From positions 7,998,001 through 8,062,000 of the forward strand of contig OY754467.1 of the NCBI GenBank assembly GCA_963575645.1: 64,000 nt of DNA. The letters are read 5' to 3'. Position numbers and translations under genes: made by a program. The DNA comes from Xanthostigma xanthostigma. Lineage: Eukaryota; Arthropoda; Insecta; Raphidioptera; Raphidiidae. This document shows positions 1-64,000 of the stretch, one piece after another (positions within the stretch are counted from its first letter, which is position 1; the number at the start of each line of letters is the position of its first letter). Below the pieces are notes generated by a model. That model was not told where the DNA came from. It did no database searches and was given only the letters and a program-made list of their open reading frames with translations.

Positions 1-90
1 ATAACACAAGATGACGTTTCGATCCGGATTTGGATCTTCTTCAGAAATATCTAAAAAATATAAAAATTAATTAGTATTAAGTTATTTATT
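1..90. repeat. Foldback family FB-alpha, edge fragment
   Basis: One arm of a dispersed foldback element cut by the window edge. Its core (positions 16-44, read on the minus strand) is CTGAAGA, one A, then the stem GATCC / GGATC around a 6-nt loop, then GAAAC. The same sequence occurs at 39704-39995, where both arms are present, and in decayed form at 13440-13640, 24228-24395 and 60935-61015. Confidence 0.55.
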
Positions 91-965
91 ATCTAATATA
101 GTGCACGAAAGATAGAAAGTTTGAACGATTCAAAAAATTTAAGTAATATTTATGGTCTGAGAAAAATTGGTCGACAATTTTATTTATTTGAAAACTGTAA
201 TTACCTATATGATTATATGATCACAATCTAAGGCAAGCCTGGGCCCGCAGTAGAATTTTCTCCGACCCGCAAAGCATTTTATAAGTGATTATTAAAAGTA
301 AAAATATTACTGTTTGCCCATATAAATTGGCGCATAAAAAGAATTTTAGAAAAATATAAATATAGTGTTTAAAAAACTTAAAATTGTTGTTTCAAAAAAA
401 CTATACTTAAAATTAGAAAAAGAAATTGTTTGGCCCACGGTCAAATTTTCATTCGCAGTGTGGCCCGACGATCAAAAGATTTGTCCACCCCTGATCTAAG
501 CTCATTGTCAAATAAAAATTTTAGACAAGTCTTTCTGCGACCCAGCACTAGTGTGCCAAGTTTCAGCTTCTTACTAGGGCCTTCTGGGGGTATTGAAAGA
601 CAGACAAACATCAATAAATCGAAGTTATATACAGATGATTTTGGGTTTGATAAAAATTCCCCTAACCAAAAATTTTCTTATGCCGATAAAAACTACTTTA
701 AGATTGACAAAATGGAATAGCTTTGTTAATTCGAAAAATGTCCGTGAAATGAAATTGAGAGGAGACATTTTTCTAGATGAAACCAGTGTTTGCAGTCCGT
801 GTCTCGAACGATTGTTGAAGTCAAATGTCATTTGATGACGTCAATATCTTATTATTGTTACAATATTTTAATATATGTGTTGCGCCGACAATTTTTTATA
901 CGGGGAACATTCAAACAAAATACGTTAAAATAATTATCGGCTGATTCGCTCTAAATTAATTAATA
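91..965. other. No gene seen; repeat debris
   Basis: AT-rich sequence with short frames of no recognisable family. Around 165-195 there is another scrap of FB-alpha (an AATTGGTCGACAATTT stretch). Nothing else was recognised. Confidence 0.4.
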
Positions 966-967
966 TA

Positions 968-1536
968 CAGTATGTAAACACGTAAGGTGGAAATTAACAT
1001 TGGGAAAAAATGACTGGATCAGAGTGAGCCTTGAAATCTTGTTTTTCAATTTGACAGATAATATTCTTTTGCAAAATGAATGTGTATACTACCGAAGAAA
1101 ATATTCAAATGATTACAACATAATCGGACTTTTTTTATTAATGGGACATTAAATTCCAAAAAATACTTAAATATGATCCGAGATCAAATATCGCCGCCTA
1201 TTCGTGTTGAACCTAAAGACATTGAGTCACTGATTTACCAACGCGCATACGTCATACCCGACAGACAATTTTTGAATGAAATGTTTTCAAACAGATGGAG
1301 TTGTTTTTTTGTTTTATTTTTGTACAAAAAAATTAAAATAATGATTTATAAGAGCTTTTTATTAGGTATTAAAAAAGCCAAGTAAAATAAAAATAAATCA
1401 AAATAAAATAGAAATCCTCAAGATTACCACGATAATTCAATAGAAATAACAATTAATGCAGTCATGGCTAACTCTGATCCAAGTATTTTTTCCCAGTGCT
1501 AATTTCCCTATGTGCACCTTACGCGTTTACATACTG
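968..1536. mobile_element. Tc1/mariner-type MITE, copy M1
   Basis: The ends are inverted repeats of about 65 bp beginning CAGTATGTAAAC and bounded by TA on both sides (966-967 and 1537-1538), which is the target-site pattern of Tc1/mariner elements. Related copies lie at 35222-35800 and 59665-60187. The interior has a 70-codon frame (1173-1385) that is interrupted by a stop in copy M2 and resembles no transposase I know, so I treat the element as non-autonomous. Superfamily is inferred from the ends only. Confidence 0.75.
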
Positions 1537-1709
1537 TATGTACATAAAACGTGATAGTAATTAAATAGGCGCTGATCTCAGAGCTTTGTTTTTTTGTGCT
1601 TTTTAGTAACTCTTTTTGAAGAAGGTTCAATTTTTAAATTTTTTATTATTTGAATAGCAGGGAGTTAAAAAGACATCAATTCACGTATTTATATAGGTAC
1701 ATATATCTA

Positions 1710-2004
1710 TCTATACTAATATTATAAAAAGAGAAAAGATTTGTTTTTTGTTTGTAATGAATAAACTCAAACACTTCAAATAAATAAAATTGTCAATATA
1801 TAGTCTGAAAAAAATTGGTTGACAATTTTATTTATTTGAAGAGTTCTATTCAGACGTTAATCAAAGATTTAAACTCAAACACTACTGGACTGATTTTAAA
1901 AATTCTTTCACTAATAGAAGCTACATTAAACTTTCCAACATAAGTCGACGAAAAAACAATGGCATTAATCTAAAATTTCGGGCGAGGCTGAACCGTGCCG
2001 CTAG
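1710..2004 (+). mobile_element. Lep1-type non-autonomous Helitron
   Basis: It begins TCTATACTAATATTATAAA and ends CTAG, and sits between A (1709) and T (2005) with no target duplication, as Helitrons do. The text around 1880-1930 (ACTACTGGACTGATTTTAAA) is the usual Lep1 body. An FB-alpha fragment (about 1775-1862) is inserted in it, as shown by the broken Lep1 body on either side. Confidence 0.75.
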
Positions 2005-2008
2005 TATT

Positions 2009-2994
2009 ATAATAAGTAATAATAATAATAATCTTTATTCATATAGATGTCATAGCGACAACGAATGCGTCAGTTTACAATATAAAATTTTACAATATTA
2101 ATAAAAATCATATGGGCACTTTTCAATTAAGTACTCTGTTACTTTTTTTTTAAATATTTTATAACTATTTACAGTCGTAACCTCGGATGGCAGACTTTCA
2201 TAAAATTTTACAGCAGAGTATCGAGGTCCTTTGGTGTATAGAGTAAGGCAATGCTCTGGTACACCATGATTAAGACGCCCCCGTGTCTCGTACTCATGAT
2301 CTGGCAAATGAAGAGTAAATAAATGTTTATGTTTGAAAAGAAAACATAGATACTGACTTTAGTATGTATATCGCATATATTGTCAAAATTCTGTTCTTGA
2401 TAAACACTGGTTTACAAGACTCATCATACTTCAGATAGAATATAGTTCGTAAGATTTTTTTTGCAATATAAATGCTCTTGCAATATTGGTGGATTTACCC
2501 CAGCACAGAATACCATAATTTAGTAGGGGATAAATATATGCATAATAAGCCGTTAGACATACTGAAGTGTCAGTGATACTGCGAAGTCGGAAAATTAGAC
2601 ATTTAAGTTTAGATAACTCGGAGCAAACATTGGCGACATGTGGTTTCCATGTAAGAAGGGAGTCTAAGGTAACGCCAAGAAAGTTAAATGTAGACACTGT
2701 GTCAATGGGAACATTGTCAATTAGTAGAGGAACATCAAAATTAGGACATGGATTTTTGGCTGAAAATAGCATACATTTAGTTTTGAGCTTATTAAGCTTA
2801 AGTTTATTGTTAACAGTCCACTCAACTATATCATTTGACGCTCGGATATTTATTAATATAGTATTGATTTCAAGACGACGCAGACATGGCATCAAATGTC
2901 CCCGCAAGTTGTATTTGATACGATATAGAGATATTGTCAGGGTCAATCGGGTGATCGGCTTTACAATTTGTTTTAAGTGGGTGGTATTGATCAT
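2009..2994 (-). pseudogene. LINE (Jockey/CR1-like) reverse transcriptase, 3' fragment
   Basis: Two minus-strand frames, 2431-2994 and 2098-2307, match the region after the catalytic YADD box through the C-terminus of LINE reverse transcriptases: residues like NKLKLNKLKTKCMLF, FNFLGVTLD, YPLLNYGILCWG, then RYSAVKFYESLPSEV. Between them the frame continues after a shift (YDESCKPVF and so on), so the gene is broken. The catalytic YADD box and everything upstream are missing. The 3' end has an AATAAA signal and a (TTA)n tail at 2017-2035, typical of LINE ends. It is a 5'-truncated dead copy of a retrotransposon that once copied its RNA into DNA at the target site. Confidence 0.8.
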
Positions 2995-3009
2995 GTCAAT
3001 TAATGACCT

Positions 3010-3240
3010 ATTTTCAACAAGCCATATATGCTTGTGTCTGTGTGTGTTTTATTTGTCGTTTTGATTATGTCTTTCGTTCAATTCATATATCATTACATGT
3101 ATCAAGTGTCTGTATATGGCTATCAAACGCTGATGATTTCAGTTGTTGAGCGTCTATAATCCTTAAATTTAACCATATTGATATGTACAAATATTAAGAG
3201 CACTGTGGTTGAAACAAAAATAAAAAATTCCATTCCATTT
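3010..3240. repeat. Dispersed repeat shared with 61.1 kb
   Basis: The stretch near 3130-3165, with TTGTTGAGCGTCTATAAT, recurs in similar form at about 61150-61185. No coding or terminal structure was recognised. Confidence 0.35.
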
Positions 3241-3826
3241 GATTATAATAAAGAAAATAAAATTTCTGATATCGTGTGAGGTGACGCGGATAATGGCTAG
3301 TATTCAATATGATATTTGCTATTCGTTGCCATGGTTACCTACATAATATGTTCCACGTCATGTAAAAACTAATCAAAACATGCCGAACTAGCTTATTTCT
3401 GACAGATCCATAAAACAAAAGAGCGGCTGATTTTTTTTTATTTTCAAAATATTTCCGAAACTATAAAGTTTAGAAAAACATTTTTTTAACGAAACTTTCT
3501 TGAAAAAATAAATAGAATAAAAAGCCTTTATGAAAAATATACCGTTATTATATAAAAAACACCGTTATAGCATATATCTCTTCTGCGCACGCGCCGATTT
3601 TCCCCAAAAACAATAGGGCTCTTTATATTTGCATACCAAACATCCTCTCAAAATTTGGTTTCAATCCGCTCATCCGTTTGACCTGTATCGTGTTCACAGA
3701 CTAACAGACGTACAGTTTTCCCAAAAATATGTTTTTTCGATTCGGGGGACCTCAAAACGGAAAGATATTGTAAAATTTTTGAAAAGTGATTTTTGACCTA
3801 AACTAGTACCATTCCCCACTTGTTTA
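3241..3826 (+). mobile_element. HP element (hairpin-ended), copy A
   Basis: About 590 bp nearly collinear with copies B (4259-4912), D (11673-12123), E (31911-32930) and F (49505-49888). The 5' end is lost and the terminal hairpin is cut after CCCCACTTGT. The interior is non-coding. See copy B for the full structure. Confidence 0.75.
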
Positions 3827-4258
3827 TTTTACAGTCAACCTGTCAAAAATGTTACTAATATACTGAATATGAAGTGGAAACCAGCTATTTATATAGGAAA
3901 TACGTGCCAGAAATACCACGCATATATATTTACGACTCGTGTGACTTAAAATTAGCTGATTCTCGTTTAAATAGTGCCACATCTCGTCGTAATATATGTC
4001 ATTACGCAACTTACACGATCCGCTATTCATTTGCTAGAATTAGGATCACACGATTCTTGTTTGTAAACACCCACGACAGCATGTTTACCGAGTCGAACCG
4101 AGTGATAGTCAGTTGTTTATAAACAAATGCTAGCTGTTGACGCAGGTCCAGTCTTCTGATTTGCTTTTCTATGTGCGTCCGCTGAAATGTTATCTAAAAT
4201 GTATACCGAACGTGCTTATAATAAGTACGACATCTTTTGCAAATTATTTGAATAAATC
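3827..4258. other. No gene seen
   Basis: Lies between two HP copies. It contains an 82-codon frame (3874-4122) without recognisable motifs, so I do not call a gene. Confidence 0.4.
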
Positions 4259-4912
4259 AAAATTCCAGCCAATCGGGCGACGGGACCATTCCAACTTCAA
4301 AAATATTGACAGTGAATATAATAAAGAGAATAAAATTTATGATATCGCGTGAGGTGACGAGGGTATTGGCTAGTATTCAATATGATATTTGCTATTCGTT
4401 GCCATGATTACCTACATAATATGTTCCACGTCATGTAAAAATTAATCAAAGCATGCTTAACTAGTTTATTTCTGACAGATCTGCAAAATAAAAGAACAGC
4501 TGATTTTTTTTTATTTATAAAATATTTCCGAAACTATAATAAAGTTTAGAAAAAAATTTGTTAACTAAACTTTCTTGAAAACATAAATAGAATATTAAAT
4601 CGTTATGAAAAGTATACCATTATTATATAAAAAACACCATTATAGCATATATCTTTTTTGAACATGCGCCAATTTTCCCCAAAAATAATAGGGCTCTTCA
4701 CATTTACATATCAAACATCCTCCCAAAATTTGGTTTCAATTCGCTCATCCATTTGACCTGTATCGTGCTCACAGACAAACAGACGCACAGAGTTTTTCCA
4801 AAAATATGTTTTTTGGATTCGGGGGAGCTCAAAACGAAACGATATTGTAAAATTTTGAAAAGTGAATTTGACCTAAACTAATATCATTCCCCACTTGTGG
4901 GTTGGAATGATA
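4259..4912 (+). mobile_element. HP element, copy B (most complete)
   Basis: The element starts near AAAATTCCAGCCAAT, carries a subterminal ACCATTCCAAC at 4285, and ends in a hairpin: ATCATTCC at 4883, a short loop, and GGAATGAT ending 4911. The 3' GTTGGAATG is therefore also the inverted partner of the 5' ACCATTCCAAC. Subterminal inverted repeats plus a 3' hairpin, no coding capacity and many copies resemble Helentron-associated elements (HINEs); assignment to that class is my inference. Seven copies, whole or partial, occur in this window. Confidence 0.8.
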
Positions 4913-5274
4913 AAATTATTCGCCCTAGAAATCTATCCTCTTCAAGTGAACAAACAGAAAGCTGCAAGTATAGTAAAGATCGAAACAAATGATTTCGAGC
5001 GACATAAAACAAAACACACTGTATAATGACAAATGAATGATGCGATGCCACTGCTGTGTGGGTGTTTGCTAACTTAATGAATGATAACCTACAACTTTAT
5101 ATATTTTATGTTGTTTGTAATTGTGCCTTTTGCAGTGGCGGCGCGTGGACATTTTAAATGGAGGAACCCGGGTGCAAAACTGTTCTGGAAATATTATATT
5201 GACCTTCCCATCTACATAGCAAAACTATTAAAGTACATTGTTTTGATGTATCTCTAAAGATTTGGCCAGCGCTA

Positions 5275-5482
5275 GCCATGTAAGCGTACGAAAACAGTTT
5301 TTTTTTTTTTTTGAGAAAACACTGTTGTAGTTCAGCCATTTTGTGCAAAAAATTTACAAATTATATACAGAAGCCTTTCTTTGTATTAGTGAAAATCGTA
5401 TGAAAATCCGTTTGGTAGTTTTTGAGTTTATCGCGTTCAGACAGACATACAGACGCGGCGGAGGGACTTTGTTTTATATACC
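5275..5482 (+). repeat. Dispersed transposon 3'-end repeat
   Basis: Shares an extended segment with 14805-15025: GTATGAAAATCCG, then TAGTTTTTGAGTTTAT, then CAGACAGACA and GGAGGGACTTT. This type of sequence is common in moth transposon tails. The family is uncertain. Confidence 0.5.
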
Positions 5483-6149
5483 TATAGCGACAATCAAGGC
5501 ACCGTGCAGTGTTCAGTTCACTTTTGTTGAGAGTTGACGTTCAACGGATAGAACAAATTATTCATTAATATTTTTTTACTATAATATGTATTTAAGTTTG
5601 TGGGCAACAAAGAATACGATAACGTATATCGATAAGCACCTAAGCTAAACATATGAAAGATAATCCCAACAAACAAAAGAACGAATTTCTTAGAATTTTT
5701 GGAACGCATGATGCCGACAACAAAGCAACAAAATAACAAACAAGTACCTACAATTTATTGCCTAATGATGACGTATTGTTGTCGTTATTTAGAGTGGGCG
5801 TGTCATTATTTAGAGTGTCTCATTGTATGAGCAGCAAGGTAAAACAACTAGAGTTAAGTAATTTCGACGTTTTAAGGAGTTTGTCGTTATATCGAGTGAC
5901 GTTAAATGGAGTTTACACTGTATATAGAAATGTATTATTTTATGGCTCGATTAACTGTATTCTCTGTTTTGTACAGCGGTGTTAATTTTTCTTTCTAAAA
6001 CAAATTTAAAATTACATAACTTAGTGTGAGAATAAAATTCAACAGCGCTGTAAAAATCTAACAGAATAGGCACCTAATAAATTAAAATACCGCCGAAATC
6101 TCCTAAGAAGCCATGTACCTAATATCAAATAGTTGGCAAAACCAAAAGT
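5483..6149. other. No gene seen
   Basis: Short frames on both strands (for example 5518-5739 minus, 5758-5985 plus) show no motif, start context or codon pattern that would support a gene. Confidence 0.4.
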
Positions 6150-6377
6150 GCACATCCCGCAAGTTTTCCACTGTATGATAAAAAAATAACAATTAAAAAA
6201 TATTTTTAATAAATTTAAAAAGATTTAAAAATTTAAAGAAATAAATTGAAAAAAATTTTTTTTTAAGTTTGCAAAAATAAAAAAAATTAAGAACTATACA
6301 TAATATAATATATAATTAATATCAAGTGGAATAAAATAAAACAAAATAAAAAGAAAAAAAAGAAAAACAATATCAAT

Positions 6378-6449
6378 GGTTTCGTAAGGAATCGAACCCA
6401 GGACCTTGCCCTTGGCGATCCAACGGCATAACCATTGCGCCACGGCGGC
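6378..6449 (-). tRNA. tRNA-like sequence (isotype unclear), transposon cargo
   Basis: Read on the minus strand it has an A box (TGGCGCAATGG) and a perfect B box (GGTTCGATTCC) at tRNA spacing. The anticodon arm and acceptor ends do not pair well, so I see a tRNA-derived module rather than a working tRNA. It sits inside the 6150-6985 element, and its counterpart at 47213-47284 is nearly the same. Confidence 0.6.
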
Positions 6450-6694
6450 CTAATACGGAAGTGGTGTTATCACGGTATACAAGTGTAGCACTTGTTTTAT
6501 GGATTACACTATATTTACAAATTGTTTTTAAACTTTTAGCTGTCAAAAATAATAAAAAATAAAACTGTTTATAAAAATTAAACTACTGAACACATTTTAG
6601 TGAATTTAAATAGGGTTCTGGTCTGATAGTAAACAAAGTGAATAAAATATAACCCAAGGCAATCCGACCAAAATTGCGATCTGTAGAGTCGTGA

Positions 6695-6750
6695 CGTACA
6701 TACGTACGTAAGTACATACGTACGTACATACGTACGTACATACGTACAGA
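6695..6750. repeat. (TACG)n / (TACA)n microsatellite
   Basis: A run of TACGTACA-type repeats inside copy 1 of the tRNA-carrying element. The same tract is present at 7681-7733 and 46914-46956 in the other copies, so it belongs to the element. Confidence 0.9.
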
Positions 6751-6985
6751 CCAACCGACAACTGCTGTTTGTGATTTTCAATTACAATTTTAATAGTATT
6801 TATGAACTCAAATTGATTTAAAAATGGTTCTATTGTATAGATTAGAATCTCCTCTTTTCAAAAAGCTTCAATTTGAATGGATTTCGTGTGAAATTAACTT
6901 AGATATAACTTCTTATATGAACGAAAGTCAGCTCTGACGCACAAAGCGATAATAAAGCACATACCGCTAGTTTAGCGGTATGTGC

Positions 6986-7444
6986 AATTGAAACTTGCAT
7001 AACTGCAGTTCGTCGCAGTTTTGTATGAAGGTCATAATATCGTTGCAGCAGAATTTTTCAGACTTTTGGATTCGTCAGTTGTGATCTAGATTCTAGTGAG
7101 TTTGATTATTTTCTTAACGCTAATGCGTTGTCGAGCGTCTACACTCTGAAATATCAGTTTAACGACTATTTTCTTATGTGAATTTTATTGTGTTAAAAGT
7201 GTGTGATTTTTAAATTTAATTATTTGTAGTGTGCGATTAACCTCGAAAAAACTATTCAGCCGATGTATGGATGTCCATTATGATAGAAATATATTTATCT
7301 ATGAAAAAATAATTGAAAGTTTTTACCTCATTGTAAGTATAACAAAGTTCTTTGCTAAAAAAATTAGAGTTTAAAAAAAACTAAAAAAAATAAAACACAT
7401 TTTTATGGCAATGTGGACTGAAAAGTTTTTTTTTTAATTGTATT
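6986..7444. other. Spacer between two facing element copies
   Basis: This 459-bp stretch separates copies 1 and 2. No coding motif was recognised. It may be the unique centre of a composite element. Confidence 0.4.
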
Positions 7445-8513
7445 GCACATACCGCTAAACTAGCGGTATGTGCTTTATTATCGCTTTGTGCATCAGAGCT
7501 GACTTTCGTTCAGATAAGAAGTTATATCTAAGTTAATTTCACACGAAATCCATTCAAAATGAAACTTTTTGAAAAGAGGAGATTCTGATCTATAAAACAG
7601 AACCATTTTTAAATCAATTCGAGTTCATAAATACTATTAAAATTGTAATTGAAAATCACAAACAGCAGTTGTCGGTTGGTCTGTACGTATGTACGTACGT
7701 ACGTACGTACGTACATACGTATGTACGTACGTCACGACTCTACAGATCGCAATTTTGGTCGGATCCCCTTGGGTTATATTTTATTCACTTTGTTTACTAT
7801 CAGACCAGAACCCTATTTAAATTCACTAAAATGTGTTCAGTAGTTTAATTTTTATAAACAGTTTTTTTTTTATTATTTTTGACAGCTAATTAAAATAAAA
7901 AAACAAAAAACATAATAAATATACTCAATTAATGTAGTATGATACGTAAAATAACTGCTACACTTCTATACCATAATAACAAAGGCGTTGTACGGCATCG
8001 GTGTGGCCGAACGGTTAAAGCGTAAGTCCTGTAATCCCAAGGTGCCGGGTTCGATTCCCGCTGACATAAGAATTTTTTTTTTTTTTATATTCCCATTTAT
8101 TCCACTTAATTCCACTTAATATTTATATATTATATATAATATATTTCTCATATATTTTTTTTATTATTATTTTTTTTTTTATTTTATTTTTTTCATTTTA
8201 ATTTTTTAATTGTTTTTTTTAATCTATTGCACATACCGCTAGTGTAGCGGTGGGATATTCTTGAAAAATAGTGTTTTGGGATATTGTGTCTATAAAATGC
8301 GTTCTTCGATAAACTAGAAAGTCAATAAACTAGGACAAGAAACTCAAAAAATCGGGATTTTTGAGAGCAAAACCCGTGCATAATTGCTAAAAAAAATTTC
8401 TTATTTTACTAATGTTTCTCGTATACTTTTATTTTTTTTTTATTTGTTTTAATCTATTTTCTCAATTTTTTTCATTATAATATAATGTACAGTGGAAAAC
8501 TTGCGGGATGTGC
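7445..8513 (+). mobile_element. tRNA-carrying TIR element, copy 2
   Basis: It runs from GCACATACCGC (7445) to GCGGGATGTGC (ending 8513). Compared with copy 3 it is longer because about 250 bp, including a second GCACATACCGC at 8229, is inserted near its right end. It has the same interior as copies 1 and 3, but the tRNA-like cargo differs in sequence. Confidence 0.75.
7993..8068 (+). tRNA. tRNA-like sequence, different from the other two copies
   Basis: It has an A box (TGGCCGAACGG) and a B box (GGTTCGATTCC). It occupies the same place in the element as 47213-47284, but the D arm and anticodon region are clearly different. The anticodon is not assignable with confidence. Probably a tRNA-derived pseudogene. 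Confidence 0.55.
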
Positions 8514-8917
8514 ACTTTTGGTTTTGCCAACTATTTTATTTTTAGCTTAAGTTTGTAATATAATATGGCGGTTTCTGTCTTTTCTGCCATTTTTGTACCA
8601 AATGCGAGTTGCGACCCTGCACAAGTACCTACATTGTTACTTGTTAGTTATTATTTATTATCATTTATCAAACATATTCTTGTGACGAAGTCGATATTAT
8701 TTATAGAATTATTGATGTAGTTTTGACTGCTTTGGCGTATATCTTATCAGATACTGTTTGTATTTTTAAGTTAATTAACATAAATAAAATGCACAAGACA
8801 TGTATCTTTACGTATTTTCATAAAAAAATGTTTAGCTTTTCATATAAGTGAAATAATCTTGAAAAAATGTTTTTTTTTTTTGTTTTATTAATAATAATTC
8901 ATTATTATACTATACTA

Positions 8918-8962
8918 GCGGCCCGGTTCGTCTTCGCTCGAATTTGTAGATTGCCACCGTTT
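8918..8962 (-). mobile_element. Helitron 3'-end fragment
   Basis: ACTAGCGGCCCGGTTCGTC and the following TTCGCTCGAATTTGTAGATTG are the reverse complement of a Lep1-type Helitron tail ending CTAG. It is cut short by the HP copy that follows. Confidence 0.55.
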
Positions 8963-9300
8963 TACCATTCCAACCCACAAATCACTTTTCGTTTTGAGGT
9001 CCGCCGAATCCAAAATACACATTTTTGGAAAAACTCTATGCGTCTGTTAGTCTGTGAGCACGATACAGGTCAAACGGATAAACGGATTGAAATCAAATTT
9101 TGGGAGGATGTTTGGTATGCAAATATGAAAAGCCCTATTGTTTTAAAATCGGCGCATGCGCAGAAGAGACCTATGCTATAACGGAGTTTTTTATATGATA
9201 ATACTTTTTATAACGGTTTATTATTCTATTTATTTTTTCAAGAAAGTTTCGTTAAAAACATTTTTTTTAAACTTTATAGTTTCGGAAATAATATGAGCTA
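8963..9300 (-). mobile_element. HP element, copy C (truncated)
   Basis: Starts with TACCATTCCAACCCACAA, the outer arm of the HP hairpin, but the inner arm is deleted. It continues collinear with the other copies to about 9300. Confidence 0.7.
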
Positions 9301-10000
9301 TTTATTTCTAAATTGTTTAATTTTTTTTTTTGTGTTTTAACACAAACAATAATATTTGTTAATAAATGACGTATGAATAACTTTTTTTAAACTAATTTGT
9401 ACGTCAAATCAGTTGACATCAGAACGTAAAACGAGTATTCAACAATTTTACCCACGTATCGTTTAATAATAGCGTTCAAACAAGTGATTAAATTACAAGG
9501 AAACGATCTGACCGCATATAAAAAGATTTTCTAAACATTAAAAGTCTTTCATTAATAAATTAATTGATACCTTTGTATGGTAAATATCTCTAGTATTTTG
9601 TTGCTAATAAGCAGTTTTGAGTGATATTCTCTGACTGAAGGAATTGCCTTTTTCTCTCTTTTTTTCGTATAATAGACCAACAAAATGTATCATCTTTTTC
9701 AAGATTGCTCCTTGCGTCATTTTTTTAACTTCTTAGTTTTGGTATAATAAGTTTATTAGAGTCCAGTACGATAACTCGATGTGCCCAAATTTTGACTTTT
9801 TTTAAGTCATAGAAAACGCTACATTTTGACGTTCAAAAAAAAAAACTGCGGATTATTCACAAATTTCCTCAAAAATACGTAAAAACTGTTTGTCTTGCAG
9901 TGTAATTTTTTTAATCTATTCAATCAGAAATCACATATAGGTACACGTCATAAAAATTGGTGTACAATTACTGTATTAGATACTATCTCAGTTTCTATAC
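9301..10000. other. No gene seen
   Basis: AT-rich, apparently single-copy within this window. No coding frame, RNA gene or repeat was recognised. Confidence 0.4.
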
Positions 10001-10402
10001 ACCACCCTGTAATTGTTTTTTAAAGAATTCCCCCCAAACACCCTCCCCTTTTCACTGCTCAAAAAAAAACGCCATCGCATCGACACGACCCCGTTATTGT
10101 TTTTTAAAGAACTCCCCCCAGACGCCTTACCCTTTTCACTGCGCAAAAAAAACGCCATAGCATCGACACGACCCCGTAATAGTTTTTTAAAGAACTCCCC
10201 CCATACGCCTTCCCCTTTAACTACGCCAAAAAAAAATGCCATAGCATCGACACGACCCCGTAATTGTTTTTTAAAGAACTCTCCTCAGACGCCTTCCCCT
10301 TTTCACTGCACCAAAAAAAACGCCATAGCATCGACACGACCCCGTTATTGTTTTTTAAAGAACTTCCCGTAAACGCTATTCCCTTTTTACTGCGCAAAAA
10401 AA
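10001..10402. repeat. 84-bp minisatellite, about five units
   Basis: Units of 83-84 bp each contain TTTTTTAAAGAACTCCCCCC, CCCTTTTCACTGCGC and CATCGACACGACCCCGT. Unit starts are visible at 10086, 10169, 10253 and 10337. The open frame 10013-10372 only reflects the repeat and drifts between units. The same family is at 58745-59055, with scraps at 20935-21010 and 34100-34215. Confidence 0.85.
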
Positions 10403-11165
10403 TATAATTTTTAAAAATCAATATTTCGCACTTAATACAGCTAATAATACTGTTCACTTTATTAAAAAATTGACGTGGAATTTTTAGCTGGATTGAAAAA
10501 ACGATTTGATTATGTTAACGCCAATCTTAACAAAGCGGGGTTTTGTTGAGAGTTCAGCCTCCCACAGTTGTCCAAACTGATTCTATTTGGTCACAGCCCA
10601 AGGCTGTCGCATTATGCATATGGTCGGTATTCATAGTCTGAACACACGAATAAAGAAACTAACCAGAAGTATAATTTTCTCTCTATTCCTTTTAACCTCG
10701 GTGTTAGGTTAATCTGAGATTTTACCCTGAAACGGCCGGTGCTGTACCGTCTTGAGTACTGAAATATTATCTAGGTATTTACTTTATCTGGGTAGATACT
10801 TGTTATATATAATTTTAAAATTGTATTTGCTAACATAGTGAAACATATTTTTTTTTAAAACGAAATCGTAAATATATAAATTAGTTAGGCACGCCTATGG
10901 AAAAGCAATAAAATGTCATCTTTTACTTGGAACCAAGGTCTCGAATCCGTCGGCAGCCACATCAAAGGCACCTTCTCCAAGTTATGCTTCCGGTTTTTAT
11001 TTATTCTTGTGGTCTGAATTTCGATTATATTATTATTTATTGGCGATATATATGGAAATCGCTGTTTGCCCGATGCCCAGGAAAAAAATTCAGAACTTTA
11101 TAAAATGAATCGCCAAATACGGATACAAAATTAATCATTTATAATTACTTTTTTGCAAAAAATAT
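10403..11165. other. No gene seen
   Basis: A mixed-composition stretch. The block 10928-10990, with AAGGTCTCGAATCCGTCGGC, is GC-richer and faintly like a B box, but no tRNA fold follows. Confidence 0.35.
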
Positions 11166-11166
11166 A

Positions 11167-11400
11167 CTAGCGACCCGGTCCGGCTTCGCCCGAATTTGTA
11201 TAGATTGCCACTCGTTTTTTCGTCGACTAACGTTCCAAAATTGGTCTCCAAGAAAAGCGCTTTTATTTAAACGCGGTTATATATAGCCTAGGTCCATTCT
11301 AAATATTGGTGAAAAATTTTTGAAATCGGATGAGTAGTTTCGGAGATTACCTCCTACATTCAAACTTACAGGCATTGATAAAATAGTAAATAGCTTTAAC
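11167..11400 (-). mobile_element. Lep1-type Helitron fragment
   Basis: The reverse complement of CTAG preceded by GGCGAAGCCGGACCGGGTCG; homologous to 33416-33655 (both have TGAAATCGGATGAGTAGTTT). The 5' start is missing. Confidence 0.65.
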
Positions 11401-11672
11401 TATGTCACTACAAAATTTTGATTTGTTAAATCTTTTTATATTTAAAATAAATATTGACTATGAAAACGGCCATAACGAAAAAGTCTAGATTCTATAATAT
11501 ATATCTAACTCTTTATTTATAACAGTTTTATATTTAATTATAATTTACGGTTGGTATTTACAATTACCTATTTGCTGTAGAACCCTTCTTAATATTAGAA
11601 ATACCTAAATACAGTGAACGTCTGAAATAGCGATGTCGGTTATAACACTGCATATTATCAACAAAATTCCAG

Positions 11673-12123
11673 CCAATTGGGCGACAGGACCATTCCAACT
11701 TCAAAATTTTGACATTTGATGTAGTAAATTAGAAAAAATAAAATTGAGGTGACGCGGGTAGTGGCTAGTATTCAATATCATATTTGCTATTCGTTGCCAT
11801 GGTTACCTACATAATATATTCCACATCATGTAAAAATTAATCAAAGCATGCTAACTAGTTTATTTCTGACAGATCTACAAAACAGAAGAACAGCTGATTT
11901 TTTTTATTTTCAAAATATTTCCGAAACTATAAAGTCTAGAAAAAAATGTTTTTGACAAAATTTTCTTGAAAAAATAGGGAATAATAAGCCGTTATGAAAA
12001 GTATACCATTATTATACAAAAAAAAACAACGTTATAGCATATATCTCTTTTTCGCATGCGCCGATTTTCCCCAAAAACAATACGGGTCTTTATATTTACG
12101 TATCAAACAATTCTCCCAAAATA
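11673..12123 (+). mobile_element. HP element, copy D (3' truncated)
   Basis: Begins AAAATTCCAGCCAATTGGG exactly like copy B and runs collinear to the ATCAAACAATTCTCCCAAAA stretch, where it stops. The terminal hairpin is absent. Confidence 0.75.
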
Positions 12124-12764
12124 TACAATATAACAATGAGTCGGTTTTGTAATACATCTAATGTCTAATTAAAAAATTTTAAGTTTTTTTTCTGTCCCTA
12201 AAATTACCCCTAAAAATCCCATTCTACATTTCATCCCTCCAAATTTAGGGGGGAACCCCAAAATTGGCAACCCTGTCTACCAAGTTTCATGCGTTTCAGC
12301 CGTTTGTTACGTGTTAGCCTCATGTCGCAAAAAGTTGTTTAGAAAACGCAATGAACACACTTAGTTAGTTGGACCGATTAAAAAAATCCTTTGAATTCCC
12401 TTATAATTATTTTCGTAGGGTATATTTTCAAATACGCCAAAGGCACCAAACAAATCGTAGGCAAAAACCTTTTGTTGGTTTAATTGACGGCGGCCACAAA
12501 GTATATGGTAGGAATAAAACCATGTAATTATTATGTGGGTTGTTGAGGAAGGTAAAAAGTGTGGTTATGTAGAATCGTTGTTATTTAGAGCACTGAATTA
12601 CCGGTACATACTGCGAATAGAAAGATGAGAAAGATATACGAGGGGCTGTCATCAGTCGATAAATTACAAATAATATTTCTTATGAATTCTATTGCTTTCA
12701 CCAAATGCACCAATGTACTTCTCCGTTGATTCCCTGCAACTTTTGTCCGTAACTTTTTTTTCTT
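12124..12764. other. No gene seen
   Basis: Contains transposon-tail-like wording at about 12270-12330 (CAAGTTTCATGCGTTTCAGC). A 60-codon minus frame at 12585-12767 has no recognisable motif. Confidence 0.35.
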
Positions 12765-13312
12765 CATATACCTCGGTCGAAAGGGAAAGGAAGTGTAACA
12801 TTTAGCTTTGAGGTTATACGTAAAAACACGAATGACAGCTGTTTCGCGACTATTAGTTAAAATGTAATAGGGTTGCTATGGAAACGACATCTAAACAACA
12901 GTTAATTGGTTGTTTTTGCTTTATGACCGCCCGAATGTACGAACAATCCGCATTTGGGCGTGTAATCCCACCAATGCGTAAATGTTAGACTTTCTGCCTT
13001 ACAGTTGGTGCCGAAAGTAGGTACATACTTTCAGCATCAATTGTAAAGCAGAAAGTCTAACATTTACGCATTGGTGGGATTACACGCATTGATGCCGAAA
13101 GTACGTACTTTCGACCGGCTATAAAGAAAAATAGTTATCATGTACACCGCTCCATGAAACTGCCACTTCTGCCGCCAGCCAATAGTCGCGAACAGCTGTC
13201 ATTCGTGTTTTTACGTATATAACCTCAAAGCTGCTTGCTTGGAATTTATCTGTGTTTTTATGTAATTAATAAGTAATTAATGTAATAAATGTACTTTCGA
13301 TCGAGGTATGAA
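12765..13312. mobile_element. Foldback MITE, TCGATCGAAAG family
   Basis: The ends are CATACCTCGGTCGAAAG and CTTTCGATCGAGGTATG, and long arms follow (GAGGTTATACGTAAAAACAC at 12810 and its complement near 13208). The centre holds an inner palindrome at 12957-13085 whose arms include ATGTTAGACTTTCTGCCTTA. Relatives lie at 42931-43151 and 60330-60500. Confidence 0.8.
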
Positions 13313-13439
13313 AAAAAGTTGTACACACCACAAGGACAGAAAGTTTAAGATTCTTGCGCTGCGAGTCATGACTGGATGTTTGCGATAGAGGAGGAAACAC
13401 ATAAACGACCATTTACAAAAACGTCATCGTTACGATCTT

Positions 13440-13640
13440 GACCGATCACAAATTCGTATTATTTTCAATAAATAAAATTATCGACCATTTTTTCATTCAA
13501 ATATATTAACAAAAAATATAAAAAAAATAATACATTAACCTTTCGGTCCGGATTTAGGCCTTCTTTAGAACTGATCTATTTGTCTGAAAAATTGGTCGAT
13601 AATTTTATTTATTGAAGAGTTCTAATCAGACGTTAATGAA
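13440..13640. repeat. FB-alpha foldback, decayed copy
   Basis: Contains AATAAATAAAATTATCGACC near 13470 and its inverted partner near 13590, with a degraded CTAAAGA...GAAAG core between. Most likely an old copy of the 39704-39995 element. Confidence 0.6.
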
Positions 13641-13739
13641 AGATTTGAATTTCCGTATTATTTTGTTTGAGTAAAAGTTTATGTTCTGCCCTCGTATAAT
13701 TAATCTGCAATTATATAATAGCTTTATACAGGTAGATGA

Positions 13740-13952
13740 ATGTTTATACACGGTAGAGTTATGCGATGTATAATAAAGCAGCGAAGCCCCCGAGGGGGCG
13801 TCGGCTCCAGTCTAACGGGCACCCGCGTTCCGTGCTCCGGGCGTCCAGACTGGCGCTCGGGTTTGTTCGGAAACGCCCACGTATCGCACTTAATCAAAAT
13901 GCAACAGCGTGCCGATTTTAAACTGCCGCTACGACTTGTAGATTTCGAATAA
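13740..13952 (+). other. GC-rich island with unrecognised 70-codon frame
   Basis: Positions 13780-13880 are far richer in G and C than their surroundings, and a 70-codon frame runs through them to a stop that overlaps an AATAAA. I recognise no domain. The island could be an exon or UTR of a host transcript, or another repeat with no second copy here. A coding call is not justified. Confidence 0.25.
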
Positions 13953-14097
13953 AAATAATTCTAAAGATGAAAACTTAATTTGTTAAAAAAACACACGACC
14001 TAAGTGAAACTTCTTAAGTATGAATAATATAAATTTAATTTTTTTTATTGTTTTTTGTTTGTTTTTATTTTCCATTATTATATATAAATAGCGATAT

Positions 14098-14350
14098 ACA
14101 GGGTGTCCCATTAAGAATGGGACATAGAACAACCGCAGATTCTCCAATTCAAAATAAAACGATTAAGCGAAATATGCTTAGATAAAATGTTGCTCGTTTC
14201 CGAAATACAGGGTGTTGAAGTTGAAAACTGAAAAATTAATAATGTCCATAATTTTGTTAATACACCGTATAATTTTACTCAAATCGGCACACTTGTTAAA
14301 TATCATAAAATGCACCTAACAATAAAAAAATTAGTTCAGTACGCTCTACC
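14098..14350. repeat. ACAGGGTGT-type dispersed element
   Basis: Opens TACAGGGTGTCCCATTAAG, with a small palindrome TGTCCCATT / AATGGGACA, and has a second ACAGGGTGTTGAAGTTG near 14207. ACAGGGTG starts recur at 35010 and 55391. Such motifs are common at insect transposon ends; no family is assigned. Confidence 0.4.
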
Positions 14351-14804
14351 AGTGGCGTACGGCAGGAGTAAGTAATGCTTGTGCCCCTTCTAAATGTTAC
14401 GCCGCTGTCTAAATTTTAATTTTGACTATAATTTTAATTTTTTTGATATTTTCTAAGTCAATAATGTACACTTGTTAGTTTGTTGTAAAGTCATTGGTTT
14501 TCGAGATATTCGCAGTTAAAGATAGATAGACATGTACTTTTTATGTGTATTATTATTAATAATATTCATTTTTACAATTTTGTCTTAAAACCAAACAAAG
14601 TAGAAACTAATGTAATGAAATTTTTAAAAAATCCGACAGATGCGCAACAAATGTTATTTTTATTATTTTTGAGTTGCAAATCACACGATTAATTTTTGTT
14701 TAATAATCATTTATATTATAAATAAAATTTTCGAATAATTTATCAATTTATTAAAAAAAAATTATTTGATACATAATAATTAGTGAAAAGAACTTCGTTC
14801 CAAC
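14351..14804. other. No gene seen
   Basis: AT-rich sequence with no recognisable frame or repeat structure. Confidence 0.4.
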
Positions 14805-15025
14805 CGGGTGTTCCACGACACCTCTCGTCTTTTTTTTTGACAAAACTCCGTCATAGTTCAGTCATTTTGTACAAAATATTTAGAAAATATATATAGAAAC
14901 CTTCCTCGCTTATCGCTCTTTCTATTGGTGAAAACCGTATGAAAATCCGCTCGGTAGTTTTTGAGTTTATTGCGTTCAGACAGACACAGCGGAGGGACTT
15001 TATTATCTATATTTATATATAGATT
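14805..15025 (+). repeat. Dispersed transposon 3'-end repeat
   Basis: Second copy of the sequence at 5275-5482, with the shared blocks GTATGAAAATCCG, TAGTTTTTGAGTTTAT and GGAGGGACTTT. Confidence 0.5.
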
Positions 15026-15171
15026 GTAGTACATATCAGTGGCGTGGATAGGTTTATGTTCTGGAGGTGAATAAACCGAAAATTCAATTTTTACAAGTTC
15101 TCGAATTAGAACCTGGGAACTGAGGGCTTGTATTGAAAGGGCATTTAAACAATGGCGTTGCTACACTCTCG

Positions 15172-15302
15172 GTTATTCTTAAGTGAAGGCACGCACCGGC
15201 TTGTTCTAAATAGTGGCTATTATTAAGTGAAGGCACGCATCGGCATTGTTCTAAATAGAGGCTATTCTTAAGTGAAGTCACGCACCGGCATTGTTCTAAA
15301 TA
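15172..15302. repeat. Short tandem repeat, three units of about 45 bp
   Basis: AAGTGAAGGCACGCA begins at 15181, 15224 and, with one change, 15270. Each is followed by CGGC(A)TTGTTCTAAATAG. Confidence 0.85.
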
Positions 15303-15487
15303 GATTACGTCTGTGGCAGTTCATTGTAGCATTAAAACTAAATTGACAAAATACAACAGATATTTATAAGCCTGGACACTATAGTAGGCTATGGCAATAC
15401 CACTTGACTAATTAGTGAATTTCGTGCATGCCTTTTTATCTATTGAATGTCTCAAAAGTAAATTTAAAAGTCAACATTCAATGTGTA

Positions 15488-16322
15488 TCTTACGGTCTAT
15501 ACCCGAATTCAGTCAATTTTATTATTTATTATTTATTTATTTTATTTTCTCAAAACATGTTACAATAAGTTCCACATTTCATAATGACCAAAATAAATGC
15601 GCAAAACTAGTTTTAACCAACGAATATTGCCGAGATCCAAAATCTTAGATTTAAACGGGTAATTGAGTGTTATAAAATGAACAAAACTAGTTTTGCGCAT
15701 TTTTAATTGGACAAAACTAGTTCTGTCCATTTTTGAACGGACAGTACTAGTATGGCATTGGAATCTTCTTTGCGTTTTTTAATTAACTTTTCCACATCAA
15801 CGATACTTATTATACCAAAGAGATTTATTCTTCTGTATTGTTTAGCAGACAGAGGTTTTAATTCAGCTTTCAATTTTGCTTTCTTAACCTCACTTAGTGT
15901 AGTAAGGTAATTATGTTTCGTCATAAATTTATGTTTCAGAAGCCTCCAATAAGCGAACTAGTTGAGAGTTGAGACTCGAATTCATCTTGCATTTTTACTT
16001 AATTATTACACTGAATATCCCACAATTACTTATAACAATCAGAAGAGTTCAATAAATAGGTACATAAACAAGAACATAACCCTACTTTTGTTCGGGTTCG
16101 GACGTTGATTGAATTAAACAAGCAGAACTAGTACTGTCCATTCAAAAATGGACAGAACTAGTTTTGTCCAATTGAAAATGCGCAGAACTAGTTTTGCTCA
16201 TTTTATAACAGTCAATACCCGTTTAAATTTAAGATTTCGGGTTTGGTAAATATTCGTTGGTCAAAACTATAATTTTGCGCATTTATTTCGGCCATTGACC
16301 GAATTCGGGTACAGACCTTAAC
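15488..16322. mobile_element. TIR transposon relic, possibly Ginger/KRBA2-like
   Basis: The ends are long inverted repeats: TACGGTCTATACCCGAATTC at 15491 and GAATTCGGGTACAGACCTTA ending 16320. Inside each arm are repeated ACTAGTTTTG / ACTAGTTCTG blocks spaced by CCATTTTTGAACGG-like text. The left arm has an extra AT-rich insertion at about 15518-15585. The centre codes a minus-strand fragment resembling the integrase leader of Ginger/KRBA2-like elements. Confidence 0.6.
15703..15924 (-). pseudogene. Integrase-type transposase leader fragment (tentative)
   Basis: The 73-codon frame has a lysine-rich start and then YRRINLFGIISIVDVEKLIK followed by KRKED. That resembles the segment of KRBA2/Ginger-like integrases that comes just before the zinc-binding and DDE core, usually Y-D-V-x-x-V-G-D-x-x-K-L-I. 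The frame ends where it runs into the inverted-repeat arm, so no catalytic core is present. The resemblance is from memory of the family and is moderate; a chance frame remains possible. Confidence 0.4.
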
Positions 16323-16654
16323 ATATATACTTAAACTTGTAGCTAACAGTGTTTTGTTTCAATCAATATATTTCAACGGAGCATGTGTAAACAATCTTGA
16401 TTGACACTGATTTTTGTTTCAATTGAGAGTGATTGATTATAAGTTAAAATGTTAATTGCCAAATATTAATTAATAAGCAAGTGCTTTTAATGAACTAGTT
16501 TATATTACAAATGAAACACGCAATAAACGTTTAATTAATCAAAAACTGAACAATCTTAGAACAAATACAGTGATTGTCAATGAAGACGCAACGTTGAGTT
16601 TTGTCGATAATATATGGTACTACCTACATATGAAAATCAAATGTATAACAATTA
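16323..16654. other. No gene seen
   Basis: AT-rich, no coding frame or repeat recognised. Confidence 0.4.
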
Positions 16655-16800
16655 TTATTATTTTATTCAACATACCTACTTATTAACGTAAGTTTATAAC
16701 ATGAATTTTATTTAATTCAACATATTTATTAACGTAAGTTTGTAACATGAATATTATTTAATTCAACACATTTATTAATTTAAGTTTTTTAACATGAACA
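16655..16800. repeat. Three-unit tandem repeat, about 46 bp
   Basis: AACATGAA followed by ATTTAATTCAACA and TTATTAACGTAAGTTT recurs three times with small changes. Confidence 0.75.
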
Positions 16801-17164
16801 CTACTTCCTAGTTCATACGCTCCGCTGCCATCTTGCCTCTGTTTCTCTACATGACCACCAGGGTACACCAGTAGCGGAGTGGCTTTTTAAGACGTGGTGC
16901 TACAAATGCATTACAGAAAATCCTTCCACATAAAATACGCACGAACCTCGCTTGGGCGTCTGGTCTGTGTTGCATTTTAAGTGGAACGATTTTTTGTAAT
17001 GCATTAATGATTTCCATAGCTTAATTTATTTTTTTTTCAAAGTTATGAAAACAAATTTATAAAGTAGGTATATTGACATTACGTAGATTTATATTCAAAA
17101 AATGTACACACGTCAAAAATTGAATTATCTCAGACAACATCAAATTGTATTGGCATATTTATAA
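16801..17164. other. No gene seen
   Basis: Mixed sequence without a recognisable frame. Positions 16810-16930 are GC-richer but show no motif. Confidence 0.35.
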
Positions 17165-17622
17165 GCACTTGAAGTTTAGTCTTAAGAGTATTCGTCCCTT
17201 CAAATACCCCTTGCACCCTTCATCTCAAATCTTTTCCCCTCGCCTAAAAACGGTTCGCACTCTCCCGACGCTATTTTTAAAGCTAGAGGGTTCTGGTAAA
17301 CGCCAAATGAAAGACAAAGAATCAGACTACAGATCCTTTAGGCGAATTTTTTGAAAAACAGTTTCGCCTACGTGTGAAATATTTACGTAACTTATTATTT
17401 TTTTCAAAAGGTTGTAAGTTTTTTCAGGAATTTTTTTTCAAAAAATTCGCCTGATGGATCTGTAGTCTGATTCTTTGTCTTTCATTTGGCGTTTACCAGA
17501 ACCCTCTAGCTTTAAAAATAGCGTCTGGAGAGCGCGAACCGTTTTTAGGCGAGGGGAAAAGATTTGAGATGAAGGGTGCAGAGGGTATTTGCAGGGACGA
17601 ATACTCTTAAGTAATTGCATTT
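17165..17622. mobile_element. Foldback element with about 175-bp arms
   Basis: The left arm (about 17179-17355) and right arm (about 17440-17612) are inverted copies differing at a handful of sites. Blocks such as CTTTTCCCCTCGCCTAAAAA and GGCGTTTACCAGAACCCTCT appear in both. The two 60-69-codon frames reported on opposite strands are the same arm read twice, not genes. Confidence 0.85.
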
Positions 17623-18903
17623 TTTTAGTTAAATATCAAACACGTTACTTCAGCCCTGCACCGAAATGACATAGGGGTTAGTGGTGTTAAAAACCACACC
17701 CCCGCCACGCCTACCTGTTGAAATCTACTAACCCCAAGCACACAGGGCGTTTACAACCCCTGTATCAGCTATTGCACAGCATGTACTATGTGAAAGAAAT
17801 CGTTTTCATTATTGTCCAAGGGCACAGAATATTCTGTGCCAAGGGCTTGTGGTAAAAAATTGCAAATTATTTTGGGGTGCAATCTTTTTATTTGGGATAT
17901 TATATGTACTGAAATTTATTGTTTTTTTTTTATTTTTTTTAGCTCCAAATAATGCGGTCTTCCTGAAAAAATGTAAGTAAAATATTTTTTTATTTTTATT
18001 TTGTCTGAAAATATGTTATTTTTACTCGGATTTGAGCGCAGATAAAACAGATCAGGACCGTGTTCTTCGATAGTAAACACAATAGTAATAACTGTAAGAG
18101 AAGTTGTGCAGGATTCCAGCAAAATATTAATTATCAACGTATTATCATCATATAAAAAAATATTGATATTTTTACCTAAAAACGTACTGTTTCTTTTGAG
18201 GTTTTATTTTTTTCTGCGACGATATCGTCGCTGTTACGAATTCCCAAAAGTGTATTTTTTTCAACGTAATTTTTTTGATGAATTTTGAATTTTTAATAGG
18301 TGAATTTTGGGTGAACTTTGATAACTTTTTGAGTAAATTTTAACAGATTTTTGGATGAGCTTTGATATTTTTTGTAATAAATTTTGACAATTTTTTGAAG
18401 TTATTTTATATTATTTTTTTTTGTTTGGTCCCCAAATTTGAACTCCGATTTTGATGATTTTTAAACCCAAAATTAAAGATTCTTAACCTAACAAAAAAAT
18501 GGGACCCCATTGAACTTCAATAAGCCCTACTCCCGGATAATCCTAGACCCGTCCCTGCGTACATTGTTGCGTCGTAGTGAAAAAATTCCGATAAAATCAA
18601 TGAGTGTACTCATTCCGGTGCAAATACACTGACACCAGTGTGTTCTAAAATCACTCTTCACTCCCACAACTTTATGACCGAACAGTAAAGCTGTCATTTC
18701 ATTTATGTAAAACGTTTAACGGTTCGTTAAAACTAAAACAACTTTGAATAAATTGAATACAAACCGAATTGTTTATGTTACGCATAAACTGCGAATACAT
18801 GCTTTGTAACTTTAAACCATTGAGCTAAAATAGTAAGACGAGTAAAGGTCGATTCACATTGTACGCAGTGTTAACGTTGCGTCGTATGTTTTTTTTATAA
18901 TAC
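17623..18903. other. No gene seen
   Basis: About 1.3 kb. Positions 17650-17770 are GC-richer. Positions 18290-18420 repeat a loose GAATTTT...TTTTGA pattern. No RNA gene, transposon end or plausible coding frame was found. Confidence 0.35.
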
Positions 18904-18945
18904 CTACTAGCGACCCGGTCCGGCATCGCCCGGATTTGTTTACCT
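18904..18945 (-). mobile_element. Helitron 3'-end fragment
   Basis: TACTAGCGACCCGGTCCGGC and then ATCGCCCGGATTTG are the reverse complement of the same CTAG-terminated tail as at 11167. Nothing beyond the tail remains. Confidence 0.55.
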
Positions 18946-19539
18946 ATTAAACATTGACATTATGAGGTATCGGACTTTTTTTATAGAATAATAGCGGACT
19001 CGGTAAAACAATAATACACAAAAAACTAAACACATGCGTTGTTTTTACGTCGTATTGTTTGTCTATGAAACACATGTGACGCGGAATTAGTTGTAGCTAT
19101 CAGATTTGCTTTTGAACTAAGAGCTTTGAGCAAATTTCTAACAGATATCGCTATTTGGTACTATAAATCAGGAACTCTTTAATCAGGAAACCTATAGCTT
19201 CCTATGCCTGCTGTGTTTCTAAATGGACCGTTTTCTGAAGCACGCGAGATGTCGCTGCTATCACTACCTGGGAAAACTTCGGTTCTTTCCACCTGTGTGC
19301 ATTACCCAGTAGCTGACGTCATATTGTTTCATGCGACAGATATCGGTCCACCGCTACGCTCGAGCTGGTTTTCCTTTGTCTTGTTTCTGTTAGATGACAG
19401 AACGATTGAGGTTTAGTGTCAACGTACACATGTCGCTATTTGTTACTTAAACAGTTGTGTGTTTGCTTCTGTGTTTACATTGTATTGTTTGTCTATGAAA
19501 CACAGCTCAGAAGCAAACAAACAGGTTTTTTGAGAAAAT
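18946..19539. repeat. Dispersed repeat shared with 53.2 kb, no gene
   Basis: The phrases TCTAACAGAT, TCGCTATTTGGTACTA and GAGAAAATACCGTA recur at about 53215-53370, and TTGTCTATGAAACACA occurs twice here (about 19060 and 19487). The 70-codon frame at 19204-19416 has no recognisable motif. Confidence 0.4.
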
Positions 19540-19565
19540 ACCGTAAATTTGTACAAAAAATTTAA

Positions 19566-19885
19566 GAAAAACTATGGGTAGTATTTAAACGAGTGACTAA
19601 ATTACAATTTTGGGTGACAAAAATAATCAATTTGGGTTACTGTATTACTAAGTGGGCGATAATAGTTGGGTGACTAAATTACTAAGTGAGCGACTAAATT
19701 ATTAAGTTGTTAATAGTTAATTGTTTGAATAGAACTGCATTTTCTAAAAAATATATATTTAATTGACAGTCAATTAAATATAAATTTTTTAGAAAACGCA
19801 GTTCTATTCAAACAATTACCTATTAACAACTTAATAATTTAGTCGCTCACTTAGTAATTTAGTCACTCAACTATTATTTTCTACT
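19566..19885. mobile_element. Palindromic element W, copy 1
   Basis: Arms contain GTGACTAAATTACTAAGTGA and its complement and close on a central palindrome, TATTTAATTGACAGTCAATTAAATA near 19755-19780. Copies at 20527-21214 and 30736-31144. Confidence 0.8.
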
Positions 19886-20526
19886 GTAGTAATTCTACGG
19901 CCGGTGTTGTTCCAAATCTTTTTGGCTTTTTGGTATTTCCACCTGTCGTTTCGTCTATAACAACTGTAGACATTATCAAAGGAAAGACATTATCTATTAA
20001 TTTTGTTATGTAACACGAGTGAAACTAGTGTTTAAACAAATTCTATTCGCTGCAAATTAGTTTTGTCACTATGTAGTTCTAGATCCTACCCCATAAGAAA
20101 CAAACGACGTATAACTTATTCAATCTGGTTTTTTTCCTGTGTAAAAGAAGTGTCACTACGCATAGCATTTTATTACTTTTAGTTCGTTATCGGAACATTT
20201 CTAACGCTTAGCCTTTTATATACCTACTGACTATAGAACTTGTATTACTGGAATCAGTAGCAATAAACAAAATGTAGTAATAAACCATATATCTATAAAT
20301 TAACTATATGAATCATTGTCTATCTACTCAATGTGCGGTGACTGAAGGCAACAAAGCGTATCGAAAATATATCTGCGTCTCTTTATTTGATGTAATTCCC
20401 TGATTTCTCCGATGATAGGATTGGTTGATGTACTTGCATTCAATCTGAATAAAGTATCTGTGTTTCAAAAACTTTGTCTTTTTCTATGACGTTAACATAA
20501 GCGTACCCCAGATTTAGACCGAGATA
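19886..20526. other. No gene seen
   Basis: No recognisable coding frame, RNA gene or transposon end. Confidence 0.4.
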
Positions 20527-21214
20527 ATAATCAATTTGGGTTACTGTTTTACTAAGTGAGCGATTGACTGCGCGTGACGAGAAAATAATAGTTAGGTGAC
20601 TAAATTACTAAGTGAGCGACTGACTGCGCGTGACAAGAAATCAACTGAACAGCAACTTACAAACATCCATTTGAGTTACTTAAAATACAAAATGGGGAAC
20701 TTCATAATATTTGAGCGACCTAATATTTGTTTGAGTGTCAACGTTACGTCCTGCATTTTTTTCAAAATTTGGCAAATGGTTTATTTATTCTGAGCGGCAT
20801 TTTGTTAATAGTTAATTGTTTGAATAGAACTGCGTTTTCTAAAAAATATATATTTAATTGACTGTCAATTAAATATACATTTTTTAGAAAACGCAGTTCT
20901 ATTTAAACAATTAACTATTTAATTCGCATACCCCGTTATCGTTCATCCCGGAATTGTTTTTTTAAAAACTCCACATTTGCCCCTTCCCGTTTCACTGCGA
21001 GACAATTCGCATACCCCTTTATCATAAAAAGCGGTGGTTTTCAATCTTCATAAAAATGTGAGTTTTAAGTTGTAGTCTCAAAGTGAAAAAAAAAATAAAA
21101 AGTAAAAACAAAAAAAAATATCTGCTTCAAAATTACCGAAGACATTCTAGTCGCTCACTTAGTAATTTAGTCGCTCACTTAGTAATTTAGTCACCCAACT
21201 ATTATTTTAATATC
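20527..21214. mobile_element. Palindromic element W, copy 2, interrupted
   Basis: Same left arm and central palindrome as copy 1 (centre about 20860), but about 230 bp (20920-21147) separates the centre from the end of the right arm. That insert carries one unit of the 84-bp minisatellite family (CCCCGTTATCG, CCCTTCCCGTTTCACTGCG). Confidence 0.75.
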
Positions 21215-21803
21215 TCAAGTTATTAAAACAGTATCTCATCATCAGTCACCAAATTTTTTTTTTATTCGACCGTTTTATAATTCCCCTTTTTGATATTGTC
21301 ATTATAGGCCGATACAAATATGAACGGTCCGCCAGTTGACGTTAATCTCGCGCTTACGCTGATTGGTCAGTTGGAACGACCCAACCTCTGTAATATACTA
21401 ACCTGGGCCAATACGGGAAGTCCCCTATTCTAGTAGTGTAAGTTCTATGAAGTAACTACTATACAAGACATCTGATGGTTTTTTTTTCTAGTCCTCGCAA
21501 GGCGACCGTTGATTCTTGATACTGATTAGAAAAAGCTGCTTAATACTACAACACTGTTGATCTTGTAGAAACGCGACACTTGGACATAAAGATTATAAAA
21601 AAAATAATGATAACACGTTTTGCTGGCTGTTAACGACTTCCATGTGCAGATTCGCGTTAAGGCATGGAACCAGAAGGAAGCCGTTTTTGAAGTACAACTT
21701 TTTAGGCGCGTTTTGCAAATTTCGCGAAGAGGCAACTCGATGAGTTGGCGTTACAAACAAATGTGACGTTATTGCCCGGCCTACTAAACTCGTTTACCCT
21801 GTA
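21215..21803. other. Probable Helitron 3' flank, no intact gene
   Basis: Lies downstream of the helicase relic on the minus strand. A 69-codon minus frame (21526-21735) shows no conserved motif. The phrase AACGGTCCGCCA at 21324 recurs at 25516. Confidence 0.35.
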
Positions 21804-21975
21804 TTACCTATACATAACTATAGCTGTGCAAATATGGAGATTGCCTGGTTTGCCGACTCTAGAACGCGCAACATATAATTGTCCATGTGAGAAATAATCC
21901 GTGTCTAGATCGAAAAAATTTAAATTTAACAATGCAATCGGAAACATTGAGAATGCCATGACACCAGCTGTCATG
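21804..21975 (-). pseudogene. Helitron Rep/helicase C-terminus (PIF1-like) relic
   Basis: The minus strand reads FFDLDTDYFSHGQLYVARSR followed by VGKPGN and a stop at 21804-21806. SHGQLYVA-SR is the hallmark of motif VI of the PIF1-type helicase of Helitrons. Just upstream AFSM matches the start of motif V, but the TINKSQGQ part is deleted or scrambled. It is thus a dead piece of an autonomous Helitron, the class of enzyme that could mobilise the non-autonomous Helitrons in this window. Confidence 0.7.
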
Positions 21976-22514
21976 AAGCACACTGTCCGGCATGACTATG
22001 AGCATATAGTATAGCGTGTGTTGCTTTAACGCCCAACAAGTAGCCCTGCTTAAAAAAAAGGTATATTTTCGCTTGTCACAGATGTGACATCTATATTATA
22101 CAAAAGCTAAGTTTGTGCAACCACAGAACGAAAAAGCGTCGCCATAAGCAGCAGAGTTTTTTATGCATGGGACGGGTATGGTAAAGCATAAGTACCTATC
22201 CAAGCTTAAAAATGTGCCGCTTATTTTATACTGTGCAATATAACTGTGACGTCACTGTCAATTATTCTAAAACTGTACTAAATTTAGTTTAATATTTAAT
22301 ATAACAAATTGTGCAATATATTAAATAAATTATATCATTAAATTCTGAGATCATTGCCTCCATCTGATGCGGAATAAATGAGCGTCCACACTATATAAGC
22401 AAGGCAAGCTTTCGATAGCCTTTAATAAATTAAACTTAAAGGTAGATTTGACAAATCAATTGATATTTGATAGATAAGATATCCTTGGCAATTTAAATAT
22501 AATAAAAATTTCAC
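21976..22514. other. No gene seen
   Basis: Upstream of the helicase relic on the minus strand. I could not extend the helicase reading frame into it. No other feature was recognised. Confidence 0.35.
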
Positions 22515-23080
22515 ATTTTGGTCTTGTCTCGTCCCAACGAAACGAAACTGAAAACGTCTCAGATATGGCTTTAGCTCGTCTCGTCGCAAGACGACTGAAA
22601 AGGTCAGAAGTATTATCACGATCTTTTCTAGTCGAAACGAGACCGTAAAAGTTTCAGCAATGTTTTAATCTCATCTCGTCTCATTGTAACGAAGCCGAGA
22701 AAATCTCAAAATTTGGCCTCGTCTCGTCATGAGGCTGAAGTATCATCTCGATCTCGTCTCTTCTAGTCGAAGCGAGGTCATCATTCTCGTCTCGTTTAAT
22801 CGCAACAAGACTGAGAAGTTCCAAAGTATTGTTTCGATCTCGTCTTTTCTGATTGTAACGAGATCTAGAATATTTTAGGCATGCTGGATCTCTTCTCGTC
22901 TCATTGAAACGAAACCGAGAAAGTTTCAGTCTCTTTTAGTAGAAACGATACTGAGGACTTCGAAGTATCGTCTCGATCTCGTCTTTTCTGGGCGAAACGA
23001 GGCCGAGAAAGTTTCAGGCGTGGCTTCGGTCTACTCTGGTGTCATCGAAACAGTACGAAACCAAAAAAGTCTCGTGTCTT
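22515..23080. repeat. Degenerate hairpin minisatellite
   Basis: About ten diverged units of 50-65 bp of the type ATCTCGTCT.TTCTAGTCGA, AACGAGACCGAGAAAGTTTC. Each unit holds TCTCGTCTC and GAAACGAGA, which are complementary, so each can form a hairpin. No frame stays open across units. Confidence 0.75.
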
Positions 23081-23599
23081 GTACTTATTCAGAAACTCAT
23101 GATTTGCGGTATCGAGCCATAAACACTGAGAATTCCACTGTAGGCAATTTCGTTAAAAACTAAAAATACCGCCGTGGTATCTGCTATCATTTTACCAATA
23201 CTGTCAAAAGTGATATCATCAATTAAAGTAAATGTTCAAACATGTTAACTAATTAAATATATATAAAATCTGGTCTGAGTATCGAATATTTTGCAAACAA
23301 GTAGACCGGCCGATCGCAAAAACGCTTTTATAAATTCTGTATGCGGATAACGAAAATCGTAAAAAATACATAAAATCTTATAATTATTGTGTTCAGTAGT
23401 TTATGTCTTTTTGATCCATAAAAAATCACAGCGTACCGTTTTTTAGAATATTTATTACTAAATTACTATATTATGTACGTCGATTTTAAAGAATTTGTTG
23501 CTGGAACTTTCAATATTCAGTCAGTAGAGCCACTCGTAAAAAACGTACCGTTTCTACAAAGAATAGATGTGTTTCGGGCATTATAGTGTTGTGTAAAGG
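23081..23599. other. No gene seen
   Basis: No recognisable frame, RNA or repeat except the start of the X element outer arm near 23598. Confidence 0.35.
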
Positions 23600-23985
23600 A
23601 CCCCACACAAATCTTATGGGTTAAATTGATCGAAAATGGTTTTATTATACAGTTTAAAGGTCACTAAGAAAAAGTGTCCATGCGCGCATAGCCTAAAAAC
23701 CGATAAATTGTTAGCTACAGATATGTTTAGCGAGATTTTAGATATATGGATATCCATTGAATTCACAATCTTAAAAAATCCTAAGCTCTATAGAAATATG
23801 TTTTCGAGTGCGCTGAATCTGAATTCTATAATTTAAAAAAAAGCACAAAAGTTGAACTTGTTTGTGAATTCAATAGATATCCCTATATCTAAAACGTTGC
23901 TAAACATATCTGTAGCTAAAAATCTATTGGTTTTTAGGCTATGCGCACATGGACATTTTTTCTTAGTGACCTTTAAACTATAAAT
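23600..23985. mobile_element. Foldback element X, copy 1
   Basis: Arms 23635-23768 and 23863-23983 are inverted copies (AAAGGTCACTAAGAAAAAGT, GCATAGCCTAAAAACC, GGATATCCATTGAATTCACA). The longer copy 2 is at 54419-55666. The short frames on each strand are the two arms. Confidence 0.8.
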
Positions 23986-24227
23986 AATAGATTCAGCGTA
24001 TTTTATTCTAAGGGTGACAGGAACACGGATGAAAAGGGGGCAAGGGAACCCTTGAAAAAGGGGTGGTGGAAGAAATGAAGCGGTATGGGAAATGTTAATA
24101 TTAAGCAAATCTAATATATTTTATTTTTCCAAAATCCCAAATCTCTTCGTGTTTTCATGCATTTCGCAAATCGGTAACTTTTTATGGCACCAAATCCTTC
24201 TTGGCCCTTTTGATGTTAAAATCTTAG

Positions 24228-24395
24228 ATTAACGTCTGATTAGAACTCTTCAATAAATAAAATTATCGACCAATTTTTTCAGACAAATATATTTACAAGA
24301 AATAATAATTAATACATTAACGTTTAGGTCCGGATTTGAACCTTCTTCAGAACTGATCTAAAAAATATAAAAATTGATTAATAATTAATGTCTAA
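24228..24395. repeat. FB-alpha foldback, one arm
   Basis: Homologous to 39704-39835. The core on the minus strand (24322-24350) has CTGAAGA, A, then GGTTC / GGACC as the stem, so its stem differs from the 39.9-kb copy by paired changes. The GAAAC has become TAAAC. Confidence 0.65.
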
Positions 24396-24424
24396 TTGGT
24401 TTTGATGTTAACCGAACTTCTGTA

Positions 24425-25100
24425 GAAAAATTGGTTGTCTGTAAAGTCGGTTTACGGACGATAGTTTTACGTGATAACGTATTCCGTAATACATAACCTA
24501 AACCTCCCAAAATTTGGTTTCAATCCGCTTATCCTTGGTGTCGGAATGATAAGAAATGTCAAAAGTGACGTTTGCAACTGTCAAAGTATTATGTTCTAAT
24601 AATAATTAGTTATTCCAATACTTAACTTAGAAGGCGTTGCATTTCACAAAATACTAATGTCAAAAAATTGAATTAAACATTAGAAATGCAGCCGTTTTCA
24701 TGTTAAGACAAGACATACGTTATTTTCTAATTTCCATGTACGGCAAACAAAGACGACCGAAAGCGTCGCGCCATGCATTAGACAACATTGCATTTATACA
24801 GCTATTTTTCTATATAAATTTGTATAAAAAAACTGTTTAGGCAAATTCTGTTATACGAAATCTATGTAAAATGTTCTCCTCTTTCGTTTAAGACTGGTTT
24901 CAAACCGATCTGATCTAAATTGAGCGAGAAATTAGCAAAAAGCACGCACAGGGTCAGGCGGAACGTTACGCGTTAGGAACGTTACGCGTTACGAACGTTA
25001 GGAACGTTACACTTTTTCGTGCATGCAGCCGGTGTTTTATCAATTTATAAGATTGGTGATTCATCAATTTATAAGACGTTATCACGTCAAAAAGTTCCTT
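24425..25100 (+). mobile_element. K element (TTGGTTGTCTGTAAAGTCGG family), copy 1
   Basis: Starts TTGGTTGTCTGTAAAGTCGG, followed by GTTTTACGTGATAACG, and ends AAGACGTTATCACGTCAAAA, so ACGTGATAACG / CGTTATCACGT are subterminal inverted repeats. Near the right end is a small tandem tract of GAACGTTACGCGTTA-like units (24960-25010). Other copies: 37700-38164, 56218-56480, 56823-57372 and 62466-63050. Confidence 0.75.
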
Positions 25101-25559
25101 CACAGTGCCGAAGTGCTGGTTGTGACTATGTCACACTTCCCGACAGACAGTGTGTACTATATACGGTTTCAATTAATTATCGAGATGTAAAAGAAATTGA
25201 AACATGATCTTTATACAAATTCAAATACATGTTTTTGAATACGTAGCATAGAACGCGTGGAACAAGATGTATAGATTGCAAAGGTTGCCTCGTTTCGTTG
25301 AATGTTAGTGGAGGGATGACTTCATCCGGCGAATCTGTCAATTGATTACGTGGCAAAGGCAACGGCAGTTGTTTATAAACTTTGATAGTTACAACTAATG
25401 TCAAAGAAGTCAAAAGACGGGATATTGATATTATTGTAAAAAATTAAATTTTTAAGCTGAGAGATTGTAAATTACGTTTTTGATCTTCTCATTGTAGATT
25501 GATAAAATTATTAACGGTCCGCCAACGCTGATTGGTTAATTTATTAACCTCTACACGAA
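25101..25559. other. No gene seen
   Basis: The 78-codon minus frame at 25177-25413 has no motif I recognise. No other feature. Confidence 0.35.
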
Positions 25560-25937
25560 ATAAGTTTTCATAATCCCTCATTTTTATCCGACTACGGCGA
25601 AGCCGAAAGGAAGGGTTATGAGTTTAGCAGTCTACGTATGTTTGTATTTACGGATGTTCCACCGTAGCGCCTAAACTATTCATCCGATTTTGATAAATAA
25701 GGTGTCAATCGATTCGTTATTATGGCCCGCGTGACATAGGCTACATTTATTTTTGAATTTTGGTCCCAGAGGGGAGCAAATTGAAAACAAATATAAAATA
25801 GGTTCAAAAAAAATCATTTGAATAAAAAATAAAACCCGACTACTGAAAAATTTGAAACAAGAAAATATTCTCATCTGAGGATAGCCGTCGTCGTATGCCA
25901 TCTCATATAACATAATAATAATAAAACATGTTTTATT
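25560..25937. repeat. Left arm of an element split by the Harbinger insertion
   Basis: CCGACTACGGCGAAGCCGAA near 25588 is a common moth transposon phrase. Positions 25830-25905 (CCCGACTACTGAAAA, AAACAAGAAAATATTCTCAT) are the inverted match of 26858-26925. The Harbinger element sits between them. Confidence 0.6.
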
Positions 25938-26646
25938 AAGGCCCCCATACACCTCGTTCTTTTTTGGCAGTTTTCATCGTCACGATAAAACACGTCGGTC
26001 AAAACCGAAGTGTGTGGGCAAAAACTGTCGATGAAACACGGCAGTTTTTATATCTGCCGAATCTTGATTTTAAACACGACGTGTTTGCTGGTTGTCGTTT
26101 CAAATCGTAATGTGTGGCGCTTTCCGATAAGAATCGACGTGTTTATTCAGTGGTGCGACGTACAGCAAATAAGTCATATTAATTAAATGATTGTAATTAG
26201 TTTGAGTATTGATTTATATTTTAATAATAACTCAAAATAAGTATGTTCGTCCATTCTCAGGTAATTGAACCAATCCCCAGGTTCAAGTTTCAGCTCGCTC
26301 AATTCATACAATTGTATCGAAAATTAAACCAATCTCCTGGTTCTAGTCGTAATTCATTTAGAAGATTTACGTGTGAAAATTGCCTGCGTTTAAGTAACCA
26401 TTCTTTAGTCCATTTTGAACGTTTTCTTTTTGAAAATTTTAATTTTATAGCCACTGCGGCTGCAACTGCTAACGTTGTCATAGGATCCATCAAAGCAGAT
26501 CGTATTAATGATGCCACGACTTCAGAAAAACTGAACGAAACAACGCCTCTGTGTGGATATGGCCGTTGTTCGTGTTTAATTAACCGTACAGTTTTACCCG
26601 TGCGGTTAAAACTGCCAAAAAAGAACGAGGTGTATGGGGGCCTTTG
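25938..26646 (-). mobile_element. PIF/Harbinger-derived element, internally deleted
   Basis: Perfect terminal inverted repeats of about 37 bp begin AAGGCCCCCATACACCTCGT and end with the exact complement. The interior still encodes the start of a Harbinger transposase on the minus strand. The flanking triplets do not form a clean 3-bp duplication, so the exact edges are uncertain. Confidence 0.75.
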
Positions 26647-26652
26647 AGTCAA
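26299..26652 (-). pseudogene. Harbinger (HARBI1-like) transposase N-terminal fragment
   Basis: The last 45 residues of this 117-codon frame, KRKRSKWTKEWLLKRRQFSH then NLLNELRLEPGDWFNF, match the N-terminal leader of insect Harbinger/HARBI1-like nucleases (basic K/R-R-x-W-x-x-x-W-L, then LL-EL). The DDE catalytic domain is absent. The first residues are read through the terminal repeat, so the apparent start is artificial. The overlapping plus frame 26243-26647 is its shadow. Confidence 0.6.
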
Positions 26653-26940
26653 ATTTTTATAAAGTAGAAGATTTTTTTAATTTTTTAATTTTTTTTATAT
26701 GACGCAATTTACATTCTTTGAAATTTTATAAATAAAGGTTATATTATTATTATTATACTATATGAGACCCCTCCAGATGTATAGCGTGATGGAGCTTATG
26801 ATCGCTTACTACTGTTAAAATGTAAATGTTTTGTTAGGGTAGGTGGTATATTATGAGCACGGCTATCCACAGATGAGAATATTTTCTTGTTTCATACTTT
26901 TCAGTAGTCGGGTTTTAGTTTTTAAAATTATTTGGTAAGC
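26647..26940. repeat. Right arm of the element split by the Harbinger insertion
   Basis: Carries GATGAGAATATTTTCTTGTT and CAGTAGTCGGGTTTTA, inverted partners of 25830-25905. Confidence 0.55.
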
Positions 26941-27329
26941 GCTTGACGTAATTACGATAGAAGAGTGTATTTGAATTGACCGCTTACTTGAAATGAGAGG
27001 TTGCGATATTCAGAATCTAGCCATTAGCAGTCAGTCGACAAGTATTTTGTATGTCTCGTGTTTTGAAATAAAAAATTACTTACAATCTGCGGCTCGTCAC
27101 CGGACACTTATCTTTATGTTAAACTAACGATGTTAAATGATCGGTGATTATTATTAAATAGGTTAAAAATCACAGATCTTCTTGTGAGTTATTTCCTTGA
27201 TTATTAGTTTAGGGACTACTCGGGCAGATTATGAGTTTAACCCTTTCGGCCCTGGCGCTCATTTTAATGGACATATACTAGTCTAACGCGTGTAATTTAA
27301 GTCAGCGTAATTAAACATCAAATATAAAC
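26941..27329. other. No gene seen
   Basis: No recognisable frame, RNA gene or repeat. Confidence 0.4.
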
Positions 27330-27505
27330 ATTTTTTATTTATTTATTTATTTAATTCCCAAATACTTAGTTATGATACATTTTTTTTTACAAATTTTGGA
27401 GTTGGAATAATCCTGCCCAACTTGGCTGAAGCCAGTGCTAGGGCAGGAGTATGGTTTTAGGGTGTGTGTAAAAATATAAAAAATAAATAAATAAATAAAA
27501 GTACA
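27330..27505 (-). repeat. LINE-like 3' end
   Basis: Contains CCTGCCCAACTTGGCTGAAG and GTGCTAGGGCAGGAG between (TTTA)n and (AAAT)n tracts. A related block in the opposite orientation is at 53056-53175. Phrases like CTCCTGCCCTAGCACT are typical of LINE 3' regions in moths; the subfamily is not assigned. Confidence 0.5.
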
Positions 27506-27728
27506 AAATAAAAAAACATAAAAAAATAAAGATTAAAAATAATAAAGAATACTATTATATATGCAATTATTGCATTGTGCTTGTATTGGGGCTTATCTGA
27601 GATGTAGGCATGCCAAACAAAACAAAATGTTTGCAGGTCGAAATATCGAGTCAAGTGTTAACCGCAGCTATGGATTCACGCAAAGCTGGTAAACAAGTGC
27701 GTCTGATTATGTATTACTTAGTATTGTA
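27506..27728. other. No gene seen
   Basis: AT-rich. The 65-codon minus frame at 27457-27654 is a hydrophobic run produced by (AAAT)n sequence. Confidence 0.4.
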
Positions 27729-27979
27729 GCAAGTTTTGTTACATTAACTCTCTCTCTCTTTTTTGTAATATTGTCAAAATTAATTTCCCTTAGCTATACG
27801 CTGGAAAAATAAATGTTGTTATTATTTTGGAAAAATTTAATTGATTAATTTCTTCTCTAGAGAAAAAAATAATTTTTCCAAAATAATAACAACATTCATT
27901 TTTCCAGCGTATAGCTAAGGGAAATTAATTTTGACAATATTACAAAAAAGAGAGAGAGAGTTAATGTAACAAAACTTGC
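27729..27979. mobile_element. Foldback element with nearly identical arms
   Basis: Left arm 27729-27838 and right arm 27871-27979 are almost perfect inverted copies (CTATACGCTGGAAAAAT versus ATTTTTCCAGCGTATAG; AACTCTCTCTCTC versus GAGAGAGAGAGTT). The 32-nt spacer contains CTCTAGAG. High arm identity suggests a recent origin. Confidence 0.85.
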
Positions 27980-28340
27980 TCCATTACAGTACTTATAACT
28001 TACGTATTTTCATGATGTAATTTATTTTTCTTGTGCTGATATTTATTTATTTCATGATTTAATTTAACTAATTATACTTAAAAAGTAATTAAACATCCTA
28101 TGCTATAGTGATTACCGTAAAAAATATTTTCCAAAATTCTGTAAATGTTAAATTTAGTTCGAAGGGGTTAAGGCGAACCGTTGCAAATAAAAACATCTAA
28201 ATAAAAGTTAAAAAAGAATTTAATAGCATTATTAACGCCGTTATTTATACTGCCTTTCAATTGGTCTACGTCGTCACTCATTTGTGTCACTGTTTTTCGT
28301 TACTATTATTTTCCCGCCAAATCGACGAGCAAAAAAAATA
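27980..28340. other. No gene seen
   Basis: No feature recognised. Confidence 0.4.
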
Positions 28341-28515
28341 AAAGATTTGAAAAAACATACGTCATGTCTTCAATGTTCCAAAATCGGTCTTCAAAAAAAT
28401 AATTTTGAAGTGAAACTTCTTTAATGGGGCATAAGAAATTTCACTTCAAAATTATTTTTTTGGAAACCGATTTTGAAACACTGAAGACATGACGTGTAGT
28501 TTTCCAAATCGATTT
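28341..28515. mobile_element. Short foldback element
   Basis: Arms 28341-28415 and 28439-28515 pair through CATACGTCATGTCTTCA / TGAAGACATGACGTGTA and AAAATAATTTTGAAGTGAAA / TTTCACTTCAAAATTATTTT, with a loop of about 23 nt. Confidence 0.85.
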
Positions 28516-28836
28516 TTTTTAACGTACTCGTGTTTGTCGACGGAAATGCAACTTTCTAACTTAAATAGGTATGTCCAATCAGAAAATCCTCTGACATATC
28601 TGCTATACTTACCTCTGTAATTATTATAATATCTAATGGGATATCCTTAATGGTGTGTTTGACATCCTGTGCTATAATAATCAAGCCATAATAAAACTGT
28701 TCTCTAATTAGTTATCGATATATTTAATAATAATGCAACTAAGTAGATCTAATTTTATTATTTTATAAAACATCGAATCTAATTAAGATATTCTAAACTA
28801 TAGGCAATAATGATTATTTTTATTTTTAGGTGCGAC
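28516..28836. other. No gene seen
   Basis: AT-rich flank of a hAT MITE; nothing recognised. Confidence 0.4.
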
Positions 28837-29110
28837 TAGTGATGTGTCGCTCCTGAGCGAGTCGTTCATAATGAACGACTCCTTTCTCGGAGCGAAGCGA
28901 GTCGCTCTTTCTTTTGTGAATGACTCACTCCGAGCGCCATTGCTCTGTGCTGAGCTATTCTGTACTGTTGCATTCGCACATTTACAGAGCGCACACAGCA
29001 CAGGCCACAAAGGTACTAATGAATTTTTCACGTACGGAGTCATCTTTGCTGAGTCATTTAATGTTGAATGACACACTGTCAGTGCAATAGTACTAAGCTT
29101 ACAGTGACAT
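28837..29110 (+). mobile_element. hAT-type MITE, right-truncated
   Basis: Begins TAGTGATGTGTCGCTCCTGA and is collinear with the left half of the complete copy at 36736-37343, stopping where a Helitron fragment begins. Both strands' 75-92-codon frames are chance frames within it. Confidence 0.75.
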
Positions 29111-29397
29111 GAGTACGCACATTCGTCTTAGTTTACTGAGATGAATGTTGTGTCCAAATTTCATGATGATCGAAGTTACCGTTCAAAAGTTTTTGTCGGA
29201 CGGACAAATTTTGAGTTACATTTTTCATTGATGCTCCGCTCCTATTGGTCGTAGCGTGATATTATATGGCCTATAGTCTTTCTCGATAAATGGGCTATCC
29301 AACAAAAAACAAATTTCAATTCGAACCAGTAGTTCCTGAGATTAGCGCGTTCAACCAACTAACCTAACAAACAAACAAACTCCAGCTTTATATATTA
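29111..29397 (-). mobile_element. tRNA-Lys Helitron family, truncated copy H1
   Basis: Reverse complement of the family seen whole at 48725-49346 (GTTCCTGAGATTAGCGCGTT, GCTCCGCTCCTATTGGTCGT). The middle, including the tRNA-like part, and the CTAG end are missing. Confidence 0.75.
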
Positions 29398-30190
29398 CTA
29401 GCGGTCCCGTCCGGTTTCACCCGGGTGCAAAAGAACGAATGGGGAAGGGAGGGACATGAGTAAGCACATTCATCTTAGATTACCGAGACAAATGTTGGGT
29501 CCAAATTTTTTGCAGTTTTTGGCAGTTTCCTGCTTTATTACTTATTTTGAACTCAAACCTCCATTTTTGATGAAAATATTTTTTATAAGTAATAATTATT
29601 TATTTTAAATCAATAATTACTGTATAATTAATAAAATATAATAAATATTTAATTGAAAACACTGTAGGAAAATTATTTTTATATATTATAGGTACTGTAA
29701 TAGTTTTCAAATGAGCTATTATTTAGATTTATTTAATTTTAATTAGTCGTAAATAAAACTAAAATAAATTTAAATGATAGCCTTAGAAGGAAGCAATTAA
29801 GAAAATTAAAAAAAAAAAACATTAAAAACATATTCGTACAAGGTGGGGCTCGAACCCACGACCCTGAGATTAAGAGTCGAGCGCTCTACCGACTGAGCTA
29901 ACCGAGCTTCTGTACGTGTGGCGCTAATATTGGGATATTCAGTTAGGGCATTTCACCTGAATATAATTATATCGTGAAAAATTTTGACTGACATTCTGAC
30001 ACATTTTTCATTGATTTTCCGCTCCTATTAGTCGTAGCGTGATATTATATAGCCTATAGCCTTCCTCGATAAAATGGGCTAACCATCAAAAAAATTTTTT
30101 TTCAATTCGAACCAGTATAGTTCCTGAGATTAAAGCGTTCAAACAAACAAACAAACAAACTCTTCTGCTTTATATAGGTATTAGTATAGA
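29398..30190 (-). mobile_element. Helitron with tRNA-Lys-like cargo, copy H2
   Basis: Read on the minus strand it begins TCTATACTAA (30190 downward) and ends CTAG (29398-29401), lying between A and T. The tail, GGGTGAAACCGGACGGGACC, can form a short CCGG/CCGG hairpin before CTAG. The same family occurs at 41632, 45003 and 48725, each with a tRNA-like insert at the same place. Confidence 0.8.
29835..29907 (-). tRNA. tRNA-Lys(CTT)-like sequence in a Helitron
   Basis: The 73-nt minus-strand sequence has an A box (TAGCTCAGTCGG), an anticodon arm with CTCTTAAT giving CTT (lysine), and a TΨC arm, GTGGGTTCGAGCCCCAC, that pairs fully. The acceptor ends (GCTCGGT versus TTGTACG) do not pair, so it is probably not processed as a tRNA. 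It is the best preserved of the four Lys-like modules. Confidence 0.7.
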
Positions 30191-30203
30191 TAATAAATTT
30201 TTT

Positions 30204-30391
30204 ACGCCTGAAGTTTTCATAGGGATCCCTAATTTAACTCGATTAATAATATAGCCTATGTTACTCAGCGATAATGTAGCATTCTATTAGTGAAGGAATT
30301 TTTAAAATCGGTCCAGTAGTTTTTGAGTTTATTCATTACAAACAAAAATACAAATCTTTTCTCTTTATAATATTGGTACTTGTAGATAGAT
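30204..30391 (-). mobile_element. Lep1-type Helitron fragment
   Basis: Reverse complement of the Lep1 body (TAAAATCGGTCCAGTAGTTT, AGCCTATGTTACTCAGCGAT) ending at the 5' side near TTATAATATTGG. The CTAG end is not intact. Confidence 0.65.
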
Positions 30392-30735
30392 GGAAACAGT
30401 TGAACGTGTCAGCTCTCTTTTATTTATGCGCGTTTGTACATTAATTAACGACAGTATCAAATCAGTTAACACAGAGATATAAACTCATTAATATTTTAAG
30501 AACATTTACATATTAATGCGACGTATGTCTGTCAACACGGCCCGATTTACATCTAGTAATCGCGTCGCAGCCTTTACGGACTCGCAAACTATATTATTAT
30601 TATTATCAGCGAAACACGAGTTGAATTAAGATAGCTAAAACTTGTTCGAATCAAATCCTTCAGATTTTAAATACGTGTAATTCTTGTCTTAAATTGACAA
30701 AAAGCAACTCGTCCAGCTTGGGATGTTAAAAAAAA
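30392..30735. other. No gene seen
   Basis: No feature recognised. Confidence 0.4.
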
Positions 30736-31144
30736 GGGTAGTATTTAAACGAGTGACTGTAAATTACAATTTTGGGTGACAAAAATAATCAATTTGGGTT
30801 ACTGTATTACTAAGTGAGCGACTGACTGCGCGTGACGAGAAAATAATAGTTGGGTGACTAAATTACTAAGTGAGCGACTGACTGCGCGTGACGAGAAATC
30901 AACAGAACAGCAACTTACAAACATCCATTTGAATTACTTAAAATACAAAATGGGAAACTTCATAATATTTGAGCGACCTAATATTTGTTTGAGTGTCAAC
31001 GTTACGTCCTGCATTTTTTTCAAAATTTGACAAATGATTTATTTATTCTGAGCGGCATTTTGTTAATATAGTTAATTGTTTGAATAGAACTGCGTTTTCT
31101 AAAAAATATATATTTAATTGACTGTCAATTAAATATACATTTTT
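30736..31144. mobile_element. Palindromic element W, copy 3, right half lost
   Basis: Collinear with copy 2 from AAACGAGTGACT through the central palindrome (TTTAATTGACTGTCAATTAA near 31112), then broken by the small MITE at 31145. Confidence 0.75.
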
Positions 31145-31279
31145 TTAACAAAATAATTCAATTATAGCCTGGAGTGCCAAATACTAAATTTTCTTTATAA
31201 TTAGCTACCAATGAAAAAATTGTAACATTTAATATCAAGCATCCCATGCTTTTTTACTATAATTGAATTATTTTGTTAA
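31145..31279. mobile_element. 135-bp MITE with 23-bp perfect inverted ends
   Basis: Begins TTAACAAAATAATTCAATTA and ends with the exact complement, TAATTGAATTATTTTGTTAA. It interrupts element W copy 3, so it inserted later. No coding capacity. Superfamily cannot be told; TTAA at both tips is noted. Confidence 0.8.
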
Positions 31280-31910
31280 TAATTATTTTCTACTTTTTAG
31301 TTTGCTATTAAAGCGTGTTTTTTTTTTTAATTTTTTTGAACCGTACTTACAGTTTTGCCAGCTTACAAACTTGCGTTCAAAATTGCTTTCTTTGTAAATA
31401 CTTCAATGCATCAAAACGTGCTAAATGCACGCGCCACAGCTAGTATAAGTACGGGATTAGATTATATGTTATTTATTTAATCTGGTGCACTCGGTATACG
31501 AAATCGGGGTGAGAAGATAATAAGTTGGCCCGCGCCAATCGAAGACCCGCAGAGCACACATGTTCGTCGCGATGGACCAGGTGCAAGCATCTTCTCTTAT
31601 AAGTTGGGCCCCCTCGAGTCTTGACTCCGTGACGACAAGCAGCGTGTGTTTGGACCCCGATCAAACTTTAATACCCTCCGTTATTTCACTATTGTATAAT
31701 ATTACGTATTGAATTTATTTCCCGTTTTCAATAGAAGCCCGAGAAAGATAGCCAATGAATTGCTGACAATAATTAAGGGATTTTACTTATATCATTCTAA
31801 TAGTCTATGTCCGCGGTTTCTTCACCAAATAATATTGTCTGTTTTTGGCTCAAGTGTTACTCAAAGTAAATGTGAGTCATTATGAGTGGAGAATCACAAA
31901 TAACAACTTT
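31280..31910. other. No gene seen; GC-rich block at 31470-31680
   Basis: Positions 31470-31680 are GC-richer than the surroundings and have no second copy in the window. A 63-codon minus frame (31473-31664) runs through it with no motif I recognise. It could be an exon or a repeat from elsewhere. Confidence 0.3.
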
Positions 31911-32930
31911 TACCATTCCAACCCACAAGTGGGGAATGGTACTAGTTTAGTAGTAAGTAAAGAACAAGCGATCCAAAAATTAGTTGTTAACAATTTTGTA
32001 GACAACGCCTACAGTGGCCAAATGATCCAGAAAAACGCAATTACATATATTAAATTTGCATTTATTGACTAACGTTTCGAAGGATTTACCGTCATCCTCA
32101 GAGTACAAATGCCGTCAAATATGTAATATTGTCAAAATAATAAAAAAAACATTATATGACGTAGATGATGATATTATGTATATAACATAATTTAGAATAA
32201 TATCCCAAATGATAATCATCCTTCGAAACGTTAGTCAATAAATGCAAATTTGATATCTGTAATTGCGTTTTCCTGGATCCTTTGTCCACTGTAGACTACG
32301 TCTACAAAATTGGTAAGGTTACTAGTTTAGGTCAAAAGTCACTTTTCAAAATTTTATAATATCTTTTCGTTTTGAGGTCCCCCGAATCCAAGAAACATAT
32401 TTTTGGAAAAACTCTGTACGTCTGTTAGTCTGTGAGCACGATTCAGGTTGAATGGATTGAAACCAAATTTTGGGAGGATGTTTGATACGTAATATGAAGA
32501 GCCCTGTTGTTTTTGAAAAAAATTGGCGCATGTGCAGATAAGAGATATGTACTATATCGGAGTTTTTTTATATAATAATTTTCATAACGGCTTATTATTC
32601 TATTTATTTTTCATAAAAGTTTCGTTAAAAATATTTTATCTCAACTTTACAGTTTCGGAAATATTTAGAAAAAAAATCAGCTGTTCTTTTTTGTTTTGTA
32701 GATCTGTCGGAAAGAAACTAGTAAAGCATGCTTTGATTAATTTTTACATGACGTGGAACATATTATGTAGGTAACCATGCCAACGAATAGCAAATATCAT
32801 ATTGAATACTAGCCATTACCCGCGTCACCTCACGCGATATCAGAAATTTTCTTTTCTTTATTATACTACCTATATCAAATGTCAAGATTTTGAAGTTGGA
32901 ATGGTCCCGTCGCCCAATTGGCTGGAAATT
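31911..32930 (-). mobile_element. HP element, copy E, with a nested insertion
   Basis: Hairpin ACCATTCC (31912) / GGAATGGT (ending 31940) at the 3' end and AATTGGCTGGAAATT at the 5' end. It is collinear with copy B except for a 370-bp insertion at 31951-32320. Confidence 0.8.
31951..32320. mobile_element. Foldback element nested in HP copy E
   Basis: Arms about 31990-32090 and 32222-32313 are inverted copies (TACAGTGGCCAAATGATCCA versus TGGATCCTTTGTCCACTGTA; ATTTATTGACTAACGTTTCG versus CGAAACGTTAGTCAATAAAT). It is flanked by ACTAGTTTAG on both sides (31941-31950 and 32321-32330), which looks like a target duplication. The loop side carries the CTGAGGA...GAAACG motif (32074-32101, minus). Confidence 0.8.
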
Positions 32931-33415
32931 ATTGTCTATTGGGACTTGACTGCTAATAGAAATTTAAACCATAAGCACATTATATTTTGCATGCTTTTAG
33001 TGGTCTTGTAATTTATTATTTTGGAAATAGAAAGTCATTTTATGCTATTTTCTTCTGACATAATTGATTCGTCAAAAAGAAGTTAGCTGACAAGCATGCT
33101 ATGATTAATTTTAAACAATTTGTTATCTATTTATAAATGATGCGCAGCATTCTCTAGCGTGTGGCTTACAACGTTCCCTTAATTTTTTTGACAAATATAT
33201 GTCCACGCTTCTTAATTCTTTTATCAAGGAACAAGAATTTTGCATAATATTCTGCATTGATATATTTTTAAAATGTTATATGCTTACAAGGTATTCCTTA
33301 TGCGTATACAATTTATTAATGAGTACCTACTTGGTTTTACCCGGCGTTGTCCGTCTTAATTCGTACTAATAATAAAACTGTAAAGAGAGATTTAACTTTT
33401 TTTTCTTATAATCTA
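32931..33415. other. No gene seen
   Basis: No feature recognised beyond short chance frames. Confidence 0.4.
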
Positions 33416-33655
33416 CTAGTGGGCGGTCCGGCTTCGCCCGAATTTGTAGATTGCTATCGTTTTTTCGTCGTCATACATTGCAAAATTGGGCTCCATGTAA
33501 TGCGCTTTCATTTTAACGCGATGATCTATGGCCTATGTCCATCCTGAAGGTCCATTCTAAATATTGGTGAAAACATTTTTGAAATCGGATGAGTAGTTTC
33601 GGAAATTACCTTCTACATCCAAACAAACTTTACCTCTTTATAATATTAGTGTAGC
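33416..33655 (-). mobile_element. Lep1-type Helitron, short
   Basis: CTAG at 33416-33419 and the other end near ACTAATATTATAAAG reversed (about 33636-33655). Body phrases match 11167-11400. Confidence 0.7.
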
Positions 33656-34099
33656 TATATCTCCTTCAGGTAAATTTAATGAAACTGTTATAATTGACCT
33701 TTTTCACATTGTCCGCCATAACTCTTAAAGCCCTAACTCGATTTCATTGAAATTTGGTACATGTCTAAAGGGCTCCAAAACTCAAAGGACAGGCTACTTT
33801 ATACCGGCTTTGCTCGCGTTGACATAAGAAAATAAAAAAGAAAAGTTTCTGTTAAAGCATGCAATGCCCTCGTTATTTTTTTAAGTGAAACTTCTGTAGC
33901 GACGTATCTGTAACGTTAAAGGGGAAGTAACGGCGGGGAAATACAATTCAAACCTTGATATTACGCAAAATGGTTAACGCCTCAATGAAACGAATTTTAG
34001 TGCCATACTTGCGGTCAGAACAATTATGGTCCCACTTGCGGCCAATCGCAATTATTAAAAAAACACAATGTTAGGTGCGCGAATTTGATAATTTCTAAA
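33656..34099. other. Transposon tail debris, no gene
   Basis: CTCGATTTCATTGAAATTTG near 33739 is typical of insect transposon 3' regions. No ends or frames recognised. Confidence 0.35.
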
Positions 34100-34215
34100 A
34101 CATTATCGCATCAACAGCACCCCGTCATTTTTTTTTTAAGGAACTCCCCCATACCTCCATTGCTTTTCACTGCGCAACAAAATCACTATCGCTGCAACAG
34201 CACCCCGTAATCTCG
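34100..34215. repeat. 84-bp minisatellite family, about 1.5 diverged units
   Basis: CAACAGCACCCCGT occurs twice, with AAGGAACTCCCCCATAC and CTTTTCACTGCGCAACAAAA between. Confidence 0.65.
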
Positions 34216-35219
34216 TAATCGATTTATAAACTTATTTTCTTAACCACAACTGAGATCACCTCTGATATTATTTGAATTTTATCATAATGACCGCAAGTGG
34301 GACGAAAATAATGTTCCGACCGCAATTGGCACGACCGCAAATGGGAAGATACCAATGAAGCAAGTTCGTAGCTCTAAAAAAGTTTTGAAGTTCACACGTT
34401 TTCTTTGTCAGTTTCGTACCGGCACAACCCGAAAACGATTGAACCGATTTCGATGAAATTTCGTACACCACCAGTCGATGCCCAAACTTAAAGTATAGGG
34501 TACTTGTTTATCCGGTGACGTTCTTCAAAATAAATGTTTCCGAGCAGGAAATAATATTTTATTTCTGTGCAGAGAATTTGCATCGAGCTGGACAAAGAAT
34601 CGTAAAGTATTAACTCGTACATAATAAAAACAACTTTTACATGTACGCAGTACGAGTTCTTGTCGTAAAATTACAACGCATTTGTGCCCCGAGGCAAGGG
34701 GGCGAAGCACCCCTCGCTATTTAAGTACCGTTTTGTGATGCATATTCAGCGAAACGGGTTCTCGTTTTATATTTATATACACAATAGGGATCGAAGTAAT
34801 CATTCCTGTACACCAATGCATTCGGGCGACGGGACCCATACGCTAAAGATTTTCCCATGGAAATCGCGTACCTACGATGCGTGGTTTGTGTAGTATTTAA
34901 TGCATATACACTTCCACCTTGGAAGGAAGTAATACAGAGGGTTGAAACAGCGGGGATGGTTTGATTTCTTTAGAAGGACACTGTATTCACAGGGGTGGTG
35001 TTGACTATACAGGGTGTTTTGTCACTCATTTTTAATAAGTATTAATTAAAATACTACGTTCCATGTTGAGCATCTTATAATCTATACAAATAAATAAAAT
35101 TGAAGTATCTATTTGTTAATACATTACATCTGTACTCTATACTATACTAATGTATAAAGCTGAAGAGTGAAGCTCTTCACTCTTTACATACGGTATGGTT
35201 GTCCGGTGACTGTATAATA
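34216..35219. other. No gene seen
   Basis: About 34380-34510 is another transposon tail phrase (GATTTCGATGAAATTTCGTA). ACAGGGTGTTTTGTCACTC occurs at about 35010. Positions 34680-34720 are GC-rich (GAGGCAAGGGGGCGAAGC) without a clear frame. Confidence 0.35.
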
Positions 35220-35221
35220 TA

Positions 35222-35800
35222 CAGTATGTAAACGCGTAAGGTGCACATAGGGAAATTAGCATTGGGAAAAAATACTTGGATCAGAGTTAGCCATGACTGC
35301 ATTCATTGTTATTTCTATTGAATTATCGTGGTAATCTTGCGGATTTCCATTTTATTTTGATTTATTTTTATTTTACTTGGCTTTTTTAATAATAAAAAGC
35401 TCTTATAAATCATTATTTTAATTTTTTTGTACTAAAATAAAACAAAAAAACAACTCCATCTGTTTGGAAACATTTTATTCAAAAATTGTCTGACTGGTAT
35501 GACGTATGCGCGTTAGTAAATCAGTGACCCAATGTCTTTAGGTTCAACACGAATAGGCGGAGATATTTGATCTCGCACCATATTTAAGTATTTTTGGGAA
35601 TTTAATGTCCCGCAATTATAAAAAAAGTCCGATTATGTTGTAATCATTTGAATATTTTCTTCGGTAGTATACACATTCATTTTGCAAAAGAATATTATCT
35701 GTCAAATTGAAAAACAAGATTTCAAGGCTCACTCTGATCCAGTCATTTTTTCCCAATGTTAATTTCCCTATGTGCACCTTACGTGATTACATACCTACTG
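35222..35800. mobile_element. Tc1/mariner-type MITE, copy M2
   Basis: CAGTATGTAAACGCGTAAGG at the left and CTACTG at the right (a small insertion, CCTA for C, near the tip), bounded by TA on both sides. The body is collinear with M1 but the internal 70-codon frame has stops here. Confidence 0.75.
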
Positions 35801-35995
35801 TATAGTAACGGATTACAAAATCCACATACTGTGAGAGTTGTTTTTTTAATGAATTATATAGACGTTAGCTCAATTAATTTAAATAAATAAAATCGTAACT
35901 TAGTCTGTAATTGAACAGTTTTAAAGATTCCTAGAACGAATTTTCAGTTTTCACCACTGTTTTCTGTTTATATTTTTTTTTTGTACGTATCGTCT

Positions 35996-36214
35996 AGCTA
36001 TACTTACTAATATATAAAGCTGAAGAGTTTGTTTGTTTGGTTGACACGCTTATCTCAGGACTACTGGTTCGAAGTTTTTTGCTGGATAGTCCATTTATCG
36101 AGGAAGGCTATAGGCTATATAATATCACGCTACGACCAATAGGAGCGGAGCATCAATGAAAAATGTACGTAACTAAAAATTAGTCCGTCCGACAAAAATT
36201 TTTGAACGGTTGTT
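35996..36214 (+). mobile_element. tRNA-Lys Helitron family, 5' fragment H3
   Basis: Collinear with the first 200 bp of 48725-49346 (ACTAATATATAAAGCTGAAG, GGAGCGGAGCATCAATGAAA), then jumps to the later TTTTTGAACGG block. The tRNA-like part is deleted. Confidence 0.7.
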
Positions 36215-36727
36215 ATTTGTTCCAAACAACCCCAGCTCCTGCTGGTTTAAGAAAAAGAAATAAGCACTTGCTTGTCTCTGTGTATTAATTTAGCGTGTTA
36301 TTTTTTAATGATAAAGTTTTATCTTGATTCACTTTCTTTATGAATTTAAACAGTCTCGTTTAAATTAATAATCGATGACATTATCTTAATTGCTCCAAGG
36401 CCCTTTGTTCCAAACTCTGTTCCCCCACCTTTCTTTTGGATAATTATTGTTAATTTGACTACAGTGTAACGCCCTGGATATACCCTCCGGACATTTGAAC
36501 GTTCATCAACTGAACTTTCTATTGCCTTTTTTGTCTTCGAAAATTATTTTTCACGCCTTGAACATTAATATATAAGCAGCTAACATCGATGCACCAATTT
36601 CCATTTTGCTGTAGAACGATACAAGATTGATTTTTGACGTGAAACATGTATTGGCGTGCTTTGGCAGTAAAACCGGCTCGTGTGCCGTGACGGCAAACGG
36701 TATGACACATTCTTATGCCGTCATACC
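36215..36727. other. No gene seen
   Basis: Short frames on the minus strand (36519-36710) show no motif. Confidence 0.4.
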
Positions 36728-36735
36728 CCCTCTAC

Positions 36736-37343
36736 TAGTGATGTGTCGCTCCTGAGGGAGTCGTTCATATTGAACGACTCCTTCCTCGAAGCGGGGCGAG
36801 TCGCTCTTTTTTTTGTGAATGACTCACTCCGAGCGCCATTGCTCTGTGCTGAGCAGTTCTGTACTGTTGCATTCGCACATTTACAGAACGCACACAGCAC
36901 AGACCACAGAGGCACTTGTGAATTTTGCACTTAAGGAGTTATCTGTGCTGAGTCATTTAATGTTGAATGACACACTGTAAGTTCAATAGTACTAAGCTTA
37001 CAGTGACTTAAACCATTCACATTGACATCGTGGACAAAGATATACTTAATATTGTAACAATAAACATTATTATTGTTAAGCTTTTATTATACTTTATAGT
37101 TTATCCTAAATGCGAATAATATAAGATCAGAATCATATTAAAATGAGCTCAGAGCTGAGTGTGTGTATTGTGCTGTGCAATGCTTCGTGACAACTGAGTA
37201 TGGCATGATGACAGATCACACCTCTGCAGTAGTGCGTACTGTCTAGTGTCGCTCCTTTGAACGACTCCCTATGAGCGACTCTTATTAGTGAGCGGAGCGC
37301 TCGGAGCCAGCTCCCAAAAAAGAGACATGTGGACACATCACTA
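36736..37343. mobile_element. hAT-type MITE, complete, 608 bp
   Basis: Ends TAGTGATGTGTC / GACACATCACTA, flanked by CCCTCTAC (36728-36735) and CCCTCTCC (37344-37351): an 8-bp target duplication with one change, as expected for hAT elements. It contains repeated GAGTCGTTCA / GAACGACTC pieces. Non-coding. Confidence 0.85.
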
Positions 37344-37351
37344 CCCTCTCC

Positions 37352-37496
37352 GCGACCGGTCTCGACTCCCTAGTCCCTTGTGTGTGTGCGCGCGTATACT
37401 ATACACTTCGTCGCTTCTACCTATGTGTGAGCTGTGTAGTATGTCTTTATTGTTTTTTTATTAATTTTATATTCAAATCGTAAAAACAAAAAATAC
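37352..37496. other. Short unrecognised stretch
   Basis: Includes a (TG)(CG) tract at 37380-37396. Nothing else. Confidence 0.4.
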
Positions 37497-37596
37497 TAAA
37501 ATGAAGAAGAAAATAATAAAAGAAGTAAGTAAATTTCAATAAATACATATAATTCATTCTTACTTGTTTACCGTTGTAAGGCAAATAGCACACAGT

Positions 37597-37669
37597 GGCT
37601 CTATGGCTCAGTTGGTTAGAGCGCCGTGCTAATAACGTAAAGGTCGCGGATTCGATCCCCCATGCGACC
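37597..37669 (+). tRNA. tRNA-Ile(AAT)-like sequence, left arm
   Basis: 73 nt with A box TGGCTCAGTTGG, anticodon arm CGTGCTAATAACG (anticodon AAT), variable loop AAGGTC and a TΨC arm with ATTCGATCCC. The D and anticodon arms match ordinary insect tRNA-Ile well. The acceptor strands (GGCTCTA versus TGCGACC region) pair at fewer than half the positions, so it is probably not a working tRNA. Confidence 0.7.
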
Positions 37670-37699
37670 TGTATTATTTTTATATTTTTAGAATGTATT

Positions 37700-38164
37700 T
37701 TTGTTTTTTTGACGGCCCTAACGATTTGGATGAAATTTACTGAAAAGGGATTTTGGGGGGCAAAAAATCGTTTTAGCTAGGTCTCATCTCTCGAAAAAAT
37801 CGTTTTCATACAAATTTTATCATTATAAAAATCAATTTTTTGACGTATGAAAATACTTAAATATTGTAAGCAGGTTTTGGAATTTTATATAAAGAGTGAA
37901 ACAATTGTTTTCAAAATATTATGACAATTAATCTTTGAGACTTAAAATAAATACGAAAGAAAGAAAGTTAAAAAAAACAATTATATTATAGGTGGTAAGT
38001 AATTTTAATAAATAAAATTAACCTAAATTTGAAGCAAAAGATGCAATATCATAGATTCGAATTATTATAATTATTATATAAATTTAGGTTATGTATTACG
38101 GAATACGTTATCACGTAAAACTATCGTCCGTAAACCGACTTTACAGACAACCAATTTTTTTTAC
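37700..38164 (-). mobile_element. K element, copy 5 (inside the left foldback arm)
   Basis: Collinear with 62600-63050 (CTAACGATTTGGATGAAATT through TACAGACAACCAATTTTTTT), ending in the complement of TTGGTTGTCTGTAAAGTCGG. The far end with the GAACGTTACG tract is missing. Confidence 0.75.
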
Positions 38165-38670
38165 GTGAATATTCCACAAAATATTTTCCATTTCTCAATG
38201 ATCGTTTCGAACATTAAGTCCATCATCAGGAGTACAGACATATACTGATAAAAAATGATCTCTAAAAATGTGCTATCCCGATCGTGCTCCCGTGTCGACT
38301 CTGACGACGACTGGCAAGTCTAAGAGCAAATGTGAAACAATTGAAAGATAAGAACGAAGCACACGGTCACTAGATTTATGATTAGACATAATTGTTGTAG
38401 ATGGCGCTGAATGCATTTAATAGAGCATTTGATTGACAGTTTGACAGATGTTTGAATGCCGATCGAACTCTGTGATATTATTACATAAATTATCGCCGTC
38501 TCTCTCCGACGCACGTTACGTAACGGACGCTCATTGTATACACGTCCTTTTCTATGAGTATATATCGCGTCGATAAAGCGGTGCTCTGTAACGTTCCATT
38601 ACCGACACGCTGCTTGTATTGTATGGTGGTGAGTCGTTTTTGTTTTTGTTTAATTGGAGAGAACGAGAAA
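38165..38670. other. Inserted segment with hairpin motif and GC-rich block
   Basis: Part of the insertion in the left foldback arm. Minus-strand 38203-38229 reads CTGATGA, T, GGAC-loop-GTTC, GAAAC. Positions 38480-38640 are GC-richer, with GCACGTTACGTAACGGACGC, a TATATATCGCGTCG stretch and a GGTGAGT that looks like a 5' splice site. Whether this is a host exon or promoter is unknown. Confidence 0.35.
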
Positions 38671-39432
38671 TTAATAATAGAAATAAAAAAACATGTTTAA
38701 TATACCACGTTTTTAAAGCGAACTAAAAAGTATAAAATAATTTCTTTACAGACAGATTTTTAACTCGTAGGATTTGAAACGAAAAACGTGGGACGCATTA
38801 TTTGTTTTATCTCATAAATAGATTTTTTCATTGATACTCCCTATATTTCTTACATACTGCCCTCCTAAGCAAAACCACCGTATGTACGAAAATACTGTTT
38901 GCGAGTAAAGTGACAGTTTAGCTTTGACAAGCTACTGTTTATTGTTGATTGTCGTTAGGGCTTGCAATATCTTTTGCGAATTATTAGTTAAACAGTTTGT
39001 TCATGTATTTAATCCAAAATGTTGTTTTTTTATGAAAAAGGTGCACTTACCAATAAATCGTAGTAATTTGTACATACGGGGAACATATTTTCGTTGTTTT
39101 TCTAAACGTGGGTTGTATTTACTGGGTTTTAGCGTAGCATAGTTATAGTATAAATCACGAGGAATCCAACGGTAACAATATCTCAATTGTATTTTTTTTT
39201 GCACATATACGGTGTTTTTGATAAGGGCGGCAGTATAATTGTCGCATGCGCCCCACGTTTTTTGTTTCAAATCTTACAAGTTAAAAATCTGTCTGTAAAG
39301 AAATTATTTTGTACTTTTTAGTTCGCTTTAAAAACGTGGTAATATTAAAAATGTGTTTTATTTCTAGTATTATTTTTACATTTTTTAGTAAAAAAAAAAC
39401 AAAAGTACATTCTAAAAAAAAATAATACTACA

Positions 39433-39505
39433 GGTCGCATGGGGGATTGAACCCGCGACCTTTACGTTATTAGCATGGCGCTCTAACCAACTGAGCCATA
39501 GAGCT
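39433..39505 (-). tRNA. tRNA-Ile(AAT)-like sequence, right arm
   Basis: Near-identical partner of 37597-37669 on the opposite strand, with a B box GGTTCAATCCC where the left copy has GATTCGATCCC. Same poor acceptor pairing. Confidence 0.7.
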
Positions 39506-39703
39506 ACTGTGTGCTATTTGCCTTACAACGGTAAACAAGTAAGAATGAATTCTATGTATTTAATAAAATTTCCTGATTTCTTTTATTATTTTCTTCTTTA
39601 TTTTAGTATTTTCTCGTATTGTCATCTAATTCTGAGTTACCTACGTAAAAAATTTCAAGACTATCTCATCAGGAAGTTAATTTAAAATCAAATCTTTGAT
39701 TAA

Positions 39704-39995
39704 CGTCTGATTAGAACTCTTCAATAAATAAAATTATCGACCAATTTTTCAGACAATATATTAACAAAAAATATAATTAATACATTAACGTTTCGATCCG
39801 GATTTGGATCTTCTTCATGACGGATCTAAAAAATATAAAAAAAATAAAAAAAATATAAAAAAATTTTTTTTTTTTTTTTAGATCCGTTCTGAAGAAGATC
39901 CAAATCCGGATCGAAACGTAAATGTATTAATTATATTTTTTGTTAATATATTGTCTGAAAAATTGGTCGATAATTTAAAATTTTATTTATTAATT
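39704..39995. mobile_element. FB-alpha foldback, both arms present
   Basis: Left arm 39704-39835 and right arm 39877-39995 are inverted copies (AATTATCGACCAATTTTTCA; CGTTTCGATCCGGATTTGGA). The right arm carries the intact motif CTGAAGA A GATCC-loop-GGATC GAAAC at 39889-39917 (plus). The loop is an A/T homopolymer tract. Confidence 0.85.
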
Positions 39996-40372
39996 TAAAA
40001 TCAATTACTAAGTTGCGCCCAACATACACGAAAAGCTCGTAGAAGTTTTACTTAAAAAAATATATATTTTCTGTTAGTTATGTGGAAAAATTGCAAGCAT
40101 AGAATGTGCGTTGTGGAACATTTTTAAGTTGAAACCGACCGATGCTGGTTTATTAATACTGCCAGGCCCTTAAAAACAATAATTAGAGATTAATCGAGCC
40201 TCGAACGATATTGATACGGTTTTATTAGGCGTTGATTATAGCTATCTCCGGACAGATGACCTTTTGAAGATCCGAACTAATGAGCTGCTACTGCCAGGGA
40301 CGGGAAAGTCGTATACCGATACAGTGGCGGCGCTTGAAGATATGAGTTTTTCGCAGGGTCAACCAGATATAC
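39996..40372. other. No gene seen
   Basis: No feature recognised. Confidence 0.4.
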
Positions 40373-40380
40373 CTTATAAC

Positions 40381-40915
40381 TAGTAATGTGCCGGATATCC
40401 GTATCCGTATCCACGGATATCCGAGGGAGAAGAAAGATCCGTATCCGTATCCGTTAGTTTTTGGCGGATCTTTTACCTTATTAATTTTCAATTCATATAT
40501 GAAATTTTATATATATAGGTGATTAGGTAATAATGAAAACCTGTTAAATTCCATTCAGATTATTTTTTATTTTTTTAAATCGTATTTGGCACCTTTATAT
40601 TGCAAACATTTATCGTAGTGAGTAACATTCTAATAGTAGATAACTCAAAGGTACTAAATCAACTATCTTTATAATGAGATATTGCACATCGATCTTTGGA
40701 AAGAGACAATCTGTTATGAGAGTTTACTCTTAAAGAGGTCAATAACTTTTTCCCATAACAGATAGTCTCTTTCCAAAGGTCGGTGTGCAATATTTACCGC
40801 CGCGTACTCTAAGAAAGTTAAGATCCGTATCCGTATCCGCGGATCTTGAAACCAAAAATCCATATTCAGATCCGTATCCGCGGATATACATTTTTAACGA
40901 TCCGGCACATCACTA
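40381..40915. mobile_element. hAT-type MITE with perfect 8-bp target duplication
   Basis: Ends TAGTAATGTGCCGGAT and the complement of TAGTGATGTGCCGGAT. CTTATAAC flanks it on both sides (40373-40380 and 40916-40923). Subterminal blocks are repeats of the hexamer TCCGTA and its complement (ATCCGTATCCGTATCC). Arms at about 40680-40710 and 40750-40790 also pair (AAAGAGACAATCTGTTATG). Non-coding. Confidence 0.9.
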
Positions 40916-40923
40916 CTTATAAC

Positions 40924-41631
40924 ACAGGCTATAGAGGGGAGGAGCGGGGGGGTTATTCAATTATTAATCACATCCATGTTTACGATGTATTAATTATTAA
41001 CTTTTTTTCAAACACTGTCGATAACAAACTACAATATACACTGTAACACCAGTCACTACTGCCATAAGCCGTGTGTTGTATATCATGTATGTGTATGTCC
41101 GACATACGTATGGCCGAGTCATTTAAAAATATCATTCAAATAAGTTTCGAAATAAAAACCAAACGAACTAGGTTTTTGTTTCAGCCCTAAGAACAAAACT
41201 TTGGGCCAACTAAAAAGGAGATATATTGTTTTCCATTAATTATTCACTAAACAGACACCTGCCAATCGTTTGTGTTGTGGTCGGTAAGCGCGGTAATAAT
41301 TCGGTAAAAATGCTTTTAATCATGCACGACGATTAGATTTATCGCATGAGGCAGCACTTCCAAAACTTTTTCTCCTACGGACCGCTTAGAGATTCGTAGC
41401 ATTGTCGCGACTCTGCACTAATATATGTATGTCAGTGAAATATTTTCTATGGCATGCCATTGATGTAGCAGCTAGTTACAATTGCTTAAAGCTGTACGGG
41501 TACGGTCGGCCTATAGATGAAAATTTAAGGATAAATAAATTTCAACTCAGAAGTGTGTAATATAGATACATAGATAGATTTTGTTTTTGACTCCAAAAAA
41601 AGATTATAAAAACGTCATATATCTATAATAA
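40924..41631. other. No gene seen
   Basis: No feature recognised; short frames lack motifs. Confidence 0.4.
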
Positions 41632-42370
41632 TATAATATAAAGCTGAAAAGTTTGTTTGTTTGTTTGTTTGGTTAAACGCGCTAATCTCAGAAACTACTG
41701 GTTCGAATTGAATTTTTTTTTGTTGGATAGCCCATTTATCGAAAAAGACTATAGGCTATATAATATCACGCTACGACCATTTGGAGCGGAACATCAATGA
41801 AAAATGTTGCAAGATGTATCTCAAAATTAGTCCGTCCGACAAATATTATCAGGTGAAATGCCTTAACTAAATATTGCAATATTAGCGCGTCACGTTCACA
41901 AGCCCGGATAGCTCAGTCAGTAGAGCGTAAGACTCTTAATGCCAGAGTCTTGGGTTCAACCCCACGTCGGCGAATATATTTTTATTTTTTTTATTTTCTA
42001 CATTGCTTTCTTCTAAGGTTTACATTTCAATTTTTTAAAATTTTATTACGACTTATTAAAATTAAATAAATCTAATTAATAACTCATTTAAAAAATTGTT
42101 ACAACTATAGGTACCTATATAAAAATAATTATCCTATGCAGTGTTTTCAATGAAATATTTATTAGGTATATTAAAAGAAATTTATTACTTATAAAGTATA
42201 AAGTATAAGTACTGCTTTTTAACAACAAAAACTTTTGAACGGTAACTCCGATCATTATGAAGTTTGGACACAACATTCATCTCGGTAAACTAAGATGAAT
42301 GTGCGTACTCATGCCCCTTCCTTCCCCATTCGTTCTTTGCACCCGGGTAAATCTGGGCGGGACTGGCTAG
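41632..42370 (+). mobile_element. Helitron with tRNA-Lys-like cargo, copy H4
   Basis: Begins TCTATAATAATATAATATAA, ends GGGACTGGCTAG followed by T. It has the same body order as 48725-49346, with the tRNA-like block in the middle. Confidence 0.8.
41902..41972 (+). tRNA. tRNA-Lys-like sequence in Helitron H4
   Basis: Starts GCCCGGATAGCTCAGTCAGT, keeps CTCTTAA in the anticodon loop (CTT, lysine) and a TΨC arm TGGGTTCAACCCCA. The 5' GCCCGG and the 3' GTCGGC partly pair, but the D loop and anticodon stem are degraded. Confidence 0.6.
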
Positions 42371-42930
42371 TAGGTATATGATAAAATTATAAGTTAATAA
42401 GAGTTACGATAATAACATTTTTCATCTAAATATTCCGTTAAAAATTTGTATAAAATTATCCACTTTTTACCGGGCGCAACGTTTGTACAGTTCGACCGAG
42501 CGAGCTGTACAGCTTTACCTACTTACATTGGAGGAGTTCGCGGACCCCTCGGTTATATTTATATGGACCACAGTTTAGGAAACGCTGGTATATATAATAT
42601 ATCCACTATATATACAGAGATCATTATGTCTATACATGGATCGAAACATGTACGTCACATATTAGTATTATTATTTTAATGAATATCGAAAGCACCGCAC
42701 GGTCCACCTTTTGTCCATTAATTGGTAACAATTTTAACTGTATTTTTTGACGTTTTAACCATATTTAAAACATAGGTAATATAAATTATGAACATATCTA
42801 TAGAAATAATAATAAAATAGATTTAAATAGTATATTACATCACAAGGGCCGAAAGTTGAATTTTTGGCCCTGCGCGTCATGAGCCCGAGGCGATTTCAAC
42901 TTTTAAGGCCCGTGTGGTGTATACGATTTT
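42371..42930. other. No gene seen
   Basis: The 77-codon frame at 42446-42679 has no recognisable motif. Positions 42840-42925 carry a GC-richer stretch (CCCTGCGCGTCATGAGCC). Confidence 0.35.
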
Positions 42931-43151
42931 TCTTCATATCCGCTCGAAAGTACGTACTTTCGTCAGCAGGGACGAAAGATTGACATTTACTCCCAGTGAG
43001 AACGGCGGGAGGAAAAAAATTCTCATGCGTATTTATATTCGTAACTAGGGTTACCGCTGTCATTTAATATAATAAATAACAGGGAGTAAATGTCAAACTT
43101 TCGTCTCTGCTATAAGGGACGAAAGTACGTACTTTCGATCGAGGTATGAAG
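42931..43151. mobile_element. Foldback MITE, TCGATCGAAAG family, second copy
   Basis: TCTTCATATCCGCTCGAAAG at the left and CTTTCGATCGAGGTATGAAG at the right. Inner arms pair through GACATTTACTCCC / GGGAGTAAATGTC. GTACGTACTTTCG occurs in both halves, as in 12765-13312. Confidence 0.75.
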
Positions 43152-43194
43152 AAAAAAAAATGTAATATACCTCCAACTTTTTTAAAACGAACTA

Positions 43195-43365
43195 ATAAAG
43201 TATAAAATTTTTTTTAACTTGCAGGATTTGAAACTAAAAACGTGGGGCGCATGCGAAAATCTATTTATGAGATAAAAGCGCCCACATGTTTTTCATTTCC
43301 AATCCTACAATCAAAAAAAAAATATATTGTATATTTTTAGTTCGTTTCATAAACGAAAAAATACG
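43195..43365. mobile_element. Small foldback related to the 38.7/39.3-kb arms
   Basis: GAACTAATAAAGTATAAAA and GATTTGAAACTAAAAACGTG match the inner arms of the 37497-39608 element. An inverted partner follows at 43280-43360. Confidence 0.65.
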
Positions 43366-44102
43366 GATAATTTTTTTTTCAAATAACCCATTTTAATAAT
43401 CAATGAAAAATGGGGCAATGCCCATTTGAATGAAACAATTTTCAGGACTGAAAAAGTGAAAGGCAACATTTGTTACAAATAATTTTAATAGTAATTCTCG
43501 TATTGAAACAGTAGGTATTAAAAAACATGTGTAATAAACGAACGCGTGATCAATAAATAATAATATTGATGGAGGTGGGGCGTGGTTAGTGCAATAAAGA
43601 CATAAAATGGCGTGAAAGTGGTCGATCAAGCCTTATTCAAATTAAACATAATATGTAAGCACGACTGCATTAATTATAGTGGGATAATTGTTTTGCGGTA
43701 ATAACATGAGAGCAGAATCATTAATTTACAATAGTATTTGAATGTTTTACATTAAATACTTTATAGACTACTAATGATGTAAGGAATATTCGCAAAATTT
43801 TACGAATATTAATATCAGAAAAAAAATTTAAAAAAAAACGTGAAAATAATATTATTTTTTTACATAGAAATCTTTTTATTTGAACGAAATGAAAACGATT
43901 ATTGACACATACTCTCCCCAAACTTTGTATATGGCTTCATTAGGCCTAGTCTGACACCTATTTCCTCTATGACTTTTCTTGATTTTGAGGCGTTTTCCCT
44001 CTAAAGTTTCCGAAAGAAAATTTTATAGATATTGTTTGTTTTTTTAATTGGATAGCTTAAAAACTTCAACCAAAACGCTAAAATAATGTTCTCTAACAAA
44101 TA
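43366..44102. other. No gene seen
   Basis: Short minus-strand frames (43393-43629, 43721-43921) show no motifs. Confidence 0.4.
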
Positions 44103-44175
44103 ACATGAACCAATTAAAATGTCCGACACCTCGAATATGTTCGAGGTGTCAGACATTTTAAATGGTTAAAATTTA
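44103..44175. repeat. Palindrome, about 34-bp arms
   Basis: AAAATGTCCGACACCTCGAA and TTCGAGGTGTCAGACATTTT face each other across a few bases, with AACCAATT / AATGGTT continuing outside. Confidence 0.85.
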
Positions 44176-45002
44176 TGCCGACGGGCACTCTGACTATTAT
44201 GGGCAGCTCAAAAATTAAATAATTAAAAATAAAAATTTTTTTTGGAAAGGATGTCTTCTCATTTTTGTCCGAAATTTTCCAAATTTATGGCGTATTTGAC
44301 TAATTAAAATAATACTTCTTACGATTTGTTGCGACGTCTGTTCGTTAAGTCAATGGAACTAATCAACACCAAAGTAATAACTATTAACTGTCAATACTTA
44401 TTAAGAGAGAAAAGACAGCCGCAAGCTAAAATGGCTACCTAATCCATTTTTGTATACATGCGTCTATTGCGCATATCCATAATTAATTTTTTTCTCATTT
44501 TCAGTTGTTATTATACAGTACGCTCAATTTTACACCGTTCCTACCGCGCTATACAAAAAGATCAAAAATGTAAACGAAATCACGCAAACGCAACTTCTAT
44601 TTTCGATAAGTGCGGCAAAATCTGAATACAGTAGAATCTCGATAAGTTAAAAAGCTCTGTAACTTAAAAATTTTTCGTGTGTAGCGGCCTTAATGTCGAT
44701 GCATAATGGCATTAATAATGTGATTAAAAAGTATATCATTTATTTAGCTTTGTAAATACTTTTTTCGTTTCTCAATCAATTAATTTGGAGTCGTTTTTTT
44801 GTGACCCCAACATCACATTACGTCTTAATTAACGTGATGGAACTGGAGACCTCGGAGATCGGTCTGTTTTTACGGACGGATTTATTTAAAAATGTGTACA
44901 GTCGAAAATTTGTGTATTCGTAGAGTCTTGCTACCCATTTTCGATATGAGACCATAGTTGTTTTTTTTTTTAATTTTTTTTCTCAATATTAATTACTCGA
45001 AA
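44176..45002. other. No gene seen
   Basis: No recognisable coding frame, RNA gene or transposon end. Confidence 0.4.
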
Positions 45003-45072
45003 TCTATACTAATGTATATAAAGCTGAAGAATTTGTTTGTTTGTTTGTTTGAACGCGTTAATCTCAGGAACT

Positions 45073-45193
45073 ACTAGTTCAAATTGAAAAAAAAAATTTT
45101 TGTTGGATAGCCTATTTATCGAGGCAGGCTCATATAGCCTTCCTCGATAAATAGGCTATCCAACAAAAAATTTTTTTTTCAATTTGAACCAGT
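45073..45193. repeat. Inverted duplication A-A' inside Helitron H5
   Basis: Arms of 58 bp (45073-45130 and 45136-45193) that differ at only a few bases, spacer 5 nt. Each arm is the segment from ACT(A/G)GTTCAAATTG to ATCGAGG(C/A)AGGCT that is single in other copies. Confidence 0.9.
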
Positions 45194-45396
45194 ATTTCAC
45201 CTGAATAGAAGCTTATTTTTGAGATACATTTTGCAACATTTTTCATTAATGCTCCGCTCCTAATGGTCGTAGCGTGATTTTATATAGCCTATACTATAGG
45301 CTATATAAAATCACGCTACGACCATTAGGAGCGGAGCATTAATGAAAAATGTTGCAAAATGTATCTCAAAAATAAGCTTCTATTCAGGTGAAATAC
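45192..45396. repeat. Perfect palindrome, 102-bp arms, 1-nt spacer
   Basis: Arms 45192-45293 and 45295-45396 are exact reverse complements around the C at 45294. Each arm is the segment from TATAGGCTATATAAAATCAC to GTGAAATAC, single in other copies of the Helitron. Confidence 0.95.
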
Positions 45397-45436
45397 ACTA
45401 ACTAAATATACTCATATAAGCGTTGTAGGTAAACAA

Positions 45437-45509
45437 CCTCAGATGGCTCAATCGGTAGAGCATGCGACTGTCAATATCAGGGTCGTGTGTTCGATCCCCA
45501 CGTTGGACG
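45437..45509 (+). tRNA. tRNA-Lys-derived sequence in Helitron H5
   Basis: A box TGGCTCAATCGG, B-box region TGTTCGATCCC and 3' part CACGTTGGACG. The anticodon loop is altered (ACTGTCAATATCAG), so the CTT anticodon is lost. A decayed version of the Lys-like module. Confidence 0.5.
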
Positions 45510-45776
45510 AATATATTTTTATTTTTTTTTATATTCTACATTGCTTTCTTCAAAGACTTACATTTAAATTTATTTTAATTTTATTTAATTAATTAAAAAA
45601 AAATATTAGTTAAAAAAAGTATAAATACTGCTTTTTATCGACATAAACGGTAACTCCGATCATCATGAAATTTGGACACAACATTCATCTCGGTAAACTA
45701 AGATGAATGTGTGTACTTATGTTCCTCCCTTCCCGATTCGTTCTTTTACACCCGGGTGAAACCGGACGGGACCCCC

Positions 45777-46162
45777 CTATATTACTGTACATAAATAGTG
45801 TATCTATTATTGTAAATAAAGACTTTTTCTTCTTCGATATGAGATTAACGTTTGATTTGAAATCAAGTAAGATACTTATAATATTTGGAGATGAATGTCG
45901 AATAAAATGTTTCCTGAATTCTGATGATGTTAACGTAGTTAGCGGAACGTCCATCGAGAAAAAAAACTGGCGAACCCGCTAGTACTCGAGACATTGATGT
46001 GTAAACATATCGAACGGAAATGGAAGTGTGCTCGGCATTTGTTTTATCCATTTCTGTAAAATATGAATTCATGCGGGAAAACCGATGTTTTTACTCACAC
46101 ATGGATAGCTGGCAGAATTTTTTTTTTATTTTTGATAACGGCACTTTGTAGAGAATTAAATT
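45777..46162. other. No gene seen
   Basis: Overlapping 69-91-codon frames on both strands have no motif. Confidence 0.35.
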
Positions 46163-46335
46163 TTGCACAAAAAAGGTCCTTAGTACTAAATCCGTGAATT
46201 CATTATTTTCAAAGATACGTTCGTTTAAACAATCTCATAAAAATCGGATTTCATTTAGTTATTTAATGTTTAAACGAACATATCTTTAAAAGTAATGAAT
46301 TCACGGATTTAGTACCAAGGACGTTTTTTGTGGAA
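46163..46335. mobile_element. Foldback element
   Basis: Arms 46163-46235 and 46266-46335 pair through ACTAAATCCGTGAATTCA / TGAATTCACGGATTTAGT and CGTTCGTTTAAAC / GTTTAAACGAAC. Confidence 0.8.
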
Positions 46336-46705
46336 ATTTTAATTTTCTACTAAATGGTGCTATCAAACATTTTTTTGCATGGTATTACTGCCAAGGCGCG
46401 CCAATAAATGTTTCATCGTAAATGTACATCGTCTGACTCGAAATAACGAATCGTTACTTACAAATTCATTTCGTTACTCGCATTTGTCGTATCCATGTCA
46501 GTTCGACTCATTTGATGCGGTTATACGTTATACGAACGAAGTCATATCCTATCACGTATGCGACGCGCCTCGATGCGATGGTATCTACATGCTTGCTGCT
46601 GTTAGTACACGATTGTATGTCGTATGAAAAGTAACGAGTAACGTAACGATACGAAAGTAACGGATACTGGTTCTTTAAGTAACGAATACATACGGGTACA
46701 CAATT
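46336..46705. other. No gene seen
   Basis: CGTTAC/GTAACG-rich sequence near 46440-46700 (TAACGAGTAACGTAACGATA) gives chance frames on both strands. Confidence 0.35.
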
Positions 46706-47510
46706 GCACATACCGCTAAACCAGCGGTATGTGCTTTATTATCGCTTTGTGCGTCAGCGCTGACTTTCGTTCATATAAGAAGTTATATCTAAATTAATTT
46801 TACACGAAATCCATTCTAATCTATAAAACAGAACCATTTTTAAATCAATTCGAGTTCATAAATACTATCAAAATTGTAATTGAAAATCACAAACAGCAGT
46901 TGTCGGTTAGTCTGTACGTACGTACGTACGTATGTACGTACGTACGTATGTACGTCACGACTCTACAGATCGCAATTTTGGTCGGATTGCCTTGGGTTAT
47001 ATTTTATTCACTTTGTTTACTATCAGACCAGAACCCTATTTAAATTTCACTAAAATGTGTTCAGTAGTTTATTTTTTATAAACAGTTTTATTTTATTATT
47101 TTTGACAGCTAATAGTTTAAAAAACAATATAATAATTGCTGTGTAAATATAGCGTAAATCGATAAAACAAGTGCTACACTTCTATACCGTGATAACACCA
47201 CTACACATAGTAGGCTTCGTGGCGTAATGGTTATGCCGTTAGATCCCCAAGGGCAAGGTCCTGGGTTCGATTCCTTACGAAATAATTGCATTTTTTCTTT
47301 TTATTTTGTTTTATTTTATTCCACTTGATATTAATTATATATTATATTATGTATAGTTCTAATTTTTTTTTATTTTTGCAAACTTAAAAAAAATATTTTT
47401 TCAATTTTTAATTATTTATTTCTTTAAATTTTTAAATCTTTTTAAATTTATTAAAAATATTTTTTAATTGTTATTTTTTTATCATACAGTGGAAAACTTG
47501 CGGGATGTGC
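46706..47510 (+). mobile_element. tRNA-carrying TIR element, copy 3
   Basis: GCACATACCGCTAAACCAGC at the left and GCGGGATGTGC ending 47510. Collinear with copies 1 and 2, including the TACG tract and the tRNA-like block. Confidence 0.8.
47213..47284 (+). tRNA. tRNA-like sequence, transposon cargo
   Basis: A box TGGCGTAATGG and B box GGTTCGATTCC at tRNA spacing; close match to 6378-6449. Acceptor strand GGCTTCG faces TACGAAA, giving only a partial stem. Isotype not assigned. Confidence 0.6.
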
Positions 47511-48164
47511 ACTTTTGGTTTTGCCAACTATTTCTCGTTACTTTTACACCTTATTGTCGACCGTCTTACGATGTCCCTGGAAAGCTATAGATTGAATCTG
47601 CATGGTTAATAGACTTAATCCTGATTTATACTATGCATGTGACTAGATTTAATGTCGTTATAATTATTAAACTACAATTTTAATAATATATAAAGTGAAA
47701 CAGATCAGTATTTTACGTAATAATAAAAATGATTTATCGAAAACACCTGTTTTTCATAAAATAGTAAACGTTGCGCTATATTTAAAAGGCATTTTCAATT
47801 TGTATATGAATATAAAGTTTTATGGTTGTGTTTTCTTTAACGAGCAATTAATAATTTAACTGTTATACTGTCAACGTCGACATCTGTATGTTGCTATACA
47901 TTTTAAAGACACATTTATGATTGGTTTAATTAAACATAATACTTAAACTAGCTTTTACCCGCGCCTTCACGCGGAATCAGTCTATTTTTCGCTTATGATG
48001 GTTTTTCACTAACCCGAGTTTCTAGAGGTAAAGGAGTGGCCTTTCTCGCTTATAGAGCTCTATAAAAATACATCAAATACTAGTGTGACCTGTGCGAATT
48101 ATTCGCACTAAATAAGTATAATAATTATCACTTTACAAAATTATTTTTTAAATATGATTGCAGG
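47511..48164. other. No gene; Helitron tail at 47953-48010
   Basis: ACTAGCTTTTACCCGCGCCT and then TCACGCGGAATCAG are the reverse complement of a moth Helitron tail ending CTAG. The rest is unrecognised. Confidence 0.45.
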
Positions 48165-48680
48165 TATTCAATTCGTTTCTAATTTTGCACACTGCTTATA
48201 GCGTTCTTCTTTTTGTTGTATTACAATATGAAGCTCAGATGACAGATCGAAGAAATATTTTTCTAAAATTGTCATATAGAGGCGCAAGTAGAAAAAGCGT
48301 TGAGCTAAGCCGTCAGATGGTATCATGCAGCATTGCTGTGACGTTGTTCAGCCTTGCTTGCTGTTTCAAAATTAAAGCCGTCAGATGACAGTATGCAGTA
48401 TTGTGTCTGTTGTATTACAATATGAAGGTCAGATGACAGATCGAAGTGTTGACGTTGTTTTAAAATTAAAGCCGTCAGATGGCAGACGTTGTTCAGCGTT
48501 GCTGTATTTTAATTAATTTACAAAAACAAAAGCAATAATAAATTTTTTAATAGTCGATGTTAGTAGAGCAAGCAATTATCTGTAAAATGATATAATTTAT
48601 GTGGAGAAATTGTGTGGTTTTTTTCTAAAAAGGGAGGCAAACATCTTTAACCTTAGCGTATTAATATATAATATGATGTA
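48165..48680 (+). repeat. R repeat, copy 1
   Basis: Starts about CGTTTCTAATTTTGCACACT and ends about CTTTAACCTTAGCGTATTAA. It contains internal short repeats of GCCGTCAGATGGCA and GTTGTTCAGCGTTGC. Copy 2 is at 51898-52372 in the same orientation and copy 3 at 63525-64000 inverted. The 76-codon frame is similar in copy 2 but broken in copy 3. Confidence 0.75.
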
Positions 48681-48724
48681 GTGATAAACATGTATGTATT
48701 ATTCGACATAGATAATTCGATATA

Positions 48725-49346
48725 TCTATACTAATATATAAAGCTGAAGAGTTTGTTTGTTTGTTTGTTTGAACGCGCTAATCTCAGGAACTACTGATTC
48801 AAATTGAAAAAAAAAAATTTTTTTGATACCCCATTTATCGAGGAAGGCTGTAGGCTATATAATATTACGTTACGACTATTAGGAGCGGAGCATTAATGAA
48901 AAATGTTGCAAAATGTATCTCAAAAATAAGCTTCTATTCATGTGAAATGCACTAACTAGATATACTCATATTAGCGTTCAGAGAACGCGACTCCAGGTGG
49001 CTCAATCGGTAGAGCATGCGACTATCAAATCTAATATCAGGGTCGTGGGTTCGAGCCCCACGTTGGGCGAATATATTTTTATTTTTTTTTTATTTTGTAC
49101 ATTGCTTTCTTCTAAGGCTTACATTTAAATTTATTTTAATTTTATTTAAATAATTAAAAAAATTATTAGTTAAAAAAAGTATAAATACTGCTTTTTATCG
49201 ACAAAAACTTTTGAACGGTAACTCCGATCATCATGAAATTTGGACACAGCATTCATCTCGGTAAACTAAGTTGAATGTGTGTACTCATGTTTCTCCTTTC
49301 CCCATTCGTTCTTTTACACCCGGGTGAAACCGGACGGGACCGCTAG
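48725..49346 (+). mobile_element. Helitron with tRNA-Lys-like cargo, copy H6 (reference copy)
   Basis: TCTATACTAATATATAAAGC at the start, preceded by A; CCGGACGGGACCGCTAG at the end, followed by T. Order of parts: GTTTGTTTG tract, GGAGCGGAGCATTAATGAAA block, tRNA-like block, AT-rich stretch, TTTTGAACGGTAACTCCGAT block, terminal CCGG hairpin. Non-coding. Confidence 0.85.
48989..49069 (+). tRNA. tRNA-Lys-derived sequence in Helitron H6
   Basis: A box TGGCTCAATCGG and a fully paired TΨC arm GTGGGTTCGAGCCCCAC, ending CGTTGGGCG like tRNA-Lys. About 8 extra bases (CAAATCTA) in the anticodon region destroy the anticodon loop. Confidence 0.55.
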
Positions 49347-49504
49347 TAGATAATAATCGACATAGCTGCTAAAAACAGAAAACAAAAAACCAACGATACA
49401 AAAACAATGTTAGTTAGTTCAGCTCTGCATTTCGTGGAACTATTAATACGTTCGACTATCGTTTATAGACGTACAGGCAAGTAGTAGTCTCAGTTATAGA
49501 GGTC

Positions 49505-49888
49505 CAAAACTATAAAATTTAGAAAAAAAATTCTTAACAAAATTTTCTTGAAAAAATAAGTAAATAGAATAATAAACGGTAATGAAAAGTATACAATTAT
49601 ATAAAAAACAACGTTATAGCATATGTCTGTTTTGCGCATGCGCCGATTTTCCCCAAAAGTAATAGGCCTCTCCATATTTGCGTATCAAACATCCTCTCAA
49701 AATTTTATTTCAATCCGTTCATCCGTTTGACCTGTATCGTGTTCACAGACTAACAGACACACGGAGTTTTCTTCTAAAAATATGTTTTTTGGATTCGAGG
49801 AACCTCAAAACGAAAAAGTATTGTAAAATTTTGAAAAGCGTATTTTGACCTAAACTTGTACCATTCCCCAGTTGTGGGTTGGAATGGT
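49505..49888 (+). mobile_element. HP element, copy F (3' part)
   Basis: Collinear with copy B from about TATAAAATTTAGAAAAAAA to the terminal hairpin CCATTCCCCAG...GGAATGG at 49861-49887. That hairpin is also the first 27 bp of the 150-bp satellite that follows. Confidence 0.85.
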
Positions 49889-51510
49889 AAAATTAATCAG
49901 AAGGAAAGCACCAGAGGATACGATCGGCGGAACCTGACAGACAGTATTTCTGTTCTTAACCGCCACGGAATAAGCTAGCTGGGTTAAGCGACTCACGCTT
50001 AGCACGATCTCCATTCCCCAGTTGTGGGTTGGAATGGTAAAATTAATCAGAAGGAAAGCACCAGAGGATACGATCGGCGGAACCTGACAGACAGTATTTC
50101 TGTTCTTAACCGCCACGGAATAAGCTAGCTGGGTTAAGCGACTCACGCTTAGCACGATCTCCATTCCCCAGTTGTGGGTTGGAATGGTAAAATTAATCAG
50201 AAGGAAAGCACCAGAGGATACGATCGGCGGAACCTGACAGACAGTATTTCTGTTCTTAACCGCCACGGAATAAGCTAGCTGGGTTAAGCGACTCACGCTT
50301 AGCACGATCTCCATTCCCCAGTTGTGGGTTGGAATGGTAAAATTAATCAGAAGGAAAGCACCAGAGGATACGATCGGCGGAACCTGACAGACAGTATTTC
50401 TGTTCTTAACCGCCACGGAATAAGCTAGCTGGGTTAAGCGACTCACGCTTAGCACGATCTCCATTCCCCAGTTGTGGGTTGGAATGGTAAAATTAATCAG
50501 AAGGAAAGCACCAGAGGATACGATCGGCGGAACCTGACAGACAGTATTTCTGTTCTTAACCGCCACGGAATAAGCTAGCTGGGTTAAGCGACTCACGCTT
50601 AGCACGATCTCCATTCCCCAGTTGTGGGTTGGAATGGTAAAATTAATCAGAAGGAAAGCACCAGAGGATACGATCGGCGGAACCTGACAGACAGTATTTC
50701 TGTTCTTAACCGCCACGGAATAAGCTAGCTGGGTTAAGCGACTCACGCTTAGCACGATCTCCATTCCCCAGTTGTGGGTTGGAATGATAAAATTAATCAG
50801 AAGGAAAGCACCAGAGGATACGATCGGCGGAACCTGACAGACAGTATTTCTGTTCTTAACCGCCACGGAATAAGCTAGCTGGGTTAAGCGACTCACGCTT
50901 AGCACGATCTCCATTCCCCAGTTGTGGGTTGGAATGGTAAAATTAATCAGAAGGAAAGCACCAGAGGATACGATCGGCGGAACCTGACAGACAGTATTTC
51001 TGTTCTTAACCGCCACGGAATAAGCTAGCTGGGTTAAGCGACTCACGCTTAGCACGATCTCCATTCCCCAGTTGTGGGTTGGAATGGTAAAATTAATCAG
51101 AAGGAAAGCACCAGAGGATACGATCGGCGGAACCTGACAGACAGTATTTCTGTTCTTAACCGCCACGGAATAAGCTAGCTGGGTTAAGCGACTCACGCTT
51201 AGCACGATCTCCATTCCCCAGTTGTGGGTTGGAATGGTAAAATTAATCAGAAGGAAAGCACCAGAGGATACGATCGGCGGAACCTGACAGACAGTATTTC
51301 TGTTCTTAACCGCCACGGAATAAGCTAGCTGGGTTAAGCGACTCACGCTTAGCACGATCTCCATTCCCCAGTTGTGGGTTGGAATGGTAAAATTAATCAG
51401 AAGGAAAGCACCAGAGGATACGATCGGCGGAACCTGACAGACAGTATTTCTGTTCTTAACCGCCACGGAATAAGCTAGCTGGGTTAAGCGACTCACGCTT
51501 AGCACGATCT
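49861..51510. repeat. Satellite array: eleven 150-bp units
   Basis: Exactly 11 units of 150 bp. Each starts CCATTCCCCAGTTGTGGGTT (the HP terminal hairpin) and ends CTCACGCTTAGCACGATCT. I see one base change between units (GGAATGATAA in the seventh unit, at 50787). The other 123 bp are not HP sequence. Because 150 is divisible by 3, an uninterrupted minus-strand frame of 591 codons (49850-51625) crosses the array as eleven 50-residue repeats. I regard that frame as a by-product, since the repeat has no recognisable domain and includes transposon hairpin sequence. Confidence 0.95.
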
Positions 51511-51748
51511 CTCTCAGCATATATCTTGGGTAGTAAACGGTGGGGCACCTAGGCTCCGACCGGCAGCGCGGCATAGCGTGTTGGTGGACTGCACTTGGGT
51601 CTTGGGTATGGTCTACAAAATACATCTACGCGTCCACCTGTTGCTCGAGATGCGTACACTGGCCCCAGTCTCACCGACTGAGTTGATATAGTCGAGCGCC
51701 GAACGCCTTCGACTCCTTCCGAATCAATTGGCTTTTTTGACTCCTATT
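51511..51748. other. Single-copy flank of the satellite
   Basis: Continues from the satellite unit at GATCTCTCTCAGCATATATC and has a GC content unlike the surroundings. This suggests that the satellite unit body and this flank were once one unique sequence. The minus-strand frame of the array begins in here. I recognise no gene. Confidence 0.4.
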
Positions 51749-51897
51749 ACCATTCCAACATCGCAAATGTCGGCGAGTGGTACCTACTAATTTAGGCCAA
51801 AATTCACTTTTCAAAATTTTACATTATTTTTTCGTTTTTAGGTCACCCGAAACGAAAAAACATATTTCTGGAAAAAGTCTGTGTATCTGTTTGTCTG
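51749..51897 (-). mobile_element. HP element, copy G (3' end only)
   Basis: TACCATTCCAACATCGCAAA, a variant of the hairpin arm, then TTTAGGCCAAAATTCACTTT collinear with other copies, cut at 51897 by the R repeat. It faces copy F across the satellite. Confidence 0.7.
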
Positions 51898-52372
51898 GTT
51901 TCTAATTTTGCACACTGCTTATAACGTTCTTCTTTTTGTTGTATTACAATATGAAGCTCAGATGACAGATCGAAGAAATATTTTACTAAAATTGCCATAT
52001 AGAGGCGCAAGTAGCAAACGCGTTGAGCTAAGCCGTCAGATGGCATCATGCAGCATTGCTGTGACGTTGTTCAGCGTTGCCTGTCAGATGGCAGTATGCA
52101 GTATTTACAATATGAAGGTCAGATGACAGTCGAAGTGTTGACGTTGTTTCAAAATTATAGCCGTCAGATGGCAGACGTTGTTCAGCGTTGCTGTTAATTA
52201 ATTAATTTACAAAAACAAAAGAAATAATAAATTTTTTAGTTGTCGATGTCAGTAGAGCAAGCAATTATCTGTTAAATGATGTATAATTTATGTGGAGAAA
52301 TTGTGTGGTTTTTTCTAAAAAGGGAGGCAAACATCTTTAACCTTAGCGTATTAATATATATGATGGGTATTC
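51898..52372 (+). repeat. R repeat, copy 2
   Basis: Begins GTTTCTAATTTTGCACACTG directly after HP copy G; collinear with 48165-48680 except for small deletions. Confidence 0.75.
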
Positions 52373-53055
52373 GTAATATTTTCAGTTTTACTTTTGATTA
52401 TTATGGTCCTGGGGGGTAATCCCTCCCCATATCTACCGCCCTTGATTACAATACTATTTGACCACTTTCCGGGGATTGAAACGGAACGCTTGATAGACTA
52501 TATCAAGGCAAACGATGATCATAAGACAGACATAATGTTGTAGGTATGTCGTGATTCGTGAGTGAGTAAGTAAAATACCTGCAGCTATGTTACCGGTTTA
52601 CAGACACTCTATATCTCCGTCTCGCTCGCTCGGGTCAACAGAATCACGCGTGGCTTCTCCAGAAGCCGTCGTGCGCGCGAAGAGTGAGACAGAGATAGAA
52701 CGGTCTCATCGTTGACTGACCATCACCGCCGCTGCCACTGACTGACCGGCCTCCTCCACCTTCTGCCTCCTCCGCGGATCGCGTCTCCGTTGGGATGACT
52801 CCATATCTGACGCGATGTTTCAACAATATCGTCGGACAGTTATTGTAAATTATATATAGATGCTCGATAACGAGGAGTGTGGTGTTATTTCTCCAGTCCG
52901 TCGCGGTTTCGCCCGGGTGCGATAGATATAATTCTGCAAAATGTATTTTGTTTACGGCCCGGCGTATGAACTAATAGCTTTGAACAAATGGCTAGTAACA
53001 CATTATAACATATAAAATGTTTAATTTATTATTATAATTATTATTTTCATTTTCA
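52373..53055. other. GC-rich block at 52600-52870, no gene called
   Basis: Positions 52610-52800 are strikingly GC-rich (GGCCTCCTCCACCTTCTGCC) with CGCTCGCTCG tracts. The 60-codon minus frame lacks motifs. There is no second copy in the window, so it may be a 5' UTR or promoter of a host gene, or a lone repeat. About 52885-52915 has a Helitron-tail phrase (GTTTCGCCCGGGTGCG). Confidence 0.3.
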
Positions 53056-53175
53056 TTTATTTAATAAGCACGTCTGCAGTAATATTTTTGGACTCCTGCC
53101 CTAGCACTGATCACCCAAGTTGGGCAGGATATCCTCTATATATACCACATAAATTGTATATTTTTTATTGAGGAA
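53056..53175 (+). repeat. LINE-like 3' end
   Basis: GGACTCCTGCCCTAGCACTG and AGTTGGGCAGGAT, followed by (AATA)n; inverted relative of 27330-27505. Confidence 0.5.
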
Positions 53176-53715
53176 ATAAATAAATAAAAAATAAATAAAT
53201 AAAAAAATTGCAAGTTCTAACAGATGTCGCTATTTGGTACTAAAACAGTTTTGTTTGTTTGAAAACAAACAAAACTGACTTCTGATTGAACAGATGTCGT
53301 TACGTGTTACTAAAACAGGTTATTTGAGAAAATACCGTAGTTTTTTATAAAAAATTTAATAAAAACTATCCTATAGCGTAAGTTGCAACAAGCAAGACAC
53401 ATTTCATTAAAATCTGTTCAGTGGTTTTGGAGATTAGCGTAGCCAAAACTGTGACACGGGAATTTTTAAAGGTATTGACTGAATTAGCCACTTCTAAGAA
53501 AGTTGATACACTTTCTTAGGAGTGGCTTGCGTAGGGTGCAATTTGCCAAAAATTTCTGCCGCTGGTATTTCCCGGTCATTTGGCTCTAACAAACCTGAAA
53601 ACGAATCTGCAGAAATTTTTTAAAATTTTAACAATTTTTTTACCATCTTGAAATTTTTTATCCCCCTTTTCTTAAAATGGGTCCAGATTCCGCCTATATA
53701 CTATATACGAAAAAA
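53176..53715. repeat. Dispersed repeat shared with 19 kb, no gene
   Basis: About 53205-53370 resembles 19120-19560. At 53480-53530 GCCACTTCTAAGAAAGT / ACTTTCTTAGGAGTGGC form a small palindrome. The rest is unrecognised. Confidence 0.4.
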
Positions 53716-53947
53716 TTACGATGAAGGAAGGTTTTGGTTGAGGATCATAAATAAGCTTTACCAATGTTACGCTAGTGGCTAACGTTTCTAAAAATTTATC
53801 ATGTACATATATTGTTAGAACAATTTAACACCTTTTGACCAGCTTTAGGCCCTGAAGATGAAAATATTTTTTTCGAAACGTTGGCCACTAGCGTAACATT
53901 GGTAAAGCTTATTTACGATCCTCAACCAAAACCTTCCTTCATCGTAA
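53716..53947. mobile_element. Foldback element, 74-bp arms
   Basis: Arms 53716-53789 and 53874-53947 are inverted copies (GATGAAGGAAGGTTTTGGTT / AACCAAAACCTTCCTTCATC; CCAATGTTACGCTAGTGGC). The loop side contains CTGAAGA T GAAAA-loop-TTTTC GAAAC at 53852-53879 (plus). Confidence 0.9.
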
Positions 53948-54418
53948 CATTCTATTGGATCAACACTACTTTATGGTGAAGACAACAAAAAATGCTCTAA
54001 ATTACTATGTACCAAGTGGGAAAAGGTTGGAACGACATGGTTTTTTTGCGCGTCCGGTGTGCCCGTACCTCTATAATAACGATCATTTCATCTCTCCAGT
54101 CTCTTTTGTATTTAAAAAAAACAACACTTGTACAGGCAATGTAATCTGTGCCTTGGAAGCTTACATTGTACTGTGTTAATAGTTATTATGAGAAATCACC
54201 GGCACCGATAGTTTTAAAAATAACATTTCGTTGTTATGTTAATTTGATTTAAAGCCGATATAAATTTAATGTCGTGAAGGGAAAAAGCAGCGGGAATGAC
54301 GCAGAAACAAAGGCTGGAAGTCGTACATTTTTCAAAAAAAAATAACTCTAGTCGAAACATTATTAATTTGAAACATATATAGCCGCTTCCAACTATTGCT
54401 TGGGTCGCGCCTAAAACG
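53948..54418. other. No gene seen
   Basis: The 74-codon frame at 53955-54179 has no motif. Confidence 0.35.
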
Positions 54419-55666
54419 GAACTCGCACAAACCTTATGGGATTTGGTTCTCGGTTAAGGACGTTGAGCCGTTTTACGAAGATAATGAAAAAAATCTGAAA
54501 TAAAGTTTTTTTACTAGATTTTCTTATGACAAAATTTTCTGTAAAAAATCCAAAATCATTAGGAGATTTATAAAGTTAAAAATTAAAAAAAACTTTTACA
54601 TGTATAGTCTTATGGAAAATATGTCAACCTAGCATGCAAATGGTACATTTTAATTTTTTGCAAATAACCAAATAATGTCAGCAGTTCCGAAAACTAACTA
54701 TCTAAAGCATCGATGTCTTACGCATATTTTAATATTTTTTCCAATTTAATTAGAAGACTTTTAATCAATAAAAAAAAAATTAATAAACCTTAGCACTTTT
54801 CGATTATGGAGCTTTTTTCTCGACAATTTTAACAATTTTAACTGAATTGTCAACTTTTTAATGATTTAATTTTTATTAGTTCTAATTTCTTTTTTTTAAT
54901 TATTTACTGCATAAAATATGTAAAATACTGATATTTACATAAATTTATTTTTTCTAACCTAACTTTGTACAAAAAATTCAAAAGTTAGTCCATTAAGTAA
55001 AATACTGAAATAATTAATTAATATTAAAAAAATTATTTATTTACGCCTTCATGACAATAATTTATTGGTATCATCGACTTATAACCTTTTGTAAAAATTT
55101 ATTATGGAAAAGTTCCCATTTAGAATTCGACTTACTTTTGATTGGGACTGTAACGCATCAACCTCCTTAAATTGATTGAAAATGGTTTTATTTTATAGTT
55201 TAAAGGTCACTAAGAAAAAGTGTCCATGAGTGCATAGCCTAAAACCAATAGATTTTTAGCTACAAATATGTTTAGCGACATTTTAGATATACAGATGTCG
55301 ATTGAAATCAGAATTTTAAAAAATCCTAAGCTCTAGGAAATAGGTTTTCGAGTGCGCCGAATCTGAATATCTGACATTATTATTTTATACAGGGTGACAC
55401 ATACCAACATTATCTAACTAGTTTTCGACTATTTTTTTATTTCTAAAAAAAATCACACAATTTGAAGACGGAACATGTTTGTGAATTCAATGGATATCCC
55501 CTATATCTAAAATCTCGCTAAACATAATATCTGTAGCTAAAAATCTATTGGTTTTTAGGCTATGCGTCCATGGACACTTTTTCTTAGTGACCTTAAAACT
55601 ATTTAAATAAAACCATTTCGATCAATTTAACCGAGAACCAAATCCCATAAGGTTGGTGCGGAGTTC
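54419..55666. mobile_element. Foldback element X, copy 2 (long)
   Basis: Outer arms of about 38 bp (54419-54455 and 55629-55666: ACCTTATGGGATTTGGTTCT and its complement). Inner arms at 55190-55370 and 55480-55620 match copy 1 (23600-23985). Between lies about 700 bp of AT-rich non-coding sequence, and an ACAGGGTGACACATACC unit is inserted at about 55391. Confidence 0.75.
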
Positions 55667-56217
55667 TTTAGTAACTTACAAATTTCGCCTTGTCATCTAA
55701 CGGAATTTTAGTACCTAACTAAATTTGTTGCCATTTTCACCACTCCAACAAACACACACACAACTGTCCAACGCATACACACAGCAAGCGCAAGTGAAAC
55801 GTAACACGTCCCATGAACATCGTCGCGCCATCTATTCACTGACACGCCGAGTAGATAGCGCATAAAATCCCATCATATTTATTGCATAATATAAAGATAT
55901 AACAACAAAAGCAGCATTGTATATATAGTTTTTTTTACAACTGGGCTTTTAATGGCTCTACACATATTTTTGTCGGTGAACAACCCGAGAGAACGCTTTA
56001 CTACACAAAGACCACTCACGCTCATAATATGCTGTTGATTAATTATGGTTAGGCACCTCTGATCCCCCAACTATCATACATATACTAGCTTAGATCGTTT
56101 AACGTAGACTAGAGAACAGCCGGACATTTTGCCCTAAAAGCCGGACATATCTTTTTTAAAAGTCAGAAATCGTACATACGTTTTTAAAGGCGGACATCAT
56201 CACATTTATAATAAAAA
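55667..56217. other. No gene seen
   Basis: No recognisable frame or repeat. Confidence 0.4.
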
Positions 56218-56480
56218 AAAATTGGTTGTCTGTAAAGTCGGTTTACGGACGATAGTTTTACGTGATAACGTATCATATTTAATAATAATAAAGCACATAC
56301 CGCTAGTTTCGCGGTATGTGCAATACATAACCTAAATTTTAGTAGCTGTCAAACTTGGGCCGAAGCATACTGCGCTCTCGCTTGCACGCACAGGGTCAGG
56401 CGGAACGTTAGGAACGTTACACTTTTTCGTGCGTGCAGCTGGTGTTTCATCAATTTATAAGACGTTATCACGTCAAAACT
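56218..56480 (+). mobile_element. K element, copy 2, shortened, with inserted palindrome
   Basis: TTGGTTGTCTGTAAAGTCGG at the left and GACGTTATCACGTCAAAA at the right. Compared with copies 1 and 3, the sequence after GATAACGTAT is interrupted by AT-rich bases and the 29-bp palindrome at 56293-56321. Confidence 0.7.
56293..56321. repeat. Solo terminal palindrome of the tRNA-carrying TIR family
   Basis: GCACATACCGCTAGTTTCGC and the rest to GTATGTGC match the 29-bp palindromic end of the 6150-6985 element, but no body follows. Confidence 0.85.
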
Positions 56481-56822
56481 CTGTTAGGTTCGTACTTAAG
56501 TTGTTTATTATGTAGGTATTATTTAATATTGAATCACAGTTTTGTTACAAAATTAACAACTGGAAGATTAAAGGATGATACCTGGTGGCATAGGATCAAT
56601 GAACTAAACAAATACTGAAGTTTTTTTATTGCATTTTATTGTCTGACGTTTCGGCAAACTTTATGCCATCTTCGGAGAGTCTAGAAGATTTATATATAAA
56701 AACTTTTAAATTATTATTGTTTTTAAAGTTGTTATTGTTAAAGTTAAAGTTAAAAAATTGGAAGTAAAATAAATAAACTTATCAATGCTGTCTGTTTTCT
56801 CAGTATTGTTGTTATGTAAAAA
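56481..56822. other. No gene; hairpin motif at 56648-56675
   Basis: Minus-strand 56648-56675 reads CCGAAGA, T, GGCA-loop-TGCC, GAAAC, a one-base variant of the motif in the foldback elements. No foldback arms were seen here. Confidence 0.45.
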
Positions 56823-57372
56823 AAAAATGGTTGTCTGTAAAGTCGGTTTACGGACGATAGTTTTACGTGATAACGTATTCCGTAATACATAACCTAAACC
56901 TCCCAAAATTTGGTTTCAATCCGCTTATCCTTGGTGTCGGAATGATAAGAAATGTCAAAAGTGACGTTTGCAACTTACAAAGTATTATGTTCTAATAATA
57001 ATTAGTTATTCCAATACTTAACTTAGAAGGCCTTGCATTTCACAATATACTAATGTCAAAAAATTGAATGCATTTATACAGCTATTTTTCTATATAAATT
57101 TGTATAAAATATTTTTCTATATAAATTTGTATAAAAAAACTGTTTAGGCAAATTCTGTTATACGAAATCTATGTAAAATGTTCTCCTCTTTCGTTTAAGA
57201 CTGGTTTCAAACCGATCTGATTTAAATTGAGCGAGAAATTAGCAAAAAGCGTCAGGCGGAACGTTACGCGTTATGCGTTACGCGTTACACTTTTTCGTAC
57301 ATGCAGCCGGTGTTTTATCAATTTATAATATTGGTGATTCATCAATTTATAAGACGTTATCACGTCAAAAAA
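56823..57372 (+). mobile_element. K element, copy 3
   Basis: Begins TGGTTGTCTGTAAAGTCGGT, is collinear with 24425-25100 and ends GACGTTATCACGTCAAAA. A TTTTTCTATATAAATTTGTA block is duplicated at 57085-57133. Confidence 0.75.
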
Positions 57373-58744
57373 TAATTAATATAAAAAATGTCATCAACGG
57401 GTATTAAAATTACTATTTTTCTTGAAAAAACGAGATTTTTACTGAAAATTGTATAAACATGTCAAATGTAACTTGTTTAATCATCACTCTAAATTATTAG
57501 TTGTTTTTCATTTTTCATAAAAATTAACAACATTCAACACACAGTCCTACCTACCTATCATCATTTGTACTTATACCTATGATATTGATAAATTGAAAAA
57601 TGTTCAGTCTTCTGTAGACCATTAGATATTAGATAAATTCGTGATGGACGAACTATTTATATACCTACAAGTTTGTACGGAACCCTCGGTGCGCGAGTCC
57701 GGCTCGCAATTGACCTATGGGCTATGTGCAGGGAGGCGGAGTTATAAATTTTTTGATGCGAGCGTTTGTAGTGAGCACTAGGGGAAACTTCAAACTCAAA
57801 TTTTCCGTATGTCAGTGAGCAATGTTTATTAAAAGTGAAAATAGCTATAATTTTATGAAGTTTTTTAATTACAAAGAAAACATAGGGAAACTAAGCGATC
57901 TGGAAATGCTTGTTGTGTTCCGGGCTGTTGCGCTGATGGCGATTTAAGTAAAATAGACACCATTGGAACCCTAATTTGACGTTGCGCTGTCAGTGTAAAC
58001 AAATTAACATCAGTTCTTCTTATTACATTTTTTTTTACACATCATGGCCAACTAAAGTTTTTGACTTATCACCATAGAAACATGTCGCGATTTCCATAAA
58101 AAGTGAGTTCAATAATTCTCTATTACCCACTAGCGGCGCTAGTAGGCTTCGTGCACACAGCCTATAGATTAATCATTTTTACGCGTTGACTTGCATACCA
58201 GTCACTCTAAACCTGTATGATCTAAGCATAATACATGTGTAGTACATGCATATATTGTAATATACGGTGTCAAGTCAGATGTCTCGCATTGCCTTGACTC
58301 GACGACTTGACTTAGAGAAGTCCGTGTGAAACAGTATTTCGGGGAAAAGCGACGGATCATCGCACGAAGGGAAACTGAACTGGCTCAATAAAATACCTCC
58401 AAATCTGACAATTTCTTTTTGAAAATATACAAATCGTTTCAAAAATGTATTTACTACTATAGCTGCTCCGCCCGCGATTGAGATGAAACACGACAATATG
58501 TTTGCACAGTTCGCAGAGTTTACGAAAAGAATTCCCTATTTTTTTATCCTAAATTACTCCTTATAACATTAGCTATCGATCAGTGAAAGTCCCGTCAAAA
58601 TCGGTCCAGTCATTTCGGAGATTAGCCGGAACAAACAGACAGACCGACAAAAACTATAAAAATTGTTTTTTTGTTATAAATACCGTATGTACTTTCATAT
58701 GCATTATAGATGGCACACACCCGCGGCTTCGTTTATCTGAATCC
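57373..58744. other. No gene; moth transposon debris
   Basis: GTACGGAACCCTCGGTGCGC and GAGTCCGGCTCGCA near 57676 form the end phrase of a very common moth repeat. AAAATCGGTCCAGTCATTTC near 58597 is another transposon tail phrase. No coding gene recognised. Confidence 0.4.
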
Positions 58745-59055
58745 AATCAGAAATCACATATACTCCCCCCAAATACCCTCCCCTTTTAAATGCGCAAAAA
58801 AAACATCATCGCATCGACACGACCCCGTTATTGCTTTTTAAAAACTCCCCCAAAACGCCCTCCCCTTTTCATTGCGCAAAAAAAACCCTTCGCATCGACA
58901 CGACCCCGTAGTTAATATTAAAGAGCTCCCCCCCAGACTCCTTCCCCTTTTCACTGCGCAAAATAAAACGTCATCGCATCGACACGACCCCGTAATTAAT
59001 TTTTAAAGAACTCCCCCCAAACGCCTTCTCCTTTTCACTGCACAAAAAAATTTAT
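58745..59055. repeat. 84-bp minisatellite, about four units
   Basis: Same unit as 10001-10402 (CATCGACACGACCCCGT, CCCTTTTCACTGCGC), with units of about 80-84 bp. Confidence 0.85.
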
Positions 59056-59664
59056 TTATAAAAAAAAATTCCGCATTTATAACGGCTAATAACACTGTTA
59101 TATGTTATATAAAATAATAATTGTGTATTTCTAATGGATATTTTGCACATCGAGTTATCGTACACTAACCAGAAAAATGTTTAATGGTACAATCTTTTAA
59201 TGTCGTATTCTGCCTGTTCCATGAAAAAAAACGTTATATTAACTTGAAGTGAGTGAGATTTCAGTGAAATCTTTTAATTGCGTTGTAAATATTTGTTATA
59301 TTTGCGTCATGTTTTTGCAACAGCCTGTATAAATCATATTTATGTGTTTACAGGTTTGTTATTACATGTTGATAATGATCTTGAGCGTGTTTTCTTTTTT
59401 TTTAGATTAATGAAAATTACTTCCATGTATAATACATTAATACAATTTGTAAGATTGTTAAAATATTTAACTCGCATTTAACGAACTGACGTAATAATTG
59501 CTAAATGTTTTTTGATAATAAAATTATTTTTTCCCACACCGCGGAAGTCGATATTTACGATACCTAAGTTCATAATTGCATTCAGTAGATGGCAGTACTT
59601 AAGTAACATTTTTACGTGATGGTTTTAAATGTGACGTCAGACTTGTAGTAAACGCATTCTTATA
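59056..59664. other. No gene seen
   Basis: The 67-codon frame at 59278-59481 lacks motifs. Confidence 0.4.
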
Positions 59665-60187
59665 CAGTATGTAAACGCGTAAAGTGCACATAGGGAAATT
59701 AGCATTGGGAAAAAATACTTGGATCAGAGTTAGCCATGACTGCATTAATTGTTATTTCTATTGAATTATCGTGGTAGTCTTGAGGATTTCTATTTTATTT
59801 TGATTTATTTTTATTTTAAATTATAAATCATTATAAATCATTATTTTAATTTTTTTGTACAAAAATAAAACAAAAAATACCTCCATCTGCTTGGAAACAT
59901 TTCATTCAAAATATGTCTGACTGGTATGACGTATGCGCGTTGGTAAATCAGTGACTCAATGTCTTTAGGCTCAACACGAATAGGCGGAGATATTTGATCT
60001 CGCACCATATTTAAGTATTTTTGGGAATTTAATGTCCCATTAATAAAAAAGTCCGATTATGTTGTAATCATTTGAATATTTACTTCGGTAGTATATGCAC
60101 ATTCATTTTGCAAAAGAATATTATCTGTCAAATTGAAAAACAAGATTTCAAGGCTCACTCTGATCCAGTCATTTTTTCCCAATGTTA
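59665..60187. mobile_element. Tc1/mariner-type MITE, copy M3, right end lost
   Basis: CAGTATGTAAACGCGTAAAG at the left after TA. Collinear with M2 to CCAGTCATTTTTTCCCAATG, where the terminal 40 bp are missing. Confidence 0.75.
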
Positions 60188-60329
60188 ATAAGTAAACACT
60201 AAACGAACCTCATGCAAATGATACCGAACTTTATTTGCACTTGTTTGTATACTACAAGATTGACGTCACTGTAGGTAAATATGGCAATTGCTTGCATTAG
60301 AACACAGATAAATACCATGCAAACAGCTT

Positions 60330-60500
60330 GAGGTTATACGTAAAAACACGAATGTTCGCGACTATTGGCTGACGGCAGTCTCATGGAGCGGTGTAGTTTC
60401 GGCATCAGTGCGTGTAATCCCACCAGCGCATAAATGTTAGACTTTCTGCCTTAAAATTGATGCCGAAAGTACGTACTTTCGACTGAGGTATGAAGAAAAA
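60330..60500. mobile_element. Half of a TCGATCGAAAG-family foldback
   Basis: GAGGTTATACGTAAAAACAC and GTACGTACTTTCGACTGAGG match 12765-13312. The left terminal part is missing. Confidence 0.7.
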
Positions 60501-61253
60501 TGTTTCCTATTATTATGATTATTATGTAGTGCGCATGCCCCGTGCAAAGTCAGTAGTCAGTTTGATTTATGCAACTTTTTACTGACACAATACAAGAATA
60601 TGCGGTCGTTGATTTATTAAAATGTTTTACTTTCTTGCATTTTATTACACCTCGTGTAAACGTGAGAAACTAGCGCGGTCGATGCGGTGGTCGCCATAGC
60701 CCATGGTCATCGTAAAATAATTCATCCGGTCCGACGACATTTGACTTTCATTTGACAAAAATATAACACGACTTTATGTTTTCTTCTTCACTGCTGCGGG
60801 TCGAACGCATTTCTCACAGTTCTTTTTTTGCGTCAAGATCCCGTTTTAGGTCGCTTCCAATCCAATTATCCGGTCTCCCATATGTAAACAATTAATTATT
60901 TCTTGTGCCATTCAATTTAGTTCTGTTAGTCATCAATAAATAAAATTATCAACCAATTTTTCAGACAAATATATTAACAAAAAATATATAAATTCAATAC
61001 ATTAACGTTTAAGATCTGAATTAGTTCTGTTGGACTACGACCACACACATACCAAACCTGGCCCAATATAATCACTGGCAAATATGTGCTTCCAATGTTT
61101 GTCCCCCTCAGAGGAAACAGTTTACATTCTAATCCGAGCTCCAATACACACAAAAACGCTGATTATCTTAGCTGTTGAGCATCTATAATTTACAATCCAT
61201 ATATTCAATGCTTTTCTCCTCCTACTCCAATCAAGCACCAGCAGCAAACTTTA
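60501..61253. other. No gene; FB-alpha scrap at 60935-61015
   Basis: AATAAATAAAATTATCAACC followed by ACATTAACGTTTAAGATCTG is a decayed FB-alpha arm. About 61150-61185 matches 3130-3165. The rest is unrecognised. Confidence 0.4.
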
Positions 61254-61830
61254 CGCCCTGTGGCGTCACTTATTGTAAACGTCACGGCAACATTACGCTA
61301 CGTGGCGGAAACGTTACCTTAACTTTACGTTACATGGCGGCAACGTTACGTTAACTTAATGCTACGCGGCGGCAACGTTACGTAACCTTTCCGATACGTG
61401 ACGACAACGTTACATTAACTTTACGCTACGTGGCGACAACGTTACATTAACTTTACGCTACGTGGCGCCAATGTCATGGCAACTTTACGCTATACGTGGC
61501 GGGAACGTTACCTTAACTTTACTTTGTGTGGCGACAACGTTACATAGCGGCAACGTTACATTAACTTTACGCTACGTGGCGACAACGTTACATTAACTTT
61601 ATGTTACGTGGCGGCAACGTTACGTTATCTTTACGCCACGTTGCGGCAATGTTACGTTAATTTTACGCCACGTTGCGGCAATGTTACGTTAACTTTACGC
61701 CACGTTGCGGCAATGTTACGTTAACTTTACGCCACGTTGCGGCAATGTTACGTTAACTTTACGCCACGTCGCGGCAACGTTACGTTAACTTTACGCTACG
61801 TAGCCGTTACGTTAACGTTTACTCTAAGTA
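61254..61830. repeat. 32-bp minisatellite, about 17 units
   Basis: The unit is CGCCACGTTGCGGCAATGTT followed by ACGTTAACTTTA. Exact 32-bp spacing is visible at 61634 and 61666. Left-hand units are more diverged (CTACGTGGCGACAACG), right-hand units nearly identical, as expected for growth from one side. Confidence 0.9.
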
Positions 61831-62465
61831 CAGCTGCTTCTATTGTAACGTCAACTTTGTAATTATTGTTTCTGGGGGCATAGTTCCTGTACCTTCCCAC
61901 CCACAGATTCGACACTGTTTTTTGCTTTTTTTATTGGCAAGCAATTACCTGAAGGAAAAACAAAGAAACCGGGCCATTATTAAAATACAATTATAAACTC
62001 GAATTATTTATAAACAACGGTCCAAGATTGATATTATAATATCTGATTATTAAATGTTATGCCAAGAAAGAAACAGTCCGATAGACGGACAGACATTATT
62101 AAAGATAACTATGTCGAGATATTAAGACAGTCCATTTTACCGCTCGTTGCGCCAAAGGCTAACTGCGGAGGCGTCGTGAAACAAGCATGGAACAAGAGAG
62201 TAGCGCTTTATATAATTTATAATCTACGAGATATATCTCGGCTGATAAATATTTAAATAATGGATTTATCCGCACCGCACACCGACCTGGAAGAAAAGAA
62301 ATCGTTCTGTATGATTTGGTTTGCGTATAAAGTTTACGTAAGCGTAACGTAGACCTGCTGATTTATTTACGTTACGTAAGACGTTAGTGGAGGCGTAACG
62401 TAACAGATTTTTAAGAAAAGTGTATTTAAGTAGAAGGGTAACTTTTAACTGTTTAAATTTTTGAC
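61831..62465. other. No gene called
   Basis: A 65-codon frame at 62059-62256 opens MPRKKQSDRRTDIIKDN but resembles no domain I know. It is the only frame here that looks even slightly protein-like. GTAACGTAA-type text near 62340-62400 belongs to the repeat beside it. Confidence 0.3.
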
Positions 62466-63050
62466 AACGTCTTATAAATTGATGAATCACCAATCTTATA
62501 AATTGATAAAACACCGGCTGCATGTTCGAAAAAGTGTAACGTAACGTTCCTAACGTTCGTAACGCGTAACGTTCCGCCTGACCCTGTGCGTGCTTTTCTC
62601 GAAAACGGCCCTAACGATTTGGATGAAATTTACTGAAAAGGGATTTTGGGGGGCAAAAAATCGTTTTAGCTAGGTCTCATCTTTCGAAAAAATCGTTTTC
62701 TTACTTTTATCATTATAAAAATCAATTTTTTGACGTATGAAAATACTTAAATATTGTAAGTAGGTTTTGGAATTTTATATTATAAACAGTGAAACAATTG
62801 TTTTATAAATATTATGACAGCTAATCTTTGAGACTTAAAATAAATACGGAAGAATATATTATTTATTATTTATTAAGAAATATTATATGGTGAGTATTTT
62901 AAATAAATAAAATTAACCTAAATTTGAAGCGAAAGATGCAATATCATAGATTCGAATTATTATAATTATTATATAAATTTAGGTTATGTATTACGGAATA
63001 CGTTATCACGTAAAACTATCGTCCGTAAACCGACTTTACAGACAACCAAT
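62466..63050 (-). mobile_element. K element, copy 4
   Basis: Right end is the complement of TTGGTTGTCTGTAAAGTCGG (ending about 63048). The left end has AACGTCTTATAAATTGATGA and the GTAACGTTCC tract. It contains the CTAACGATTTGGATGAAATT body shared with copy 5. Confidence 0.75.
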
Positions 63051-63524
63051 TTTTTTTTTATTCATTTTAAACCGTCATAGCGTCTAAACTAATCGATATA
63101 CGACTTTTTGCTTAGGCCTAATCGATTCAGCATATCAGCATATCGAGAATATTTATATCCAAATATCGTAGTTCTATTCATGTTTCATACGTTTTGCAAA
63201 ATTGCTACTTTTAAACACACTAAACGATTTTTGGCCTGTTTTATATTATTCGGAAAAAGTCAAGCTGAATCGATTCCGACAATCCGCAACCCTGTATCTC
63301 TTTTGGTTTCGGAGATATAGTCAATATAAATTGTTTACATTTTTTTACATTTTAAACCGTCATAGCGTCTAAACTAATCGAGATACGAATTTGCGCTTAG
63401 ACCTAATCGATTCAGCGTAATTTTTTCTATTAGACATCGCTATTATGTTATGTCTTATTTTTCAGTTTATGTAATTATATCGAACGCATTCAATACTGCT
63501 TGGCAGTCACACGAATAAAGACAA
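63051..63524. repeat. Direct duplication of about 70 bp, no gene
   Basis: TTTTAAACCGTCATAGCGTC through CTAATCGATTCAGC occurs at about 63066-63135 and again at 63351-63414. The spacing frame has no motif. Confidence 0.6.
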
Positions 63525-64000
63525 TTTATCATATGTATATTAATACACTAATGTTAAAGATGTTTGCCTCCCTTTGAAAAAAAAAAACACAATTTCTCCA
63601 CATAAATTATATATCATTTTACAGATAATTGCTTGCTCTACTGACATCGACAACTAAAAAATTTGTTATTGCTTTTGTTTTCGTAAATTAATTAAAATAC
63701 AGCAACGCTGAACAACGTCTGCCATCTGACGGCTTTAATTTTGAAACAACCTCAACACTTCGATCTGTCATCTGACCTTCATATTGTAATACAACAGACA
63801 CAATACTGCATACTGCCATCTGACGGCTTTAATTTTGAAACAGCGAGCAACGCTGAACAACGTCACAGCAATGCTGCATGATGCCATCTGACGGCTTAGC
63901 TCAACACTTTTGCTTCTTGCGCCTCTATAAGAGGACTAATTTTAGTAAAATATTTCTTCGACCTGTCATCTGAGCTTCATATTGTAATACAACAAAAAGA
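63525..64000 (-). repeat. R repeat, copy 3, runs off the window
   Basis: Reverse complement of 48165-48680, beginning near TTAATACACTAATGTTAAAG and cut at the window end at ATACAACAAAAAGA. Confidence 0.75.

Follow-up and report, generated by a model that had tools for sequence, protein, structure and literature searches.

Minisatellites can arise by ordinary local tandem duplication, through slippage and unequal exchange, a route outlined also in the review PMC12628747. How satellites begin has mostly to be inferred from arrays that are already old and shuffled. Satellite arrays internal to Helitron or Helentron elements, such as 154TR and the oyster Cg170/HindIII repeat, are described in the portion of the review PMC12628747 drawn on here, which also reports, after Xiong et al. 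2016, that truncated plant Helitrons form tandem arrays, many of them with several 5' ends but one 3' end. HINE/DINE-1 elements, as characterised in the relevant part of Thomas et al. 2014 (PMC4067079), carry a subTIR 2-4 nt from the 5' end, a 5' inverted repeat, a palindrome near the 3' end and Ts at their boundaries; for mite HINEs the same part of the text places the 3' subTIR 38-60 nt from the end.

Here we describe a tandem array that opens at the hairpin of such an element and consists mostly of the DNA beside it. The array lies in a stretch of 64,000 nucleotides (C4:7998001-8062000), hereafter the window, from the 623-Mb, 28-contig genome assembly of Xanthostigma xanthostigma. Both breakpoints can still be read, as can the repeat unit, the neighbouring DNA from which it came and the flank that continues it, so that the first step of duplication can be examined directly.

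Results

Structure of the array

A unit of 150 bp is repeated head to tail 11 times between two oppositely oriented ends of HP, a non-coding element abundant in the genome, as a first, sequence-only reading of the locus had recognised. The features are as follows.

49503..49892, minus strand: HP copy F, putative 5'-terminal ~390 bp of a HINE-like element (self-BLAST)
49859..49889, unstranded: palindrome (palindromic subTIR) of F, with a 9-bp stem TACCATTCC..GGAATGGTA; first of 11 hairpins
49861..51510, plus strand: tandem array, 11 x 150 bp (TRF, 11.0 copies, 99% matches; unit comparison)
49893..50010, unstranded: host-derived 118 bp of unit 1 (other HP copies stop at GGTAAAA)
50787: sole variant base of the array, G>A, the final base of the 27-bp hairpin in unit 7
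51511..51746, unstranded: single-copy DNA running on from the last unit
51747..51897, plus strand: HP copy G, putative 5'-terminal ~150 bp of a diverged HINE-like copy (self-BLAST, inverted-repeat search)

Unit-by-unit comparison bears out the single base change in 1,650 bp noted at the outset, and with it the view that the array is very young or has been homogenised; an older array could look young through homogenisation. Every unit opens with the 27-bp hairpin. Elsewhere HP runs past the hairpin to ..GGTAAAA, so the unit divides into 32 bp of HP element and 118 bp of host sequence, in place of the 27 and 123 bp first proposed. The unit was also thought to begin at the exact base of the hairpin. 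It does begin at the hairpin, but 2-3 bp inside the 9-bp stem of F, the 1-bp uncertainty arising from a 1-bp microhomology shared by the breakpoints.

Of 200 dinucleotide shuffles, 195 fold less well than the whole unit, whose hairpin is present in both the MFE and the centroid DNA folds. A minus-strand ORF of 591 aa crosses the array (window 49850-51625). It is not notable, an open periodic frame occurring also in 35% of shuffled units, and a coding array was rejected; Rfam and ARAGORN gave no match inside the array.

Other repeats are present in the window. Two arrays with a similar unit of 82-84 bp lie ~48 kb apart, at 9999-10402 and 58762-59050. At 49000-49352 a tRNA-like sequence is followed by a repeat ending ..GGGACCGCTAGT, presumably a canonical Helitron 3' end from its appearance, with relatives near 29.1-29.8, 42.0-42.4 and 45.5-45.8 kb. 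For tRNA-like stretches ARAGORN reported none and Rfam one tRNA, at 29835-29907.

Source of the repeated flank

When the 113-bp body of the unit (49898-50010) was compared with the genome by a search that skips the most frequent genomic words, 11 matches reached E <= 0.001, every one in the array. A two-unit query gave 45 matches among those listed (the best 40 of 230 candidates scored), of which five lie in the array and 40 are short matches, ~34-50 bases from the unit start, to HP ends elsewhere. The right flank (query 51500-51760, 261 bp) matched the genome once, at itself. The body matching only the array and the flank only itself point to a local source, and hence to amplification of host DNA at one locus. 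The genome search that the sequence-only reading had suggested led to this locus alone, and the old, widespread satellite existing without HP ends, which that reading had named as grounds for abandoning its view, was ruled out by the confinement of the body to the 11 units of one array.

In the search the repeat formed a single 1,650-bp array rather than the large or dispersed arrays expected of satellite DNA, and its body was found at one locus rather than at many copies of an element, as a satellite carried inside Helentrons would be. A repeat internal to HP was likewise ruled out, since HP copies stop at GGTAAAA, or at a close variant of it, and diverge beyond that point. Local tandem duplication by slippage or repair should draw on neighbouring DNA and leave one junction with scarcely any homology, and both features are seen here.

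The host DNA concerned is a stretch of ~350 bp between the facing ends of F and G, of which the first 118 bp have been amplified along with 32 bp of F. Its GC content is 49% (49895-50010) and 54% (51511..51746), against 34% in the window. Pfam searches in six frames of 51361-51662 gave no match up to E = 1.

Anatomy and polarity of HP

HP is ~660 bp long and spans AAAAAATTCCAGCCAATTGGGCGACGGGACCATTCCAAC to ACCATTCCCCACTTGTGGGTTGGAATGGTAAAA, as judged from the boundaries of 25 hand-bounded copies. With copy B as query, the genome yielded 6,966 first-look candidates (best 40 scored), and the exact 27-bp hairpin occurs 2,421 times in the genome, 10 of them in the array, where a reversed control pattern occurs 0 times. 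End statistics were taken from 24 hand-bounded copies out of 33 loci, nine being excluded as incomplete, rearranged or not bounded. An exact 11-bp subTIR is present at the hairpin end in 21/24 copies, at the opposite end in 20/24 and at both in 19/24, so that HP carries the matching subTIRs of at least 11 bp at both ends that are expected of HINEs. The subTIR at the hairpin end lies 4 nt from the terminus in 20 of the 21 copies with an exact subTIR there and 2 nt from it in one, and the hairpin itself is recognised by a strict pattern in 16/24. Towards the other end the subTIR lies 28 nt from the terminus in 15 of 20 copies (range 26-33), and a short palindrome, CCAATTGG, is found near that end in 18/24. 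The HP consensus has T-runs at both termini; on the strand opposite to that of the boundary sequences given above, a T-run and the subTIR that makes up half of the hairpin come first. The longest matching flanks measure 1-5 bp in 22/24 copies, with matches of 8 and 9 bp at two AT-rich sites, as compared at free offsets in the insertions themselves.

These ends reproduce the terminal layout of HINEs (5' subTIR at 2-4 nt, 5' inverted repeat, 3' palindrome and T-runs), and this structure supports assigning HP to the rolling-circle (Helentron/HINE) type. From the published layout we infer that the hairpin is the 5' (initiation) end of HP. The sequence-only reading had treated the hairpin as the 3' end and terminator, and had found the array to be as expected had a rolling-circle element failed to stop there and copied its flank. 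The rolling-circle affinity stands; the failed terminator is not supported, because the order of features fits the HINE layout only with the hairpin as the 5' end, and the read-through model thereby loses its premise.

Loci with a Rep domain were searched for elements with the same ends. The genome holds 89 matches to the domain and, among open frames, seven of 2,103-2,509 aa. Fifteen matches tie at 205.7 bits and have stop-free open frames of 1,555 aa, a pattern suggestive of recent activity by canonical Helitrons. No Rep-bearing element with HP-type ends was found among seven Rep loci with partly read flanks. HP-like stretches occur in four of the seven (C10:6.8 Mb, C10:32.6 Mb, C2:56.1 Mb and C3:51.0 Mb), upstream of Rep in the C10 pair and downstream of it at the C2 and C3 loci. 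All four run in one sense, that in which the hairpin end would fall downstream of Rep. This speaks weakly against a 5' polarity of the hairpin, weakly because two of the four loci are copies of one element.

The HP-like stretches look nested or truncated rather than like the loci's own ends. In the C10 pair the common sequence extends beyond the HP start, to the limit of the sequence compared, and at locus L081 the HP-like stretch has a degraded hairpin end (18/26 bases; 0/5,000 shuffles reach the alignment score), so that the C10 stretch looks nested. The same alignment test did not place a hairpin end at L091, and no HP hairpin was seen at the common 3' boundary of the C10 pair. The C2 stretch, downstream of a long Rep ORF (L086, C2:56150500-56154000), has its internal part repeated about three times and looks like a truncated, internally repeated HP copy; that at C3:51.0 Mb covers 48 bp only.

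A different array accompanies one Helitron-like family. At all four of its loci a tandem array of a ~265-273-bp unit lies 6-14 kb downstream of the Rep domain:

C3:36867458, Rep locus; array at C3:36856057-36861443
C2:24574571, Rep locus; array at C2:24581215-24584939
C3:16975554, Rep locus; array at C3:16982213-16986197
C1:60108002, Rep locus; array at C1:60114765-60121605 (L084)

In a genome search this repeat was found nowhere outside the four loci. Pieces of it are 96-99% identical within the C3:36.86-Mb locus and 71-87% identical to those of the others. It is an element-associated pattern, present with each copy, and the 150-bp array is of another kind.

Age of the flanking copies

Copy F, which reads leftwards from its 5' end at 49892, begins at ~271 of the HP consensus in alignments of F and copy B. 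It has lost ~270 bp from its 3' end and is presumably immobile now. It differs from the consensus at 37 of 384 aligned sites, part of which distance may reflect subfamily difference because the consensus was built from the copies nearest one query. Copies A to E in the window differ by 3-10%, so F is an ordinary old copy. Copy G faces F, carries the exact 11-bp subTIR ACCATTCCAAC and meets another repeat at 51897/51898 (self-BLAST); the inverted arms of F and G are 92 nt long and 83% complementary.

With F diverged and the array almost unmutated, the array formed long after F inserted, unless it has been homogenised. On that condition it is not a by-product of the transposition of F, and the comparison of 37/384 changes with 1/1,650 is at odds with copying of the flank when F transposed.

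Search for further arrays at HP ends

Exact hairpins with neither of the preceding TA bases number 16 among the 2,421, comprising nine array units and seven single places. The other scan, which looked for breaks lying a few bases deeper and does not catch the array under study, found 94 places, none <600 bp from another. The two scans cover exact hairpins and, on the assumption of equal base frequencies, ~56% and ~42% of random junctions; within these limits neither revealed a second array of this kind genome-wide. The 100 hairpin places listed are all from C1 and include one pair on the same strand less than 1 kb apart (L074/L075).

Of 63 HP loci fetched, 62 were checked by TRF over the 800 bp outside the hairpin, one (L046) having no recognisable end; L066/L067 and L074/L075 overlap, and L021 is inside the window. 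The sequence-only reading had proposed looking for tandem flanks at other HP copies, and none of the 62 loci has an array of flank abutting its hairpin. L038 and L068 have repeats beginning 727 and 157 bp from the hairpin. Recurrent arrays at HP ends are thus unsupported by the two limited scans and the 62 loci, and within those limits the array is a single event.

Some HP copies adjoin other HP sequence (L027, L035 and L074), and at L079 one HP appears to have inserted into an older one. At L074/L075 (C1:7697546-7698218) two HP ends of the same orientation stand 646 bp apart, a full copy abutting one that aligns over 451-663 only.

Discussion

Our results probably reflect a single event, replication slippage or a template switch where copy F ends in its palindrome, followed by expansion through unequal exchange. 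The palindromic 5' end of F would fold when single-stranded, and a nascent strand, in replication or repair, may have left its template just after copying the palindrome and resumed 150 bp back with 1 bp of microhomology. Such a restart would duplicate 32 bp of the element and, with them, 118 bp of flanking host DNA, and unequal exchange or repeated slippage could then have expanded the duplicate to 11 near-identical units. One event cannot prove a role for the hairpin; by a rough estimate, chance alone would place a breakpoint equally near one or other landmark of F in perhaps a few per cent of cases.

Helentron-driven re-initiation, in which a Rep/helicase acting in trans would nick the intact 5' end of F and abortive starts without a terminator would copy flank and hairpin, is unlikely. 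F does offer a perfect 5' palindrome with the far end gone, and the genome has open frames with a Rep domain, of which seven measure 2,103-2,509 aa. The plant Helitron arrays, many of them with several 5' ends and one 3' end, are explained by loss of the terminator in the portion of PMC12628747 drawn on here, but as described there they repeat sequence of the element, where the present unit is mostly outside flank. The seven partly read Rep loci yielded no Rep-bearing element with HP ends, and the limited scans no second array. That a Helentron replication protein supplied in trans repeatedly primed synthesis of the flank at the 5' palindrome of F, and so seeded a satellite from single-copy DNA, we regard as decidedly unlikely.

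Near-identical head-to-tail units with one fixed junction, and its 1-bp microhomology, would equally be expected had a 150-bp extrachromosomal circle of flank and hairpin been amplified by rolling-circle replication and the concatemer recombined into its own locus. This account is unlikely, and the genome search found no second insertion site of the unit body. Multiplication of one unit by an assembly or sequencing artefact is very improbable, as the assembly has 28 contigs with the window inside one of 54.7 Mb, the 1.65-kb array is short enough for one long read to span and unit 7 is marked by its own substitution.

Replication reading past a 3' terminator and repeatedly copying the flank, for which the rolling-circle structure of HP, the units beginning at its hairpin and, weakly, the four of seven Rep loci whose HP-like stretch puts the hairpin end downstream of Rep might be cited, deserves scarcely any credence, since the hairpin matches the 5' end of HINEs in the part of PMC4067079 drawn on here, the C10 stretches look nested with a degraded hairpin end retained at L081, the array is far less mutated than F and the opposite end of the element is absent from the units.

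A slip at the palindrome followed by unequal exchange thus remains the preferred reading, and the array is a neat specimen of satellite birth, not evidence for a new mechanism. A unit composed of hairpin and flank need not mean that a transposon made it, and claims of read-through in Helentron-like elements require the polarity of the ends to be settled beforehand. A limited search of titles and the beginnings of abstracts in the open literature found no mention of tandem flank copies beginning at the hairpin of a Helentron.

With HINE/DINE-1-like elements HP has in common an 11-bp palindromic subTIR set 4 nt in from the 5' terminus, its counterpart and then a short palindrome towards the 3' terminus, boundaries marked by T-runs and perhaps the lack of a consistent target-site duplication. 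It differs from mite HINEs in that its 3' subTIR lies mostly 28 nt from the end, against 38-60 nt in the part of PMC4067079 drawn on here. The array itself stands outside the element, unlike the central repeat of HINE/DINE-1-like elements. Like the internal satellites of Helitrons and Helentrons it is a tandem array edged by Helentron-type sequence, and for Cg170 the same portion of PMC12628747 notes arrays bordered by Helitron parts on just one side; as described there, however, such satellites spread with their element family, whereas the body of the present unit occurs at one locus only. Truncated plant Helitron arrays, so far as that portion of the review describes them, resemble it in having repeated 5' ends and a missing 3' end, if the polarity of HP is right, and differ in that the unit here joins 118 bp of host flank to 32 bp of element at a single locus. 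As in ordinary local tandem duplication, the copied DNA is local, the units are nearly identical and their single junction shows 1 bp of microhomology; what sets the array apart is that one breakpoint lies no more than 2-3 bp from the base of a palindrome belonging to a transposon.
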